Shown: piece after piece, positions 1-64,000 of the stretch | Layout: the number at the start of each line of letters is the position of its first letter | How positions within the stretch are numbered: the first letter of the stretch is position 1 | DNA from: Cyclobacteriaceae bacterium | GTDB lineage: Bacteria > Bacteroidota > Bacteroidia > Cytophagales > Cyclobacteriaceae | Assembly: GCA_027533395.1 (NCBI GenBank) | Contig: JAPZUF010000010.1 | Span: 248,001-312,000 of the forward strand | DNA length: 64,000 nt | Direction of reading: 5' to 3' | Notes under the pieces: model-generated | Told to the model about the DNA's origin: nothing | Databases searched by the model: none | The model's input: the letters and a program-made list of their open reading frames with translations, nothing else | Position numbers and translations under genes: made by a program

Positions 1-2
1 TG

Positions 3-911
3 GACGGAGATGACAAAGCATTGAAACAATCTTTGATACCAGTAATTGAAGATGATGTTATAAAGCAAACAACAAAAAAACTAGTTGATAAATCCAATCA
101 AGATTTAAAAACAGTTGGCTACGAAGCACCGATTCAAGGTAGAGATATTAACTTTTTTTATTTAAAGGATAACATAAGAGAAAGAATTGAATCGAATAAT
201 AAACAATACAAAGTCCTCAATACAAAGATTGAATTTACTGAAGATGAAATGCGACTTGAAATTGCACAACATCCTGAAAGATTTAGTCCGAACGTATTGT
301 TAAGACCAGTTTACCAAGAAATTTTATTACCGAATTTAGCTTACTGTGGAGGTCCGGCTGAGTTGGTGTATTGGTTAGAGTTAAAAGAAATTTTTAAACA
401 TCACCAAGTAACATATCCTATACTATTACCGCGATGTTTCGCGATGATTATCAATCAACCCACCGCTCGCAATATTGAAAAATTACAATTGGATACAGAA
501 GAAATCTTTCTTGAAAAAAATTATCTCTACAATCATTTCATCTTAAAAAATAACAGAAATGAAATCTTGCTAACCCAACAAAGACAAGCAGCACAACCCA
601 TATTCGAAGCAATAAAAAAGCAAGCTTTACAAACAGACCAAACACTTAACCGAATGGTGGAGGCAGAATATAGAAAATGGGAAAAAAGCCTGGAGAAAAT
701 TGAACAGAAATTATTACGGGCAGAAAAAAGAAAGCAACAAGAAGCCATCCACCAAATTGAAGCCATTAAGCAACACCTATTTCCGAATGGAAGTTTGCAA
801 GAAAGAGTGGATAACTTCTTAAACTTCTATCAGCAAGACAATCAATTCATAGAAAAACTAAAAGCAGTTTTCAATCCATTTGATTATCGCATGCATATCT
901 TATATCAGTAA
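3..911 (+). CDS. bshC: Bacillithiol biosynthesis cysteine-adding enzyme BshC (5'-partial)
   Basis: This is the C-terminal part of BshC, the putative ligase that adds cysteine to glucosaminyl-malate in the last step of bacillithiol synthesis. The frame is open to the left edge, so the first TTG/ATG in the window is not the true start. About 300 residues are visible of a family length near 530. Seen in the sequence are the family-like segment LPNLAYCGGPAEL around visible residue 110, a long basic and glutamine-rich coiled-coil region (about 200-255), and the FPNGSLQERVDNFLNFY block near the C-terminus, which is characteristic of BshC. It is followed after 5 bp by a folate gene on the same strand, probably in one operon. 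bshA and bshB are not in the window. The family call is from motif memory and is strong. Confidence 0.9.
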   Translation, partial: DGDDKALKQSLIPVIEDDVIKQTTKKLVDKSNQDLKTVGYEAPIQGRDINFFYLKDNIRERIESNNKQYKVLNTKIEFTEDEMRLEIAQHPERFSPNVLLRPVYQEILLPNLAYCGGPAELVYWLELKEIFKHHQVTYPILLPRCFAMIINQPTARNIEKLQLDTEEIFLEKNYLYNHFILKNNRNEILLTQQRQAAQPIFEAIKKQALQTDQTLNRMVEAEYRKWEKSLEKIEQKLLRAEKRKQQEAIHQIEAIKQHLFPNGSLQERVDNFLNFYQQDNQFIEKLKAVFNPFDYRMHILYQ

Positions 912-916
912 AGGGT

Positions 917-1483
917 ATGAAAAAAGAAGCGCTGCGTAAAATTTATTTACAAAAACGTTTGCAACTCAACGATGCAGAGTACAGTTTGTTATCGCGCAGG
1001 CTTTGTGATCAATTTTTTTTGCATGTTGATCTAAGTTTCCTAAAAGTAATCCATTGCTTTCTCCCACTAAAATCAAAAAGAGAACCGGATACTTGGTTAA
1101 TAATAGAAAGAATAAGAAGGGAATTTCCTCACATCCGGTTGGTTATTCCCAAAGTAAATGGAAACAAGTTGGACCATTATTATTTCGAAGGCTTGCATCA
1201 ATTAGAAATAAACAAATGGGGCATTGAAGAACCCAAACAAGGTATTCCGGCTGAGTTGCATAGAATCAATTTAGTATTAGTCCCACTATTATGTTTCGAT
1301 GAAAAAGGAAACAGAGTCGGATATGGAAAAGGATATTACGATCAGTTTTTGCCTAACCTATCTAGTGATTGCCAACGTTTAGGTATAAGTTTTTGGGATG
1401 AAGTAGAAGTAATAGATGATGTAAATGATTTTGATATGCCTTTACAAGCCGTGCTTACACCAAAGGGAATGATTACATTTTAA
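917..1483 (+). CDS. 5-formyltetrahydrofolate cyclo-ligase
   Basis: This enzyme (MTHFS, YgfA/Fau family) converts 5-formyl-THF to 5,10-methenyl-THF using ATP in the cytoplasm. The 188-residue length is normal. The GYGKGYYD signature is at residues 135-142 and the substrate-site segment REPDTW at 55-60. The ATG start lies 5 bp after the bshC stop, so co-transcription with bshC is likely. The 3' end overlaps the convergent mnmD gene by 11 bp. No abnormal features are seen. Confidence 0.93.
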   Translation: MKKEALRKIYLQKRLQLNDAEYSLLSRRLCDQFFLHVDLSFLKVIHCFLPLKSKREPDTWLIIERIRREFPHIRLVIPKVNGNKLDHYYFEGLHQLEINKWGIEEPKQGIPAELHRINLVLVPLLCFDEKGNRVGYGKGYYDQFLPNLSSDCQRLGISFWDEVEVIDDVNDFDMPLQAVLTPKGMITF

Positions 1484-2144
1484 TCGCACGCACCATTTCT
1501 CTTTTACCGGGCGGGCCGGATAAACTTTCTACCGCTAACCCTAATGTTTTTAAATCTCTTTTTAATTGTCCTTTTGCACAATACGTTACCAATACCCCAT
1601 TCTTGTCGAGAAGTGTTGTAGCTTTTGCTAATGTTTCGATTGTCCACATGTCGGGTTGTTTATTTGGAGCAAAAGCATCATAATAAATAAGATTGAATTT
1701 TTGGTTGGAGAAATAAGTTTGTAAAGGTTGGTTTACTTTTTCTAATGAAAAACCTTTAGCCATTTCAACAACTTCGTTCCAATTGGTTTGGTGCAATTGC
1801 AGGAAGGATTTTCTCTCTGTTTCTGTAAACTGATAATTTAACAAAGAGTAAACGACTTCAGGTAGTGGATAGGTTTCTAAACTTGTGTAGTGAACGGGTA
1901 ATTCATTTTTAATGTGATATTGAAACGTAAGCCAGGCATTAAGTCCGGTTCCGAAACCAATTTCTAAAATTCTAATCTCATGGTGATTTTTTTCCTGATG
2001 CAGAAAAGCTAATCCTTTATCAATAAATACATAGTTAGATTCTTGCAGCGCACCATGTCTGGAATGGTAGGTTTCATCTAATGCTTTATTGAGCAACGAA
2101 GGCGAGCCATCTCCGGTGGTTATAAGACTTACTTCATCATCCAT
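1473..2144 (-). CDS. mnmD: tRNA mnm5s2U-type methyltransferase, MnmD-like
   Basis: This is a free-standing methyltransferase of the MnmC N-terminal (DUF752) family, called MnmD where the FAD oxidase half is absent. It methylates the aminomethyl group on wobble uridine 34. A SAM-binding loop EIGFGTGLNA is at residues 61-70, the active-site-like DAFAP is at 156-160, and the C-terminal GPPGKREMVRA block is typical of the family. The 223-residue protein has no fused oxidase domain. It is the last gene of a leftward set with ispF (5 bp gap) and the M16 peptidase, and its 3' end overlaps the cyclo-ligase gene. Confidence 0.88.
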   Translation of the reverse strand: MDDEVSLITTGDGSPSLLNKALDETYHSRHGALQESNYVFIDKGLAFLHQEKNHHEIRILEIGFGTGLNAWLTFQYHIKNELPVHYTSLETYPLPEVVYSLLNYQFTETERKSFLQLHQTNWNEVVEMAKGFSLEKVNQPLQTYFSNQKFNLIYYDAFAPNKQPDMWTIETLAKATTLLDKNGVLVTYCAKGQLKRDLKTLGLAVESLSGPPGKREMVRAIKM

Positions 2145-2149
2145 TTTAC

Positions 2150-2635
2150 TTATCCTTTATGAATAAGAGCAACAGCATACGCACATACTCCTTCTTCTCT
2201 TCCAACATATCCCATTTTTTCGTTAGTAGTTGCCTTGATCGAAACTTCTTCTTCGCTTACGTGCAGTAACTCTGCCAATACTTTTTTCATAGCAGGAATG
2301 TGCGGATTCACTTTTGGTTTTTCTAACACAATGGTGCAATCTACATTTACTACTTTCCATTGTTTGGCGTGTAACATAGCGGTTACTTCTTTTAAAAAAA
2401 ATTTGCTGTCCATGCCTTTCCATCTATTGTCGGTATTCGCAAAATGGAAACCAATATCGCGCATGTTAGCCGCGCCTAGTAAAGCATCACATAAAGCATG
2501 AATCAATACATCAGCATCGGAATGACCAACAGCACCGGCTGGCGCATCTGGTAATTGTACGCCACCTAAATAAAAGGGTCGTCCTTTTTCAAGTTCGTGA
2601 ACGTCAAAACCCATTCCTATTCGTATGTTCACCAT
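2150..2635 (-). CDS. ispF: 2-C-methyl-D-erythritol 2,4-cyclodiphosphate synthase
   Basis: IspF makes the cyclic diphosphate intermediate of the MEP isoprenoid pathway. The 161-residue length is standard. The metal ligands are visible as D11 and H13 in GFDVHEL and H46 in the block that begins GHSDADVLIH, and the ATTNEKMGYVGREEG block near the C-terminus is typical. The start is ATG, 1 bp after the upstream peptidase gene ends and 5 bp before mnmD begins, so these genes probably form one transcript. Confidence 0.96.
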   Translation of the reverse strand: MVNIRIGMGFDVHELEKGRPFYLGGVQLPDAPAGAVGHSDADVLIHALCDALLGAANMRDIGFHFANTDNRWKGMDSKFFLKEVTAMLHAKQWKVVNVDCTIVLEKPKVNPHIPAMKKVLAELLHVSEEEVSIKATTNEKMGYVGREEGVCAYAVALIHKG

Positions 2636-2636
2636 A

Positions 2637-3872
2637 TCAATTTTCTTTCAGATAATACAACACATTACAATTTTCTTCGCGCAAAATATTTTTTGCTGCG
2701 CTAACTAATTCTTCTTTGGCAACAGAAGCAATCAAGTCTGCTTCTTTGTTTACCAATCCTGCATCTCCGGATAAAGAAGCAAAGGCTAAATTCATGGCGC
2801 GATTCATCACTTCTATTTCTCCAAATACATGCGATGATTGCGCCTGATTTTTTACTTTAGTTAATTCTTCTTCTTTTATTTCTTGTTTTAATTTTTCTAA
2901 TACAATTTGTACTTCGTGTTCGCCTTGTTCGGGTGTTATGCCATCGCTTAATCTGCCACTCACTACAAACAATCCGGGATCTATCGTGCCGGTTACAAAT
3001 GAGGAGATGGAAGAAAAAATCTGCTTTTCTTTTACCAAAGTTTGAAACAATCTACTCGATTTACCTCGGCTTAAAACATCGCTCAACAAATCGCAAGCAT
3101 AATATCCACTTTCGAAACGACCGGGCATGTGCCAGGCCATATAGAGTGCGTTAGCCGGTACTTTTGCGCGCACAGTTTGAATTCGTTTTTCTTTTTGTTT
3201 GGGTTCTTGAGGCAATGCCTTCTCAGTTTTCTCTCCAGATGGAATCGGACCAAACCATTTCTCAGCTAAAACTTTTACTTGCGCTGTGGTAACATTACCT
3301 GCCACAACTAAAGTAGCATTGTTGGGGCGATAATGTTGGTAAAAGAAGGTTTGCACATCGTCCATAGTTGCATTTTCGATATGACTGATTTCTTTCCCAA
3401 TCGTAGCCCATTGGTAAGGATGTTGGGTATACGCTAACGGTCGCAACTTCAACCAAACATCACCGTAAGGTTGATTCAAATATCTTTGTTTAAACTCTTC
3501 GATTACAACTTTGCGTTGCACTTCTAATACTTGCGGATCGAACGATAAACTCAACATACGATCGCTCTCTAACCAAAAACCTGTTTCGATATTAGCAGAG
3601 GGAACGGTGAGGTAATAATTAGTGATATCTGTGTTGGTGAAGGCATTGTTTTCTCCTCCTACTTTTTGTAGAGGTTCGTCATAGCTCGGAATATTTTTAG
3701 AACCACCGAACATCAGGTGTTCAAACAAATGCGCGAAACCTGTTTTATTCGGATGCTCGTTGCGCGACCCAACCTGATACAACAAGTTGAGCACAGCAAT
3801 TTGCACAGAAGAATCTTCGTGAACTAAAACACGAAGTCCGTTATTGAGAGAGAAAGAGTTGAATGAAATCAT
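2637..3872 (-). CDS. M16 family zinc metallopeptidase
   Basis: This is a pitrilysin/M16B-type peptidase. The inverted zinc motif HLFEH is at residues 48-52 counted from the preferred start, with a downstream glutamate pair near 125-126 that would supply the third ligand. A second, inactive-type domain follows (about 170-411), containing RGKSSRLF. The open frame extends to 3914, but the extra 14 residues are neither a convincing signal peptide nor conserved-looking, and ATG at 3872 gives the usual MISFNSFSLNNGLRV beginning. No signal peptide is seen, so it is probably cytoplasmic. It sits between a TerB-like gene and ispF on the same strand. The substrate is unknown. Confidence 0.9.
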   Translation of the reverse strand: MISFNSFSLNNGLRVLVHEDSSVQIAVLNLLYQVGSRNEHPNKTGFAHLFEHLMFGGSKNIPSYDEPLQKVGGENNAFTNTDITNYYLTVPSANIETGFWLESDRMLSLSFDPQVLEVQRKVVIEEFKQRYLNQPYGDVWLKLRPLAYTQHPYQWATIGKEISHIENATMDDVQTFFYQHYRPNNATLVVAGNVTTAQVKVLAEKWFGPIPSGEKTEKALPQEPKQKEKRIQTVRAKVPANALYMAWHMPGRFESGYYACDLLSDVLSRGKSSRLFQTLVKEKQIFSSISSFVTGTIDPGLFVVSGRLSDGITPEQGEHEVQIVLEKLKQEIKEEELTKVKNQAQSSHVFGEIEVMNRAMNLAFASLSGDAGLVNKEADLIASVAKEELVSAAKNILREENCNVLYYLKEN

Positions 3873-3926
3873 CCTGCTTGTTGCTAAATACAAACATAAC
3901 AAGAAAGCAGGCAATATCGTTTTGCT

Positions 3927-4364
3927 TTAGCGCAATAACATGCTAACGCGCATGCGGGTTTCTTCTAGGTTTTGCTGGTTAACTATATTTTGATATATAG
4001 TCTCTACTAAATCAGATGCTATTTCGCGTTTGTAACCAAATTTGATAGCAAAGAGATGGCTCAGTTTTCTTTCTTCCTGATGAATGCTTTCATCTACAGC
4101 CATCATGTGTACCAAATCAAACAATTGCTCGAATCGAATTTTATCATCTTTTGGTACTTCAAAAGCAACATTAGATGGATTTTTTCGGATCTCTTCTAAT
4201 TGAGAATCGCTGATTCCGTTTCTTCGGGCAATGGTGCGCAACAACGAAAATTCAACCGAACTAAAATTACCATCTACGGCAGCCATTTCTACTAAATTTT
4301 TCATGTGGCTGCGTGCCGTACTTTTGCCTTGTTTAAAATGATTGAGGATATCAGAAAATTTCAT
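3927..4364 (-). CDS. TerB-like domain protein
   Basis: This small 145-residue helical protein resembles the TerB/DjlA N-terminal domain family. Two acidic helical repeats are seen, AAVDGNFSSVE at about 28-38 and MAVDESIHQEER at about 88-99, with the spacing of the TerB metal-binding repeats. There is no signal peptide or membrane segment. It is the first gene of the leftward set that continues with the M16 peptidase, ispF and mnmD. In this family the function is mostly unknown outside the tellurite cluster, and there is no ter cluster here, so a tellurite role should not be inferred. Confidence 0.75.
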   Translation of the reverse strand: MKFSDILNHFKQGKSTARSHMKNLVEMAAVDGNFSSVEFSLLRTIARRNGISDSQLEEIRKNPSNVAFEVPKDDKIRFEQLFDLVHMMAVDESIHQEERKLSHLFAIKFGYKREIASDLVETIYQNIVNQQNLEETRMRVSMLLR

Positions 4365-4406
4365 AGCTCAGGGAGGATTAGATAAAGGTTATGTAATTTA
4401 AGTAGC

Positions 4407-4425
4407 CTTTGGCGGAGTACCAAAG
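4407..4425. repeat. Small inverted repeat between TerB-like and E1 genes
   Basis: CTTTGG and CCAAAG form 6-bp arms around a 7-nt spacer. The element lies between the divergent TerB-like gene (start 4364) and the E1 gene (start 4467). It could be an operator or a 5' leader hairpin. There is no poly-T run, so it is not a typical terminator. The evidence is weak. Confidence 0.3.
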
Positions 4426-4466
4426 AAAGTCCTAAAATCAATTAAATTGCGCCTGCAAATATTTTT

Positions 4467-6446
4467 ATGAAATTCGACCATCCCGCTCTGGCAGCCGAAA
4501 AACACATCTTTCTGTACAAGGCTCTACTATTTCCGCGATTAATTGAAGAAAAAATGCTGATTCTCCTTCGCCAAAACCGAATCAGTAAATGGTTCAGTGG
4601 TATTGGACAAGAAGCTATTGCGGTAGGTATCACACAGGCTTTAGAAAAGGATGAGTACATCCTCCCTATGCACCGCAATTTGGGCGTTTTCACTGGTAGA
4701 GAAATGCCTTTCGAAAGATTGTTTGCGCAATGGCAAGGCACTATGATGGGCTACACCAAAGGGCGCGATCGTTCTTTCCATTTTGGGAACAATGAACATC
4801 ATATTGTAGGGATGATCTCTCACCTCGGTCCGCAAAACGGAGTAGCCGATGGCATTGCGTTAGCTAGTAAATTAAAAGGAGAGAAAAAAGTAACGGTTGT
4901 ATTCAATGGCGATGGAGGCACAAGCGAAGGCGATTTTCACGAAGCCGTAAACGTGGCTGCTGTGTGGGATTTACCTGTCATTTTTGTAATTGAAAACAAT
5001 GGCTACGGACTTTCAACACCGAGTAAGGAACAATTTCGTTGCGAACAGTTTATCGATAAAGCTATCGGGTATGGTATTGAAGGTATTAAAGTAGATGGTA
5101 ATAACATTGTAGAAGTATACACCACCGTTAGTAAACTAGCCGAAGACATCAGAAAAAATCCTCGCCCCGTTTTATTAGAATGTGTTACGTTTAGAATGCG
5201 CGGCCACGAAGAAGCTAGCGGCACCAAGTATGTTCCAAAAGAGTTAATGGACATGTGGGCGAAGAAAGATCCGGTTGAGAATTACGAACAATTTCTTTTA
5301 GCGCAGGGCATCATCGATGCAGATTTTGCTGAAACCGTTCGTAAAGAATTAAAACTGGAAATTGAAAAAGGCTTAGCTATTGCTTTCGAGGAGAAACATC
5401 CGGTGGCGAGTACAGAAATAGAATTACAAGATGTGTATGCGCCTTACACATACATCCCAGTGCAACCCACAACACTTGCGCAATCAGAAAAAAGATTTAT
5501 CGATGCCATAAGCGATGGCTTGAAACAAAGCATGGAGAAACACAACAACCTTGTGCTGATGGGACAAGACATTGCCGAGTATGGAGGAGTGTTTAAAATT
5601 ACGGATGGCTTCGTAGAAAAATTTGGTAAAGAACGTGTGCGCAATACACCCATTTGCGAAGCAGCCATTGCAGGCGCAGGTTTAGGTTTATCTGTTAAAG
5701 GCATGAAGGCGATGGTTGAAATGCAATTTGCAGATTTTGTTACTGAAGCCTTTAACCAAATCGTAAACAACTTAGCAAAAGCCCATTGGCGTTGGGGACA
5801 ACCTGCTGATGTTGTAGTGCGCATGCCAACCGGTGCAGGAACTGCTGCTGGTCCTTTTCACTCTCAAAGTAACGAAGCTTGGTTTTTTCATACACCAGGG
5901 TTAAAAATTGTTTATCCCTCTACGCCCTACGATGCTAAAGGTTTGTTGTGTGCTTCCTTCGAAGACCCAAACCCTATCATGTACTTCGAACATAAGTTGA
6001 TGTATCGATCGTTAAAAGAAATGGTGCCTGATGATTATTATACAGTAGAAATTGGAAAAGCCAGAACAGTACAAGAAGGAAAAGATTGCAGCATCATTAC
6101 GTATGGAATGGGCGTGCATTGGGCTAAAGAGATGGCAGAAAGCTTACCTCAATTCAATATTGAAATTATTGATTTAAGAACGCTATTGCCATGGGACAAA
6201 GAAGCCGTGCAAACAACAGTACATAAAACTAACCGTGTGCTAATTTTACACGAAGACACATTAACAGGAGGAATAGGAGCTGAAATAAGTGCATGGATTA
6301 CCGAACATTGTTTCGAACAACTAGATGCACCAGTTTTACGCGTAGCCAGTTTAGATACTGCTATACCTTTTGCACCCACACTCGAAGAAAACTTTTTGCC
6401 GAAAGGAAGAATTAAAAGTGCGATAGAAAAGTTGATGAGTTATTAA
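4467..6446 (+). CDS. Fused E1 alpha/beta 2-oxoacid dehydrogenase (branched-chain type)
   Basis: This single 659-residue chain carries both E1 subunits of a thiamine-diphosphate 2-oxoacid dehydrogenase complex. The alpha half (about 1-330) has HRNLGVF at 69-75, the ThDP/Mg motif beginning GDGGTSEGDFHEA at 148-160 and ENNGYG at 176-181. The beta half (about 335-659) has GQDIAEYGGVF, PICEAAIAGAGLG and PSTPYDAKGLL. The order alpha then beta in one polypeptide is common in Bacteroidota, where it is usually annotated as branched-chain or pyruvate-like. Substrate choice cannot be read from the sequence. No E2 or E3 gene is adjacent. The gene stands alone and is followed by a hairpin terminator at 6510-6534. 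Confidence 0.92.
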   Translation: MKFDHPALAAEKHIFLYKALLFPRLIEEKMLILLRQNRISKWFSGIGQEAIAVGITQALEKDEYILPMHRNLGVFTGREMPFERLFAQWQGTMMGYTKGRDRSFHFGNNEHHIVGMISHLGPQNGVADGIALASKLKGEKKVTVVFNGDGGTSEGDFHEAVNVAAVWDLPVIFVIENNGYGLSTPSKEQFRCEQFIDKAIGYGIEGIKVDGNNIVEVYTTVSKLAEDIRKNPRPVLLECVTFRMRGHEEASGTKYVPKELMDMWAKKDPVENYEQFLLAQGIIDADFAETVRKELKLEIEKGLAIAFEEKHPVASTEIELQDVYAPYTYIPVQPTTLAQSEKRFIDAISDGLKQSMEKHNNLVLMGQDIAEYGGVFKITDGFVEKFGKERVRNTPICEAAIAGAGLGLSVKGMKAMVEMQFADFVTEAFNQIVNNLAKAHWRWGQPADVVVRMPTGAGTAAGPFHSQSNEAWFFHTPGLKIVYPSTPYDAKGLLCASFEDPNPIMYFEHKLMYRSLKEMVPDDYYTVEIGKARTVQEGKDCSIITYGMGVHWAKEMAESLPQFNIEIIDLRTLLPWDKEAVQTTVHKTNRVLILHEDTLTGGIGAEISAWITEHCFEQLDAPVLRVASLDTAIPFAPTLEENFLPKGRIKSAIEKLMSY

Positions 6447-6509
6447 ATGAAGATTTTATATTGATTTAATTTATAAGACAAATAACAGATTGTGCCAAAA
6501 TGAAAATTG

Positions 6510-6537
6510 AAAGCAGAGCGAAGAGTTCTGCTTTTTT
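6510..6537 (+). terminator. Rho-independent terminator after the E1 gene
   Basis: AAAGCAGA and TCTGCTTT form an 8-bp stem around a 9-nt loop, followed by a run of T residues. The hairpin is 63 bp past the E1 stop codon. The A-rich left arm means it could also act on the opposite strand, downstream of nothing annotated. Confidence 0.75.
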
Positions 6538-6668
6538 GTCTTAAGTTGAATTAAAATCAGTCAGGTTTTTAGAACGTGACTTATACTTCAAGAAATAATA
6601 ATTCGATTCAATTTTTAAATTCTCAGATTATCTTAATCTCAAATTTTTAAAATCCCCTGTTTTTTGAC

Positions 6669-7985
6669 TTAATCTTTTCCTTTTACTTTTTCGGGATTAA
6701 CGAGTAGGTTATCATTTTCATCTCGTTTAATTGAGCCATCTTGTAAAATAAATTTACAGATATCTGTTCTGCCAAAACCTTCTTTTCTTACAGATGAAAA
6801 ATAACCGTGCTTACCATCAGGAGCCAAATGAAAAAAGTTTTCGTATTCCGGTGTATTGATTGGATAGCCGAGGTTCACTGGTTTTTGCCACTTCTTTTTT
6901 ACCCGTTCAACTTTAAAGATATCATAGTTACCTAAGCCGGGGTGTCCATTAGAAGAAAAATACAATAAACTATCATTCACCATAAAGGGAGCATCCTCAT
7001 CTCCTGCAGTGTTTACATTAGGGCCTAGATTTTCGGCATTTCCCCATTCACCAAATTGATTGATTTCAGCAACATACAAATCTAATCCACCAAAACCATC
7101 AGGTCTATCGCTGGCAAAATAAAACTTCTTTCCATCCGGTGTGAAGCAGCCAGACGTTTCGCTGCTCAAGGGATCGTTAATAAACTTACCCATATTGTTA
7201 GGTTGCGACCAATCATTGCCGTCATAAAAGGATTGATACAAATCTCCATTACCGTCAGGGTAATACAGTACCATCATTTTTCCATCTTGTGACACGAATG
7301 ATGCTGCGTCATGATTTTGTTTATTGATGTTGCCACTTAACGGTTTGGGTGGAGTCCAAACTTGGTCTATCATCTTAGTAACAAATACTTCTTCAAATAG
7401 AATTTTCGCTTTTGCATCATACAAGGCAGAATCTCTTGCTGAAGTAAAAATCAATTCATCTTCTCTGGCATTAAACAATGGAGCGTAATCATCATAAATT
7501 GAGTTGATGGGGGCAGGAAGTATTTCTATTGTATAGTTAGTTTCTTGATTGAGAAAAGCTTCTGCTCTATGACATTCATCAATTTTATGATCGCACAAGT
7601 CGCGCATACTTTTAGCCTTCTTTTTATACGCGTTATAATGTTCGATAGCTTCTTTAAACTTTAAATTGATTTGATAAGAAGTAGCTAAATAATAATGTAA
7701 GTCTTTGTTTATCCTGGGATTGATTTGTTTTACTTTTTCTAAGTGTGGCAATGCCGCGTGTTTGGGTGTAGATGCCAAATAGGATAAGCCTAACTTGAGG
7801 TGAGGCTTAGCATCATTTGGATTTTCTTCGATAAGTTGATTGTACAAGACAATTGCTTTCGAATATTCTTCACGTTTGTATAACTTATCAGCTTGTCGAA
7901 AACGATTGTTTTTAGGTTGAGCCAAAACAAAATGATGGCTCGACCAAAGCATAGCTAGGGTTAAAAGGATTAAAGACTTGGGCAT
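6669..7985 (-). CDS. TPR and PD40 beta-propeller protein, secreted
   Basis: This 438-residue protein has an N-terminal signal peptide (hydrophobic segment 4-22, cleavage likely after the LAQ at about 23). TPR-like helices follow (about 28-140), then WD40-like PD40 repeats (about 160-410). The repeats are visible as FNAREDELIFTSAR, FTPDGKKFYFASDRPDG, NDSLLYFSSNGHPG and APDGKHGYFSS. The layout resembles the front part of Bacteroidota periplasmic TPR-PD40-OmpA proteins, but it lacks an OmpA peptidoglycan-binding domain, so the anchor is missing or supplied by a partner. It is encoded alone. A TAnnTTTG promoter element lies only 5 nt before the ATG (see separate entry). Confidence 0.8.
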   Translation of the reverse strand: MPKSLILLTLAMLWSSHHFVLAQPKNNRFRQADKLYKREEYSKAIVLYNQLIEENPNDAKPHLKLGLSYLASTPKHAALPHLEKVKQINPRINKDLHYYLATSYQINLKFKEAIEHYNAYKKKAKSMRDLCDHKIDECHRAEAFLNQETNYTIEILPAPINSIYDDYAPLFNAREDELIFTSARDSALYDAKAKILFEEVFVTKMIDQVWTPPKPLSGNINKQNHDAASFVSQDGKMMVLYYPDGNGDLYQSFYDGNDWSQPNNMGKFINDPLSSETSGCFTPDGKKFYFASDRPDGFGGLDLYVAEINQFGEWGNAENLGPNVNTAGDEDAPFMVNDSLLYFSSNGHPGLGNYDIFKVERVKKKWQKPVNLGYPINTPEYENFFHLAPDGKHGYFSSVRKEGFGRTDICKFILQDGSIKRDENDNLLVNPEKVKGKD

Positions 7986-7990
7986 TACCC

Positions 7991-8023
7991 CAAAATTAAT
8001 TTTTTATATTAATATAAGCTCAA
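7991..8023 (-). promoter_or_regulatory. Candidate promoter of the TPR-PD40 gene
   Basis: Read on the minus strand, the -7 element is TAATTTTG (7998-7991) and a TTG lies 22 nt upstream (8023-8021). This fits the Bacteroidota TTG-N17-23-TAnnTTTG pattern. The start codon begins at 7985, so transcription would start at or next to the ATG, which implies a leaderless or nearly leaderless message. This is a pattern match only. Confidence 0.4.
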
Positions 8024-8052
8024 AAAATATCTTCAGATTTTTTTTTGAACTA

Positions 8053-8928
8053 TTAAGGATAGAATTTGATAGGTTGAAGCCTAAAGTGAATATCAAATAA
8101 TTTTAAAAGAGGCATACGAAATCTGTTAAGTTTTCTCCATTCTCTCTTCTCATTTAACAGAACAACGGGATTAACCCAACAAATTAATTCTTGTAAGTAT
8201 CGGTGTTCAGTGGCACCTTTTCGGGTGAGCAAACGTTTAAGTTCCGGTCTGAATTCTTTTAAATTCCAATAATGAAAAATGGCATAATCTGCATTGATGA
8301 TTTTATTTTCTTTTTGGAATACAACACTCAAGGCTAACTGCTCAGCGATGTGTCGCTTATTAAGTTCATAAATCTTATCACATAATTGATTTGCTTCTTT
8401 TAGCAGAAAGCTAAGATGCGATGAAATACCGATTACTCCTGAATTCCAGATTTCTGTTTTAGAAGTGAGTTGATAAGATGTTTCATTTACCTGAATTGTT
8501 TTGCCTAATAAGCCTTTATAAATACTTGAACGATCTAAATGCTTTTCAAATACATGGAGCACTATTCGCAAAGCCTGAATTTGTTGAAACAAATGATAAC
8601 ATTGGTTTGTAAAGTATGTGTCGGTATCAACCAATAAAAAGTTTCCGGTGAAACGAGAAGTAGCATCTATAAGACAAGCGATTTTGGTTTTATAAATAAA
8701 ATTAGTTCCTTCCATCCATTGTTTAATTGTTTCTTGATTGATGGCAATGTAAGTGATGTCGAATTCTTTAAGATATTCTTTTATATAACTTACATTATCT
8801 GTGTAAACAATAATTTTAATCTTGTTTTCGCTGTGGTAGCGTTTAAAACTATAAACTGAGAAAATTAATTCATTGTATAGGTCAGCGTTAGTATGCGCTA
8901 GGTAAACGAGATAGTGGTTTTGTGTCAT
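8053..8928 (-). CDS. Putative GT-A-type glycosyltransferase
   Basis: This 291-residue cytoplasmic protein has features of a nucleotide-sugar transferase. A beta-strand/helix Rossmann-like N-terminus precedes the DXD-like metal motif LLVDTDTYF at residues 98-106. IWNSGVIGI near residue 165 resembles the acceptor-side loop of GT8-like and related enzymes. The sugar and acceptor are unknown. There is no signal peptide. It is not in an operon with other glycan genes: an E1/PD40 region lies on one side and tRNA-Arg on the other. A perfect 8-bp inverted repeat abuts the start codon (8928-8951) and may control it. Confidence 0.65.
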   Translation of the reverse strand: MTQNHYLVYLAHTNADLYNELIFSVYSFKRYHSENKIKIIVYTDNVSYIKEYLKEFDITYIAINQETIKQWMEGTNFIYKTKIACLIDATSRFTGNFLLVDTDTYFTNQCYHLFQQIQALRIVLHVFEKHLDRSSIYKGLLGKTIQVNETSYQLTSKTEIWNSGVIGISSHLSFLLKEANQLCDKIYELNKRHIAEQLALSVVFQKENKIINADYAIFHYWNLKEFRPELKRLLTRKGATEHRYLQELICWVNPVVLLNEKREWRKLNRFRMPLLKLFDIHFRLQPIKFYP

Positions 8929-8951
8929 AACTCAGGTTGTTGGCTGAGTTA
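8928..8951 (-). promoter_or_regulatory. Perfect inverted repeat at the start codon of the glycosyltransferase
   Basis: On the minus strand, TAACTCAG, an 8-nt spacer and CTGAGTTA are followed immediately by TG, so the last A of the right arm is the A of the ATG. A folded transcript would put the start codon at the base of the hairpin. It may be an operator or a translational control hairpin. A TAATTTTG-like -7 element lies just upstream (8972-8965), but the nearest TTG is only 15 nt further. Confidence 0.45.
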
Positions 8952-9139
8952 TAAGGGAGTGGCACAAAATTATAGAAAGGCAAAAAGCAAAAATGAAAAA
9001 TTAGTGTCGAATAAAATTCAATTTTAATTTGAATAAAGAACAAATTGAGCAAAAAGCAACAATTAGAAATTAGTAGCTTATCGAATGTAATTCGATCTTT
9101 AATAGAGCAACAATAAACCAGAACGCAATCCGGTTATAG
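8952..9139. other. Intergenic region between the glycosyltransferase gene and tRNA-Arg
   Basis: AT-rich DNA with a short palindrome, ATCGAAT-GTA-ATTCGAT at 9080-9096. It could be a weak terminator for the leftward tRNA transcript, but no poly-T follows on the minus strand. Nothing else is seen. Confidence 0.35.
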
Positions 9140-9211
9140 TGGTCCCACCGGGAATCGAACCCAGATCAAAAGTTTAGGAAACTTCTATTCTATCCGTTGA
9201 ACTATGAGACC
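9140..9211 (-). tRNA. tRNA-Arg (anticodon CCU)
   Basis: The cloverleaf was built by hand on the minus strand. The acceptor is GGTCTCA/TGGGACC, the anticodon stem GAAGT/ACTTT encloses the loop TTCCTAA (anticodon CCT in DNA), and the T arm is CTGGG-TTCGATT-CCCGG. The variable loop is 4 nt. The 72 nt include discriminator A at 9140, and the CCA tail is not encoded. It reads AGG codons. It lies 22 bp downstream of hflX on the same strand and may share its transcript. Confidence 0.93.
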
Positions 9212-9233
9212 TAATAATTAGGATTCAAAATTA

Positions 9234-10448
9234 TCAATCATTCTCATTTTGCAAACCGAAATTTGTTTCACCCACTAATATATCATAGTCTGGTAATGTA
9301 TAGTTTGGGTAAATTCTGAGAAAATGTTTTTTTACCTCTTGCCACAGCATTTGTTTAAACTGTGGTAAGTTCATTTTTTTTGATGCTGAGATAAACACAA
9401 TATCCTCGAAACCAAATTGTTTGTAATATCCTTTTGCTTTTTCGAAATCGAAATCAGGTTGTTTTTCTAACACTGCGTCAATCTTATTTAAAACTAAAAT
9501 GACTGGTATGTTGCCGGCACTAATCTCCGCCAAAGTTTTTGAAACAACTTCAATGTGGTTTTCATGAAAAGGATGAGATACATCGGCCACATGTAAAATC
9601 ACATCTGCTTCCCTCACTTCATCTAATGTAGATTTGAATGATTCGATTAAATGATGCGGTAACTTTCTAATAAACCCAACAGTATCTGAAAGTAAAAATG
9701 GAATGGTTCCTAAGCTAACTTTTCTAACGGTTGCATCTACAGTAGCGAACAATTTGTTTTCAGCAAGAACTGTTGATCCTGAAAGTAAATTCATTAAAGT
9801 GGATTTACCGGCATTGGTATAACCCGCAATAGCAACCCTTACCATACCCGAACGTGATTTTCGTTGGGTGGCTTGTTGATTTTCTATCTTTTTTAATTTT
9901 TCTTTTAACACGTTAATCTGGTCGCGGATGATGCGTCTATCTGTTTCAATTTCTCTTTCACCTGCCCCGCCTCTTGTTCCAGTTCCACCTCGTTGGCGCT
10001 CTAAGTGAGTCCATAAGCGAGTAAGTCGGGGTAATAAATATTGTAATCGGGCCAAATCAACTTGAGTGCGCGCTTGCGCGGTTTGCGCTCTTTGCAAGAA
10101 TATGTCTAGAATGAGTAAGCTGCGGTCGTAAATGCGAACTTTGTCTTCCTTATCCTTAGGATTGAATTCTTTTTCTAAGTTTCTGAGTTGAGATGGACTT
10201 AAGTCATCATCGAAGATGATGTGGTTAACTTGGGCGGCCAACACATACTCTTTTATTTCATCGACCTTTCCTTTACCCACAAAGTATTTTCCATCTGGTT
10301 TTGGCAAATTTTGCACAACCCTTTTAATGGTTTTGATGCCCGCAGTTTCAGCCAAAAAAGCAAGCTCATCTAAGTGTTCTTGTACTAATTCTTGATTTTT
10401 AGAATCTCCAAGTGCAACCAGTATCGCAATCGTTTGTTTTCTCTCCAT
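9234..10448 (-). CDS. hflX: GTPase HflX
   Basis: HflX is a ribosome-associated GTPase that splits or rescues stalled ribosomes under stress. The HflX N-terminal domain (about 1-190) includes the glycine-rich segment RGGTGTRGGAGEREIETDRR at about 153-172, which is the family hallmark. The G domain follows, with G1 GYTNAGKST at 209-217, G3 DTVGF at 255-259 and G4 NKID near 323. There is a short charged insertion NPKDKEDKV at about 96-104. The 404-residue length is normal. ATG is the start. tRNA-Arg follows on the same strand. Confidence 0.96.
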   Translation of the reverse strand: MERKQTIAILVALGDSKNQELVQEHLDELAFLAETAGIKTIKRVVQNLPKPDGKYFVGKGKVDEIKEYVLAAQVNHIIFDDDLSPSQLRNLEKEFNPKDKEDKVRIYDRSLLILDIFLQRAQTAQARTQVDLARLQYLLPRLTRLWTHLERQRGGTGTRGGAGEREIETDRRIIRDQINVLKEKLKKIENQQATQRKSRSGMVRVAIAGYTNAGKSTLMNLLSGSTVLAENKLFATVDATVRKVSLGTIPFLLSDTVGFIRKLPHHLIESFKSTLDEVREADVILHVADVSHPFHENHIEVVSKTLAEISAGNIPVILVLNKIDAVLEKQPDFDFEKAKGYYKQFGFEDIVFISASKKMNLPQFKQMLWQEVKKHFLRIYPNYTLPDYDILVGETNFGLQNEND

Positions 10449-10610
10449 TTAAAATTTGCTTAAAGTTAACTGAAAAGGAGTGCTAAATGATTTCCTGAAA
10501 GGTTACTTTTTATTAGTTTTGATTGATAAATACACCTAAGTGTTTTTACCGAGATTTTTTGACTGACCAGCGAAAAATTTCGCAATTTAACCCAGAGCCC
10601 AGACCTGTCT

Positions 10611-11729
10611 ATGAGAATCGCAGTCGCCCTGAACACGAGTTGGAATATCTATAACTTCAGGCAAAACTTTATAAAAGCTTTAATGGCAGAAGGCCACGAA
10701 GTGCATACTATTGCCCCCAAAGACGATTACACACCTTTTTTACAAGAAATGGGTTGCATCCACCACAATGTTAGAATGGATAGCCGAGGTGCCAACCCAA
10801 TAAAAGATTCAGCATTGATTGTCGAACTTTTTTCTATTTACAAAAAGGTTAAGCCTGATGTAGTGTTGCATTACACCATCAAACCCAATGTTTATGGTAC
10901 CTTGGCTGCTAGTTTATTAGGTATTCCGAGCATTAATAACGTATGTGGTTTAGGAACGGTTTTCTTAAAGAAAAATCTGGTTTCTGCTATTGCGATGTTT
11001 CTGTATAAAGTAAGTTTCAGGTTTGCTAAAAAAGTTTTTTTCCAAAACCCGGATGATAAGAAACTTTTTGTTGAGAACAACTTGGTGCCTGCTGATAAAA
11101 CAGATTTAGTGCCAGGATCTGGCATCAATCTTAATCATTTTGTGCCCTTTCAATTTAACCGAAACAAGACCTTTACTTTTTTAATGGTTTCGAGGTTGAT
11201 TTCTGATAAAGGTGTTTTTGAATATATTGATGCAATCAAAAACCTTAAAGAAAAAGGCTTTAATGCACGTTTTCAAGTATTAGGGGCAATGGATCCGGAA
11301 CATAAAAGAGGGATTGCCACAGATAAAATTCAGCGCTGGATTAACGAAGGAACAATCGAATATTTGGGAACATCGCATGATGTTCGCCAACATTTACAAC
11401 AAGCAGATTGTGTGGTTTTACCTAGCTACCGCGAAGGTACACCCAGAACTTTACTAGAGGCTGCTTCGGTAGGTAAACCTATAATTGCTACAAATGTGCC
11501 AGGCTGTAACCAAGTAGTAGAAGACAACTTTAACGGCTTGCTTTGCAACCTCAAAGATGCCCAAGATTTGGCGGCCAAAATGGAAACCATGGCTAACATG
11601 GATAGCGAAACCCTGAAACAATTCGGAGCTAATGGTAGAAGTAAAATGGAAAAACAATTCGATGAGAATTTGGTCATCACCAAGTATCTTGCAGAGTTGA
11701 AAACCATACACCTTGCAAACGCCAGTTGA
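10611..11729 (+). CDS. Family 4 glycosyltransferase
   Basis: This 372-residue GT-B fold transferase opens the exopolysaccharide operon. The N-terminal acceptor domain contains HYTIKPNVYG and VCGLGTVF. The C-terminal donor domain has the GT4 signature PSYREGTPRTLLEAASVGKP (EX7E at about 280-288). It probably adds one sugar to a lipid-linked oligosaccharide, with sugar unknown. It has no signal peptide or membrane segment. Its last 17 bp overlap the start of rfbC, which points to translational coupling. An imperfect palindrome GCGAAA-AA-TTTCGC lies at 10570-10583 in its leader. Confidence 0.88.
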   Translation: MRIAVALNTSWNIYNFRQNFIKALMAEGHEVHTIAPKDDYTPFLQEMGCIHHNVRMDSRGANPIKDSALIVELFSIYKKVKPDVVLHYTIKPNVYGTLAASLLGIPSINNVCGLGTVFLKKNLVSAIAMFLYKVSFRFAKKVFFQNPDDKKLFVENNLVPADKTDLVPGSGINLNHFVPFQFNRNKTFTFLMVSRLISDKGVFEYIDAIKNLKEKGFNARFQVLGAMDPEHKRGIATDKIQRWINEGTIEYLGTSHDVRQHLQQADCVVLPSYREGTPRTLLEAASVGKPIIATNVPGCNQVVEDNFNGLLCNLKDAQDLAAKMETMANMDSETLKQFGANGRSKMEKQFDENLVITKYLAELKTIHLANAS

Positions 11730-12273
11730 AATTGAGCAAACAGGCTTTAACGGCCTCATCCTCCTAAAGCCAAAGGTATATTCTGATACACGAGGTTATT
11801 TTACAGAAACCTTTAAACACTCATGGATTGATAGCATTCCTGAGTTGCAATACGATTTTGTTCAGGAAAATCAGTCATTTTCTAAAAAAGGTGTAGTAAG
11901 AGGATTGCATTTCCAACATCAACCATTTGAACAAGGAAAATGGGTACGCGTACCGTACGGAAAAGTGTTAGATGTTGTTGTAGACTTGAGAAAAAAGGAG
12001 CCAACATTCGGTAAGGTCTACCAAGTGGTGTTATCGGCAGAAAATCAATGGCAATTAATGATTCCACCTGGGTTCGCACATGGCCTGTCAGCTCTAGAAG
12101 ATTCAGTATTTTATTATAAATGTACTAATGTTTATCATCAGCCATCAGATGCCGGAATAAAATGGAACGATCCGGCATTAAAGATCAGCTGGGGGATTGA
12201 AAATCCTATCGTTTCTGAAAAAGATAGTCAATTACCAACACTCGATTACTTATTGAATAATTCTTTAATTTGA
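11713..12273 (+). CDS. rfbC: dTDP-4-dehydrorhamnose 3,5-epimerase
   Basis: RfbC epimerises dTDP-4-keto-6-deoxyglucose towards dTDP-L-rhamnose. The 186-residue cupin has the catalytic-base segment VRGLHFQ (H66), IPPGFAHGLSAL and the substrate-site YYKCTNVY. The start is TTG at 11713 inside the preceding gene; no in-frame ATG fits the family N-terminus. The partners rfbA, rfbB and rfbD are not in the window, so the rest of the rhamnose pathway must be encoded elsewhere, or the epimerase serves another dTDP-sugar. Confidence 0.93.
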   Translation: MQTPVEIEQTGFNGLILLKPKVYSDTRGYFTETFKHSWIDSIPELQYDFVQENQSFSKKGVVRGLHFQHQPFEQGKWVRVPYGKVLDVVVDLRKKEPTFGKVYQVVLSAENQWQLMIPPGFAHGLSALEDSVFYYKCTNVYHQPSDAGIKWNDPALKISWGIENPIVSEKDSQLPTLDYLLNNSLI

Positions 12274-12286
12274 ATAAAAAACGACT

Positions 12287-13051
12287 TTGAAAAATTCCAT
12301 CTATATCATCATCTTACTTTATTTATCATCGTGTGCTACTTACAAGAAAAGCATCATGTTTAAAGTAGATGAACAAACAAAGTTGAGTCAGGCGGCAACT
12401 GTTGCCGAGAAAAATTACACCTTACAAGCAAACGACCAAATAGTAATATCGGTCTTTACTAAAAGAGGAGAAAGGATAATCGACCCGGATGGTAAGCTAC
12501 TTCAACAAGGTTTAGTGGGGAACAACACCACCACACAAACGACCAATACAAAGCCAACGAACGAGTTTGCATTAAACCAACAAGGTGAAGTACAATTGCC
12601 TTTAGTTGGTTTACAGAAACTACTTGGACTTACAGTACGAGAAGCAGAATTATATTTGATTAAGGAATATGAAAAATTTTATAACGATGTAATGGTTACA
12701 TTAACTTGTAAAAGTCATCGGGTGATTGTGTTAGGTGCAGCAGGCTCAAAAGTAATTCCACTAACAAACGAAAACATAACTTTGGTTGAAGTTTTGGCCT
12801 TAGCCGGAACATCGCAAGTAGAAGGGAATGCAGAAAACATTCGCTTATTAAGAGGTAAGGAAATTATGCTGGCTGATTTTAGTACAGCTGAAGGTTATAT
12901 CAAAACCAATTATGTTATACAACCTGGAGATGTAGTGTATGTAGAACCTATTAAGCGACCGTTTTTAGAGGCCACTCGAGATTATGGGAATATTGTAAAT
13001 ATATTAGTTGGCTTAGCAACTATCACAATTGTTATACTTAACAGCAACTGA
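12287..13051 (+). CDS. Wza-like polysaccharide export lipoprotein
   Basis: This outer-membrane polysaccharide export protein has a Bacteroidota-style lipoprotein signal with lipobox LSSC at about residues 13-16. A Poly_export domain follows (about 43-140, with LQANDQIVISVF and QLPLVGLQKL), then a SLBB-like domain (about 145-225, VIQPGDVVYVEP), and a C-terminal hydrophobic segment (about 233-252). The start codon is TTG. It is shorter than E. coli Wza (about 380 residues), as is common in this phylum. It is placed 13 bp after rfbC and 7 bp before the Wzc-like kinase, its expected partner across the envelope. Confidence 0.88.
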   Translation: MKNSIYIIILLYLSSCATYKKSIMFKVDEQTKLSQAATVAEKNYTLQANDQIVISVFTKRGERIIDPDGKLLQQGLVGNNTTTQTTNTKPTNEFALNQQGEVQLPLVGLQKLLGLTVREAELYLIKEYEKFYNDVMVTLTCKSHRVIVLGAAGSKVIPLTNENITLVEVLALAGTSQVEGNAENIRLLRGKEIMLADFSTAEGYIKTNYVIQPGDVVYVEPIKRPFLEATRDYGNIVNILVGLATITIVILNSN

Positions 13052-13058
13052 TTAAACG

Positions 13059-15374
13059 ATGGATAAAAAGTTAAATATTTCAACAACAGATACCATCGAT
13101 TTTGTTAAGCTAAAATCAATTTTTAAAAAAAATTTGATTTGGGTTTTACTAATCTTTATTACTACTAATCTGATAGCTTACTTATACATAAGGTATACAA
13201 AAGAAGTTTTTGAAGCTTCTTCAGAAATAAAACTAGAAATCAGAAGTGAAGCCAACGACTTTGGCATCACTAAAATGATTGACAATCAGAATTTGAATAT
13301 TTTATCTGGCGAGATAGAATTGATTCAATCTAACTTGTTTATTAATCGTGTAATCGATTCCATGCAACTACAAGTTAGTTATTTCAGTTTAGGAGAAATC
13401 AACAATTTTGAGCTATACGGCACTTCACCATTTAAAGTAACGGTGCAATATATTGCTGAAGCCTTCAAAAATAAATTGCAAACTATAGAAGAAGTTAACG
13501 CAAGAGAATACAAGTTAACATTGTCGGATGGTTCCAGCCATCAACATATCTTTGGCCAGCCACTAAAAGTAAATGGATTTGAGGTCACGATTTCAAAATC
13601 AAATTTTCAAACTTTTGAAAAATCAATTAAGTATTCTTTCGTTATCAATTCCGCTGAAGCTTTGAATGCATACTTCAGGCAAAGATTAAAAGTTGAGCCT
13701 AAAAATTTCAATGCTAATATCATTCGCGTTGCGTTTAGCGAGTTTAATCCTGAAAAAGCAAGAGATATCGTTAATAAAATTGTTGACATCTATTTTATTT
13801 TCAGCAACGAGCAAAAAAACTTTGCGAATAAACACAAAATTGATTGGGTAAATAATGAATTGCGGCAAGTAGAAAAAAAGATGGCCGAGTTTGAAGAGTA
13901 TTTTAAAAACTATACGCTACAAAATAAAACACAAAATGCCGCGGAAGATTTAAACCTAGTGATTAAACAACTTACTGCAATAGATACGCAACGCTTTGCA
14001 ATCGGTAATAAGCTAAGGGTTTTGCAAATGCTTCGAACTAACATGAACGATGCCACTAAACCTTTATACATTGGTTTTACAGAAAAAGAAATGTTTAGTT
14101 CTGATTTAGTGACTTTAATTTCAGCTCATCAAAAGAATATAAACGAACTCGAAAAATTGAAAATATCTTATAAGGAAGAAACTTTTACCTACAAAGAACT
14201 ATACCAACAATCGATCTCTATCCGCGAACAGATTAAAAAGCAATTGCACGAAGCAGAACAAAATCTACAGAAGCAATTAAACAGTTTAAATACCAAAAAG
14301 CGAAACCTTGAAGTTTCATTTGCCAACCTTCCTGATAAAGTAACGGAGTATGCTAAGAATGAACGTTACTATAAATTGTACGAAGAGTTTTATTTTACCA
14401 TGATGCAGTCGCGTTCAGCGTTTGAGATAGCACGTGCAGGAAGTGTACCCAATTTCAAAATTTTATCTCGAGCAGGTTTACCCTCATCTCCCATTTATCC
14501 TAATAAGTTAATGGTGCAAGCAGCTGGATTTACTGCGGGATGTGTACTAATCTTTTTTTTAATCGGGTTATTATATATCATGGATGATAAAATAACAAGT
14601 GTATATGAACTTGAGCGAGTTGCCGAAGTTCCCATACTTGGTATTGTGCCATCATTTAGGTATTCTAAAAAAGATGGCTTCCCTGTATTAAATCATTCTC
14701 GATCGATGGTGAGTGAAGCTATCAGAACATTAAGAACCAATCTTGATTTCTTTTCTGTAGATGCACAGCACAAAATTATTTCTGTTACGTCAACTGTTTC
14801 TGGCGAAGGCAAATCTTTTGTTGCACGTAATTTAGGCGCTGTAATTGCCATGTCCAATAAACGGGTTTTGTTATTAGACTTAGACATGCGCAAACCAAAA
14901 GATGATCAACCTTATCCCTTTAACAATGCATCAAAAGGCATTAGCTCAGTGTTAATACAAAAAGCAAAATGGCAAGATTGTATTCAAAAAAGTAGCATAG
15001 ATAATTTTGATGTAATTCCTGCCGGGCCACATCCACCAAACCCTTCAGAACTTTTAGTAAATGGAACATTTGCCGCACTGTTGGAAGAATTACGGGCTGA
15101 CTATGATTTTGTTATTATGGATACTCCTCCTGTAGGTATTGTTACAGATGGGATAATGGCAATGAAACGTTCGGATATTTCTATCTATCTCTTCAGGGCT
15201 AATTACTCCAAAAAGGAATTTTTATACAACCTCGATCGTGTAAATAAGCTACATCAAATTAAAAATTTAACGGCTGTGTTAAATGCATTGCCTGATACAG
15301 CAGAATCATACGGTTACGGCTATTATCACGAGGATAAAGAAATAAAACCTTGGTATAAATTCTGGTCTGCCTGA
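13059..15374 (+). CDS. Wzc-like polysaccharide co-polymerase / BY-type tyrosine kinase
   Basis: This 771-residue inner-membrane protein combines a Wzz domain with a bacterial tyrosine kinase. TM1 is at about 29-46, followed by a long periplasmic region with coiled coils (about 265-440), TM2 at about 484-506, then the cytoplasmic kinase. Walker A SGEGKS is at 581-586, Walker A' LLLDLDMRKP near 604-613 and Walker B VIMDTPP at 685-691. The C-terminal tyrosine cluster has Y751, Y753, Y755, Y756 and Y766, the usual autophosphorylation tail. It controls polymer length and export together with the upstream Wza-like lipoprotein. The cognate phosphatase gene begins at its stop codon. Confidence 0.94.
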   Translation: MDKKLNISTTDTIDFVKLKSIFKKNLIWVLLIFITTNLIAYLYIRYTKEVFEASSEIKLEIRSEANDFGITKMIDNQNLNILSGEIELIQSNLFINRVIDSMQLQVSYFSLGEINNFELYGTSPFKVTVQYIAEAFKNKLQTIEEVNAREYKLTLSDGSSHQHIFGQPLKVNGFEVTISKSNFQTFEKSIKYSFVINSAEALNAYFRQRLKVEPKNFNANIIRVAFSEFNPEKARDIVNKIVDIYFIFSNEQKNFANKHKIDWVNNELRQVEKKMAEFEEYFKNYTLQNKTQNAAEDLNLVIKQLTAIDTQRFAIGNKLRVLQMLRTNMNDATKPLYIGFTEKEMFSSDLVTLISAHQKNINELEKLKISYKEETFTYKELYQQSISIREQIKKQLHEAEQNLQKQLNSLNTKKRNLEVSFANLPDKVTEYAKNERYYKLYEEFYFTMMQSRSAFEIARAGSVPNFKILSRAGLPSSPIYPNKLMVQAAGFTAGCVLIFFLIGLLYIMDDKITSVYELERVAEVPILGIVPSFRYSKKDGFPVLNHSRSMVSEAIRTLRTNLDFFSVDAQHKIISVTSTVSGEGKSFVARNLGAVIAMSNKRVLLLDLDMRKPKDDQPYPFNNASKGISSVLIQKAKWQDCIQKSSIDNFDVIPAGPHPPNPSELLVNGTFAALLEELRADYDFVIMDTPPVGIVTDGIMAMKRSDISIYLFRANYSKKEFLYNLDRVNKLHQIKNLTAVLNALPDTAESYGYGYYHEDKEIKPWYKFWSA

Positions 15375-16108
15375 TGCTTATGTGGCACTGGTTCAAGCAA
15401 AAAAAATCATCAATCGATTTATCTTTTTTAAAGATAGATGTTCACTCACATCTATTACCTGATTTGGATGATGGCGTAAAAACCTTTGATGAGTCCATTA
15501 ACTTGATTAAAAAATTTGAAGATGCCGGATTTACTAAACTCATCACAAGTCCGCATGTGCATGAATTATACAGAAACACAGCACAAAATATTTTATCAAG
15601 ATTTGAAGAAACAAAATTAAAATTAAAAGAAGCAGGTATAACGCTTGATTTACAAACCGCAGCTGAATATAACGTTGATGATTGGTTTCTGAATCAATTC
15701 AATAACAATGAAGTTTTACTCACTTTTGCTGAAAAATATTTATTGTTTGAAACAAACTTTTTTGCTGAGCCACTCATTTTAAATGATTTGATTTTTAAAC
15801 TGAAGACAAAAGGATTTACTCCAGTAATGGCTCATCCGGAACGTTATTTCTACTTGCAAAAGCAAATAGCACGACTAGAAGACTTGCAACAACGCGGTGT
15901 ATATTTTCAACTCAATTTAGTTTCGCTAGCCGGTGCTTATGGTCCTGTTGCAGAAAAAACAGCGCGAGAGTTAATTGATAGAAACATGATTCAGTTGGTG
16001 GGCAGCGATTGCCACAACGACTTACAATTCGAACTATTAAAAAAAGCAAGTAAGCATAAATATTTCGAGAAAGTGATGGCATTACCTTTACTAAACTTTA
16101 CAATTTAA
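15374..16108 (+). CDS. PHP-type protein-tyrosine phosphatase (CpsB/YwqE family)
   Basis: This 244-residue metal-dependent phosphatase is of the polymerase-and-histidinol-phosphatase fold. Metal-binding motifs are visible: DVHSHLLPDLDDG at 22-34, SPHVHELYR near 56-64, MAHPERY near 154 and GSDCHND near 211. It dephosphorylates the tyrosine tail of the kinase encoded just upstream. The start ATG overlaps the kinase stop as TGATG (1 nt), a sign of tight coupling. This family replaces the low-molecular-weight Wzb phosphatase. Confidence 0.9.
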   Translation: MLMWHWFKQKKSSIDLSFLKIDVHSHLLPDLDDGVKTFDESINLIKKFEDAGFTKLITSPHVHELYRNTAQNILSRFEETKLKLKEAGITLDLQTAAEYNVDDWFLNQFNNNEVLLTFAEKYLLFETNFFAEPLILNDLIFKLKTKGFTPVMAHPERYFYLQKQIARLEDLQQRGVYFQLNLVSLAGAYGPVAEKTARELIDRNMIQLVGSDCHNDLQFELLKKASKHKYFEKVMALPLLNFTI

Positions 16109-16109
16109 G

Positions 16110-17096
16110 ATGATTACAGTTACAGGTGCGAATGGTTTAGCGGGTAGTTACATTGTAAAAGAATTTTTGAACCGTGGCGAACAAGTAAGGGTTGTTGTAC
16201 GAGAAGGTTCCGATTGCACAGAATTGGAAAGCGTAAAAGAAAAGGTGGAATGGAAGTACGCAGATGTTAACAACTACGATGCTTTAGTTGATGCCTTAAA
16301 AGGAAGTGATGTTGTTATACACACAGCCGCTGTTGTATCATATCATTCTGCCGATAAAGATTTGATGCGACAAGTCAATGTGATAGGCACAAGGCATGTA
16401 GTAAATGTTTGTTTACAAGAAAAAGTGCCAACACTACTTCACATCAGTTCTGTTGCTGCACTTGGCAAATTAGAAACAAGTACATTAATAGATGAAACAG
16501 CAACATGGATTGATGATGATACAGTTTCCGACTACGCATTAACAAAACACCATAGTGAATTAGAAGTATGGCGCGGAGGTGAAGAAGGACTTAATATCAT
16601 CATCGTAAATCCTTCTGTAATTTTAGCACCAACAGATTTTAACAAAAGCAGCGCCCAACTTTTCGGTTATGTGTGGAAAGAGAAAAAGTTTTATACTGAA
16701 GGAGCAATCAATACAATTGATGTACGCGATTTAGCTACCTGTTGTTATTTGCTTTTGCAAGAAAAACATTTTGGTGAAAGATTTATTTTGAGTCATGAAG
16801 CTATTTCTTATGAAGTGTTTTTTAAGAGTATCGCTAACAAATGGAATAAAAAACCACCATCGATTAAAGTTTCTAAAAAATGGATGCTGTTGCTGGCCAA
16901 GTTAGAAGCCATACGTTCATGGCTAACCAAAAGCAAACCTTTGATAACCGTACAAACAGCCAGATTGGCAGGAAGAAAAGTTGTGTATAAAAACGATAAG
17001 ATTAAAAAAGCCCTAAATTTTGAATTTCAATCCATTGAAAACTCCATTGATTGGTGTTGTGCGGAGTATATGAAAAAATTTGAAAATAAAAAGTAA
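16110..17096 (+). CDS. NAD(P)-dependent epimerase/dehydratase (extended SDR)
   Basis: This is a 328-residue extended short-chain dehydrogenase. The nucleotide-binding loop TGANGLAGSY is at 5-14, the catalytic serine is in HISSVAALG (about 111-119), and YxxxK is Y142-A-L-T-K146. It resembles dihydroflavonol-reductase or nucleoside-sugar epimerase types, but the substrate cannot be told. It starts 1 bp after the phosphatase and is likely the last gene of the exopolysaccharide operon, although a general metabolic role is equally possible. Confidence 0.82.
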   Translation: MITVTGANGLAGSYIVKEFLNRGEQVRVVVREGSDCTELESVKEKVEWKYADVNNYDALVDALKGSDVVIHTAAVVSYHSADKDLMRQVNVIGTRHVVNVCLQEKVPTLLHISSVAALGKLETSTLIDETATWIDDDTVSDYALTKHHSELEVWRGGEEGLNIIIVNPSVILAPTDFNKSSAQLFGYVWKEKKFYTEGAINTIDVRDLATCCYLLLQEKHFGERFILSHEAISYEVFFKSIANKWNKKPPSIKVSKKWMLLLAKLEAIRSWLTKSKPLITVQTARLAGRKVVYKNDKIKKALNFEFQSIENSIDWCCAEYMKKFENKK

Positions 17097-17151
17097 TAAT
17101 ATCACCCTACATTTGTGTTTGTATTTTGTAACTTTTGCAAACGCTTAACAC

Positions 17152-18561
17152 ATGGCAAAAGAATATCGCAAGCGGGAAGAGGAGAACGAACTAATCAAAA
17201 AGTACGAAGAAAATCTGCGTAAAAAAGACCAGGTTTACTTCGATCTGGAAGATTACCACGAAATCATCGATTATTATTTATTCAGAGGCAAGAATAATAA
17301 AGCTTTGCATGCTTGCCATCTTGCTATGATGCAATTTCCATTTTCAGCAGAAATGAAAATTGTGAAAGCGCAAATCCTCTCTAACCTTGGCGAACACGAA
17401 GAAGCCCTCGATATTTTATCAGAAGTAGAAAATTTACAACCCAACGATCCCGAAGTTTTACTAACAAAAGGCTCCATCTATACTTTGCAATCGCGTCACC
17501 AAGAAGCAGTTGCTTGTTACGAAAAAGCTTTGTTGTTAGCTGAAGATAAAGATGAAGTTTATTACAACTTAGGTTTAGCTTATCAAAACCTTGAGCAATA
17601 TGAATTAGCTATCGAATCGTATAAAAATGCCATCGAGTTTAATCTTAATCACGAAGGTGCACTTTACGAATTAGCTTTTTGCCTAGATGTTTCCGGTCAA
17701 TTAGAAGGAAGTATCGAATATTACAAAAAGTTTATTGACGAAGATCCATACTCAGCGGCAGCCTGGTATAACTTGGGTATCGTTTACAATAAATTAGAAA
17801 AATTTGATGAAGCATTAGAAGCTTACGACTATGCCATTACCATAGACGAAACTTTTGCCTCAGCCTATTTTAACACTGGCAATACTTACATGAATTTGGG
17901 TAAGTATGCCAAAGCATTAGAATCATTTCAAAAAACAATTGAGTTAGAAGGTCCGAGCCCTGAAGTATATTGTTGCATAGGCGCAGCCTATGAAAGCATG
18001 GAGCAATTCGAGTTAGGACTAAAATATTATCAGAAATCTACCAAACTTGATACCTTATACGATGAAGCTTGGTTTGGTTGTGGCGTTTGTCTAGAAAAAA
18101 TGGAGAAATGGAGCGAAGCCAATCATCATTATACAAAGGCTTTAAAACTCCATACCGAAAATGTAGAATATTGGAAAGCAGTAGCGCATTCCGATTTCAA
18201 AATCGGTCATATTCCTCGAAGCCTCGAAGCTTATGAAGAAGCTTCTAAACTCGACCCCAACGATAAAGAAATCTGGCTCAACTGGTCTTTCATATTTTTT
18301 GACCAAGGCGAATACGAACGAGCCATAGAAATTTTGTTAGATGGATTCGATCACATTCCAGACGACCCTGAATTATATTATAGAATGACAGTTTACCTCA
18401 TTCAATCAGGTAAATACAAAGAAGGCTTCAATTATCTAGAAAATGCATTAATTTTGGATTTCGATGGTCATACCACCCTCTATGAGTTCTTTCCACAATT
18501 AGAAACCCAGAAAGCACTCTTTAAGATTATCGAACAATTTAGAAAAGAAAACAATAAATGA
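17152..18561 (+). CDS. TPR repeat protein
   Basis: This 469-residue protein is built almost entirely of tetratricopeptide repeats (roughly ten or more 34-residue units from about 37 to 450). Examples are YYNLGLAYQNLEQYELAIES, AWYNLGIVYNKLEKFDEALE and AYFNTGNTYMNLGKYAKALE. There is no signal peptide and it is rich in charged residues, so it is probably a cytoplasmic scaffold. The partner is unknown. The stop overlaps the start of the ComA-like gene by 4 nt (ATGA), so they are translated together. A TACATTTG -7-like element is at 17108-17115, but no TTG lies at the proper distance. Confidence 0.85.
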   Translation: MAKEYRKREEENELIKKYEENLRKKDQVYFDLEDYHEIIDYYLFRGKNNKALHACHLAMMQFPFSAEMKIVKAQILSNLGEHEEALDILSEVENLQPNDPEVLLTKGSIYTLQSRHQEAVACYEKALLLAEDKDEVYYNLGLAYQNLEQYELAIESYKNAIEFNLNHEGALYELAFCLDVSGQLEGSIEYYKKFIDEDPYSAAAWYNLGIVYNKLEKFDEALEAYDYAITIDETFASAYFNTGNTYMNLGKYAKALESFQKTIELEGPSPEVYCCIGAAYESMEQFELGLKYYQKSTKLDTLYDEAWFGCGVCLEKMEKWSEANHHYTKALKLHTENVEYWKAVAHSDFKIGHIPRSLEAYEEASKLDPNDKEIWLNWSFIFFDQGEYERAIEILLDGFDHIPDDPELYYRMTVYLIQSGKYKEGFNYLENALILDFDGHTTLYEFFPQLETQKALFKIIEQFRKENNK

Positions 18562-19361
18562 ACTACGACCTTAAAAACCTTCCTGAGCGAACCCGAAAGC
18601 CCAGGCAATACGGTTTTACTATGGCCATGGATAAAGGCCTAAGCATTCGGGAAGCAGAAGATTTTGTTTCAATGTGTGCCGACCATGTTGATATCGTTAA
18701 GTTAGGTTGGGCAACATCGTATGTTACCCCAAATCTAAAAGACAAACTGAAAGTTTATCGTGATGCAGGACTGCCTTGCTACTTCGGGGGCACGCTATTC
18801 GAAGCTTTCATTATCCGTGACCAGTTCGATGACTACCGCAGAGTTCTTGATAAATTCGATATGCAATTTGCTGAAGTATCAGATGGTTCTATCGACTTAG
18901 ACCATGACAAGAAATGCGATTACATCAGCAAACTTACTGAACAAGTAACGGTGCTATCGGAAGTTGGGTCTAAGGATGCAGATAAAATCATACCACCCTA
19001 TCAGTGGATTGAACTCATGCAAAAAGAATTAGACGCAGGCGCATGGAAAGTAATTGGTGAAGCACGCGAAGGTGGCAATGTAGGTTTATTTCGTTCTACC
19101 GGTGAAGTACGCTCAGGCTTGGTGCAAGAAATTCTCACCAAAATTCCTTTCGAAAAAATTATTTGGGAAGCCCCTCAAAAAGCACAACAAGTTTGGTTTA
19201 TCAAATTATTGGGAGCCAATGTTAACTTAGGCAACATTGCACCAAATGAAGTGATTCCTTTGGAAACCATTCGCTTAGGTTTACGTGGCGATACCTTCCT
19301 TCATTTTTTAGGAATAGAAAGAAAAAAATCGAATACAACACCACCTTTCGAGGTCGAATAA
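18558..19361 (+). CDS. comA: Phosphosulfolactate synthase (ComA-like)
   Basis: ComA-family enzymes add sulfite to phosphoenolpyruvate to give (2R)-phospho-3-sulfolactate. The 267-residue TIM-barrel has the family blocks DHVDIVKLGWATSYV at about 36-50, LPCYFGGTLFEAF at about 73-85, AEVSDGSIDL near 110, and IGEAREGGNVGLFRSTGEVR at about 165-184. The family was defined in methanogen coenzyme M synthesis and also occurs in bacteria. In Bacteroidota a link to sulfonate or sulfonolipid metabolism is possible but not shown. The gene overlaps the TPR gene by 4 nt and is 8 bp before the DUF368 gene. ComB and ComC homologues are not in the window. Confidence 0.87.
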   Translation: MNYDLKNLPERTRKPRQYGFTMAMDKGLSIREAEDFVSMCADHVDIVKLGWATSYVTPNLKDKLKVYRDAGLPCYFGGTLFEAFIIRDQFDDYRRVLDKFDMQFAEVSDGSIDLDHDKKCDYISKLTEQVTVLSEVGSKDADKIIPPYQWIELMQKELDAGAWKVIGEAREGGNVGLFRSTGEVRSGLVQEILTKIPFEKIIWEAPQKAQQVWFIKLLGANVNLGNIAPNEVIPLETIRLGLRGDTFLHFLGIERKKSNTTPPFEVE

Positions 19362-19369
19362 ATTAAGTT

Positions 19370-20305
19370 GTGAAAAAATTTTCTGACTACGTTCTTTTAT
19401 ATAGCAAAGGCATTGCAATGGGTGCTGCTGATGTAATACCAGGAGTATCGGGAGGTACTGTGGCATTTATTACTGGCATTTACGATGAATTGTTAGCTTC
19501 TATCAATAAAGTAAACACCGATGCTTTAAAACTTTTATTTCGATTTCGATTAAAAGAATTCTGGGCTGCAATCAATGGTAAATTTTTACTAACCCTTATT
19601 GCAGGGCTTGTTACAAGTTTATTGTCTTTGGCAAAGCTGATGGTCTTTTTGTTGAAGACATATCCTATTCTCATTTGGTCATTCTTTTTTGGATTGATAT
19701 TAATCTCAGCGCCATTAGTATTGCGTGAAATTAAGCACTGGACATGGCAATCATTATTAGGTTTTGCCAGTGGAATTGCGGTAGCCTATTATATCACTGT
19801 AGTTACACCCACTGAAAGTCCAACGCACTTAGCTTTCATTTTTTTTAGTGGAGCTTTAGCCATCTGTGCTATGATTTTACCAGGCATTTCCGGAGCCTTT
19901 ATTTTATTGTTGATTGGAAAATACCAATACATGATAACGGCTCTTATTAATTTTGATATACCTGTTGTGTTGGTTTTTGTGAGTGGATGTTTAGTTGGTA
20001 TTCTCTCATTCTCAAGATTATTGAGTTGGGTGCTTAAACATTATCATGCTGTTACAATAGCAGTGCTGGCTGGCTTCATGGTTGGTTCATTAAATAAAGT
20101 TTGGCCTTGGCGCGAAGTGCTAGAATATGCCACCAACAGCAAAGGCGAACAAATAGCAGTATTCGACAGAAGTATTTTACCTAACCGTTATTTTGAAGTA
20201 ATCGGAAACGATCCGCTTATCCTTCAATCTATTTTAATGATGGCTCTTGGAATTTTCATAGTGGTATTAATCGAAAGAATAGCAACTAGACTTAAAATGA
20301 AGTAA
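19370..20305 (+). CDS. DUF368 / PopT-like polytopic membrane protein
   Basis: This 311-residue protein has about eight hydrophobic segments and belongs to DUF368. Some members have been reported as undecaprenyl-phosphate translocases (PopT), which recycle the lipid carrier across the inner membrane. Two related re-entrant-type motifs are seen, DVIPGVSGGTVAF at about 20-32 and LPGISGAFILLL near 170-181. The start codon is GTG. It sits 8 bp after the ComA-like gene and 1 bp before aroE. Carrier recycling would fit the nearby exopolysaccharide genes, but that is inference. Confidence 0.85.
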   Translation: MKKFSDYVLLYSKGIAMGAADVIPGVSGGTVAFITGIYDELLASINKVNTDALKLLFRFRLKEFWAAINGKFLLTLIAGLVTSLLSLAKLMVFLLKTYPILIWSFFFGLILISAPLVLREIKHWTWQSLLGFASGIAVAYYITVVTPTESPTHLAFIFFSGALAICAMILPGISGAFILLLIGKYQYMITALINFDIPVVLVFVSGCLVGILSFSRLLSWVLKHYHAVTIAVLAGFMVGSLNKVWPWREVLEYATNSKGEQIAVFDRSILPNRYFEVIGNDPLILQSILMMALGIFIVVLIERIATRLKMK

Positions 20306-20306
20306 A

Positions 20307-21050
20307 ATGGAAAAAGTATTTGGATTAATAGGAGCAGCAGTGGGTCACTCTTTCTCAAAAAATTATTTCGATGAGAAATTTTTTAGAGATGGATTAAGAG
20401 ATCACCGCTACGAATTGTTTCAATTGCATCAAATCAGCGAATTAAAAGATTTACTTAACAATACAAAAGGTCTTTGTGGGCTAAACGTAACGTTGCCCTA
20501 TAAGGAACAAGTTATTCAGTTTTTAGATGATATCGACCAAGCTGCTAAAAAAATTGGTGCCGTAAACGTTGTAAAAATCAAAGAAGGTAAATTAACAGGA
20601 TATAATACAGATGCAGCTGCTTTCTTAGAAACACTTGAACGTTGGTTACCTAAAGAAGTAAAATTTAATGCATTGATTTTAGGAACTGGTGGGTCATCTA
20701 AAGCGGTAAAGCAAGCTTTAAAAACACTTAACATTCCTTTTAAACTCGTATCTCGCGAAGAAGGAAAAGCAGACTTTACCTACGAACAAATCAATGCTGA
20801 TAAAAAAATCATTAAGGAATCTAATCTCATCATCAATACTACGCCACAAGGTATGCATCCAAATACCGAAACCATGGCGCCAATTAGTTTAGAAAACATT
20901 GGCAAGGATCATTACGTGTATGATTTGATTTACAATCCTGCACGAACTGTATTTTTACAAAAAGCTGAAATGCACGGAGCCATCATTAAGAATGGTTTGG
21001 AAATGCTGCATGTCCAAGCAGAAAAATCTTGGGAAATTTGGAACAGCTAA
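20307..21050 (+). CDS. aroE: Shikimate dehydrogenase
   Basis: AroE reduces 3-dehydroshikimate to shikimate with NADPH in aromatic amino acid synthesis. The 247-residue length is slightly short but normal for the phylum. The substrate site GHSFSKNYF is at 13-21, the catalytic lysine is in NVTLPYKEQ near 58-66, NTDAAAF follows, and the nucleotide loop is LGTGGSSKAV near 125-134. It is the last gene of the TPR-comA-DUF368-aroE set and is followed by a hairpin terminator. Confidence 0.95.
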   Translation: MEKVFGLIGAAVGHSFSKNYFDEKFFRDGLRDHRYELFQLHQISELKDLLNNTKGLCGLNVTLPYKEQVIQFLDDIDQAAKKIGAVNVVKIKEGKLTGYNTDAAAFLETLERWLPKEVKFNALILGTGGSSKAVKQALKTLNIPFKLVSREEGKADFTYEQINADKKIIKESNLIINTTPQGMHPNTETMAPISLENIGKDHYVYDLIYNPARTVFLQKAEMHGAIIKNGLEMLHVQAEKSWEIWNS

Positions 21051-21055
21051 AAATT

Positions 21056-21085
21056 AACCGGAGCTAAACTCCAGTTTTTCTTTTT
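21056..21085 (+). terminator. Terminator after aroE
   Basis: AACCGGAG and CTCCAGTT pair with one mismatch around the 5-nt loop CTAAA, followed by TTTCTTTTT. The hairpin begins 6 bp past the aroE stop and separates this operon from uvrB. Confidence 0.65.
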
Positions 21086-21133
21086 AGGACGAATCCAACG
21101 CTTTGCGTAAATTTCAATCTAAAATCTTAAGCA

Positions 21134-23158
21134 TTGGAATTTAAGTTAACAAGCGAATACCAACCAACAGGCGATCAACCAAAAGCCATCGATCAGTTAG
21201 TGAATGGTGTGGAGCGTGGCGAGCAAAATCAAACATTATTAGGTGTTACAGGCTCAGGTAAAACTTTTACAATAGCCAATGTGATAGCACGCACACAAAG
21301 ACCAACTTTAATTCTTAGCCACAATAAAACGTTAGCTGCACAATTGTATGGAGAGTTTAAACAATTCTTTCCTGATAATGCAGTAGAATATTTTATTTCT
21401 TATTACGATTACTACCAACCCGAAGCGTTTATTCCTACCTCTGGTTTATACATTGAAAAAGATTTATCGATTAATGAAGAAATTGAAAAGCTGCGATTAA
21501 GTGCAACTTCTTCTTTGTTAACCGGAAGAAGAGATGTGATTGTGGTTGCATCTGTATCTTGCATATATGGCATTGGTAATCCGGATGAATTTGGAAAAAA
21601 TGTTATTCGCTTGCGTGCAGGCGAAACCATTGCCCGAAACAGATTACTTTTTGCTTTAGTAGATATTTTATATAACAGAACTGAAGCTGAATTTAAACGT
21701 GGAACTTTCCGTGTGAAAGGTGACACAGTAGATGTATTTCTTGCTTACGCAGATTATGCTTTACGTTTTTATTTTTGGGGAGATGAAATTGAATCCATCC
21801 AAAGAATAGATCCCATTAGCGGAAAAAAAATTTCAGATGAAAAAGCCGTAACGATTTTTCCTGCTAACCTTTTCGTAACCGGTAAAGAATCTTTGCATCA
21901 GGCCATTAGAGAAATACAAGATGATTTGGTTTTGCAAGTACAAATGTTTGAAGGAGAGAAGAGACATTTAGAAGCCAAACGTTTAAAAGAAAGAACTGAG
22001 TTTGATATTGAAATGATGCGTGAGTTAGGTTATTGCTCGGGCATTGAAAATTACTCACGCTATTTCGATAGACGAAAAGTGGGTCAGCGACCATTTTGCT
22101 TAATCGATTATTTCCCCGAGGATTTTTTAATGGTGATAGATGAAAGCCACGTTACAGTGCCACAAGTGCGAGCTATGTGGGGAGGTGATCGGTCAAGAAA
22201 AGTGAATTTGGTTGACTACGGTTTTAGATTGCCTTCAGCTTTAGATAATCGTCCACTTACCTTTAATGAGTTTGAAGAGTTAATGCGACAAACTATCTAT
22301 GTAAGCGCAACACCAGCAGAGTATGAATTACGCAGGTCGGAAGGCATAGTAGTTGAACAAATTATCAGACCTACAGGATTACTGGATCCTTTGATTGATG
22401 TTCGTCCAAGTAAAAAGCAAATAGATGATTTGTTAGAAGAAATTGATGAGCGTGTAAAAAAACAAGAACGTGTTTTGGTAACCACACTAACCAAAAGAAT
22501 GGCAGAGGAGTTGACCAAATACTTTGATAGAGTTGGAATTAAATGTCGCTATATACACTCTGAAGTTAGCACACTCGATCGTGTTGAAATTTTACGCGAG
22601 TTGCGTTTAGGTGTTTTCGATGTTTTAGTCGGTGTGAATTTATTGCGCGAAGGTTTGGATTTACCTGAAGTGTCACTCGTAGCCATTATGGATGCTGATA
22701 AAGAAGGATTCTTACGCAATCAACGTTCTTTAGTACAAACAATAGGTCGCGCGGCACGTAATGCCAACGGCCGAGTAATTATGTATGCAGACTCTATTAC
22801 GGAGAGTATGCAAACTGCGATTGATGAAACGAATAGAAGAAGAAAAATTCAGCTTGATTACAACGAGGCAAACGGAATTGTACCAAAAACTGTATTGAAA
22901 TCAAAAGATTCAATTTTGGGACAAACAAAAGTGGCGGACTCGAAACGTTCAGCAAAAAATTATTATATCGAAAGCGAAGAACAATCTTTAGCTGCTGATC
23001 CTGTAGCCGCTTACCTCACAAAAGAAGAGTTAACTAAAATGGCAGAGCGCACACGCAAAGCAATGGAAAAAGCAGCGAAAGAATTGGAGTTTATGGAAGC
23101 TGCCAAATTGCGTGATGAATACATGGCCATCTTAAAATTAATCGAAGAGAAGAAGTAA
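21134..23158 (+). CDS. uvrB: Excinuclease ABC subunit B
   Basis: UvrB is the DNA-damage-verifying helicase-like subunit of nucleotide excision repair. All family parts are present in 674 residues: Walker A VTGSGKT near 39-45, the beta-hairpin YYDYYQPEAFIP near 92-103, DESHV near 337, GVNLLREGLDLPEVSLVAI, IGRAARN, and a C-terminal UVR motif (about 630-670). The start is TTG at 21134, which gives the standard MEFKLTSEYQPTGDQP beginning. plsC follows 3 bp later. Confidence 0.97.
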   Translation: MEFKLTSEYQPTGDQPKAIDQLVNGVERGEQNQTLLGVTGSGKTFTIANVIARTQRPTLILSHNKTLAAQLYGEFKQFFPDNAVEYFISYYDYYQPEAFIPTSGLYIEKDLSINEEIEKLRLSATSSLLTGRRDVIVVASVSCIYGIGNPDEFGKNVIRLRAGETIARNRLLFALVDILYNRTEAEFKRGTFRVKGDTVDVFLAYADYALRFYFWGDEIESIQRIDPISGKKISDEKAVTIFPANLFVTGKESLHQAIREIQDDLVLQVQMFEGEKRHLEAKRLKERTEFDIEMMRELGYCSGIENYSRYFDRRKVGQRPFCLIDYFPEDFLMVIDESHVTVPQVRAMWGGDRSRKVNLVDYGFRLPSALDNRPLTFNEFEELMRQTIYVSATPAEYELRRSEGIVVEQIIRPTGLLDPLIDVRPSKKQIDDLLEEIDERVKKQERVLVTTLTKRMAEELTKYFDRVGIKCRYIHSEVSTLDRVEILRELRLGVFDVLVGVNLLREGLDLPEVSLVAIMDADKEGFLRNQRSLVQTIGRAARNANGRVIMYADSITESMQTAIDETNRRRKIQLDYNEANGIVPKTVLKSKDSILGQTKVADSKRSAKNYYIESEEQSLAADPVAAYLTKEELTKMAERTRKAMEKAAKELEFMEAAKLRDEYMAILKLIEEKK

Positions 23159-23161
23159 AAC

Positions 23162-23899
23162 ATGAGATTGCCACAAAACATTTTTAGTTCGATTTTTACA
23201 CTTTGGGTAATGATTGTCTTTATTGGTTTCATGTTACTCTTTCTGCCTTTAATCATTATTCCTTTGTTGGCTGGCAGAAAATTTAGTTTTATTGGCTACG
23301 GTACACTATATGTTTGGGCTTGGATATTCTCATTCTTTACCCGCATTCGGTATGAATTAATCGGAAGAGATAAAATAAAACGCAACTATTCTTACATTTT
23401 TGCTTGTAACCACACTTCGTTTTTAGATGCACCAGGTGTAAGATTAATGATACCGGGAGAATTCAGGCCGATGGCAAAGAAAGAATTAACGCGCATTCCC
23501 ATTTTTGGTTGGATAGTTTCATCTGCTTGTATTATTGTTGACCGTGCGAATGCTGAGAGCAGAAAGAGAAGTTTACAGCAAATCATTCAAATTTTAAAAC
23601 AGAAAATCTCTGCTTTAATTTTTGTTGAAGGTACACAAAACAGAACCAATGAATTATTACAACCTTTTAAAGATGGAGCGTTTAGAATGAGTTTTGAAAC
23701 GAACACACCTATCGTTCCGATGGTGATAATAGGAGCAGCTGATTTAATGAAACCCGGTGAAATTAAAGTGAAAGGTCCCGGAAAAATAAAGGTAATCTTT
23801 GGTGAGCCACTCTATCCCAATAATTTTAATGAAAGCATGGCAGCCTTTAAAGAAAAAACTTTTCAGGTGATGTTAAACTTGATACAGAAGCATAAATGA
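23162..23899 (+). CDS. plsC: 1-acyl-sn-glycerol-3-phosphate acyltransferase family protein
   Basis: This PlsC-family enzyme acylates lysophosphatidic acid in the inner membrane. N-terminal hydrophobic segments lie at about 14-36 and 48-60. The catalytic HX4D is NHTSFLD near 83-89 and the glycerophosphate motif is VEGTQNR near 158-164 (EGT with Q in place of the more common R). The 245-residue length is usual. It is sandwiched between uvrB (3 bp) and fluC (4-nt ATGA overlap). Confidence 0.9.
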   Translation: MRLPQNIFSSIFTLWVMIVFIGFMLLFLPLIIIPLLAGRKFSFIGYGTLYVWAWIFSFFTRIRYELIGRDKIKRNYSYIFACNHTSFLDAPGVRLMIPGEFRPMAKKELTRIPIFGWIVSSACIIVDRANAESRKRSLQQIIQILKQKISALIFVEGTQNRTNELLQPFKDGAFRMSFETNTPIVPMVIIGAADLMKPGEIKVKGPGKIKVIFGEPLYPNNFNESMAAFKEKTFQVMLNLIQKHK

Positions 23900-24267
23900 A
23901 GAATTTTTTATTGGTTTTTATAGGAGGAGGATTAGGCAGTTTATCGCGCTATGCCTTATCTTTTATTTTTCCTGCTGATAAAGGTCAATGGCCGTGGGCA
24001 ACATTTTTAGCCAACACAATAGCCTGTTTAACGCTAGGTTTTATATTAGGTATCATGACAGACAAAATACCTAATCAACAAGTATATCGTTTGTTTTGGA
24101 TAACCGGATTTTGTGGAGGGTTTAGTACTTTCTCAACCTTTAGTGCAGAAAGTTTACAAACATTTCAGCTAGGCAATACTATTTTATCGCTTAGCTATAT
24201 GCTTTTATCTATTGTTACTTGCGTGCTTTCTATTGCCTTAGGACAAGGGTTGGGTAAGTTGATTTAA
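23896..24267 (+). CDS. crcB: Fluoride ion channel Fluc/CrcB
   Basis: This 123-residue, four-helix membrane protein exports fluoride as a dual-topology dimer. The N-terminal GGGLGSLSRY at 10-19 and the phenylalanine/threonine-rich pore motif GFCGGFSTFSTFS near 72-84 are diagnostic. Translation is coupled to plsC by ATGA. The stop overlaps the convergent ChaN-like gene by 4 bp. No fluoride riboswitch is seen upstream; the gene lies inside an operon. Confidence 0.95.
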   Translation: MKNFLLVFIGGGLGSLSRYALSFIFPADKGQWPWATFLANTIACLTLGFILGIMTDKIPNQQVYRLFWITGFCGGFSTFSTFSAESLQTFQLGNTILSLSYMLLSIVTCVLSIALGQGLGKLI

Positions 24268-25124
24268 TACGTTTTCGTCATATCATCAGGTACACAAATA
24301 ACAAAGTCTGCAAGATTTTTATTGACATCCTCTAATTTGCTAATGTCTTTTTGTTCTACTACTTGAATGGTAAATATCTTCAGTTTTTTGTTTGCCTGTA
24401 ATAAGTACCAAACTATTCCTTCTTTATTTTGAGAATGATAAGAGCCATTAAAATGCAAATGTTTGCCCTTCTTATTTTTTAAAATAAAGTAAGCCATGGT
24501 TGCATCTTTTACAGCTTGCGATTTAGCTATGTTTTCACCCGCAGTAGCCGGACCATGTCCGCCCATTTGGCTAATCATATTTTTGTAGCCCGGTAATGTT
24601 AAATCGATGGTTATGGGCAAAGGCGCAATAAATTTTTTTGCTTCAGGTTGTAAGGTTTCAAGTGATTCAATTCCTTTTTTATAGGCCATGTTGGCATAAC
24701 GTCTCGGCACATTGGTAGCTATAACTTTTAATTTATTTTCTTTGGCGAAATCAATAATCGGTTTATAATCGTTTTTATAATTATCCCAAACTTTGGCTTC
24801 ATTCAATAATAGTTTTTCATCAATTAATCCATTGAGGTATTCATCTAAAATTAATTGATTATCTGCTTCAAACATTTCCATGCCTATGCTTAAAGTATTG
24901 TCTTTAGTAAATAAATCTTTGGTTACTTGTAGTTCCAACCAGTGTGCGATGCTATTATCGTGCAATTCGCCAAAAAAGATGATTTCATTTTTCGCGGCTT
25001 CATTTATTAAAGAAGTATAGTCTGATGCTTTGCCATCGCTGGTATAAATCAAGTAAGCAGGTTTGTTTTGAGCCAACGCAAGCGAACTCATGGATAATAG
25101 TATAATCAGAATATTTACTTTCAT
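24264..25124 (-). CDS. ChaN family putative haem-binding protein
   Basis: This 286-residue exported protein has a signal peptide (MKVNILIILLSMSSLALAQ, cleavage after residue 18 or 19). The ChaN/Cofac_haem_bdg signature is seen as FFGELHDNSIAHWLE at about 50-64 and GMEMFEADNQ near 82-91. A histidine-containing GGHGPAT segment follows near 190. Family members bind haem, and some sit with iron uptake genes. There is none of that context here, only the convergent fluoride channel gene. It is probably periplasmic. It begins 50 nt from the next recognisable AT-rich intergenic stretch and looks monocistronic. Confidence 0.85.
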   Translation of the reverse strand: MKVNILIILLSMSSLALAQNKPAYLIYTSDGKASDYTSLINEAAKNEIIFFGELHDNSIAHWLELQVTKDLFTKDNTLSIGMEMFEADNQLILDEYLNGLIDEKLLLNEAKVWDNYKNDYKPIIDFAKENKLKVIATNVPRRYANMAYKKGIESLETLQPEAKKFIAPLPITIDLTLPGYKNMISQMGGHGPATAGENIAKSQAVKDATMAYFILKNKKGKHLHFNGSYHSQNKEGIVWYLLQANKKLKIFTIQVVEQKDISKLEDVNKNLADFVICVPDDMTKTY

Positions 25125-25210
25125 ATGAAAATCTTTTAGTACAAAGTTGAGAGATTTTTTGAGTAAAAAAACAGGAATGATTTAATCTGTTGGATTATTT
25201 CAATTAAAGC

Positions 25211-25247
25211 AAAACAGTCCACGAAAATCATGGACTGTTTTTTTAAA
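25211..25247. terminator. Bidirectional hairpin terminator (shared-sequence family)
   Basis: AAAACAGTCCA and TGGACTGTTTT form an 11-bp perfect stem around CGAAAATCA, with T residues on the right and A residues on the left. It lies between the end of the beta-protein operon (25298) and the start of the ChaN gene (25124), so on the minus strand it ends the sigma-factor operon. The same core, GTCCACGA, occurs in the hairpin at 42312-42343. Confidence 0.8.
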
Positions 25248-25297
25248 GATTTACTCAGAAGCAATTTTTAAGAAAAGCTCATCAACTATTGCTACCA

Positions 25298-26074
25298 TCA
25301 ATTACTCTGTTGCCTTCTTAAGTAAACTTTTCCGTATTGCGATTTAACTTCTGCGGTGTACGCATTTTTGCCAGCATATACTACAGTTGACCAATCTCCA
25401 ATATCATCGCTGATTTGATTATTGATCGGTTTTTCTGTCAGGTTAGTTAGAATGTCGCCAAATTGAGTGTGTGCTTCTAATTTTTTATAGCCTTCCTTAG
25501 GCACAACAATATCTACTCCACTATAGGGTGAATTGGCAAATAAATTGGCTAAGCAGCCGTTGATTTCTATTAAACCATACGTTGCTTCGATTTGCACGTT
25601 TGTATTTTCCGGCACATAGATAATTAGTGTAATATCAATGTCCGGTCCGTAGCTTTTGTATTTTCTTTTCTTTTTAGGTGTGCTCATTTGCTTTAATCCT
25701 TCCTGATTGGTAAAAACAACTTTCTCTTCTTTTACTTCTTTTTCTTCCTCTTCTTCTTTTTCATCATCATAGTCATAATATTTTTCATAGGAAGTAAGCG
25801 AGTGGATATCTTCTATGCTTCCATCGATAGATAAATAATTGCCAGATTTACTTCCCTTCAATTTAAATGCATCATCTTCTGTGTGTCTGTTGATGTTTAC
25901 ATTTCCTTCGATTTTCACTTCTGGTTTATTCCATGTTTTTAAAACGACCAACTCGGGATAATCGAAAGTAATTTCAATTTTGTTTACTCCTTGTGCATCG
26001 AAACTTCGGCTATAATTTTCTTGAGCAAAAGTTGAGCTTGCTGCTAATAAAAGCAGTGATAAAATGTTTTTCAT
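25298..26074 (-). CDS. Exported beta-protein of unknown function (DUF4097-like), paralogue 1
   Basis: This exported protein has about 258 residues. The frame opens at 26110, but ATG at 26074 gives a clean signal peptide, MKNILSLLLLAASSTFAQ. The mature part looks like a series of short beta strands of the DUF4097/adhesin-like kind. It carries an unusual highly acidic run (residues about 100-115, almost all D and E) followed soon by a basic KKKRKYK patch. It ends SQYGKVYLRRQ, nearly matching the DYGKVYLRKK end of the next gene product, so the two are related. It is the last gene of the sigma / anti-sigma operon. The function is not known. Confidence 0.7.
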   Translation of the reverse strand: MKNILSLLLLAASSTFAQENYSRSFDAQGVNKIEITFDYPELVVLKTWNKPEVKIEGNVNINRHTEDDAFKLKGSKSGNYLSIDGSIEDIHSLTSYEKYYDYDDEKEEEEEKEVKEEKVVFTNQEGLKQMSTPKKKRKYKSYGPDIDITLIIYVPENTNVQIEATYGLIEINGCLANLFANSPYSGVDIVVPKEGYKKLEAHTQFGDILTNLTEKPINNQISDDIGDWSTVVYAGKNAYTAEVKSQYGKVYLRRQQSN

Positions 26075-26130
26075 AAGATTAGATTTAAAAAAAGTCTTTG
26101 CGATAGACATAGACTTTTTGATGGATGAAC

Positions 26131-26889
26131 TTATTTTTTGCGTAGGTAAACTTTACCGTAATCGGAGCGAAGATCTAAAGCGAATCCACCACCATTTAAT
26201 TTACCTTCTACTTTATCGCCCCATTGTTGCATGCCATCTTTTATTACAATCTCCCATGGAAACCCAGATGCCATGAATAATTCTCCATAAGAAGTTAACA
26301 TTTTTAAGTTGGCTTTTACCGTTTGCGGCAACGTGATATCGATGTGGCTATAAACGGATACCATCGAGATTGGTCCTTTCACATTGTTGCCAAACACGGC
26401 ATCGATAGAGCCATATAAAGTTTTAGCAGTTAAAGGGCCGGTGATGTTTTCTAAAACGATATTATTGTATTGGCATGAAATTTCAATTTCATTTTCCATG
26501 TTTCTGAAGATTGCATCACCCCCATATTTCGAATCGTGTTTAAAGGAAACAACAATTCCTTTCGGAACTAATATTTTAAGATCAGGGTGGTTTAGTTTTT
26601 TTAACTGATACACCTCAATGATGTTATCTTTCACAGCTACATGAATACCTACACCAGTGTTATCCTCTAAACCAGAACCGTTTACAGAACGCAAACCTGC
26701 TGCGCGTGAATCTGTTTCGCTTTTGCCACTTTTAGAAGTAAAAACAATTTCATTTCCAGCGTAACCTTCTACGGTTACTCGTCCGACATAAAGTTCTAGC
26801 CTTCCTGAACTTTTGGCTACTTTATATTCTTGTGCCTGAAGTGTAGCTGCTACTAACACGAGGGCAATCATCATTAACTTTTTCATCAT
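26131..26889 (-). CDS. Exported beta-protein of unknown function (DUF4097-like), paralogue 2
   Basis: This 252-residue protein has a signal peptide of about 19 residues (MMKKLMMIALVLVAATLQAQ; the second Met may be the start). Predicted beta-rich repeats include SCQYNNIVLENITGPL, AKTLYGSIDAVFG and VSVYSHIDITLP, resembling DUF4097-type right-handed beta structures. It shares its C-terminal YGKVYLR with the downstream gene product. The gene lies 29 bp downstream of the anti-sigma gene and is probably regulated by that sigma factor. Periplasmic or cell-surface location is likely. The role is unknown. Confidence 0.7.
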   Translation of the reverse strand: MMKKLMMIALVLVAATLQAQEYKVAKSSGRLELYVGRVTVEGYAGNEIVFTSKSGKSETDSRAAGLRSVNGSGLEDNTGVGIHVAVKDNIIEVYQLKKLNHPDLKILVPKGIVVSFKHDSKYGGDAIFRNMENEIEISCQYNNIVLENITGPLTAKTLYGSIDAVFGNNVKGPISMVSVYSHIDITLPQTVKANLKMLTSYGELFMASGFPWEIVIKDGMQQWGDKVEGKLNGGGFALDLRSDYGKVYLRKK

Positions 26890-26918
26890 TGTTTACTTTT
26901 GTGTTTATCTATTTTCTT

Positions 26919-27686
26919 TCATGAAAGTCTTAGTAAGGCTGAGTGTGCCGCGTCTCGAACTGCTTTTTCTGTTCCTTCTTTTTGAATCAACTCTTCGAGG
27001 GTTGGCTTAATAGCCTGGTTGTTGTCTTGCGTGAGCAATTTGATTAACGCTACTTGTACAACAGGATCTTGTTGTTTTGCCAAAGAGATTAATAATTGTT
27101 CTTTGATTTCTTTTGTATTGTATTTGGCTAAAGCTTCTAAGGCAGCAAGGCGAACATTGGAGTTTGGATCTTCATTCAACAACCTGAACATACTTTTGAT
27201 GATGTCTTGATCAATAGAAGAATAATCTGCTGCCTGGCTAACACCCACCATGCGCTGGCTGGCACTCAATGGATTTTTCATCATGCTGAGCAAAAGTGAT
27301 TTTGTCTCTTGCATTTCTTTTTGCAAAGCTGCGTATTCTTTTCGCTCTTGTACTAACGTGTTTACCCAAAATCCTGCGGCAACAGATGTTGCAATCACCA
27401 ACAAAGCTGCTGCAACTTTATAAAATACATTCAGATTAAATGATTGTGTTGCTTGAGTTGGCTTTAACTCATTCGCTAATGAAAGTAAAAAGGTTTGACG
27501 AAGACTTTCGCTTGGTTGTAATGTTGCTTCGTTCTCTAACTTTTTCAATAACAATTCTGTTTGTTTAAAAATCATGCGAGCTTCTTCGTCTTCCTGCAAT
27601 AGTTTTTCTACCATTTGCATTTCAGATCCATCGCATGCTTGCAACAAGTAATTGTTAATAAGTATTTCTTTTTCTTCCTTATTCAT
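26919..27686 (-). CDS. Anti-sigma factor-like membrane protein with HEAT repeats
   Basis: This protein has about 255 residues from ATG 27686, chosen because the upstream MKQRR extension overlaps the sigma gene further. It has an N-terminal cytoplasmic helical part with the YLLQACDGSEMQMVEKLL type of anti-sigma segment, a transmembrane helix (about 89-109, FYKVAAALLVIATSV) and a C-terminal region of HEAT-like repeats (about 155-250), including NVRLAALEALAKY and PVVQVALIKLL. Known anti-sigma proteins hold ECF sigma factors at the membrane until a signal arrives; here the HEAT repeats would be the sensor or docking part. It overlaps the sigma gene by 8 nt. No zinc-binding cysteine motif is seen. 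Confidence 0.75.
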   Translation of the reverse strand: MNKEEKEILINNYLLQACDGSEMQMVEKLLQEDEEARMIFKQTELLLKKLENEATLQPSESLRQTFLLSLANELKPTQATQSFNLNVFYKVAAALLVIATSVAAGFWVNTLVQERKEYAALQKEMQETKSLLLSMMKNPLSASQRMVGVSQAADYSSIDQDIIKSMFRLLNEDPNSNVRLAALEALAKYNTKEIKEQLLISLAKQQDPVVQVALIKLLTQDNNQAIKPTLEELIQKEGTEKAVRDAAHSALLRLS

Positions 27687-28236
27687 ACGCCTCTGTTTCA
27701 AAATAAATTTCTCTTAGTTTATGAATCGCTCTGTGTACTTTGGTTTTAATATTAGCCACAGTTGTTTCCATTATGTCGGCTACTTCTTCGTATTTCATTT
27801 GCTGAAAGCGCGTGAGTACCAACAATTCTCGCTGCTCTTCATTTAGTTTTTGTAAACAAAGATGCAAGCGATTTTCCATTTCAACCTGGCGAGCATTATC
27901 GTGCTCGGGCAGTAATTCAGCCAAACTTTCAATCGGTGTTTGGCTGCGCATGTTTTTTTTCATGGATTGATAATGGTCGGCAAATACATTGCGTGCCATT
28001 TGGTAAATCCACGATTGAAACCGTGCTTGCTCTTTATAAGTATGCTTATACTTCAGCATTCTTAAAAAAACATTTTGGGTTAAATCTTCTCCAACTTCTT
28101 TATTTAATGCAAGGCGAGAGAGATAATTAAAAATGCGAACATGATACCTATCGAATAAGATGGCAGCCTTTTCGATGGCTCCGTTTTTTACGGCTACCAT
28201 CAATTCTTCATCTGTATGTTTCGAGAGTAGTTGCAT
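27679..28236 (-). CDS. ECF-type RNA polymerase sigma factor
   Basis: This 185-residue sigma-70 family protein contains only regions 2 and 4. Region 2 (about 24-95) includes VGEDLTQNVFLRML and RFQSWIYQMARNVFAD. Region 4 (about 125-178) includes EEVADIMETTVANIKTKVHRA. It is the first gene of an operon with the HEAT anti-sigma (8-nt overlap) and two exported beta-proteins, and may control its own operon. No matching promoter could be assigned. Confidence 0.9.
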   Translation of the reverse strand: MQLLSKHTDEELMVAVKNGAIEKAAILFDRYHVRIFNYLSRLALNKEVGEDLTQNVFLRMLKYKHTYKEQARFQSWIYQMARNVFADHYQSMKKNMRSQTPIESLAELLPEHDNARQVEMENRLHLCLQKLNEEQRELLVLTRFQQMKYEEVADIMETTVANIKTKVHRAIHKLREIYFETEAYE

Positions 28237-28292
28237 GTTCTGGTGGTATTACCGACCGATGGCTAAATGGTTACAATCTTTTTAAAAAATAA

Positions 28293-29390
28293 TCAGAATA
28301 ATTGTAACTGTTGTTGATTTTTAGGTGAAATAGGCTGAAAAACAGGTTCTGAGAAATTGGAAACAGATAAACCTAATAATCGAATTTTATCGCCATTCTG
28401 AAAAACCTGCTCGATGGTATCTGATGCGAACTGCGCGATGGTAGGCAAATCGTAAATATTTTCGGTGAAAGATTTACTGCGTGTGATTTGTTTAAAATCG
28501 TGGTATTTTATTTTTAAGGTTAGCGTTCGTCCGCTGAGTTGATATTGATTGAGTCGTTTCACCACCTGAGCTGCAATTCTGTTTAATTCATGTTTTAAAT
28601 CATCTAATTGGGTAAGGTCGTGTAGAAAAGTATCTTCTGCTCCAACAGATTTTGTTTCGCGGTTGGGTTCTACCGGTCGGTTGTCTTCGCCTCTTACGAT
28701 AGAAAAATAGAAACGCCCGGTTTTGCCGAAATGATGAACTAATTCTGATTCTGATAATGCTTTTAAATCTTTGCCAGTGAATAAATTCATCCCTTTCATT
28801 TTGGCTGCAGTAACTTTACCTACGCCAAAAAATTTTTCTACAGGCAATTGTTCTATAAAAGTTGAAACACGAGATGGACCAATAAAAGTTAACCCGTTTG
28901 GTTTATGTAAATCGCTTGCAATTTTGGCAACAAACTTATTGATAGATATACCGGCAGATGCGGTCAAGTGTAAATCATCAAAAATCTGTTGTTTAATTCT
29001 TTTGGCAATTTCGATTGCTGAGCCTATGCCTAACTTATCGGATGTTACATCTAAGTATGCCTCGTCTAATGATAAAGGTTCTACTAAATCAGTGTATTGA
29101 TAAAATATCTCGCGAATTTGTTTCGACACTTGTTTGTATGCTTCGAAGCGTGGATAAACAAAAATAACATGCGGACAAAGTTGCTGCGCTCGTTTGGATG
29201 TCATGGCAGAGCGAACACCAAAGGCACGTGCTTCGTAACTCGCAGTAGCTACTACGCCACCACGGCCAGTAGGCGGTCCGCCAACCACAATGGGTTTGCC
29301 TCGATACTGAATATTATCGCGTTGCTCAATAGATGCGTAAAAAGCATCCATATCAATGTGAATGATTTTGCGAATAGGATTTGAATTCAA
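28293..29390 (-). CDS. dinB: DNA polymerase IV
   Basis: DinB is a Y-family translesion polymerase. The 365-residue protein has IIHIDMDAFYASIEQRD at 9-25 with the metal aspartate, SLDEAYLDVT near 103-112 with the second catalytic pair, the helix-hairpin-helix region GVGKVTAAKMKGM near 192, and a C-terminal little-finger domain. The C-terminus ends QQLQLF, a plausible beta-clamp binding peptide of the QLxLF type, which is seen directly. No LexA-type box was recognised upstream. Confidence 0.96.
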   Translation of the reverse strand: MNSNPIRKIIHIDMDAFYASIEQRDNIQYRGKPIVVGGPPTGRGGVVATASYEARAFGVRSAMTSKRAQQLCPHVIFVYPRFEAYKQVSKQIREIFYQYTDLVEPLSLDEAYLDVTSDKLGIGSAIEIAKRIKQQIFDDLHLTASAGISINKFVAKIASDLHKPNGLTFIGPSRVSTFIEQLPVEKFFGVGKVTAAKMKGMNLFTGKDLKALSESELVHHFGKTGRFYFSIVRGEDNRPVEPNRETKSVGAEDTFLHDLTQLDDLKHELNRIAAQVVKRLNQYQLSGRTLTLKIKYHDFKQITRSKSFTENIYDLPTIAQFASDTIEQVFQNGDKIRLLGLSVSNFSEPVFQPISPKNQQQLQLF

Positions 29391-29494
29391 CTCACGAAGA
29401 TAATTACACCTTATGACAAAGGTGTGTCAGCAGAAGTAAAATTTTAGATTAGATGAATAGAAAAAACTATTTCTTGCTATTTCATACCCTACAA

Positions 29495-31927
29495 CTAAAA
29501 ACTAAAGGTAAGCTGCACTCGATAGGTAAGGTTATCTTGTGTTTTATCGAAGGCATAATTCCCATACCGATAAAATGCTGAAGCTCCGAAACCTATATAG
29601 TACATATCTAGATAATTAAATCGAATGAGGTTATCTATGCCAATACCGGATTCAAAAAAACCTTTGCTATAATCTTTTAATGGAATACTAAAATGATCAG
29701 CAGGTCTTGTTAGTTCTCCCCAACCTGCTGACTGAGCAATGAATAATTCAGGTTTAGAGAATTCTGTATTCCAGGCGAAGGCACCAAAATGCTGACTCCA
29801 AAATGCACTAACATAACGGTCGGCTATAAATTCATTGATGCCCATCGTTTGAAAATAGCCATCCACATAGTAAGATGATTCTTCGTTTCCTCTTCCATAA
29901 TAATGATAGAAAACAGGAGCTGCACCATCTAACCAACCACCATAAACTAAGAATTTTGATTTACCCAATCGTCTGTGTTGAAAAGTTTGTCCGGCATAAA
30001 AATCAAATCGTGTAAAATCTAAATTATCGCTTTTGCCGGGTGAAAAAGCTTGTGTTACACGCAATGAAAACAAGGGAAAGGTAAAGCGAACTAAACCGCT
30101 TCTTCCATTAAAAGATATACGTTGCGAGTTGCCAATGTAATTGATTTCTGCTGATGTAACTGTTCCTTTAAATCGATTGGTTTCGATACCATCATTATTA
30201 AAATTATAGTCAAAAAGAGATCGTTGTTCAACTTGCTTGGTGTTAGCAGTAAAGGCCCAATTACGGGCTATTCTAAAGCCTGTTTCAATATAACTGAACG
30301 TGATGTTATCAAAATTAATAGCGCGCCAATCGCGTATTACTTTGCTGCTAACAGCAGGTAGTTTGCTGAAGAAATCTTGAACACCGGCCTCATAAATGTT
30401 GTTCTCATAGCCAATTTGTAGATACCAATCTTTTGTATTGTTTAAATTAAATTTAGTGAATCCACCATATTTCCATTCTTGGTCGCGAAAGCTATAACCA
30501 GCAAAACCTCCTATTTGAAAAACCTTAGAAAATTTTGGATTTGTTTGTAAGCCAATACCGAGTCTTACATTTTCATATTGATTTAACTTTAATAATTGTT
30601 TGGTATCAATATCCAATTTACCAATGGGAATGGTAGCTGAAAGTAAGCCATTCGTTAAATTATCCATTGCTGCAAAAACTTTTACTTTACTGCGCACGGA
30701 GTCGAGCAAGAAATAAGTTCTTTCTTCTTTTTCATCTAAGGTTGTCACTCTGTACTTATCCAAATCAATGTCGTAACTACTGGCTGATAAATCAACTTGC
30801 GCACCTGAGAATAATTTTTTGTCAACATTGGTATTCACTTCTACATCGCGCAAATAACTTCGCACTTGAATTTGTAGACCTCTTCCATTCAATTGGTAAT
30901 CTTTCATCGAAACATCTGTATTGAGCTGACTTGGAAACCAATATCCATTTTCGAAATTATACAATTGCTGAATGCGAAATCCAATTTTAGCCATAGGGTC
31001 GGCATTGGTTGCAATTACATTTTTGATTGCATAACCATTGGTACTGATAGTAATTTTTCCTTTTAGTGCAGCAAAAGTTGTTTTAGGATAAGGTTCGAAC
31101 TCGATAACATACAAAGTATCTCTTTCTTGATACAAGGTATCGCTGAGGTTAAAATCATATTTCTTTTCACTATTAATGGAAATAGGATTGAGATAATTGT
31201 TTCCAAACAAAGGAACCAACTCTTGATAAAATCCAGTAGGTTGGTAATCGTTAGGCAAGGTAACAAACAAAGGTGATCGAAAGCCAGATGCTTTATGCGT
31301 AATTAGTTTTTCAAAGTTTTTATTCGGTTGTTCAAAATATTTTTGCGTAACGGATTCTGTAACATAAAAGTGATTGCGTTCTAAAAATCGATCCATTTCT
31401 AAAGCAGATGAATCTGCTTTTGTAAGTTTTTTGTTCGCTGCTTCAATAGCTTTAAGCAGTGAATCTTTGTTGATTCTTGCTCCTGCTCCGGTAAAAAGTA
31501 GTTTGTTATAAGAAGTGTAGGTATATGATTTTTTTTCCTGCGGATTATTGAGTTTGCGATTGGCTACTGCTTTTCTAATGATATTCCAGGCTGGGTTTTC
31601 GCCAGCTCTAATTACAACTTCTTTTAATTCAGTTACTTTAGGTTTCAGAAAGATAACTTTGTTACTTTTTAATTCTTGTAGGTTGATTTTTTTGGTTTGA
31701 TAATTAACATGACTTATATAAATAACATCGCGATAATTGCTTGGGAGCGAAAAAGTAAATTTTCCGTCTATGTCGCTAACTGTTCCTGTTTTTTTATCGC
31801 TTAAGGTAATGTGTGCAAAAGCAACACCCGAACGGTTGGTCGAATCTGCTATAAATCCGTTGATAATTTGGCTGTTCCCGACTTTACAAAGAATTAAGAA
31901 AAAACTTAGTGCGGCTATCTTTTTCAT
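29495..31927 (-). CDS. DUF5686 outer-membrane protein with carboxypeptidase-regulatory-like domain
   Basis: This 810-residue protein has a signal peptide (1-19, MKKIAALSFFLILCKVGNSQ), a CarboxypepD_reg-like beta-sandwich (about 20-105, IINGFIADSTNRSGVAFAHI, DIDGKFTFSLP), a middle region, and a C-terminal half with alternating aromatic strands that fits an outer-membrane barrel. It ends TYRVQLTFSF, a typical barrel terminal strand. The DUF5686 family is widespread in Bacteroidota and its function is not established. It lies alone between dinB and the S8 peptidase. Confidence 0.85.
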   Translation of the reverse strand: MKKIAALSFFLILCKVGNSQIINGFIADSTNRSGVAFAHITLSDKKTGTVSDIDGKFTFSLPSNYRDVIYISHVNYQTKKINLQELKSNKVIFLKPKVTELKEVVIRAGENPAWNIIRKAVANRKLNNPQEKKSYTYTSYNKLLFTGAGARINKDSLLKAIEAANKKLTKADSSALEMDRFLERNHFYVTESVTQKYFEQPNKNFEKLITHKASGFRSPLFVTLPNDYQPTGFYQELVPLFGNNYLNPISINSEKKYDFNLSDTLYQERDTLYVIEFEPYPKTTFAALKGKITISTNGYAIKNVIATNADPMAKIGFRIQQLYNFENGYWFPSQLNTDVSMKDYQLNGRGLQIQVRSYLRDVEVNTNVDKKLFSGAQVDLSASSYDIDLDKYRVTTLDEKEERTYFLLDSVRSKVKVFAAMDNLTNGLLSATIPIGKLDIDTKQLLKLNQYENVRLGIGLQTNPKFSKVFQIGGFAGYSFRDQEWKYGGFTKFNLNNTKDWYLQIGYENNIYEAGVQDFFSKLPAVSSKVIRDWRAINFDNITFSYIETGFRIARNWAFTANTKQVEQRSLFDYNFNNDGIETNRFKGTVTSAEINYIGNSQRISFNGRSGLVRFTFPLFSLRVTQAFSPGKSDNLDFTRFDFYAGQTFQHRRLGKSKFLVYGGWLDGAAPVFYHYYGRGNEESSYYVDGYFQTMGINEFIADRYVSAFWSQHFGAFAWNTEFSKPELFIAQSAGWGELTRPADHFSIPLKDYSKGFFESGIGIDNLIRFNYLDMYYIGFGASAFYRYGNYAFDKTQDNLTYRVQLTFSF

Positions 31928-32214
31928 GCCCCAATTGGTAGGACAAAGGGCTGAAAAATTTCATGTCAAGAAAAATTATTGATTTTTATGTAGCATTTGA
32001 AGCTTATTGGCACGATAAGCATGTAAAAAGAAAAGTATAAAAAAGGAAGTTTGTGCTAAAAGTATGGTTGCTATCATAAGCCGCTCTGTTTTCATTACAA
32101 AGTTGATTAATCATTAGATCAGGTACTTTTTAACTTTTTTGTAACAAGTACGGAAGTAAGATTTAATTTAGATTTTAGCTTTTTTACCAGTTCGTGGAGA
32201 TAACGTTAAACAAA
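31928..32214. other. Intergenic region between the DUF5686 gene and the S8 peptidase gene
   Basis: This is the upstream region for both divergent genes. It holds an inverted repeat GCTTAT-N7-ATAAGC at 32002-32020 without a following T run, and AT-rich DNA. No TAnnTTTG element with a TTG at the right distance was found for either gene. No small ORF is convincing. Confidence 0.5.
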
Positions 32215-33819
32215 ATGAACTTTCAATCGATTGCAAAATTACTTGTTGCAACATTAATATTATATTTCCTGAGCTATAAACAGGAGATTAAGGCGCAGAA
32301 CTCGAATCAAGCTTGGCAGTGGTGGCAAGAATCACCACAGCATAGTAAATTTGTTGGAGTAGGATTGAAACAATTTATTGAGAATTCAATTTCAAAATCA
32401 TTTTCTGCCCCAATTATCATAGCCGTATTAGATACTGGACTAGATACTGCACACGCAATTATTCAACCTTATCTATGGAGAAACAAAAAGGAAATTTCGA
32501 ATAATGGAAAGGATGACGATCAAAATGGTTATACAGATGACGTTGCCGGTTGGAATTTTTTGGGTGGAACTTCGCAAAACTTAATCTATGCTCAACCCGA
32601 AGCAGTGCGTGAGTATGTGAGATTAAAAACAAAAATGGAAAATTCTGATGTAAGTCTTTCAAAATCGGAACAAATTCTTTGGCAAGAAATAGAAAGCAAA
32701 TATCAAAGAGATAAAGGTGCCAACGAAAAAAAGTTAAAAGAGTATAGAGAAACGTTATTTCAGTACCAACAAGTTGATGAAACACTTACTACTGTTACCC
32801 GATTATTACTGAATCATTTTAAAGATTCGATTATTAGCTATCATCAAATCAAAGAATGGAATCCTGTTAACGATTCTTTATCAACCGCAAAGGCTATTTC
32901 AATTTCTATCATGGAAGCAGTTGATACTAGTTTGCCTATCCTAGCAATTAAAAAAGAATTCGAGAATGCCATCCAAGAATTGAAAACAACGGTTAGTAAT
33001 TATGAAATTGCAGTAAGCTTATACAACACCGATATCAATTTTAGACAAGCTATAGGTGATGATGCTAATAATTGGTCGACTAACTATGGCAATAATCAAT
33101 TGAAAGATGAGAACGGACATGGCACCTCTGTGGCAGGCATCATTTGTGTTGGCATAGATGCATGTTATCGCCATGGAATCAAACCCAATATTACTATCAT
33201 GCCGGTTAGAATTGTTCCATCAGGTGGAGACGAATATGATAAAGATGTTGCCAATGGCATTCGCTACGCTGTAGATAATGGAGCAAAAATCATCAACCTG
33301 AGCTTTGGTAAGTATTATAGTCCGAACGTGAAATGGGTAGAAGAAGCCATCAGTTATGGTGTTACCAAAGGAGTTTTGTTTGTACATGCAGCCGGCAACG
33401 AAGGTTTTGATTTAGATGTAAAGAATCATTTTCCGGTTCCTCCGTCATCAGCAACAAATAACTGGATAGAAGTAGGCGCAAGTGGTAAAACTGCAGATGA
33501 AAATCTATTAGCTTCATTCTCAAACTACGGTAGAAAAACAGTTGATGTTTTTGCGCCAGGTGTGGAGTTATTATGCCCAGCTCCTAACATGCAATGGCAA
33601 ATTAGTCAAGGAACAAGTTTAGCCGCACCGATAGTAAGTCTATGCGCAGCCTTACTATGGGCACAACAGCCAAATGCAACAGCCAATCAAATTAAATCGA
33701 TGCTTGTAAGTAAAGTCAATACCTATCAAACCCATGTGTTTGTGCCGAAAGCAAAGAAGAATTTTAAATTCAATCAGTTAAGTAAAAAAGGAGGTGTTAT
33801 TAATATAGCCCAACGTTAA
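32215..33819 (+). CDS. S8 (subtilisin-like) serine peptidase with a large insertion
   Basis: This protein has about 534 residues from ATG 32215; an upstream GTG at 32194 is possible but would spoil the signal peptide. A signal segment at about 4-20 is followed by the catalytic Asp in AVLDTGLD (D73), His in DENGHGTSVAG (H302) and Ser in SQGTSLAAP (S468). The Asp-His distance is about 229 residues, compared with about 32 in subtilisin. The insertion (about 100-290) starts with a Ca-binding-like GKDDDQNGYTDD and is otherwise charged and helical. It is exported and probably periplasmic or outer surface. There is no Type IX C-terminal domain. The stop overlaps the convergent nuclease gene by 4 nt. 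Confidence 0.9.
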   Translation: MNFQSIAKLLVATLILYFLSYKQEIKAQNSNQAWQWWQESPQHSKFVGVGLKQFIENSISKSFSAPIIIAVLDTGLDTAHAIIQPYLWRNKKEISNNGKDDDQNGYTDDVAGWNFLGGTSQNLIYAQPEAVREYVRLKTKMENSDVSLSKSEQILWQEIESKYQRDKGANEKKLKEYRETLFQYQQVDETLTTVTRLLLNHFKDSIISYHQIKEWNPVNDSLSTAKAISISIMEAVDTSLPILAIKKEFENAIQELKTTVSNYEIAVSLYNTDINFRQAIGDDANNWSTNYGNNQLKDENGHGTSVAGIICVGIDACYRHGIKPNITIMPVRIVPSGGDEYDKDVANGIRYAVDNGAKIINLSFGKYYSPNVKWVEEAISYGVTKGVLFVHAAGNEGFDLDVKNHFPVPPSSATNNWIEVGASGKTADENLLASFSNYGRKTVDVFAPGVELLCPAPNMQWQISQGTSLAAPIVSLCAALLWAQQPNATANQIKSMLVSKVNTYQTHVFVPKAKKNFKFNQLSKKGGVINIAQR

Positions 33820-34574
33820 CCGTAAATCTCATTCAAGATATTAGCCAATCGAACTCCACTTTGGGTTAATCTTAACTTGACAATGTGAAAATATTTATAA
33901 CTATACTGATAGCCCATTTTACCATCGCCATAGTCGTAAACTTGTTTTCTATAACTCATGCTTTCATTCGCCCAATCGCGCACATTGCCCTTATTCCATA
34001 AACTTCTTTCCACTTCTGTTGATTGATCTGCCCATTCTGCAAGCTCTGTATAGCTTAAAGCTTTGTCATCGATCATATCACTATCCCAAACACGGTGTAA
34101 GTTACTGTCTGCGCGAAACCACATTACTCTTACGTTATTACCACCACGATCGGGACCAATACCAACATGCAAGGGTTGATGAATATCACCCACCAAATGA
34201 ATTAACATTTTCAGTTTTATCACCTCCTCTTTACCCGAAAGTTTCCCTGATTTTAATTCTACAATAATTCTTTCGATAGCTTCAATCACATCTCCTTTCG
34301 GATTTTTTTCTGACTGCTCGTAAGTTTGTCCATTCGGAATAGTAACCCAATGCCAATCATTGGCATAATCAAAAGTACTATCGCTTCTAATTTCATCCAT
34401 CCAGGTAGTAGTTAAAGGCAAAGGCTCTGATTGCAGTAAAGCTTGCAATCTTTTCTTTGCTTTTTTAGAGAGGTATTTCTCTGCAATTTTTCCCATGGCT
34501 CTGTGCCCGGTTTGGCCCCAGCCAAAAGATGAGATACTGGCAATAACAAAAACAAAAATGATGATGATGCGCAT
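33816..34574 (-). CDS. S1/P1 family nuclease, exported
   Basis: This 252-residue zinc-dependent nuclease degrades single-stranded nucleic acids and 3'-nucleotides in this family. The signal peptide (1-17) would leave tryptophan of FGWGQTGH at or next to the mature N-terminus, which is the first zinc ligand in P1 nuclease. The other ligands are in HLVGDIHQPLHVG near 128-140, the GGNNVRV block that follows, and HRVWDSDMI near 160-168. It is presumably a periplasmic scavenging enzyme. It is monocistronic and converges on the S8 peptidase gene. Confidence 0.92.
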   Translation of the reverse strand: MRIIIIFVFVIASISSFGWGQTGHRAMGKIAEKYLSKKAKKRLQALLQSEPLPLTTTWMDEIRSDSTFDYANDWHWVTIPNGQTYEQSEKNPKGDVIEAIERIIVELKSGKLSGKEEVIKLKMLIHLVGDIHQPLHVGIGPDRGGNNVRVMWFRADSNLHRVWDSDMIDDKALSYTELAEWADQSTEVERSLWNKGNVRDWANESMSYRKQVYDYGDGKMGYQYSYKYFHIVKLRLTQSGVRLANILNEIYG

Positions 34575-34639
34575 ACGATTTGGGTTTCAAGGTGCAAACT
34601 AAAATGTTTACATTTATAAAGCATAAAAAATTTTAATCT

Positions 34640-35437
34640 ATGTCTAAAACTATCCGATTAACGGCTTTTTTAGCATCTAATCAGTTAGATATTAAACAGG
34701 TTAAAGCATTTTTAGAATTAAAACCGGCACACGATTCTTCAACAGAACTATTCTATAAATTGAATGAAGAGAAATTTCAATATTATTTCAATTTTGGTGT
34801 AGTTGTTTTTACTGGTTTTACTGAGGAAGAAATGAAAGTGGCATTAAAAACCATTTATCAATTTCAAAAAACACCGTTAGCCACACCTTTGCGCGATGAG
34901 TTTATGGTGGCTTATGAGCCTGCAAGTGAAACAAAATTTGAATTCGATCGCTTGTTAACATCTAAACTCGATGAAAAAGTATTGCGCATTGCTATGTTTA
35001 ATTTAGCACAATCTGTAGCGATTGATCATCATCATATTGTTTCTGAAAGTCTATTAGCGGATGTGAAACGTTTTGCCAATGAACTGGAGCAAACAGGTAA
35101 TCTTTCCATCAGCAGAAAAAATATGATGCGTTTTTTAGGTCGTGCCTTAAATACACAAAATGATATTGCTGAAAATATTTATATTTTTGATGCGCCTGAT
35201 TTGGTTTGGGACGATGAGTTTTTAGATAAACTGCATGTAGGCCTTAACAAACATTTTGATTTGCGAATTCGATTTAGTGAATTAGAATATACGCTCCGGA
35301 TTATTGAAGATAATTTAACGGTTTTCAGAGAGATTTATAATCAAAGAGAAAGTTCTCGTTTAGAATGGATCATCATCATTTTGATTTTATTCGAAGTCTT
35401 CGATTTAATCATCAGCAAGATTTTGCATTGGTTTTAA
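34640..35437 (+). CDS. RMD1/DUF155 family protein
   Basis: This 265-residue protein resembles the RMD1/YagE (DUF155) family, known in yeast mitochondria for assembly or anchoring roles. The N-terminal domain has FYKLNEEKFQYYFNFGVVVFTG at about 40-61. A helical part carries SVAIDHHHIVSESLLAD, and the C-terminus has the family-like RLEWIIIILILFEVFDL membrane helix (about 241-257). No signal peptide is present, so the bulk is cytoplasmic with one C-terminal anchor. The bacterial role is not known. Confidence 0.82.
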   Translation: MSKTIRLTAFLASNQLDIKQVKAFLELKPAHDSSTELFYKLNEEKFQYYFNFGVVVFTGFTEEEMKVALKTIYQFQKTPLATPLRDEFMVAYEPASETKFEFDRLLTSKLDEKVLRIAMFNLAQSVAIDHHHIVSESLLADVKRFANELEQTGNLSISRKNMMRFLGRALNTQNDIAENIYIFDAPDLVWDDEFLDKLHVGLNKHFDLRIRFSELEYTLRIIEDNLTVFREIYNQRESSRLEWIIIILILFEVFDLIISKILHWF

Positions 35438-35455
35438 AATAGATAAGTTGTTTTA

Positions 35456-36073
35456 TTAACTGTCTGTCTCTTTTAAATCTTTTAAAATTGATTTCAGATT
35501 TTCGATATGGTTGCCGTATAATTTTTTCATATACCAATTCGAAACGAATAAAGCCATCACTACCATTACAATACCTACAAGGACTAGTTTCAGTATCACC
35601 TCTGGTTGCGATATTCTCTCGATAAAATTATCCCAACCTCTTTCGATGGCTACAAAACCAATAGCCATAAAGAAATAGGTCGGATACAAAATGGTGTAAC
35701 TTCTTTTGTAAAATTTTAAATAGGTTGATAAATCTTTTATTAGTCCTTCAATATTCTCTTTGATGTTTTGATTGTTGGAATTGAAACGGTTTAACAAACG
35801 AATTTTTTTTGCATAGTAGAATGTGTAAAGCAATAATAATATTAAAATGGCACTGAAAGACCAGCGTGTTGCACCATTGGGAATAGTGAATGCCAAAATC
35901 AAAAGGGCAAAACCAGTAACGATAGTAAAGATCAATTCAAACCACGCACTTCTTTTAAGTTTGGAAATAACTGATTGACTTTTGCCCTTGATCATGGCAC
36001 TGATTTGCTCGGGATCTTTTTGTTCAAAAGTTCCGGAACCTTTCCAAACTAATTTTAAGTCATCTAGTTCCAT
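35456..36073 (-). CDS. Four-TM membrane protein paired with an ECF sigma factor
   Basis: This protein has about 205 residues and four hydrophobic helices (about 45-66, 70-88, 128-146 and 162-183) separated by a charged central loop. The preferred start is ATG 36073, two bases past the sigma stop; a GTG at 36079 would overlap the stop as GTGA. The position directly after the sigma gene suggests a membrane anti-sigma or regulatory partner. It has no recognised anti-sigma motif, so that role is only inferred from context. Confidence 0.6.
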   Translation of the reverse strand: MELDDLKLVWKGSGTFEQKDPEQISAMIKGKSQSVISKLKRSAWFELIFTIVTGFALLILAFTIPNGATRWSFSAILILLLLYTFYYAKKIRLLNRFNSNNQNIKENIEGLIKDLSTYLKFYKRSYTILYPTYFFMAIGFVAIERGWDNFIERISQPEVILKLVLVGIVMVVMALFVSNWYMKKLYGNHIENLKSILKDLKETDS

Positions 36074-36075
36074 AC

Positions 36076-36576
36076 TCACTGTGTCATCAACTTTCTTAAC
36101 TTTTCTCTAATGCGGTTCATCCTTACGCGTACATTATTTTGTGTGATACCGATTGTTTCAGCAATGTCTTCATAGGGTACTTCATCTAAAGCCATCATCA
36201 CCATTGCACGTTCTATTTCGCTGAGTTGCTTAATGGCCCATTGTAAACGCTGATAATTTTCTTCTTGCTCGCTCGAATCGCTTTCTGCAAAATTAAAGTG
36301 CTTTTCGTTTACTTCTTCAGTTTTGATAGATCGACCTTGTTTTCGTAAACCTGAAATGGCAGTGTTTAAAGCAATGCGGTACATCCAGGTGGTAATTTTA
36401 GCTTCGCCTCGAAACGAACCAAAGGAGCGCCACAATTGCAAAACAATCTCCTGAAACAAATCGTTGCGTGTTTCAGAATCATTTTCATAAAGCATACAAA
36501 CCTTATGAATCAGGCCTTGGTTATCCTCAATTAGCTTAACAAAAGATTTTTCCTGTTCGACCACGTGTTCAAGCAA
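36076..36576 (-). CDS. ECF-type RNA polymerase sigma factor
   Basis: This 166-residue protein carries regions 2 and 4 of sigma-70: ETRNDLFQEIVLQLWRSF and ITTWMYRIALNTAIS (about 36-76), then ERAMVMMALDEVPYEDIAE and TQNNVRVRMNRIREKLR (about 117-163). It forms a two-gene operon with a four-TM protein. Target genes are unknown; autoregulation is usual but not shown. Confidence 0.9.
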   Translation of the reverse strand: MLEHVVEQEKSFVKLIEDNQGLIHKVCMLYENDSETRNDLFQEIVLQLWRSFGSFRGEAKITTWMYRIALNTAISGLRKQGRSIKTEEVNEKHFNFAESDSSEQEENYQRLQWAIKQLSEIERAMVMMALDEVPYEDIAETIGITQNNVRVRMNRIREKLRKLMTQ

Positions 36577-36638
36577 GTAAATAGTAGTCGAAATTAAGGA
36601 TTAGAAATTACACCGCAAGGATGTAGGAAAATACGAGA

Positions 36639-37898
36639 TTAGTTTTTTTCTTTTACTTTCTCTAAGTCGAATAAATCGCTGAGGATTTCGCTTAGAGATT
36701 CAGCATCTCCTCGTTTGCAGGCTGCTTTTAAATGTAACACCGGATACTTTAATATTTTTTGCATGAGCGATTTACTCATCTCTTCCAGTTTTTCTGCTTC
36801 TTCCGGTTTGGCGTTTTTCAAGTAGCGGGCTAATTCATCCTTTCTGATTTGCTCTAAAGTTTGCTTCAACTTTTGAATAGTAGGCGTTACTACCATTTCT
36901 TTAGACCAATCTTCGAAATCGCTGATGGCGTCAGCAATAATTTCCTGCACATGCGGAATGGCTGCCTTCCTTCGCTCAACTGTTTCGTTTGTTTTTTCGC
37001 GGATGTCATCTAGGTTATACACCAACGCTCCAGCTATTTGCTCCACATCAGCTTCTACACTGCGCGGCATCGATAAATCGATAAAATATTTATGGCTGAA
37101 CAAAGAAAGATTAGATAACATTTCTTTTGTTACCAAAGGTTTCTCTCCTGAAACTGAACTGATGATAACATCTGCTTGTTCAATTTTTTCTTTGAGTACA
37201 TCCAAACCACCGAAGGCAAAACCACATTTCTCTGCCAACTTTTGTGCTTTCTCAATGGTGCGGTTTAGAATTGTTACTTGAAGTCTTGGTGTTTCTTTCA
37301 TGTTCAAGCAAACATCCTGACCAATTTCACCAACACCTAAAACCAAAATTTTTGGTTGTTTGATAGCAGCTGTTAAATCTTCTGCCAAAACTTTTGCAGC
37401 GTAAGAAATGGAAGCTGCACCATCGCGGAAAGCAGTTTCTTGCACCACTCTTTTGTTGACATAAAAAATGGTGTGCATTAAGCGATGTAAAAACGGTCCG
37501 GCCATGTTTTCATCTGCCGACCATTGGTAAGCGTTTTTAACCTGACCAGAAATCTGTAAGTCGCCAATCACTTGGGCATCCAAACCAATGGATACTTCAA
37601 ACAAATGCTGAACGGCTTCAGCATTTTTTAAATAAGTGAAATAAGATGATAAATCTTCGCTTGTATTCTTTATTAGTTTGAGTCCGGCAAAGATGACACT
37701 GGTATAATCTTGTTCTGCATTGAAATAAATTTCAGTACGGTTACAAGTAGAAACTACTAAAACATCAGTTGCCTGTGTGTAATTGCGCATGTATCCTAAA
37801 AAATCACGTACACCTTGTTCATTCAAGGAAACCAACTCGCGTATGGCTACAGGAGCAGTTTTGTATGTGAGGATGTATGACTGAAAAAATTGACTCAT
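36639..37898 (-). CDS. hemA: Glutamyl-tRNA reductase
   Basis: HemA reduces glutamyl-tRNA to glutamate-1-semialdehyde, the first step of C5 tetrapyrrole synthesis. In 419 residues the catalytic cysteine is seen in VVSTCNRTEIYF near 48-59, the NADPH loop in LVLGVGEIGQDV near 184-195, and the C-terminal dimer helix. It is monocistronic here; hemC and hemD are not adjacent. On the minus strand TACTTTTG at 37913-37906 looks like a -7 element, 7 nt before the ATG, but no TTG lies at the right distance. Confidence 0.95.
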   Translation of the reverse strand: MSQFFQSYILTYKTAPVAIRELVSLNEQGVRDFLGYMRNYTQATDVLVVSTCNRTEIYFNAEQDYTSVIFAGLKLIKNTSEDLSSYFTYLKNAEAVQHLFEVSIGLDAQVIGDLQISGQVKNAYQWSADENMAGPFLHRLMHTIFYVNKRVVQETAFRDGAASISYAAKVLAEDLTAAIKQPKILVLGVGEIGQDVCLNMKETPRLQVTILNRTIEKAQKLAEKCGFAFGGLDVLKEKIEQADVIISSVSGEKPLVTKEMLSNLSLFSHKYFIDLSMPRSVEADVEQIAGALVYNLDDIREKTNETVERRKAAIPHVQEIIADAISDFEDWSKEMVVTPTIQKLKQTLEQIRKDELARYLKNAKPEEAEKLEEMSKSLMQKILKYPVLHLKAACKRGDAESLSEILSDLFDLEKVKEKN

Positions 37899-38038
37899 CG
37901 GACCACAAAAGTAGCATCGTTTTAATCATGTTACATGACTAAAATCAAGTTCAATCTTATTTAGAATCTGTTTAAACAATGTTAATTGAACTTTTAAAGA
38001 AATAGCATTAATGATCAATTCTTTTCCTTCGCGCTAGT

Positions 38039-38929
38039 ATGAAAAGATTAAAACTATTGCTCGAAAATTCATTTGGCTTTTCTGCTAAAGAAGCAATAGG
38101 TTTTTTGGCATTGATGATGCTTAACCTAATTTTATGTGGTTTTATTCTTATAAAACCTTGGCAATATTTTGATTCGAGTCATCATAAAAACAACACTACA
38201 TCCTTAGATAGTTTAATCACAGCTTGGCAAAACAAAATAAGATATGACTCTATACAATATTGGCAAAATCTGCAAGCCTTTAATCCCAACCAGGCCAACA
38301 TTGAGCAATGGCAAAACATAGGTTTCAACAGTTATGAGGCTGAAAGAATTGTAAAAGTGAGTTTAAGCCCGAAAGGCATCCGAGACTTCCAACATTTTAA
38401 AAGAATCTACGGAATTGATACAGTTTTAGCAGAAAAATTAAAGCCTTATTTAGTTTTCAACGCTCGGCTACAAGTTTTGCAAACATCAACTAATGAAAAT
38501 ATTGAAAAGAGACCTGCTCAACTTATTCGATTCAATTTAAATGAAGCTGATACAACTCAATTTAAAACTGTGCATGGCATCGGTAGTAAATTATCCAAAA
38601 GGATAATCGCTTATAGGCAACAACTAGGAGGTTTTGTAAATGAAGGCCAATTATTTGAAGTATATAAATTAGATAGCGCTGTAGCTGAAAGAATCCTTAA
38701 AAAGTTTTACATCGATAAAAATTTTACACCGAAACAAATCGATATTAATTCTGCAAGCATTTCAGATTTAATCGCTCATCCTTACATTGAATATAAAACT
38801 GCACAAATCATCATCAATTATAGAAAACAACACGGTCCGTATCAATCAGCAAAAGATTTATTATCAGTTAAAGTATTAAATAAAGAATGGATAGAAAAAA
38901 TCTCACCTTACTTTTCATTTACTGAGTAA
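38039..38929 (+). CDS. Membrane-anchored helix-hairpin-helix (ComEA-like) protein
   Basis: This 296-residue protein has one N-terminal membrane helix (about 19-39) and three helix-hairpin-helix DNA-binding-type units. The visible repeats include FNLNEADTTQFKTVHGIGSK near 165-184 and DINSASISDLIAHPYIEYK near 235-253. The arrangement resembles ComEA, which binds incoming DNA at the outer face of the inner membrane, although a triple unit is longer than ComEA. Other competence genes are absent nearby. The 3' end overlaps the convergent AraC-Ogt gene by 22 bp. Confidence 0.8.
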   Translation: MKRLKLLLENSFGFSAKEAIGFLALMMLNLILCGFILIKPWQYFDSSHHKNNTTSLDSLITAWQNKIRYDSIQYWQNLQAFNPNQANIEQWQNIGFNSYEAERIVKVSLSPKGIRDFQHFKRIYGIDTVLAEKLKPYLVFNARLQVLQTSTNENIEKRPAQLIRFNLNEADTTQFKTVHGIGSKLSKRIIAYRQQLGGFVNEGQLFEVYKLDSAVAERILKKFYIDKNFTPKQIDINSASISDLIAHPYIEYKTAQIIINYRKQHGPYQSAKDLLSVKVLNKEWIEKISPYFSFTE

Positions 38930-39777
38930 GCCTGTGCCATCTCAAAACCAATGATGCATTTTTTCCGCGTTGCCTGCCAACGATATTCTCCTAGAATACC
39001 ATCCTTTCTGATAACACGATGGCAAGGAATTAAATAAGCCAAACTATTAGCACCTACAGCAGAACCTACTGCTTGTAGTGCATTCGGATTTCCGATTTCA
39101 CTAGCTATTTGTTGATAAGTGCTAACTTCTGCATAAGGTATGTTGAGTAGGGCAGTCCACACTTTTACCTGAAAATTTGTTCCTTTCACCAAGGCATGCA
39201 AACGCTTGGGTTCACCATCAACATTCTTATTTGGATAAAAAATTTTTTGAATGAAATCTTTTGTAGATAATTCATCATGTGTAAACTGACTATTATGCCA
39301 ATGTGTTTTCATGCTTTCCATTTCGCTGGCTTCATCTGCTTCATCTTTTAAAAAAGAAAGCCAGCAAACGCCACGTTGAGAGATACCTATTAATGCTTTA
39401 CCAAAAGGAGTGGAATGAAACCCAAATGCAATTGGATGTTGGATACCTTTTGATTTATATTCTTGTGGCGTAACGGCTTCTAACGAAGTAAACAAATCGT
39501 AAACACGTGCTTGGCTCGACAATTGTAAAGATTCGGCAACATCTAATAAACTTTTATGGCTTGCCAATTTCTTTTTTAAATGTTCAACTGTTAAAAATTG
39601 CATAAATCGTTTCGGACTAATGCCCGCCCATTCCGAAAACATTTTCTGAAAATGAAATTCACTTACGTTAACCTCTTCAGCAACTTGTTGCAAAGTAGGC
39701 TGCGCTAAAAAATTCTCTTCTAAGTAAAGAATTGCTTTTTCGATGCGCTGGTAATTAAATTCACTTTGAGTAAGCAT
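38908..39777 (-). CDS. AraC-type HTH fused to O6-methylguanine-DNA methyltransferase
   Basis: This 289-residue fusion has an AraC-type DNA-binding domain (about 8-100, QQVAEEVNVSEFHFQKMF) followed by an Ogt-like alkyltransferase domain (about 118-285). The active-site IPCHRVIRKDGILGEYRW is near 246-263, with the alkyl-accepting cysteine in PCHR. It lacks the N-terminal zinc domain of E. coli Ada that repairs methylphosphotriesters, so it is probably not induced in the classical Ada way. It repairs O6-alkylguanine and may regulate repair genes. ATG start; it is monocistronic. Confidence 0.9.
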   Translation of the reverse strand: MLTQSEFNYQRIEKAILYLEENFLAQPTLQQVAEEVNVSEFHFQKMFSEWAGISPKRFMQFLTVEHLKKKLASHKSLLDVAESLQLSSQARVYDLFTSLEAVTPQEYKSKGIQHPIAFGFHSTPFGKALIGISQRGVCWLSFLKDEADEASEMESMKTHWHNSQFTHDELSTKDFIQKIFYPNKNVDGEPKRLHALVKGTNFQVKVWTALLNIPYAEVSTYQQIASEIGNPNALQAVGSAVGANSLAYLIPCHRVIRKDGILGEYRWQATRKKCIIGFEMAQAYSVNEK

Positions 39778-39939
39778 ATTTCCTGAATTTCACACAAAAA
39801 TTCCGAAACCAAAAAACACTTTCAACCGAAATCTTGCGAAAAGTGAGAACCAAAATAACAATATAACGTTCTACTTTCTTTTTCAATTGCCAGTTTCTGT
39901 CAAAACACAAGTATTTACCCCAAATGCCAAACAAATTGC

Positions 39940-39969
39940 TTGTACGGTAAGTAAGTAAACATAAATTTG
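39940..39969 (+). promoter_or_regulatory. Bacteroidota-type promoter for tex
   Basis: A -33 TTG (39940-39942) is followed after exactly 19 nt by the -7 element TAAATTTG (39962-39969), with C next. This matches the TTG-N17-23-TAnnTTTG consensus used by the primary sigma factor of this phylum. The tex start codon is 17 nt downstream. Confidence 0.7.
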
Positions 39970-39985
39970 CAACCCTGATTTTTAT

Positions 39986-42268
39986 ATGAGTGTAGATCAA
40001 AACCTTTCTCGCTGGACAGAGCAAATTGCCCGCGAGTTTTCTTTAGTTCAAAAGAACGTTGATGCTGTAGCTTCTTTGCTGGAAGAAGGAGCAACCATTC
40101 CATTTATCTCTCGCTACCGCAAAGAAATGACGGGCAGCATGGATGAAGTGATGATTGCCAACATCCGCGATAGAATCGAACAACTGCGCGAATTAGACAA
40201 AAGAAAAGAAGCGGTTATCTCTTCTATTGAAAAGCAAGGTAAACTCACGCCTGAGTTGTTATCTGCTATTGCCAAAGCTGAAACCCTTGCTGAGGTGGAA
40301 GACTTGTATCTACCTTACAAACCAAAACGCAAAACACGCGCAAGTGCTGCCAAAGAAAAAGGCTTGGAACCATTGGCAGAAAAAATATTCTTACAAAATG
40401 AAAAAGTAGATGTAGAAACTTTCGCAGCCTCATTTATTGATGCAGAAAAAGGTGTAAATACTTTGGAAGAAGCCTTAGAAGGCGCACGCGATATTATGGC
40501 AGAATGGATAAGTGAAAATCAAGAAGCTAGAAAAAATATCCGCGAGTTATTTTGGAAAGAAGGAGTTGTTGAGTCGCGTTTGTTAAAAGGCAAAGAAGAA
40601 GAAGGACAAAAATTTAAAGATTATTTCGAGTGGACGGAGCCTGTGAGCAAAACACCATCGCACCGCATGTTAGCCATGAGAAGAGGAGAGAAAGAAGGAA
40701 TTTTGATTTTAGATATTTATCCTAACGAAGAAACATCTATCGCAACGTTAGATCGACAATTTATTAAATCCTCTGGTGCAGTTGCCGAACAAATTGCTTT
40801 GGCTATTAAAGATTGTTACAAGCGTTTGCTCAGACCATCGCTTGAAACAGAAGTACGCATCGAAAGTAAAATGAAGGCTGATGAAGAAGCCATCAAAGTT
40901 TTTTGCACTAACCTAAAAGAACTTTTATTGGCCGCACCACTCGGACAAAAAAATGTATTGGCAATCGATCCGGGTTTTCGCTCAGGTTGTAAAGTAGTTT
41001 GTTTGGATAAGCAAGGTAAGTTGTTGTACAACACCAATATTTATCCGCACGAACCTCAACGCGAATCAGCTAAGTCGAAAGGTATCATCAAAGATTTATG
41101 CGAACAATATAACATCGAAGCCATTGCCATTGGTAACGGAACAGCCAGCCGAGAAACAGAATCATTTGTTCGTTCCATCGGACTTACCAACAGAATTTTA
41201 ATTGTGATGGTAAATGAAAGTGGAGCCAGTGTTTACTCAGCTAGTGATGTAGCTCGCGAAGAGTTTCCGACACACGATGTAACCGTACGAGGTGCAGTTT
41301 CTATTGGAAGAAGATTAACAGATCCATTAGCTGAGTTAGTAAAAATCGATCCTAAATCCATTGGTGTAGGGCAATATCAACACGATGTAGATCAAATCAA
41401 ACTCAAGCAAGGTTTGGATGATGTAGTGATGAGTTGCGTAAACTCAGTAGGTGTTGAAGTGAATACAGCCAGCAAAGAATTGTTGGCTTATGTTTCAGGA
41501 CTGAATGCATCAATCGCTAAAAACATTGTTGAGTTCAGAAATCAAAACGGTCCGTTTAAAAAACGCGAAGACTTGATGCAAGTACCACGCCTAGGCGAAA
41601 AAGTATTTGAACAAGCGGCAGGTTTCTTGCGCATACGCGAAGCAGAAAATCCTTTAGATGCGAGCGCAGTGCACCCAGAAAGTTATGTGATTGTAGAAAA
41701 GATGGCGAAAGATTTGGGATGCGAAGTAAAAGATTTAATGAGCAGTACTGAGTTACGAAAGCAATTGGATTTAACAAAATACATTACAGATAAAGTAGGC
41801 TTACCAACACTAACTGATATTGTTGCCGAATTAGAAAAACCTGGCCGCGACCCTCGCGAAAGTTTTGAAGTCTTTTCTTTTACTGAAGGCGTAAACACAA
41901 TTGCTGATTTAAAAATTGGGATGAAGCTACCCGGAATTGTTACCAACGTAACCAACTTCGGTGCCTTTGTAGATGTTGGTGTTCATCAGGATGGATTAGT
42001 TCACATCAGTCATTTATCTGATAAGTTTATCAAAGACCCCAACGAAGTAGTTACAGTTCAGCAGAAAGTATTTGTGACAGTTACAGAAGTAGATGTGCCA
42101 AGAAAGAGAATCGCACTTTCGATGAAAGCTGATCCATTTGCAGAACCTACTCCCAGTGCAAAACCACAAAAAGGCAAACGCGAAAACGACAGGAGAAAAC
42201 CTGACAATAAACCAGAACAAAGCATGGAAGAAAAATTAGCTCTCTTGGTTAATAAATTTAAAAAGTAG
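39986..42268 (+). CDS. tex: RNA-binding transcription accessory protein Tex
   Basis: Tex is a conserved 760-residue cytoplasmic nucleic-acid-binding protein linked to transcription accessory functions. The N-terminal helical domain has ATIPFISRYRKEMTGSMDE near 37-55. The YqgF-like RNase H fold contains LAIDPGFRSGCKVVCLD near 326-342. An HhH region follows (about 510-545, LDDVVMSCVNSVGVEVN), and a C-terminal S1 RNA-binding domain (about 650-715, LKIGMKLPGIVTNVTNFGAF). A charged tail follows. It is monocistronic, with a clear promoter upstream and a hairpin terminator after it. Confidence 0.96.
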   Translation: MSVDQNLSRWTEQIAREFSLVQKNVDAVASLLEEGATIPFISRYRKEMTGSMDEVMIANIRDRIEQLRELDKRKEAVISSIEKQGKLTPELLSAIAKAETLAEVEDLYLPYKPKRKTRASAAKEKGLEPLAEKIFLQNEKVDVETFAASFIDAEKGVNTLEEALEGARDIMAEWISENQEARKNIRELFWKEGVVESRLLKGKEEEGQKFKDYFEWTEPVSKTPSHRMLAMRRGEKEGILILDIYPNEETSIATLDRQFIKSSGAVAEQIALAIKDCYKRLLRPSLETEVRIESKMKADEEAIKVFCTNLKELLLAAPLGQKNVLAIDPGFRSGCKVVCLDKQGKLLYNTNIYPHEPQRESAKSKGIIKDLCEQYNIEAIAIGNGTASRETESFVRSIGLTNRILIVMVNESGASVYSASDVAREEFPTHDVTVRGAVSIGRRLTDPLAELVKIDPKSIGVGQYQHDVDQIKLKQGLDDVVMSCVNSVGVEVNTASKELLAYVSGLNASIAKNIVEFRNQNGPFKKREDLMQVPRLGEKVFEQAAGFLRIREAENPLDASAVHPESYVIVEKMAKDLGCEVKDLMSSTELRKQLDLTKYITDKVGLPTLTDIVAELEKPGRDPRESFEVFSFTEGVNTIADLKIGMKLPGIVTNVTNFGAFVDVGVHQDGLVHISHLSDKFIKDPNEVVTVQQKVFVTVTEVDVPRKRIALSMKADPFAEPTPSAKPQKGKRENDRRKPDNKPEQSMEEKLALLVNKFKK

Positions 42269-42311
42269 AAGTACTATCAATTTTTTGATTCACTTAATGA
42301 CGAACTTGAAT

Positions 42312-42350
42312 AAACTGTCCACGATATTAATCGTGGATTGTTTTGCTTTT
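42312..42350 (+). terminator. Hairpin terminator after tex (shared-sequence family)
   Basis: TCCACGAT and ATCGTGGA form an 8-bp perfect core around ATTA. The stem extends outward as AAAC/GTTT with one wobble and one mismatch, and T-rich DNA follows on the right. It lies 43 bp past the tex stop. The GTCCACGA core also occurs in the hairpin at 25211-25247, which suggests a dispersed terminator sequence. Confidence 0.75.
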
Positions 42351-42459
42351 AACAAGTTGATAAAACTCAATCAATGAATAAAAAGTTAAAAGATCTTTCT
42401 TCTTACGTTTATAATCTTACGATTCTTTCGAATAATAAATAATCAACAACTAACAACGA

Positions 42460-43386
42460 TTATCTCTCTTTCGCCATTTGTATATTTCTTAATAATCCTT
42501 TGTACCCGGTTCGCTTTAGCGGAGAGTTTTTAAAGGTAGCTTTAAAAACTTCTTCGGTAATTTCTTCCCAATCATTTTTTGTAAAGTTTTGAATGGGACT
42601 CAGCGGCTTGAATCTTTCTTCGTTGTGTGGTTTGGCAAAACGATTCCACGGACAAACATCTTGGCAAATATCACACCCGAAAATCCAATCTTCCATTTTT
42701 CCTTTTGCTTCTGCCGGAATATTTTCTTTTAACTCTATTGTATAGTATGAAATACATTTGCTGCCATCAACCGTATAGGGTTCCGTTATTGCATCAGTTG
42801 GGCATGCATCCATGCAGGCTGTACACGCGCCACAATAATCACCAACGGGTGCATCCACATCAGCTTCTAAATCGATGATCAATTCAGCTAAAAAAAAGAA
42901 ACTACCCATCGAACGATTCAGCAGTAAAGAATTTTTACCAATCCAACCATTGCCTGCGCGTTGTGCCCAATCACGTTCGAGTACAGGTGCGGAGTCAATA
43001 AAAGCTCGGCCGACAATCTGTCCGTATTTTTCTGTTAATTTATTTAATAAATGAAAGAGTTTATCTTTTACTACGCGGTGGTAATCTTCGCCATAAGCAT
43101 ACTTGGCAATTTTATACGATTGATTTTCACTGATATCTTTTTGTGGAAAATAATTATATCCTAAACTCACTACTGTTTTTGCACCCGGAACCAATTGGGT
43201 AGGATCAATTCTTTTATCGAAATAATTTTCCAAGTACTGCATTTTCCCTTGGTAGCCTCGCTTCAACCAAGTTTCCAAGCGTTTGGCTTCTGGTTGCATC
43301 AACTCTGCTTTGGCAATGCCACAAAATACAAAGCCAGCCTCTTTGGCTATTTGTTTTATAAAACCTGCTACTTCGGTTTTATCCAT
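42460..43386 (-). CDS. queG: Epoxyqueuosine reductase
   Basis: QueG reduces epoxyqueuosine in tRNA to queuosine using cobalamin and two 4Fe-4S clusters. The preferred start is ATG 43386 (308 residues), 1 bp after the ruvB stop codon; upstream starts overlap ruvB more. The cluster motif CGACTACMDACP and the second, CDICQDVCPW, are seen. DUF1730 features such as GYNYFPQ and FIDSAPVLERDWA lie in the N-terminal half. It is co-transcribed with ruvB. Confidence 0.93.
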   Translation of the reverse strand: MDKTEVAGFIKQIAKEAGFVFCGIAKAELMQPEAKRLETWLKRGYQGKMQYLENYFDKRIDPTQLVPGAKTVVSLGYNYFPQKDISENQSYKIAKYAYGEDYHRVVKDKLFHLLNKLTEKYGQIVGRAFIDSAPVLERDWAQRAGNGWIGKNSLLLNRSMGSFFFLAELIIDLEADVDAPVGDYCGACTACMDACPTDAITEPYTVDGSKCISYYTIELKENIPAEAKGKMEDWIFGCDICQDVCPWNRFAKPHNEERFKPLSPIQNFTKNDWEEITEEVFKATFKNSPLKRTGYKGLLRNIQMAKER

Positions 43387-43387
43387 T

Positions 43388-44422
43388 TTATGCATCGAAT
43401 AATGTTCCTGTTTTTCCACTTGGTGGTGGAATGTTTACATGCTTGTAAGCCTTTACAGTTGCTTCGCGGCCCCGGCTCGTTCTTTTAATGTATCCTTCCT
43501 GAATTAAAAAAGGTTCGTACACTTCTTCAATGGTTTCAGCTTCTTCTCCAACTGCTGTTGCAATCGTAGAAATACCAACAGGCCCACCTTTAAATTTTTC
43601 GATGATGGTGGTAAGAATGCGGTTATCCATATCATCCAAACCGTTTTCATCTACATCTAAAGCCGTTAATGCCATGCGTGCAATAGCGATGGTAATGGTT
43701 CCATCTCCTTTAATTTGTGCAAAGTCGCGAGTTCTTCGTAATAACGTATTAGCTATACGTGGTGTGCCACGACTGCGCCTTGCTAGTTCAAAGGCAGCTT
43801 CTGCATCAATAGGAGTTTGTAAGATAGAAGAAGAACGCTTTACAATTGAGGTAAGTAAATTGGCATCGTAATATTCTAAGCGTGCGTTAATGCCAAAGCG
43901 AGCCCGAAGCGGAGACGTTAATAAACCCGCGCGCGTAGTTGCACCAATTAAGGTAAATGGATTTAACCCAATTTGAATGGAACGCGCATTGGGGCCGGAA
44001 TCTAGCATGATGTCGATTTTAAAATCTTCCATGGCAGAATAGAGATATTCTTCCACAATCGGATTTAAGCGATGGATTTCATCGATAAAGAGCACATCGT
44101 TCGTTTCTAAATTGGTGAGTAATCCGGCTAAGTCGCTGGGTTTATCTAAAACCGGCCCGGAGGTTATTTTAATATTGGTTTGTAATTCGTTAGCAATAAT
44201 ATGCGAGAGGGTGGTTTTACCCAAGCCCGGAGGGCCGTGCAGCAAAACATGGTCTAAGCTTTCGCTTCTTTGTTTAGCAGCCTGAACAAAAATTTTAATG
44301 TTTTCGATTATTTTTTCTTGACCTGTAAAATCGCTGAATGATAGCGGTCTTAAGGCTTTTTCTATTTCCTTTTCGGAGGCACTCATGCCCTGGCTTTCGC
44401 CCGATAAGTAATCTTCGCGCAT
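43388..44422 (-). CDS. ruvB: Holliday junction branch-migration helicase RuvB
   Basis: RuvB is the ATPase motor of the RuvABC complex. The 344-residue protein has Walker [10 protein letters not shown] at about 64-72, Walker [11 protein letters not shown] near 114-123, sensor 1 and the arginine region GATTRAG, and the winged-helix C-terminal domain ending near [12 protein letters not shown]. The divergent ApbE gene starts 92 bp away. An inverted repeat TTAGGT-tttt-ACCTAA lies in that gap. queG follows after 1 bp. Confidence 0.97.
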
Positions 44423-44475
44423 GCTGCAAGGTACAAAAGAGATTCACACATTGATTTAGCAACAGGGTTGCATTA

Positions 44476-44491
44476 TTAGGTTTTTACCTAA
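44476..44491. promoter_or_regulatory. Inverted repeat between divergent ruvB and apbE
   Basis: TTAGGT and ACCTAA form perfect 6-bp arms around TTTT, centred between the two start codons (44422 and 44515). It could be an operator for one or both genes. Only the symmetry is seen. Confidence 0.35.
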
Positions 44492-44514
44492 CTTGCGCTC
44501 GAATTTGACTGTAT

Positions 44515-45546
44515 ATGAGCGCTCGGGTTAAAAATATTGTGTACACTTTGGTTTTACTCACTTTGACATTGGGTGTTTGGTGGTACAGAAACCAAAATAA
44601 ACCCAACCTTATTCTTTTAAGCGGTGCAACAATGGGTACTACCTATCATGTTTCTTATTTCGATGAAAAAGGAAGAAATTTTCAACAAGCTGTAGACTCG
44701 CTTTTGGTTTTAGTAAACAAAGCCATCAACAATTACGATACTACTTCCGAAGTTTCTGTTTTTAACAAGAGCGAAAGAGTTTATCATTCGCAATCAGTTT
44801 ATTTTTTACCAGCTATATTGATTGGTAAAGAAGTATATCTTCAATCTAATGGAGCGTTTGATATGACGGTAATGCCATTGGTAAATGCTTGGGGTTTTGG
44901 TCCGAATAAAAATATTTCGCCCGATAGTGTAACCATCGACTCGCTACAACACTTTGTTGGGTTTGATAAAGTAAACATCAACCAAGATTCATTGATAAAA
45001 TTAGATGCACGTGTTCAGTTAGATTTTGGCGGAATTGGCCAAGGGTATGGTGCAGATGTAATCGCAGAGTTTCTAAATAAAAAAGGAATTACGAATTATT
45101 TAGTAGAATTAGGTGGAGAAGGATTAGCTAAAGGAAAAAACCTGGAGAGTGGCAAGCCGTGGGAGATAGGCATTTTAGATCCGAATTCTACCCGCGATAA
45201 TCAATTCTTTAAAGCCTATGCATCTTTGCAAGACAAAGCTTTTACCACATCAGGCAGTTACTTCAATTATAGAGTTATCGATGGTAAAAAATATGCACAC
45301 ACTTTACATCCTAAAACAGGTTATCCGGTAGAGTCGAATTTGTTAAGTGTAACTGTGTTCGCGGAAAATTGTACCCTGGCGGATGCTTGGGCAACTGCCT
45401 TTATGGTTTCGGGTGTTGATAAAACAAAGGAACTTTTAACACAACATCCGGAGTTAGATGTGTTGTTGTTATATACCGGAAGCGATGGCTCTTTACAAAG
45501 TTTTGTTTCTGATAACATAAAAAATTACGTTACGCTTAATCCTTAA
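44515..45546 (+). CDS. apbE: FAD:protein FMN transferase (ApbE)
   Basis: ApbE attaches FMN covalently to threonine or serine of target flavoproteins such as Nqr and Rnf subunits, and acts outside the inner membrane. The 343-residue protein has an N-terminal hydrophobic anchor or signal (about 8-24). The family blocks are LSGATMGTTYHVSYF near 35-49, LDFGGIGQGYGADVI near 174-188, HTLHPKTGYP near 262-271, and ADAWATAFMVSG near 285-296. Target flavoproteins are not nearby. A ZIP transporter gene follows after 2 bp. Confidence 0.93.
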   Translation: MSARVKNIVYTLVLLTLTLGVWWYRNQNKPNLILLSGATMGTTYHVSYFDEKGRNFQQAVDSLLVLVNKAINNYDTTSEVSVFNKSERVYHSQSVYFLPAILIGKEVYLQSNGAFDMTVMPLVNAWGFGPNKNISPDSVTIDSLQHFVGFDKVNINQDSLIKLDARVQLDFGGIGQGYGADVIAEFLNKKGITNYLVELGGEGLAKGKNLESGKPWEIGILDPNSTRDNQFFKAYASLQDKAFTTSGSYFNYRVIDGKKYAHTLHPKTGYPVESNLLSVTVFAENCTLADAWATAFMVSGVDKTKELLTQHPELDVLLLYTGSDGSLQSFVSDNIKNYVTLNP

Positions 45547-45548
45547 TC

Positions 45549-46310
45549 ATGGCTTTAAAATACGCTGTACTTTTTCTAACACCACTTTTATCAGGCTTAT
45601 TGGTTTATCTTATTCCGGCTACACGTAATAGTAACTTTCGCTTGTTGTTGGTGTTTGCTGGTTCTTATCTTTTCGGTATAACGGTTATCCATATTTTGCC
45701 TGAGTTGTATCACCAACCGGTTGGCATGGAGTTAATCGGTTTATTTGTTTTAGCCGGATTCTTTTTGCAACAAGTCTTAGAATATTTTACATCCGGCATC
45801 GAACACGGACACATTCATTTACAACACGAGCATGGGCAACAACATCAAGCCCATCATCACCGTCAGGTTTCAGCTATTGTGTTGTTAACTGCTCTTTGTT
45901 TACATGCCTTTTTAGAAGGAGCGATGTTGGCACAACCTGTACACATGGGCCCGCATTACGATATGAATGCCATTTTATTGGGTATTGCATTGCACCGTGC
46001 TCCGGCAGCCTTCGCTTTAATGACGGTTTTGGCTTTTCAATTAGGCAGTAAAAAAGAAGCCATTCCTTATTTAGTTGGTTTTTCTTTGGCAGCACCGCTT
46101 GGCTTATTCATCAGTTCGTATTTATCAGAAATTGAAATTTTAGGGAGTGAAGGCATGATTTATTTGTATGCATTAGTGAGTGGCAATTTTTTACACATCT
46201 CAACTACTATAGTTTTTGAATCCAGCCCCGACCATAAATTTAATGCGCGCAAATTAGCTGTGGCTATAGTTGGCGCTTTGTTGGCAGTAGCGGTGGAGTA
46301 TATGATATAA
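45549..46310 (+). CDS. ZIP family metal transporter
   Basis: This 253-residue protein has about eight membrane helices and a histidine-rich loop (about 79-103, with EHGHIHLQHEHGQQHQAHHH) typical of ZIP transporters. The TM4 motif HAFLEGAM (about 119-126) is normal. The TM5 motif is HRAPAAFAL, where the usual second metal-site glutamate after HxxP is replaced by alanine. It probably imports zinc or another divalent cation, perhaps with a single-site pathway. It is co-transcribed with apbE. A short hairpin ATCTGT-aaaa-ACAGAT lies 10 bp past the stop (46320-46335). Confidence 0.85.
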   Translation: MALKYAVLFLTPLLSGLLVYLIPATRNSNFRLLLVFAGSYLFGITVIHILPELYHQPVGMELIGLFVLAGFFLQQVLEYFTSGIEHGHIHLQHEHGQQHQAHHHRQVSAIVLLTALCLHAFLEGAMLAQPVHMGPHYDMNAILLGIALHRAPAAFALMTVLAFQLGSKKEAIPYLVGFSLAAPLGLFISSYLSEIEILGSEGMIYLYALVSGNFLHISTTIVFESSPDHKFNARKLAVAIVGALLAVAVEYMI

Positions 46311-46319
46311 ACGATTAGT

Positions 46320-46339
46320 ATCTGTAAAAACAGATTTTC
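46320..46339 (+). terminator. Weak hairpin after the ZIP gene
   Basis: ATCTGT and ACAGAT form a 6-bp stem around AAAA, followed by TTTTCT. It is short and has low GC, so it may only be a weak terminator. Confidence 0.4.
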
Positions 46340-46370
46340 TAAGGCATGAAAATAATGTCTGAATACAGAT

Positions 46371-47147
46371 CTATTTCAATTGTGCGAACACATCATCTGT
46401 ATCAATTCTAATATCATCTTCGCCAACATCATCAAAAGGATTTTCTAGGTGATCTTGGATGTTATCTAAACTCACTAAAATAAAACTGTACAGTATAGGC
46501 ATTACATATTCTAATTGTGCAGAATAATCGGCAAAAGTACTTGCAAAATAGGGTCCGTAAATAATAGGGAAAATGTAAATAAAAACTTTGCTGTAGGCGC
46601 GAAGGGTAACAGGTGTTCTGTAATTATGAATGATTTTCATGGTATCAAATGCAATCACCATTTTACTTACATATTGGCTCACGCGCGATATCTCTCCACT
46701 TTGCACGCCTACATCACGTAGTTTCATCGTTAGTTTCGATAACTCTGAAAACTTATCGTACATTTTTAATTCGTTTCCACTCCATTCAGCATCATGACTA
46801 GATTTAAACATATCTTTCATCAACTCTACAATTTCCATCATCAATTTTTTACAGGCAATCGATAGATCATTTGGCTTGTCACCTGCCCAATCGCGTGTAG
46901 CAAAATAAATAGCAATTGCATGCCCTTTAAAATCGGATAAGCGTTGTAAGGCAGTTTCTCTTCTGTTGTAGGCCGAACCGATTGAAAATACAACCGGAAA
47001 AACAATGGCTACGCCCACCAACATGTCGGGAAATTTTGCAGTTAATTTTAACTCGATGCAGAAATAGGTAGAAACAACAGCCAGTGTGGTAACAATAACT
47101 GTTTTATAATTGATGATAAGGAAAAAACTTTTGAGAATGCGTTTCAT
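46371..47147 (-). CDS. Bestrophin-like membrane protein
   Basis: This 258-residue protein has four hydrophobic regions (about 18-33, 41-58, 190-208 and 217-233). Two segments recall bestrophin/UPF0187 channels: NYRTPVTLRAYSKVFIYIFP near 176-195 and SLDNIQDHLENPFDD near 232-246. The characteristic ENPFG appears as ENPFD. Bestrophins are pentameric anion or cation channels. The protein is shorter at the N-terminus than most bacterial bestrophins and is rather divergent, so this is a family suggestion. It is encoded alone. Confidence 0.6.
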   Translation of the reverse strand: MKRILKSFFLIINYKTVIVTTLAVVSTYFCIELKLTAKFPDMLVGVAIVFPVVFSIGSAYNRRETALQRLSDFKGHAIAIYFATRDWAGDKPNDLSIACKKLMMEIVELMKDMFKSSHDAEWSGNELKMYDKFSELSKLTMKLRDVGVQSGEISRVSQYVSKMVIAFDTMKIIHNYRTPVTLRAYSKVFIYIFPIIYGPYFASTFADYSAQLEYVMPILYSFILVSLDNIQDHLENPFDDVGEDDIRIDTDDVFAQLK

Positions 47148-47328
47148 TTGGCTTAGGAAGGTCTGGACATCAATATTACCAAATTGTTACCAAATTGGCT
47201 AAAAAATTGATTTTTAGCTTTTTACCTCTTCTAATAAAACTTGAAAATTATTCCATTCACATAATTAGCTGCCTGCTTCAACTAATTAATTTTGATTGTT
47301 TTGTTAGTTTTGCCCACTTTTATTAACC

Positions 47329-48087
47329 GTGAACAACGCCATCGTTATCATACCAACCTATAAAGAGCGCGAGAACATCAAAGCGATCATCGAAGCTGTA
47401 TTTGCGCAGCCAAAGGCTTTTGATGTTCTAATTGTTGATGATAACTCTCCAGATGGCACTGCAGAAATCGTTGAAGGTTTGCAAACTTATTATAACCATG
47501 AGCATACCCGTTTGCATTTGCTGAAAAGACCAGGTAAGCAAGGCTTAGGCACGGCTTACATTGCTGGTTTTCGTTATGCTTTGGCACAAGGTTATGAGTT
47601 TCTGTTGGAAATGGATGCTGATTTTTCCCACGACCCAAAAGATCTGGTGCATTTGTATAATGCTTGCGCATTGCAAGGAGCTGATTTGTCTATTGGTTCT
47701 CGTTATGCAACAGGTGTTAATGTAGTCAATTGGCCGATGGGGCGTGTGTTATTATCTTATTTTGCTTCCATGTATGTGCGGCTAATCACTTCTATGCCTA
47801 TAGCCGATACCACTGCCGGTTTTGTTTGCTATTCAAGAAAAGTATTATCAACGATTCCTCTCGATAAAATAAAATTTGTTGGCTATGCTTTTCAGATTGA
47901 AATGAAATTTGTTGCCTGGAAGTATGGCTTTAAACTCGTTGAAGTGCCTATTATTTTTACTGAAAGAGTTCGAGGAGAATCTAAACTATCTCCAGGTATT
48001 TTTAAAGAAGCTTTTTTTGGTGTGATTCAGATGACGGTTAGCAGTTGGTTTAAAAAATACATTCCGGCAGAAGTTCAAAACAGCTAG
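47329..48087 (+). CDS. Polyprenol-phosphate mannosyltransferase (DPM1-like GT2)
   Basis: This 252-residue GT2 enzyme transfers a sugar, usually mannose, from a GDP-sugar to polyprenyl phosphate. The N-terminal NNAIVIIPTYKERENI and VDDNSPDGTAE, the metal-binding EMDADFSHDP near 99-108, and ADTTAGFVCYSRKVL near 161-175 are typical of DPM1-type enzymes. It has no C-terminal membrane helices, unlike the longer dual-domain forms. The start codon is GTG. The stop overlaps the convergent permease gene by 4 bp. Confidence 0.9.
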   Translation: MNNAIVIIPTYKERENIKAIIEAVFAQPKAFDVLIVDDNSPDGTAEIVEGLQTYYNHEHTRLHLLKRPGKQGLGTAYIAGFRYALAQGYEFLLEMDADFSHDPKDLVHLYNACALQGADLSIGSRYATGVNVVNWPMGRVLLSYFASMYVRLITSMPIADTTAGFVCYSRKVLSTIPLDKIKFVGYAFQIEMKFVAWKYGFKLVEVPIIFTERVRGESKLSPGIFKEAFFGVIQMTVSSWFKKYIPAEVQNS

Positions 48088-49304
48088 TCAAACTTAATTG
48101 CTTTAATTGGATTGATTTTACTTATAATCAAGGTAGGGATTATTAATACCAAAGTTACAACTAGGAAAATAATCAGATTCAAACCCAATACTATGTCCCA
48201 ATGCCAACTCACCGGCACGTAACTGATGTAATAATATTTGGCATCTAAAGGAATAATCTTAAAGAAATACTGTAAGGCACATAAACCAATACCTAAAACG
48301 TTACCATATAATAAACCTCGCGCTATCAGCGAAATTCCCATCTGCATAAAAATACCACGTATAAGTTTATCCTTACTGCCTAAGGCTTTTAAGATCCCAA
48401 TCATAGGCGTGCGTTCCATCACCATGATGAGAATCACGGAAATCATGTTTACGCAAATAACAATAATGATGATGGCCAGTAAAATTCTTACTTGTCGTGC
48501 TAATAAATCCAACCACTGAAATATATTTTGATATTTATCTTTTGTGGTCATAATCATCATATCATAATCGATATAACCCGAAAGTTCTGCCGCATCAAAA
48601 TCGGCATGCTCAGGATTTTTGAGAAATACTTCAATGCCTCCGGCAAGTGTATCTGCCCAATCATTTAACTTTTGTACTTGTCTGATATCTGTGATCAAAA
48701 CTTTATCATCGAAGTATTCGGATAAATGTGTTTGGTAAATTCCCACGATGGTTAATCTCCTGTAGCGTGGAGGGGTTTGAAAAAAATGAACGGTTAATCT
48801 TTCACCAATTTTTAAATTTAACTTATCTACAATTGTCTTACTCACTAAAACCTCATTACTGATGCTCGAATCTTGAAACTGAATAAATCTTCCTTCTAGC
48901 ATATTTTGCTTAAAAGATGCAGTGTCGAAACGTTTACTTACACCTTTTAGTAAAATGCCTAATATCTCATCATCAGTTTTAATCAAGCCAGCTTTATTGG
49001 CATATTCTTGTATATGTTTTACCTGACTGAACTTTTCAGTTTCCAGAAATATTTCGTTGTTGAGAGATAAAGGCGTTTCTTCTAATGAGTTATTCAGTGA
49101 CTGTTGGTTAATAACCATGTGCCCGCTGAAGCTATACATTTTGTTTTTAATGGCTTCTTCAAACCCAAACATGATTAAAAATGAAAGAATAGAAGCCGCC
49201 AAACCCAAAGTAATGCTAACTAAGGCAATGGAGTATATAGCAGAGGTAAAACCTTCGCGCTGTTGTTTGCTAATCCGTTTTGAAATGAAATACGAAAGGT
49301 TCAC
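48084..49304 (-). CDS. LolC/LolE-type ABC transporter permease (FtsX family)
   Basis: This 406-residue permease has four membrane helices: one at about 22-47 and three after about 265 (near 270-296, 315-345 and 370-395). A large periplasmic MacB-like domain lies between. N-terminal SYFISKRI and the conserved MERTPMIGILKALGSK near 296-311 are typical of LolC/LolE, which extract lipoproteins from the inner membrane. The ATPase partner is not adjacent. The start is GTG. It diverges from namZ with a 39-bp gap. Confidence 0.88.
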   Translation of the reverse strand: MNLSYFISKRISKQQREGFTSAIYSIALVSITLGLAASILSFLIMFGFEEAIKNKMYSFSGHMVINQQSLNNSLEETPLSLNNEIFLETEKFSQVKHIQEYANKAGLIKTDDEILGILLKGVSKRFDTASFKQNMLEGRFIQFQDSSISNEVLVSKTIVDKLNLKIGERLTVHFFQTPPRYRRLTIVGIYQTHLSEYFDDKVLITDIRQVQKLNDWADTLAGGIEVFLKNPEHADFDAAELSGYIDYDMMIMTTKDKYQNIFQWLDLLARQVRILLAIIIIVICVNMISVILIMVMERTPMIGILKALGSKDKLIRGIFMQMGISLIARGLLYGNVLGIGLCALQYFFKIIPLDAKYYYISYVPVSWHWDIVLGLNLIIFLVVTLVLIIPTLIISKINPIKAIKFD

Positions 49305-49343
49305 GCCTATTGTTTAATTTCGTGTGGCAAAATACATAATTGC

Positions 49344-50525
49344 ATGATGCGAATCCTAATTTCGATATTACTCTTTGCTGCTTGCCAATCGGCAACATCG
49401 CAAAAGAAACAATTAAACAAGCAAGAGGTAGAAGTTTTGTTAACCGGTGCTGACCAGTTAAACCTTTTGTTGCCAAAAATCTCAGGAAAGAATGTTGCTT
49501 TGGTAGTAAACCATACTTCGTTGGTAGATAAAACACATTTGGTTGATACTTTATTAACGCATGGCATTAACATAAAAAAAGTGTTTGGTCCGGAACATGG
49601 CTTTAGAGGCAACGCTGCCGATGGGCAATTGATAACAGATAGTGTGGATAGAAAAACCAATATTTCAATTATCTCATTATACGGTAAACAAAAAAAACCA
49701 AGCCCGCAACATTTGCAAGATATTGATGTTGTGATTTTCGATATACAAGATGTGGGCACGCGGTTTTATACCTACATCAGCACGATGCATTATATGATGG
49801 AAGCTTGCGCAGAGCAAAAGAAAAAACTCATCATTCTCGACAGGCCGAATCCTAATGATTTTGTTGACGGACCTTTTAACCGAAAGCCTGGACAATCTTT
49901 TGTAGCTATGCATGCTATTCCTGCTGCACATGGCTTAACTGTTGCTGAATTGGCTTTAATGATTAATGGAGAAAAATGGTTAACCAACCAATTAACTTGC
50001 GATTTAGAAATCATCACACTAAAAAATTGGAAGCACAATCAACCTTATATTTTACCTGTTAAACCTTCTCCTAATTTACCTAACCAGCAAGCCATTGAGT
50101 TATATCCTTCTCTTTGTTTTTTTGAAGGAACAGCCATCAGTGTAGGAAGAGGAACAGCATTTCCTTTTCAGGTTTTAGGAAATCCATTGTTAAAAAATCT
50201 TCCATTCACTTTTACACCCGTAACCATAAAAGGAGTAGCTGTAAAGCCGCCACACGAAGGCAAACTCTGTTACGGATTAGACTTGCGCAATGCAAAACAA
50301 GAAAGAAAAATTAACCTTCAATATTTGCTCAAGCTATATCAAGGTTATCCGGAGAAAGAAAAATTCTTCACGGATTACTTTAACATTTTAGCAGGTAATC
50401 CTGATTTACGATTAGCCATTGAGCAAGGTAAATCAGAAGAAGAAATTCGTGCGCAGTGGCAGCCAGAATTAATGGCATACAAAACAATCAGAAAGAAATA
50501 CCTGTTATATCCTGAGCAACCCTGA
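49344..50525 (+). CDS. namZ: NamZ-like exo-beta-N-acetylmuramidase (DUF1343), exported
   Basis: This 393-residue protein of the DUF1343 family, whose characterised member NamZ releases terminal N-acetylmuramic acid from peptidoglycan fragments, would act in wall recycling. It has a hydrophobic N-terminus with FAACQS at about 11-16, a lipoprotein-like but not canonical lipobox. The conserved blocks VFGPEHGFRGNAADGQ near 81-96, FDIQDVGTRFYTYISTMHYM near 133-152 and LDRPNPND near 167-174 are seen. It is followed after 4 bp by nth, which may be co-transcribed. Confidence 0.9.
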   Translation: MMRILISILLFAACQSATSQKKQLNKQEVEVLLTGADQLNLLLPKISGKNVALVVNHTSLVDKTHLVDTLLTHGINIKKVFGPEHGFRGNAADGQLITDSVDRKTNISIISLYGKQKKPSPQHLQDIDVVIFDIQDVGTRFYTYISTMHYMMEACAEQKKKLIILDRPNPNDFVDGPFNRKPGQSFVAMHAIPAAHGLTVAELALMINGEKWLTNQLTCDLEIITLKNWKHNQPYILPVKPSPNLPNQQAIELYPSLCFFEGTAISVGRGTAFPFQVLGNPLLKNLPFTFTPVTIKGVAVKPPHEGKLCYGLDLRNAKQERKINLQYLLKLYQGYPEKEKFFTDYFNILAGNPDLRLAIEQGKSEEEIRAQWQPELMAYKTIRKKYLLYPEQP

Positions 50526-50529
50526 TGCC

Positions 50530-51168
50530 ATGCCTACAAAAGCTGAAAAAGTAAAAGATATAATTCGTATACTCGACCGTTATTATCCGACAGTAGAAGT
50601 TCCACTGCATCATAAAGATGCCTACACACTTTTAATAGCCGTTTTGCTTTCGGCACAATGCACCGATGAAAGAGTGAATAAGATTACACCTTTGTTATTT
50701 AAGAAGGCGGATAATCCATTCGATATGATCAAACTAACGGTTGATGAAATAAGAGAAATCATCAAGCCTTGTGGTTTATCTCCTATGAAATCGAAAGGCA
50801 TCTACGGATTATCGAAAATTTTAATAGAACAATACAATGGCGAGGTGCCCGCAAGTTTTGAAGCTTTAGAAGCCTTGCCTGCTGTAGGACACAAAACCGC
50901 ATCGGTTGTGATGACACAATGGTTTGGCATTCCGGCATTCCCTGTAGACACACATATTCATCGTTTGGCATATCGCTGGGCTTTAAGCACTGGCAAAAGT
51001 GTAGAGCAAACTGAACATGATTTAAAACGATTAATTCCTGAAGAGAAATGGAACAAAGCGCATTTGCAGATTATTTATTTTGGAAGAGCATTCTGCCCGG
51101 CTCGCGGACATGTTTGGCAAGATTGTCCTATTTGTAAAAAATACATGCGCAAAGAATTACGTGATTAA
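50530..51168 (+). CDS. nth: Endonuclease III (DNA glycosylase/AP lyase)
   Basis: Nth removes oxidised pyrimidines and cleaves at abasic sites. The 212-residue protein has the helix-hairpin-helix LPAVGHKTASVV with the catalytic lysine near 120, and the catalytic aspartate in FPVDTHIHRL near 138. The C-terminal cysteines are C-x9-C-x2-C (FCPARGHVWQDCPIC) and the fourth cysteine of the usual C-x6-C-x2-C-x5-C iron-sulfur loop is not seen. The cluster may be absent or arranged differently. It starts 4 bp after namZ. Confidence 0.92.
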   Translation: MPTKAEKVKDIIRILDRYYPTVEVPLHHKDAYTLLIAVLLSAQCTDERVNKITPLLFKKADNPFDMIKLTVDEIREIIKPCGLSPMKSKGIYGLSKILIEQYNGEVPASFEALEALPAVGHKTASVVMTQWFGIPAFPVDTHIHRLAYRWALSTGKSVEQTEHDLKRLIPEEKWNKAHLQIIYFGRAFCPARGHVWQDCPICKKYMRKELRD

Positions 51169-51219
51169 ATTCTTTGCTGTTTATTTGTTCACTTATCTTG
51201 ATATAATCCTTAGCAACAC

Positions 51220-52143
51220 ATGGCAGAAAAACTGCGAATTATTTTTATGGGAACTCCCGAATTTGCTGTGGCAAGTTTGGAACAATTAATTGAACATCAC
51301 TTTCAGGTTGTGGCTGTCATCACTGCACCTGATAAACCACAAGGTCGTGGACAAAAAATTGTTTACTCGCCTGTTAAAGCATGTGCCTTGGAACATAACA
51401 TTCCTGTTTTGCAACCCACTAATTTAAAAGCTGAAAGTTTTTTGCAAGAGTTAAAAGCCTATCATGCTGATTTACAAATTGTAGTTGCCTTTCGCATGTT
51501 GCCGGAAGTAGTGTGGAATATGCCACGTCTAGGCACCTTTAATTTACATGCTTCACTATTGCCACAATATCGAGGTGCCGCTCCCATTAATTGGGCCATC
51601 ATCAACGGAGAAAAAGAAACAGGTGTAACTACTTTCTTCTTGCAACACGAAATAGATACAGGTAAAATTATTTTTCAAGAAAAAGAAAGCATCAAAGAAG
51701 CCGATACCGTTGGCGACTTATATGAAAGACTCATGAAGAAAGGAGCTGACCTTGTCGTACAAACAACATTGGCCATCGAAAAGGGAAATTACTCGCAAGA
51801 GCCACAAAATGAAACGCAAATTTTAAAAACAGCACCTAAAATTTTTAAAGAAACATGTGAAATCAATTGGCATAAAACATCCGTTGAAATTTACAATTTC
51901 GTTAGAGGCTTAAATCCATATCCTGCTGCCTGGACGAATTTGAAAGGAAAAAACTATAAAGTTTATGCTGTCCAACCTGTTCAGTCGAGTAAATCATTAC
52001 AACCTGGCGAAGTTGATAGCGATCAGAAAAAGTATTTGCATGTTGGCACCCAAGATGGCGCTGTTGCAGTCAATATCTTGCAACCTGAAGGCAAACGAAG
52101 CATGCAGATAGAAGAGTTTTTTAGGGGAAATAAAATTGAATGA
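51220..52143 (+). CDS. fmt: Methionyl-tRNA formyltransferase
   Basis: Fmt formylates initiator Met-tRNA using 10-formyl-THF. The 307-residue protein has MGTPEFAV at about 10-17 and the formyl-donor site [20 protein letters not shown] near 108-127, with the catalytic asparagine and histidine region. The C-terminal tRNA-binding domain follows. The def gene is not adjacent. folA begins 2 bp after its stop, which links two folate enzymes. Confidence 0.96.
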
Positions 52144-52144
52144 G

Positions 52145-52654
52145 ATGATCATATCCTTAATTGCGGCATTGAGTAAAAACAACGTGATTGGAAAAAATAA
52201 CGATTTGCCTTGGCGTTTACCCGATGACATGAAATATTTTATGCAAACCACCAGCGGACATTGTGTATTGATGGGTAGAAAAAATTATGAATCACTGCCA
52301 CCAAAATTCAGACCTTTACCGAATAGAACCAATTTGTTGGTAACTAAACAAAAAGATTATATAGCTGAGGGTTGTCATATCTTTCATACTATAGATGAGG
52401 CAATTGAATTTGCTAAGAAAAATGGTGAGCCAGAATTATTTGTAATTGGTGGCGCTGAAATATATAAGGCAACACTTCCTTTAGCTGATAAATTATATTT
52501 AACTGAGATTGATGCAGTGATAGATGGCGATACTTATTTTCCAACCTTTGATAAAAGTAAATGGCAAGAAACTTCCAGAATAAGGCATGCTTTAGATGAA
52601 AAACATAAGTTTGCTTTTGATTTCATGATATATGAGAGAAAATTATTCGATTAA
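52145..52654 (+). CDS. folA: Dihydrofolate reductase
   Basis: FolA reduces dihydrofolate to tetrahydrofolate with NADPH. ATG 52145 was chosen (169 residues) because it gives the usual [16 protein letters not shown] beginning; a TTG at 52136 would overlap fmt. The conserved [14 protein letters not shown] near 19-32, with the catalytic aspartate, the [10 protein letters not shown] block and VIGGAEIY near 100-107 are seen. It is directly downstream of fmt and is followed by a strong hairpin terminator. Confidence 0.95.
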
Positions 52655-52674
52655 AAAAGAAGTGAAATTTTTTT

Positions 52675-52712
52675 ATACAAGCTTGATACATAATCAAGCT
52701 TGTATTTTAATT
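52675..52712. terminator. Strong bidirectional terminator between folA and the lipoprotein gene
   Basis: ATACAAGCTTGAT and ATCAAGCTTGTAT form a 13-bp perfect stem (52675-52687 / 52693-52705) around a 5-nt loop. It has T residues after the right arm and a run of A/T before the left arm. It lies between convergent genes and can stop transcription from both. Confidence 0.85.
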
Positions 52713-54002
52713 TTAATTATTTAATCCGATTCTTAAATACTTATAAGTTCCATTTCCCACATTTTGAATATAGGATGATCCGTTTAAAATAGGACCATGG
52801 AGTGAAAGTAAATTATTCAGATTAGTATTTTCAAACATATAAACTAGATTTATTGGTTGACTGAGAATTTCACTATAGTTTAGACCTATATCATTAATTA
52901 TCTCATCATCTAAATTTGGTAATTGAATTGTTCTTGATCGATTTAAATCACCGATAAATTGAATTGTCCAAGAGCCAAAGTGAGCAGGAATGTCATCAGC
53001 ATTAAAATAAGTTAGTTCGAAGTAAACATTTTTAGCTTGGGATCTGCCACTGTAGGTTAGCCTCTTATTTTCAAATTTATAGTCAAGTAAAGTATAACTT
53101 GGCCTAGATAAATCAAATGGTTGTGTACCATCATAAACAAAAAGCGCTTCATTATCATTTTCTGCGTAAAAAGAAATGCCATAATTTTGGAAAATATTAC
53201 CAGGGGTGAAAAGATTAATACTTGTAGAATTAATTTCTTTTTGCGAAGTATAAACCGGATATCCCAAAACATCTATATAATTTTCAAAACCATATAAAGT
53301 ATATTCTCCACTTAATCCAGCAGGAGCTGATACTTGGCTATTACTAAAGTTGCTAAATGAAAGACCATCAACATCTATATTTATCGTTTCAATTCCATTA
53401 AATACTTCACTATTTAAATGATAACTAATCGGAATAGTACTTCCATTAGTGTTATTAAACTTTGTTAGTAAAACTTTTGAATTTTCAGAATAATTTATAT
53501 TCGAACTATTTTGCATAATAACTCTTTCAAGGCCTTTCATAGATAACCCAATGTTATTTATATCATTACCCGATTTATTGATTAAAGAGCTTTTGAATTG
53601 TGAGTTAAAATTTTCATAATCTCTTAAATTCATATCCAAAACAGTCCCCTTCTCTAGAAATCCAATGGTTAAATGTTCTCCATCTTGATCATCTAAAAGA
53701 CCCTCTGAAACCTTCAAGATTGTGAGGTGAAATGTGTTTTTTGTATAATCTGGGTTGGAGAGTTTAACTTCTGAAACAATTTCAGTTAAATCTTCTGAAT
53801 TAATCAAAAGTTTATCTAGAACATTCCCATTTTCATCTGATGCAATAAACCACATCCTTGTGGGTAATGGGTTGTATTGGATATTCTTAATCGTTATTAA
53901 GTCAGGGTTTGGAGGTTCGTTTTCGTCACAGGAAAAAAATATAAAAAAGGAAGAAGTGATTAATACAAAAGAGAGTTTAAGCTTTGAAATAATTTTTAGC
54001 AT
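52713..54002 (-). CDS. Lipoprotein of unknown function
   Basis: This 429-residue protein has a hydrophobic N-terminus (about 8-24) ending in FSC at 23-25, a plausible lipoprotein cleavage site. It is followed directly by an acidic CDENEPPN segment of the kind that can act as a surface-export signal for Bacteroidota lipoproteins. The rest is rich in asparagine, serine and aromatic residues with short predicted strands. I recognise no domain. It is AT-rich even for this window and is flanked by a terminator and a 278-bp non-coding stretch, so it may be a lineage-specific or transferred gene. Confidence 0.55.
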   Translation of the reverse strand: MLKIISKLKLSFVLITSSFFIFFSCDENEPPNPDLITIKNIQYNPLPTRMWFIASDENGNVLDKLLINSEDLTEIVSEVKLSNPDYTKNTFHLTILKVSEGLLDDQDGEHLTIGFLEKGTVLDMNLRDYENFNSQFKSSLINKSGNDINNIGLSMKGLERVIMQNSSNINYSENSKVLLTKFNNTNGSTIPISYHLNSEVFNGIETINIDVDGLSFSNFSNSQVSAPAGLSGEYTLYGFENYIDVLGYPVYTSQKEINSTSINLFTPGNIFQNYGISFYAENDNEALFVYDGTQPFDLSRPSYTLLDYKFENKRLTYSGRSQAKNVYFELTYFNADDIPAHFGSWTIQFIGDLNRSRTIQLPNLDDEIINDIGLNYSEILSQPINLVYMFENTNLNNLLSLHGPILNGSSYIQNVGNGTYKYLRIGLNN

Positions 54003-54280
54003 AATTGTAAAGATTTACTTTTCGGATGAATTAAATCAGTAAATATTTAGTAACCTTTTAGAAGTAATATTTTTCGAATGAGATGAATAATAGAATCTTA
54101 AATAGTATATAATGAACGTTATAAGAAATTATTTAAAAATTTAATCCTATGGAGCGAATAGTAATCTCTTTATCCTGAGATCTTTTTATTTATCTAATTC
54201 GTATTGTTTATACTTTTAAAAAATGTTTATAAAGGTTTACTTTATGTTTATATAATTCAGTATATTTCTAAAAAACTACT
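54003..54280. other. Intergenic region, AT-rich
   Basis: This 278-bp stretch separates the divergent unknown lipoprotein gene and the small membrane protein gene. It is strongly AT-rich with many short poly-A/T tracts. No promoter of the TTG-TAnnTTTG type, no clear hairpin and no credible ORF were found. Confidence 0.5.
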
Positions 54281-54679
54281 ATGGAAACTGCTAGACTCGA
54301 TGGCCACAAAAGAACGCTGGGGATCATCTATATTATTTCAGCTGCCTTTACGATTTTAGGCGCGTTGGCCATCAACATGATTTTATCCCTTATTTTTTCT
54401 TTTGCTTTTAACGAAGCCAATCCTGAAGAAAAACAAGTTTTGGATTTTATAACAAGTTTACTTTCTATTCTTCCCACTATTTTAATTGTTGTGGTAGCTA
54501 TTCCTACTTTAATTGCAGCATATGGCTTGCTGAGCAAACAAAGCTGGGGTGTAATTTTCTCTTTGATTATTGGTTGCCTCAAATTATTTTCTTTTCCTAT
54601 TGGAACTGCCATAGGCGTTTATGCCATATGGATTTTCTCAGAAGACCAACGAGCCAAAAAAGAAACTGCCAATGGCTGA
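54281..54679 (+). CDS. Small membrane protein of unknown function
   Basis: This 132-residue protein has three or four membrane helices (about 13-40, 60-85 and 90-122, the last long enough for two) and a short charged C-terminus. Few polar residues stand out and the function is not recognisable. Its stop overlaps the SDR gene start by 8 bp, so the two are probably expressed together. Confidence 0.6.
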   Translation: METARLDGHKRTLGIIYIISAAFTILGALAINMILSLIFSFAFNEANPEEKQVLDFITSLLSILPTILIVVVAIPTLIAAYGLLSKQSWGVIFSLIIGCLKLFSFPIGTAIGVYAIWIFSEDQRAKKETANG

Positions 54680-55475
54680 GCTATCAGGCAAGGTAATTTG
54701 GATTACAGGCGCATCATCAGGGATTGGGGAAGCATTAGCTTATGCTTTGTCTAAACAAAAATGTAAACTCATTTTATCTGCCAGAAGAGCAAGTGAATTA
54801 GAAAGAGTTAAAGCGAATTGTATGTATCAGGAGAACATTGCTACACTGCCTTTCGATTTATCTCAAGAAAATGAAATTGCTGAAGTAAAAAATAAAGCTT
54901 TAGCTATTTTTGGTTACATCGATGTGTTAGTGAACAATGGCGGCATTTCGCAACGAGGTCTTGCCAAAGATACTTTACCAGAAGTTGACCGTAAATTGAT
55001 GGAAGTAGATTACTTCGGCACAATCTTTTTAACTAAAAGTTTAATTCCGCATTTCTTAGCCAGACAACAAGGTCATTTCGTAACTGTAACCAGCATCACA
55101 GGCATCGTAAGCACACCTTATCGCAGTGGCTATGCAGCAGCAAAACATGCGCTTCATGGTTTTTTCAATGCTTTGCGTGCTGAGTTATGGAAAGATTGTA
55201 AACATATATATGTAACGTTAGTTTGTCCGGGTTGGACGAACACCAATTTAAGTTTAACTGCGCTAACCGGTGATGGTACTCCACAAAACAAAAAAGATGA
55301 CACACACGCAAAAGGATTAAGTGCCGACAAAGTAGCGAATGCCATTGTAAAAGCAATCATCCATCGAAAAAGAGAAGTGTATATTGGTGGATTAAAAGAA
55401 GTGAGCGCAGCTTATCTGCAAAGATTTGTTCCGGGTATTTTTGCTCGTATTGTGCGCGTTGCAAAAGTAAAATAA
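54672..55475 (+). CDS. Short-chain dehydrogenase/reductase
   Basis: This classical SDR has 267 residues from ATG 54672. The longer frame from 54621 would overlap the membrane-protein gene and has no typical start. It has the nucleotide loop TGASSGIGEAL at about 12-22, NNGG near 89, the catalytic serine in TSITG near 141, and YAAAKHALHGF near 154-164 with the YxxxK pair. It resembles the DHRS7B-like family. The substrate is unknown. Confidence 0.85.
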   Translation: MAELSGKVIWITGASSGIGEALAYALSKQKCKLILSARRASELERVKANCMYQENIATLPFDLSQENEIAEVKNKALAIFGYIDVLVNNGGISQRGLAKDTLPEVDRKLMEVDYFGTIFLTKSLIPHFLARQQGHFVTVTSITGIVSTPYRSGYAAAKHALHGFFNALRAELWKDCKHIYVTLVCPGWTNTNLSLTALTGDGTPQNKKDDTHAKGLSADKVANAIVKAIIHRKREVYIGGLKEVSAAYLQRFVPGIFARIVRVAKVK

Positions 55476-55476
55476 A

Positions 55477-56106
55477 CTATGGAAGCGGAACGAAAACTAC
55501 TTTTTTCGTTTCAAAAAAATCTTCTTTAAAATATTCCGACAGGTCATATACCTGATAAGGTCTTTTCAATTCATTTAATTCTTCATCTAAATCTCCTCCT
55601 TTTAAATATAAAATTCCATTGTCGCGTTCGTGTCGATTTTGTTTTTTGGTTTTGCGGTGTATCCAACCGTAAAACTCTTTTAACCGCGTTACCGCACGGC
55701 TAACAATAAAATCATATTGGTGATTGATTTGCTCTGCTCGAATTTGCTCTGCCTTTACATTTTTTAATCCTAAAGCCTGACTCACTTCTTTTACAACAGT
55801 AATTTTTTTTCCAATGGAATCAACTAAGTGAAACTGTACTTCAGGAAACAAGATAGCCAGTGGAATGCCTGGAAAACCACCACCTGTACCCACATCTAAT
55901 ATTGAACTATCAGGAAGAAAAGTTTGCACTTTAGCAATGCCCAAAGAATGAAGCACATGATTGATGTATAAATTATCTATATCCTTTCTGGAGATTACGT
56001 TGATTTTCTCATTCCAATCAGCATATAAATCATACAAAGCTTCGAATTGCTTTTGCTGATTGGCAGTTAACTCCGAAAAATAATGTTGAATGATAGCCGA
56101 GTGCAA
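55477..56106 (-). CDS. rsmG: 16S rRNA (guanine(527)-N7)-methyltransferase
   Basis: RsmG methylates G527 of 16S rRNA. The 209-residue protein has the SAM loop LDVGTGGGFPGIPLAILFP at about 70-88, SRKDIDNLYINHVLHSL near 39-55, and DFIVSRAVTRL. The start is probably TTG at 56106. It lies 10 bp after a sigma-factor gene on the same strand and converges with the SDR gene, whose stop is 1 bp away. Confidence 0.94.
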   Translation of the reverse strand: MHSAIIQHYFSELTANQQKQFEALYDLYADWNEKINVISRKDIDNLYINHVLHSLGIAKVQTFLPDSSILDVGTGGGFPGIPLAILFPEVQFHLVDSIGKKITVVKEVSQALGLKNVKAEQIRAEQINHQYDFIVSRAVTRLKEFYGWIHRKTKKQNRHERDNGILYLKGGDLDEELNELKRPYQVYDLSEYFKEDFFETKKVVFVPLP

Positions 56107-56116
56107 AGTAAAAAAA

Positions 56117-56728
56117 TTAAAGATGATCTCTTTTGTTTCGAACCATTTCGTACATCAACTCGCGCGCGCGATGCAGCTGAGCTTTCACTGTGCCCAGCGG
56201 TGCCTGTATGCGTTCTGCTATTTCTTCGTACGAAAGTTCATCGTAATAGCGAAGCCTTACCAATTGTTGGTATTTGGCTGGTAACTTATCTACAAAAACC
56301 AATAACAATTCTGCTTTCTGTGCTTTAATGGTTTCTTCTTGTGGGTTATTGTTTTCGTCTTCCACATCAATAGAAACAGAATTGCCATCTTCATCTGTAA
56401 AGGAATTATCGATGCTTAACGTATTCAGTTTCTTTTTTCTGATTTGATCGATGGTATTGTTGGTAGCGATTCGGAACAGCCAAGTACTAAAAGTATAATC
56501 CTTCTTAAAACGATGAAGGCTTCTAAAAGCCTTGGCAAAGGATTCAATAGTTAAATCTTCAGCATCATCGATGTTGCGCACCATTTTTAAAATCATGTGG
56601 TACACTGGGCGTTTATACCGTTGTAACAATTTGGCATAAGCTGCTTCATCTCCGGCAACGGCCCGATCAATTAACTGGAAATCTTCCAGTGCTTTCGAAG
56701 AAAACCGCGACTCGTCTAATTCTTCCAT
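56117..56728 (-). CDS. ECF-type RNA polymerase sigma factor
   Basis: This 203-residue sigma-70 family protein has region 2 (about 30-95, RPVYHMILKMVRNIDDAEDLT, TFSTWLFRIATNNTIDQ) and region 4 (about 145-195, YQQLVRLRYYDELSYEEIAE, GTVKAQLHRARELMYEM). It is the RpoE/SigW-like form common in this phylum. No anti-sigma gene is adjacent. Its start overlaps the upstream GT2 gene by 13 bp, and rsmG follows. Confidence 0.92.
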   Translation of the reverse strand: MEELDESRFSSKALEDFQLIDRAVAGDEAAYAKLLQRYKRPVYHMILKMVRNIDDAEDLTIESFAKAFRSLHRFKKDYTFSTWLFRIATNNTIDQIRKKKLNTLSIDNSFTDEDGNSVSIDVEDENNNPQEETIKAQKAELLLVFVDKLPAKYQQLVRLRYYDELSYEEIAERIQAPLGTVKAQLHRARELMYEMVRNKRDHL

Positions 56729-57873
56729 CTTATTTTTTTAGTTACAAACGCTGTTATGCCCGTTGTAAGATAATAAATGGGATAAAAATAATCTAACAAC
56801 GGAATTGCCCATAATTCGAACTGTTGTTTCCATTGTTTGAATACAATATGTAGAGCAACTATCATTAGGATTACACGAAATACTAAAGCCAAGGCAACCC
56901 ATTTAGAATAAAGCGAAAATAAAAGAGCAATCGCTATTGGATGTATGAAAAGCCAGGATGTCATCCAAATACCCAAAACAATCTTATGCCGGCTTCGGTA
57001 TTTTTTTCCGGCTGCTAAATGCCTTACTTTTTGATTAAAAAACGCTCTCCAATTTGTGGCAGGAACCGACTCAACCACTGCATCAGCAGAAAGTGCAACA
57101 GCAGTGTTAACCGAAGTTGCATGTTGGTTAACAAACAAATCATCATCACCACCAATGATGGATAAGAATTGATTGAACCCTTTTCTTTCCATAAACAAAG
57201 ATTTGCGATAAGCGAGGTTTCTTCCCACGCCCATGTAGGGCATTCCATTTAACGCAAAGCCCATGTATTGCCAAATCGTAATCCAAGTCTCAAAGCGGAT
57301 AAACTTGTTCAGCATACCGGGCTGGCGCAAATAAGGCGAAATGCCTAATACAAACTGACTTTTAGGTTGAATAGCCTTAGCCATTTCGCGCAACCAATTA
57401 GTTGATGTTGGTCTGCAATCGGCATCTGTAAAAACCAGCCATTCGTGTGTGGCTGCTCTTACGCCCAAGGTTATGCCATACTTTTTTCCATTGATGTGTT
57501 CCGGTGTTTTTTCGATGTTAACATACTTCAGTTTTGGATATAGGTTGCTTTGCTTCATCAACCAATCAAAAGTATCGTCATTGCTTCTATCGTTTACAAT
57601 AATGATTTCGTATTCTGGATAATCTTGCTCGATTAATAAAGGCAATAATTGTTGTAGGTTTTCCAGTTCGTCATGGGCGCATACAATTACTGTAAGAGGA
57701 GGAGTATCAAAAGTTGTTAACTTTTTCTTTTTGCTGAATGCGATAATGAAAAAGAGAAAAAAGAAAAGTTGGACGAATAAAACCAGCGCAAAAAATATAA
57801 CTACGTAAAGCAAGAGAAGAAATTTGTCCGAAAGATAACGAGCTACTTCTTTACTTGATGCGCTTCCATCCAA
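56716..57873 (-). CDS. Family 2 glycosyltransferase, membrane-bound
   Basis: This 385-residue GT2 has one N-terminal membrane helix (about 18-44) and two or three C-terminal ones (about 300-365). Catalytic motifs seen are IVNDRSNDD near 97-105 and FTDADCRP near 149-156. The acceptor-side aspartates are near the GGDDDLF motif at about 240-246. It probably builds a cell-surface glycolipid or polysaccharide. The start is uncertain: a TTG at 57873 is the only likely one, and no in-frame ATG precedes the helix. It is first in an operon with a sigma factor and rsmG. Confidence 0.85.
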   Translation of the reverse strand: MDGSASSKEVARYLSDKFLLLLYVVIFFALVLFVQLFFFLFFIIAFSKKKKLTTFDTPPLTVIVCAHDELENLQQLLPLLIEQDYPEYEIIIVNDRSNDDTFDWLMKQSNLYPKLKYVNIEKTPEHINGKKYGITLGVRAATHEWLVFTDADCRPTSTNWLREMAKAIQPKSQFVLGISPYLRQPGMLNKFIRFETWITIWQYMGFALNGMPYMGVGRNLAYRKSLFMERKGFNQFLSIIGGDDDLFVNQHATSVNTAVALSADAVVESVPATNWRAFFNQKVRHLAAGKKYRSRHKIVLGIWMTSWLFIHPIAIALLFSLYSKWVALALVFRVILMIVALHIVFKQWKQQFELWAIPLLDYFYPIYYLTTGITAFVTKKIRWKN

Positions 57874-57904
57874 CTTTTCAAGAATAAATTAGAAACACGA
57901 GAGA

Positions 57905-58579
57905 TTAGTTTAAGAAATATTGAAGGTTAAGTTCGCCTTCTTGAAGTTGCTGCACAGGATTTTGTCGTAATGAAATAATGCGTTCTCTTTCTGCCTTGGG
58001 TGTAGTATGTAAAGTTTGCGTGTTTAACTCTACAACTGTGGAGCGGTAACGCTCATCAGGGTAGAAAAACGAACCATTTTCTCCGATTACATCTACGGCA
58101 ATAAAGCCATACTTCGACATGATAGGCTTCGTATGCTGGTGAGGGAATCCAAAAATATAGTTGATGCCCAATTGAGTAGATATACTCACACCAGCCCGAA
58201 GTAAAATACCTGGAAGTCCTTTACCGGCATAGCCTTCCTTTACCCACCAACCACAGCCTTCGGCTAAACCCAATGGCTTCAAAGTATCTACTAAGTCGCA
58301 AAACTCAGATGAGATTTCTGTTAATGCTTGAGCCATCGGAATATGTTTTTGGTCGGTTTCACGATCAAGACGCATACCTGCCACCATTTCTTTGGTTTCG
58401 GCATCGAATGCTACAAACATGTAGGTGTTAGGGTCGCTCTGCCAGGCCTGCTGGGCAGACGTTACACCTTTTACACCAAACAACCGCAAGACTTCTTGTT
58501 GCTCGCGAGCAAATTGTGCTGCTGCAATAGGATGTTCTATTGCTCGCAACATTCTGATTTCAAATTGATTTTTGTTCAT
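57905..58579 (-). CDS. Acyltransferase-like (possibly GNAT-fold) protein of unknown function
   Basis: This 224-residue cytoplasmic protein is not firmly recognised. The middle part has strand-like NTYMFVAFDAETKEMVAGMRLDRET near 51-75, followed by a helix and a CGWWVKEGYAGKGLPGILLRAGV stretch near 110-132. The latter resembles the acetyl-CoA-binding segment of GNAT N-acetyltransferases (Q/RxxGxG/A-like). A FGFPHQHTKPIMSKYGF segment follows near 143-159. The role may be acylation of an amine, but this is tentative. It is encoded alone. Confidence 0.45.
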   Translation of the reverse strand: MNKNQFEIRMLRAIEHPIAAAQFAREQQEVLRLFGVKGVTSAQQAWQSDPNTYMFVAFDAETKEMVAGMRLDRETDQKHIPMAQALTEISSEFCDLVDTLKPLGLAEGCGWWVKEGYAGKGLPGILLRAGVSISTQLGINYIFGFPHQHTKPIMSKYGFIAVDVIGENGSFFYPDERYRSTVVELNTQTLHTTPKAERERIISLRQNPVQQLQEGELNLQYFLN

Positions 58580-58651
58580 AGAATTAGGGGATTAATTTTC
58601 CACAAAGCTATGATAATCAATGTATAAGATGCCTATAAATAAAGCTTCTAT

Positions 58652-60211
58652 TTAAAAGATATACTTACTTGTGTTCATTATCAGGCTAGGATCTATTGTT
58701 TGTTTAAGCCTTATGAGGAATTTTTTATTTTCTGGTTTTATATTTTTCAACAAATCCATCGATTGAATACCTAATCTGTATGGATTATAGCCTTTTGATT
58801 GTAAAATTTTCATTATTTCACGCTGACATTGCATGGCTTTTTCATCATCACCTGGAGTTTCCCTATCATAACATATAGCACCTGTAATGTCTAGCGTGCG
58901 GGCATTGATAAATAGAAACCCTAAGTTTAATTCAAAACCATATTGCTTCGATAGCCTACGACAAATAGAAACAGTTTCCTTTACAGCTTTTCCCGTAAAA
59001 GGAATGGCAGGACAATACCATTGCACGCCACAACCATCTTGGTGCAAGTCGCCAATAGTAATTGAGGAAGGTTTTCGCCAATAAACCATGTTAAGACCGG
59101 CTTCAGATATATTTCCGTTTAGCAGAGAATGATTAAACATGAAATCCATGGTTTGCTTTTCTACAATGGTAGCTTTTGCATATTCTTTTGTAACATATTC
59201 CTCATTATAAAACTGAATGCTTTGTACATGATCTTGCAAAAGTTCTGTTAGAAATATTTTGTCTGCCTCTGCATGAGCTTTACTCACTGCATATAGTCCA
59301 CCGATACCAATCCATCTACCGATATTCATTTCTTTGCAAATAGATAAGGTTTCCTTTTTAGATAATGGTTTATTTGCATTTTCGGGGAATCTTCTTGCAA
59401 ATGAAATCATCCGCATTTCGTTAAATATTCTAAGTGAAACAGGAAAACCTTGCAAACTGATAGATTGAAGTTTCTCTATTACCGGAGGAAGTGCCGCATC
59501 AGAGGATAGATGAAAAATAAAAGACTGGAAAAATTTAGTTTTCGGTTTTAACCAAATCGTTAATGCGGTGACAACGCCTAAAGAAGATTGTGTGAATAAC
59601 CCATCTATATAGGGTCCTACGCCCCATTTAGCCAAGGGTCCTATGGCAGTATTTTCGAAAGCCTCATAACCAGTATGAATAATCTCGCCAGTTGGTAAAA
59701 CTACTTCCATACCACAAACAAAGTTAAATCGATCTGCATACAAAGCCATACCGTGACCTCGCTCTACTGTATTACCAACAATGCTGGCATCAGGTGTGCT
59801 ACCAAGTGTATCCAACATTAATGGTGAATTAATCTTTGATAAATATTGAACCGCTTGCCGAAAGCTAACGCCAGCTTCAACAGTTAAATAAGCTAACGAT
59901 TCATTGTATTTTCTGATTTTATTTAATGTAGATAAATCGAGTAAAACACTATCGACCATTGGTACTTTAGAACCTAAGCCCCAGTTTTTTCCGGCACTCA
60001 CTACGTAAAGGGGTATTTTATATTTTGAAGCAATTTTTAAAACCAAACTTACCTCGTTGGTGTTTCTTGGTTTAAGAATGGCTTTGATTTTTTTCATAGT
60101 TTTAAAAGTTGCTTTTGAAGCGTTTTCTAATTCTTCATAATCAACAGAGATTTGATTTTTATTAAGTAGAATTTTTTCCCAGCTACGCAACGCTATTGAA
60201 AAGTTTTTCAT
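58652..60211 (-). CDS. FAD-binding oxidoreductase (VAO/PCMH family, cresol-dehydrogenase-like)
   Basis: This 519-residue flavoprotein is of the vanillyl-alcohol-oxidase fold. The PCMH FAD-binding domain (about 40-240) includes YVVSAGKNWGLGSKVPM near 69-85 and DTLGSTPDASIVGNTVERGHG near 134-154, and an FAD-binding SSLGVVTALTIWLKP block follows near 209. A C-terminal cap domain follows. It resembles p-cresol methylhydroxylase and eugenol oxidase flavoprotein subunits. No cytochrome partner gene is nearby, so it may be an oxidase. The substrate is unknown. It is monocistronic and diverges from the PAS kinase gene (98-bp gap). Confidence 0.85.
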   Translation of the reverse strand: MKNFSIALRSWEKILLNKNQISVDYEELENASKATFKTMKKIKAILKPRNTNEVSLVLKIASKYKIPLYVVSAGKNWGLGSKVPMVDSVLLDLSTLNKIRKYNESLAYLTVEAGVSFRQAVQYLSKINSPLMLDTLGSTPDASIVGNTVERGHGMALYADRFNFVCGMEVVLPTGEIIHTGYEAFENTAIGPLAKWGVGPYIDGLFTQSSLGVVTALTIWLKPKTKFFQSFIFHLSSDAALPPVIEKLQSISLQGFPVSLRIFNEMRMISFARRFPENANKPLSKKETLSICKEMNIGRWIGIGGLYAVSKAHAEADKIFLTELLQDHVQSIQFYNEEYVTKEYAKATIVEKQTMDFMFNHSLLNGNISEAGLNMVYWRKPSSITIGDLHQDGCGVQWYCPAIPFTGKAVKETVSICRRLSKQYGFELNLGFLFINARTLDITGAICYDRETPGDDEKAMQCQREIMKILQSKGYNPYRLGIQSMDLLKNIKPENKKFLIRLKQTIDPSLIMNTSKYIF

Positions 60212-60309
60212 TTTTTGTATATTTTATGTGAGACGCTAATAAGTGTGCAGCAACGAATGAAAGCTAAAAACAAATTTGCAAATATTATTGTACATTGTAA
60301 CGCGATAGC

Positions 60310-62220
60310 ATGACGAACCAACCAACAAACTTTGCAGATTTTAATTTGCTGGCGGATTTATCTGATCAAATGCAAATTGTGCTTACACAAAATTTAGATT
60401 TAGTGTTTGCGAATCAACTGTTTTATGATTGTTGTCCATTTGATAAGCCTTGGAAAAAAACACATGCAGCATTAATTGGATTTGATAAGAACAAAATTGA
60501 TTTATTGATTGCCAATCCTGAGGTTGTACATCAGATTGAAACAAATATTGAATTCAATAAGACTAAGCATTGGGTGAGATGGAAAGTAATTTTTAAAAAT
60601 GAACTTTTTTATTTCTCAGGTACACAACAAATTAATCAACACCTAAATGAAGGAGAAAAATTTGCAGAGGCTTTAAAGGAATCTACCAACGTTATTGATT
60701 CACAAAATTATTCAGGCAGGTTAACAGAAATACAAAGAGTACTAAGCGATGAAGTTGATAAATTTAAACTGATATCAGAAAATGTAAGTGATATTGTTTG
60801 CTTGCATGAACCTCAAGAAGCACGCTATGTATATGTTAGCCCATCTTGTAAAGAAGTAACAGGGTATATTCCAACCGAGATGGAAGGAAGATCTCCCTAT
60901 GATTTCTTTCATCCGGATATGATAAAAGCTTTGGAAGAAGATCATCGAAGAAAAGAAGCAGGGGAGCTACCGGCAGATGCACCGACTGGTCCGCCTCCTA
61001 AAATGACTTACCTCTTTAAAACTAAAGACAGAGGTTTTAGGTGGATGGAATCGCACTCAAGACCAGTGTTTGATAAACAAGGCAACGTTGTGCTAATACT
61101 AAGTACCTCACGCGATGTCCACGAAAAAGTTATTGCCGAACAAGAAAGGGAGAAATATATCAATTACTATCGCATATTAGGCAACAACATTCCAAATGGT
61201 GCAGTTTTTCTAATCGACAGAAATTATAATTATTTAATTGCCGAAGGTGAAGAGTTTGAAAAGCTTGGAAGAACCAGCGATTATTATGTAGGTAAAAATG
61301 CCCGCGACATTTATAACGAAGACCGTTACAAAAAACTAAGCTACTACTTAGAGAAGTTATTCGCAGGAGAAAACGTAGCTTTCGATTGGGATTTTAATAA
61401 TCAACAATACATTTTTTTGGGTAAACCATGTGTAGAAAAAAATGGAGCCATTAACAACGCAATTCTGCTTACACAAAATGTAACTGAAAGCAAACTGCAG
61501 TCTGCACGACTTAATAAAACCCTTGCTGAATTAGAAGCAAAGAATTTTGAGCTAGATAGTTTTGTTTATCGTACATCCCACGATTTGCGTTCACCTTTAG
61601 CATCAATTTTAGGCTTGGCAGATTTAATTTTAATTGAAAAAGAACTACCTGCTATTTATGAATGTACCACGCGCATTCGCGATAGCGTTAAAAAACTGGA
61701 TGCAACTATCAATTCTATTTTAGAATATTCCAGAAACGGAAATCTAGAATTACAGCAAACCGAAGTAGATATAAAGTCATTGTGGTTGCAAAGTGTTGAG
61801 TTCCACCAAAACATGCCCAATGCAACAAAAATTGAATTTATCCAAGAAGGTGATTTGGATGGTAAGGTAAAAACCGATCAATTCAGGCTTCAGATTATTT
61901 TTAACAATCTAGTTTCTAATGCAATTAAATATCATGATTTCGACAAGCCTAACCTTTACGTAAAACTGCGTGTTAGAAAAAGTATTAACGGCTTGCAATT
62001 AGTAGTGTCAGATAACGGTTTAGGTATAAGTAAGGAGCACTTACCACTTGTTTTTAATATGTTCTACAGAGGTAACCGTTTATCCCAAGGGGCAGGACTA
62101 GGTCTTTACATTGTTAAGCAAGCAGTTGATAAGCTAGGTGGTGTTTTAATGTTAGATAGTAACGAAGGCGAAGGAACAACCTTTTCTATCACGATTCCAT
62201 TACAACAATTACCAATTTGA
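60310..62220 (+). CDS. PAS-domain sensor histidine kinase
   Basis: This 636-residue soluble kinase has no membrane helix, so it senses a cytoplasmic signal. It has an N-terminal PAS-like part (about 15-110), a clear PAS-PAC (about 150-275, IVCLHEPQEARYVYVSPSC, RWMESHSRPVFDKQG), a further PAS-like domain (about 290-395), then HisKA with the phospho-accepting histidine H424 in YRTSHDLRSPLAS. The HATPase_c domain has N-box NNLVSNAIKYHD, G1 SDNGLGIS and G2 GAGLGLYIVKQAV. No response regulator is adjacent. It is convergent with the repeat protein gene (13-bp gap). Confidence 0.92.
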   Translation: MTNQPTNFADFNLLADLSDQMQIVLTQNLDLVFANQLFYDCCPFDKPWKKTHAALIGFDKNKIDLLIANPEVVHQIETNIEFNKTKHWVRWKVIFKNELFYFSGTQQINQHLNEGEKFAEALKESTNVIDSQNYSGRLTEIQRVLSDEVDKFKLISENVSDIVCLHEPQEARYVYVSPSCKEVTGYIPTEMEGRSPYDFFHPDMIKALEEDHRRKEAGELPADAPTGPPPKMTYLFKTKDRGFRWMESHSRPVFDKQGNVVLILSTSRDVHEKVIAEQEREKYINYYRILGNNIPNGAVFLIDRNYNYLIAEGEEFEKLGRTSDYYVGKNARDIYNEDRYKKLSYYLEKLFAGENVAFDWDFNNQQYIFLGKPCVEKNGAINNAILLTQNVTESKLQSARLNKTLAELEAKNFELDSFVYRTSHDLRSPLASILGLADLILIEKELPAIYECTTRIRDSVKKLDATINSILEYSRNGNLELQQTEVDIKSLWLQSVEFHQNMPNATKIEFIQEGDLDGKVKTDQFRLQIIFNNLVSNAIKYHDFDKPNLYVKLRVRKSINGLQLVVSDNGLGISKEHLPLVFNMFYRGNRLSQGAGLGLYIVKQAVDKLGGVLMLDSNEGEGTTFSITIPLQQLPI

Positions 62221-62232
62221 TTGTTAACTCAT

Positions 62233-64000
62233 TTAATCGTACCAAATACCAATTTCTCGTTTATCGTATCTGGGTTTCCTTGTTTTCTCTTTAATGTTGT
62301 CTGGCTGGGTTTGGTTCTTTCTGAACCATTTAGCCCATAATAATTTAATATTGGTAAAAAGGTTTCTTTCTTCCTTTACATTATTCTTGTTTGTTTTTAC
62401 AAAATAGAAATCAGGGTGGTAATTGGGTTTTCTTAAAAACTCAAACTTCTTCATTTTAATATTACCCTGGTAACTGCTTGCTTTTGCAAAAGCTTTTCCA
62501 GGTTCGCGTACGCGTAAGGCAGCACTGGCTGCTGATGGATTTTTTCTGTATGAATAGGCCTTTACTTTTCCATAAATGCTACCAGTCGCAAATACGCTTG
62601 TGCTAGGGTCTCGTTTCATTAATGCATCTTCATGAGCATTTTTATTCCTAGCCCAGCCGGGTTGTTTTAATCTTGTTGTTAATCCGCCAACTTTCAACGT
62701 TGAACCTATAGGTTTTCTCTTTAACAAAGCTAATTCAGCAGCATTTTTATTGCGTTTATAGCCTGGTGTTTGTAAACGTATTTGTAAACCATCAACAGCA
62801 AAAACACTTGTACTAGGATCTCGCTTTAATAATGCTTTTTCATGAGCATTCTGATTACGCGCCCAACCTGGTTGCTTCAAGCGAACGGGCATTCCGTTGG
62901 TAACGAAGTAATTTTGCTTCTCTCTTTTAACTATTGCATTTTCGTTTTGATATTTAACTTTACCGTATTTCCCTCTTCTTAAAAATCCTGTAAACTCCTC
63001 GCCTTGATTACTCATGCTGGGGTGAAGCTCAAATTTTTTAAAACTTCCCTGATACCTTCCTGCTTTTGCTGCTTCTTCAGGTGGTGTTCGTACAGGAATA
63101 GGAGCGTTATTGTTGTTCCATAATTTCCCACTAACACTTCCTCCTCCTTTGATTGGTTTTTTGCTTTTTAAGTACCCAGAGTAATTAACATTTTTACCTC
63201 CTATGCCTGGAGCGCGAGGACTAATCGGTTGGTTGTTGTTGTTCCATAAATTCCCGCTTACACTTCCACCTCCTTTTACAGGTTTTTTGCTTTTAATAAA
63301 TCCTGAGTAGTTAACATTTTTACCTCCAATGCCAGGAGCACGTGGACTTATAGGTTGGAAGTTATTGTTTCTCATTTGATTTGAAATGCTACCTCCACCT
63401 TTCAACGGTTTTTTGGCTTTTGTAAAGCCAGTAAAATTTTCTCCCTGATTACTCATGGAAGGTTTTAGCTCGAATAACTTGAAACTCCCGGGATAGGCTG
63501 ATGCTTTTGCAGAGATACCAGGCGATCTACCCACTACAGGTTGACCATTATTATTCCACAATTTGCCGCTAATACTACCTCCACCTTTGAGTGGTCTTCG
63601 CGTTTTTATATTGCCGGCAAAGTTTATCCCTTTGCTACCGATGCCTGGACTACGGGGAGATATAGGTTGACCACCATTATTCCATTTACCACTTCGGCTT
63701 CCTCCTCCGCTAATGGGTTTAGTTGCTTTTAAATTTCCAGAAAAATTTTCTCCCTGATTATTTAAACCAGGTTTCAATTGAAATTTTCTAAAACTTCCAG
63801 GATAGGCAGATGCTTTAGCAGATATTCCAGGCGATCTGCTAATGATAGGTTGGCCGCTATTATTCCATAATTTTCCACTTACACTTCCGCCTCCTTTTAA
63901 TGGTCTTCTCGCTTTTAAGATTCCAGAATAATTAGCACCTCTACTTCCTATTCCTGGACCGCGAGCAGTTATAGGTCTGCCAGCGTTGTTCCATTGGCCA
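62233..64000 (-). CDS. Basic tandem-repeat protein of unknown function (5'-partial)
   Basis: The frame is open to the right edge, so the N-terminus is missing; about 588 residues are visible. The visible N-terminal two thirds consist of alternating units. One is a 42-residue unit (GxxxxNYSGxxKxxKPxKGG, then GSxSGxLWNNxxQPIxxRxPGI). The other is a longer unit of about 62 residues starting AKASAYPGSF and containing NQGENFTG. Then come three copies of a second type (PVRLKQPGWARNxNAHEKAL plus a KRDPSTSVFA end), and a basic non-repeated tail ending GIWYD. It is rich in K, R, G and N, with no cysteines seen. No family is recognised. It could be a beta-solenoid or a matrix-binding surface protein. 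Confidence 0.8.
   Translation of the reverse strand, partial: GQWNNAGRPITARGPGIGSRGANYSGILKARRPLKGGGSVSGKLWNNSGQPIISRSPGISAKASAYPGSFRKFQLKPGLNNQGENFSGNLKATKPISGGGSRSGKWNNGGQPISPRSPGIGSKGINFAGNIKTRRPLKGGGSISGKLWNNNGQPVVGRSPGISAKASAYPGSFKLFELKPSMSNQGENFTGFTKAKKPLKGGGSISNQMRNNNFQPISPRAPGIGGKNVNYSGFIKSKKPVKGGGSVSGNLWNNNNQPISPRAPGIGGKNVNYSGYLKSKKPIKGGGSVSGKLWNNNNAPIPVRTPPEEAAKAGRYQGSFKKFELHPSMSNQGEEFTGFLRRGKYGKVKYQNENAIVKREKQNYFVTNGMPVRLKQPGWARNQNAHEKALLKRDPSTSVFAVDGLQIRLQTPGYKRNKNAAELALLKRKPIGSTLKVGGLTTRLKQPGWARNKNAHEDALMKRDPSTSVFATGSIYGKVKAYSYRKNPSAASAALRVREPGKAFAKASSYQGNIKMKKFEFLRKPNYHPDFYFVKTNKNNVKEERNLFTNIKLLWAKWFRKNQTQPDNIKEKTRKPRYDKREIGIWYD

Follow-up and report, generated by a model that had tools for sequence, protein, structure and literature searches.

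A long basic repeat protein family of Cytophagales, its gene neighbourhood and a possible role at the cell envelope

What does a long, strongly basic and internally repeated protein do for a bacterium of the Cyclobacteriaceae, and which of its properties are held constant among its relatives? The window, by which we mean the whole stretch of 64,000 nucleotides that was analysed (G000:C24:248001-312000), breaks off on its right within the gene for such a protein, and the right-hand flank (L003) was examined together with it. A first-pass annotation, made from the letters of the window, had described a basic protein with alternating 42- and about 62-residue units, a second repeat block and a lysine-rich tail, had recognised no family in it, and had offered a beta-solenoid, an extracellular fibre or a basic polymer-binding protein as possible readings.

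The gene and its repeats

The open frame lies on the minus strand and runs from the right edge of the window to 62233, encoding 588 aa inside the window (stop included), with its repeats in frame, which confirms the long, strongly basic, repeat-bearing frame first described. A further 435 residues are encoded in the flank, and the whole gene occupies C24:310233-313304 (window 62233 to 65304), about 1,023 codons, with TTG as its start codon and a frame that stays open for 6 codons further upstream. The whole protein has a pI of about 11.3 and ends in ..KPRYDKREIGIWYD. The proposed check for a signal peptide or lipobox, carried out by eye and by hydropathy, gave a Sec-type signal peptide on a hydrophobic N-terminal stretch (cleavage after ..VKAQ, before N) and no lipobox, the mature protein containing no cysteine. 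The parts of the gene within the window are as follows.

62233..64000, minus strand: window part of the repeat-protein gene, 588 of about 1,023 aa
63931..64000, minus strand: repeat unit 1, 41 aa (FTGNLK...), cut by the window edge (full unit 63931-64053)
63805..63930, minus strand: repeat unit 2, 42 aa
63745..63804, minus strand: 20-aa arm YPGSFRKFQLKPGLNNQGEN
63622..63744, minus strand: 41-aa repeat unit
63496..63621, minus strand: 42-aa repeat unit
63436..63495, minus strand: 20-aa arm YPGSFKLFELKPSMSNQGEN
63055..63435, minus strand: three armless units of 42, 42 and 43 aa (63310-63435, 63184-63309, 63055-63183), the region of the TRF call
62884..63054, minus strand: third arm YQGSFKKFELHPSMSNQGEE, merging into a linker
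62578..62883, minus strand: second repeat block (LKQPGWARN / KRDPSTSVFA)
62236..62499, minus strand: C-terminal block (YQGNIK...HPD...KPRYDKREIGIWYD), inside the region of the family profile
62314..62373, minus strand: segment EERNLFTNIKLLWAKWFRKN, the only long helix of the structure model (model residues 545-559, block pLDDT 57-65)

The array thus reads (41+42+20) twice, then 42, 42 and 43, and then a 20-residue arm that merges into the linker, with the LKQPGWARN/KRDPSTSVFA block and finally the C-terminal block behind it; TRF reports a period of 126 in 2.1 copies (score 360) at 63106-63369. What had been called a 62-residue unit is a 42-residue unit plus a 20-residue arm (YPGSF...NQGEN), and the alternation of the two holds for part of the array but is lost in its last three units. 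The second repeat block and the basic C-terminal tail were both recovered as described.

The first-pass annotation had further read the neighbouring units as almost identical, pointing to recent expansion or gene conversion. This is borne out only partly, and the array is not freshly expanded: its best 40-residue repeat pair is 90% identical in protein and 83% in DNA, but whole 42-residue units, to which the unit-to-unit values are confined, share only 43-76% pairwise identity, with pS of 0.62-0.99. Since 37% of the shared synonymous codons in that same best pair differ, against 59% expected for random codons, the copies are kept alike by protein-level selection more than by recency, with gene conversion among them a possibility. 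Fresh copies do occur in some relatives (synonymous difference of 0.03 in L085, L123 and L131). Over 81 family genes (our own and those of 80 loci), the top 40-residue self-match reaches 90% identity or more in 51, and most top self-matches are offset by 41-43 or 57-63 residues. Homologues with other repeat counts, which the earlier description had suggested looking for, exist within the same genus, where Chryseotalea sanaruensis (L083) has four near-identical units and one diverged fifth. In its family protein, four adjacent repeats (residues 466-633) are 90-98% identical while their synonymous sites have diverged (pS 0.56-0.78); polyubiquitin arrays likewise combine near-identical protein repeats with strongly diverged synonymous sites.

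Comparison of the gene with its relative in L079 gave pS of 0.73-0.93 throughout, while pN rose from 0.11 at the C-terminus through 0.19 (second block) and 0.20 (repeats) to 0.27 in the N-terminal part. Low pN beside high pS is typical of a gene that is translated and under constraint, and here the C-terminus is the most constrained region.

Fold, known families and distribution

No convincing match to the protein was found in Pfam, NCBIfam or the sequences of the PDB (best E 0.62 in the last), and the absence of a known family therefore holds for these three collections; nor is the family named in the titles and opening parts of abstracts returned by a literature search that took in PMC12635249. 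The sole Pfam profile match of the window protein is Bactofilin (PF04519), at E 0.1 and 13.3 bits against a cut-off of 27.9. L186, a repetitive relative, matched four unrelated Pfam families, two of them above their cut-offs (PF25498 at E 5e-6 and PF05357, Phage_Coat_A, at E 1.1e-4); no single stretch of either match passed alone, and so these were taken as matches of composition. A type IX sorting domain was found neither in the window protein (type A or B, Pfam, up to E 10) nor in the whole protein and 7 relatives (Pfam and NCBIfam, up to E 10), while the same Pfam library does detect Por_Secre_tail in the PorU of the same contig.

AF2, run on an alignment of 35 sequences, gave a mean pLDDT of 47 and a pTM of 0.20. 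Here, the 42-residue units carry almost only two-residue bridges, recurring at WNNNNQPI, and the one longer helix falls in the C-terminal block. This is a single model from a shallow alignment, of a kind that can miss real folds in repeats; it argues for a disordered protein and not a solenoid, and with no regular coil of strands and no Foldseek match to the model, the beta-solenoid or beta-helix reading lacks support.

Composition and charge were computed for 95 family sequences, namely our own, those of the 80 loci and those of 14 further genomes (13 of them in other families), several of which are cut by contig ends and in all of which the mature part was set by a simple hydropathy rule. 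The mature proteins have pI values of 9.7-11.8, with 18-34% lysine plus arginine and 4-16% aspartate plus glutamate, and a charge-hydropathy plot predicts every one of the 95 to be disordered. A clear hydrophobic N-terminal stretch is present in 83, and 6 of the 12 exceptions are cut by a contig end; cysteine is absent from 93; lengths range from 232 to 1,123 aa, some of them likewise truncated. The motif [YFW]-x-G exceeds its frequency in shuffled sequences (z>2) in 75 of the 95 and is not enriched at that level in the other 20. Because at least two members, L187 and L212, have none at all, and given those 20, the motif is not essential.

When the whole protein served as query, 20 of 59 near genomes, its own included, gave a match (19 of 58 others). 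Profile A1, built on the C-terminal block of 20 sequences with our own among them, finds that block in our protein at E 3.0e-40, a value that includes this self-membership, and matches 79 of 341 sampled Cytophagales genomes, exactly once in each. These matches span 14 of the 22 sampled families of the order, two of which (f14 and f19) contribute one weak match each and a third (f15) weak matches. The other 262 genomes have no copy recognisable with A1, so that the function must be dispensable, otherwise served, or carried there by copies too diverged to detect. In class-wide samples, A1 and the broader profile A6 alike found the family in 4 of 247 genomes, all 4 in our protein's own family. 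Within our samples of order and class, the repeat family is confined to one order. Among the named carriers are Chryseolinea serpens, Ohtaekwangia koreensis, species of Fulvivirga and Cesiribacter, and several labelled simply as Cytophagales or Cyclobacteriaceae, and on these names rests the assignment to Cytophagales. Two metagenome-assembled genomes labelled Chitinophaga and Bacteroides (L105 and L106), perhaps misnamed, contain members 58-59% identical to the query block, as in the Chryseolinea group.

What is kept across the family is an export signal, extreme basicity, an expandable body that is usually rich in [YF]-x-G, and the C-terminal block HPS...KPRYDK.E..IW, in which P50, E103 and W107 are the invariant positions of A6. 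The repeats had been expected to stay in frame among homologues. In distant members their sequences differ, the units of L180 being RxKKxK..IANYxGDI-like, and it is the charge, export signal and C-terminus that persist.

Neighbouring genes

In many relatives the repeat gene occupies a slot in a common gene order: E1 dehydrogenase, a small basic lipoprotein in some, the repeat protein, BrxC, an OsmC-like gene, an 8-strand barrel and lipA. Clustering of 20 stretches (our own and 19 relatives, 3.6-20 kb) placed E1 in 15 of them, BrxC in 12, lipA in 11 and, in 14, an exported protein of about 245 aa that carried no annotation; the identities of E1 and BrxC, as of hemerythrin, PorU and PorV below, are Pfam matches, while those of lipA and the OsmC-like gene come from inspection of their sequences, followed by tracing with BLAST. 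In the source genome the repeat gene is found outside this block, with BrxC, the OsmC-like gene and the barrel together on another contig (C34), and has moved away from it; E1 is still in the stretch beside the repeat gene in three of four congeners. Its flanking genes here are a histidine kinase and a hemerythrin-domain gene. The gene for PorV lies about 5.6 kb away, and the PorU-PorV neighbourhood was set aside as coincidence, neither gene having a relative in the 19 other stretches compared. Elsewhere in the window, the frames 57905-58579 and 52713-54002 (both minus strand, 224 and 429 aa) have no Pfam match at E 0.001.

The unannotated exported protein was modelled as an 8-strand barrel with a pLDDT of 87, and Foldseek returned 12 matches at E<=0.001 (E 6.5e-6 to 8.5e-4), of the OmpX/Ail/OmpA/OmpW type; the two members scanned have no Pfam match above cut-off. 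The barrel gene is present in 72 of 80 family-carrying loci, five of the eight misses being the window's closest relatives (L079-L083). Among the matches listed, 27 of 39 genomes have it no more than 3.1 kb from the repeat gene, a comparison that omits the 12 weakest family matches and scores contig breaks as misses, and that becomes 27 of 44 when five of those 12, whose listed barrel is elsewhere (G067, G104, G159, G176 and G196), are added. The barrel family itself (L048; G000:C34:53244-53960; profile A2) is found in 306 of 341 genomes of the order at E<=1e-10, mostly as a single copy and mostly without the repeat protein, and is therefore not a dedicated partner. The idea of such a partner was weakened on this ground, the barrel being retained where the repeat family was not seen. 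No clear carrier-specific surface emerged when 76 carrier barrels were set against 15 of non-carriers (counts before length filtering). Likewise, six genomes of our protein's own family that gave no match (L159-L164) retain lipA and the barrel with no basic frame adjacent to them, and a diverged copy elsewhere in these genomes is possible.

In distant families, a small lipoprotein with a basic tail (mostly C..CP...GL..KK, about 85-127 aa) often sits directly upstream of the repeat gene, between it and E1. Its profile, made from 8 sequences of 8 of the 28 carriers outside our protein's own family, matched 24 of those 28 (16 of 20 when the profile suppliers are left out) against 5 of 28 non-carriers. 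Of the 24 matches, five are not on the contig of the repeat gene and several are weak. Three of the four missed carriers have a small lipoprotein-like frame in the same slot. Within our own family the profile matched none of 24 genomes, 12 carriers and 12 non-carriers. Four loci of family f13, which are negative with the repeat-family profile, have in the slot between E1 and BrxC an exported basic protein of 104-119 aa; judged by gene position, these are probable reduced relatives of the repeat protein. Examples of both kinds of small protein are listed here.

L180:10149-10412, L177:4785-5084, L210:4790-5173 and others: small basic lipoprotein
L168:5384-5698, L169:6689-7048, L170:6705-7055, L202:5919-6269: short exported basic proteins

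Function and comparison with known systems

We consider it about an even call that the repeat protein is an exported, envelope-anchored and disordered polycation that binds anionic envelope polymers, and of the three readings first offered, that of a basic polymer-binding protein would be the best fit; an extracellular fibre may be possible too, though the search for a type IX sorting domain gave nothing that would point to it. After Sec export, the C-terminal block would retain the protein at the envelope, perhaps through its W/K-rich helix and the KPRYDK.E..IW motif, by way of the membrane or a protein partner. The long basic body may then bind and cross-link anionic polymers, whether LPS phosphate, peptidoglycan or exopolysaccharide, by many weak and interchangeable cationic and aromatic contacts. 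Contacts of this kind would explain how the sequence and number of the repeats can vary freely as long as charge and anchor are kept, and an anchored polycation fits what is seen, namely an export signal, charge and C-terminal block that are kept while a disordered body turns over. Equally, the body could act outside the cell.

It is unlikely, though worth weighing, that the protein is instead a surface adhesive or matrix protein, which would pass the outer membrane along an unrecognised pathway and attach cells to surfaces or to slime with its basic repeats rich in Tyr, Trp, Gly and Asn. Its composition and the turnover of its repeats suit such a role, as does the presence of Chryseolinea, Fulvivirga and Ohtaekwangia, which are gliders, among the carriers; mussel foot proteins, too, use basic repeats for surface adhesion. 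Yet with neither a type IX sorting domain nor a lipobox the protein has no known Bacteroidota surface route, and GldB was found in all 80 genomes examined, 40 with and 40 without a family match (above cut-off in 62), and so gave no link to gliding. No gliding association was found with GldJ either, a model unable to discriminate, with matches in 334 of 341 genomes and none above cut-off. We hold it to be similarly doubtful that the protein acts as a periplasmic tether or spacer together with the 8-strand barrel and the small lipoprotein, linking the outer membrane with peptidoglycan or envelope machinery. The confident barrel model, the frequency and closeness of its gene at the loci, and the enrichment of the lipoprotein in carriers outside our own family point that way; against it, the block also carries E1, BrxC, the OsmC-like gene and lipA, so that the linkage may be mere synteny, the barrel persists where the repeat family was not seen, the two genes lie on different contigs in the source genome, and the lipoprotein is missing from all 24 own-family genomes.

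An exported binder of nucleic acid, serving an extracellular DNA matrix or DNA uptake, would share the net positive charge and disorder, but we think it improbable: no DNA-binding family was matched, a weak point in that the neighbouring genes are only partly annotated. Least probable by far is a precursor cleaved at many basic sites into cationic peptides. The repeated units do carry dibasic sites, yet between distant relatives conservation lies in the C-terminus and not in the repeats.

Were the anchored-polycation reading true, this would be an orthologous single-copy bacterial gene in which length and repeat sequence are free while net charge, export and the C-terminal block are kept, and the family would let one ask, in a clean natural experiment, what share of the function of a disordered envelope protein is due to charge pattern alone. 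The short version in L180, 316 aa long and in the common gene order, makes that question open to a deletion test; we take its genome to be that of Cytophaga hutchinsonii, a genetically tractable species. A wider and rather less probable proposal is that Cytophagales have an undescribed envelope polyelectrolyte module, in which the adjacent small basic lipoprotein and the disordered repeat protein (whose size in that slot ranges between about 100 and about 1,100 residues), beside an order-wide 8-strand barrel, would set the mechanics of envelope or surface by charge alone, with their sequences free to drift.

How the repeat protein stands to known systems can be stated case by case. The bactofilin match lies below its cut-off, and bactofilins are cytoplasmic beta-helices, while the repeat protein models as disordered. 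With type IX cargo it has in common its Bacteroidota origin, a signal peptide, a long repetitive exported chain and, in many relatives, an outer-membrane barrel gene nearby; unlike such cargo, it lacks a sorting domain (Por_Secre_tail or type B CTD), and its own C-terminal block is a different, basic motif. The likeness to OmpX, Ail, OmpA and OmpW concerns the linked barrel only, at 8-12% identity, with no Pfam family assigned to the two barrels scanned, and these two likewise gave no Pfam PorP match, which sets them apart from PorP/SprF-like barrels, as does the commonness of the barrel family without the repeat protein. The resemblance to mussel foot proteins and other secreted polycationic repeat adhesives lies in a basic, repeated and disordered chain rich in Tyr, Gly, Asn and Trp, and homology is not claimed; the repeat protein differs from them in being prokaryotic and in carrying a conserved C-terminal block.
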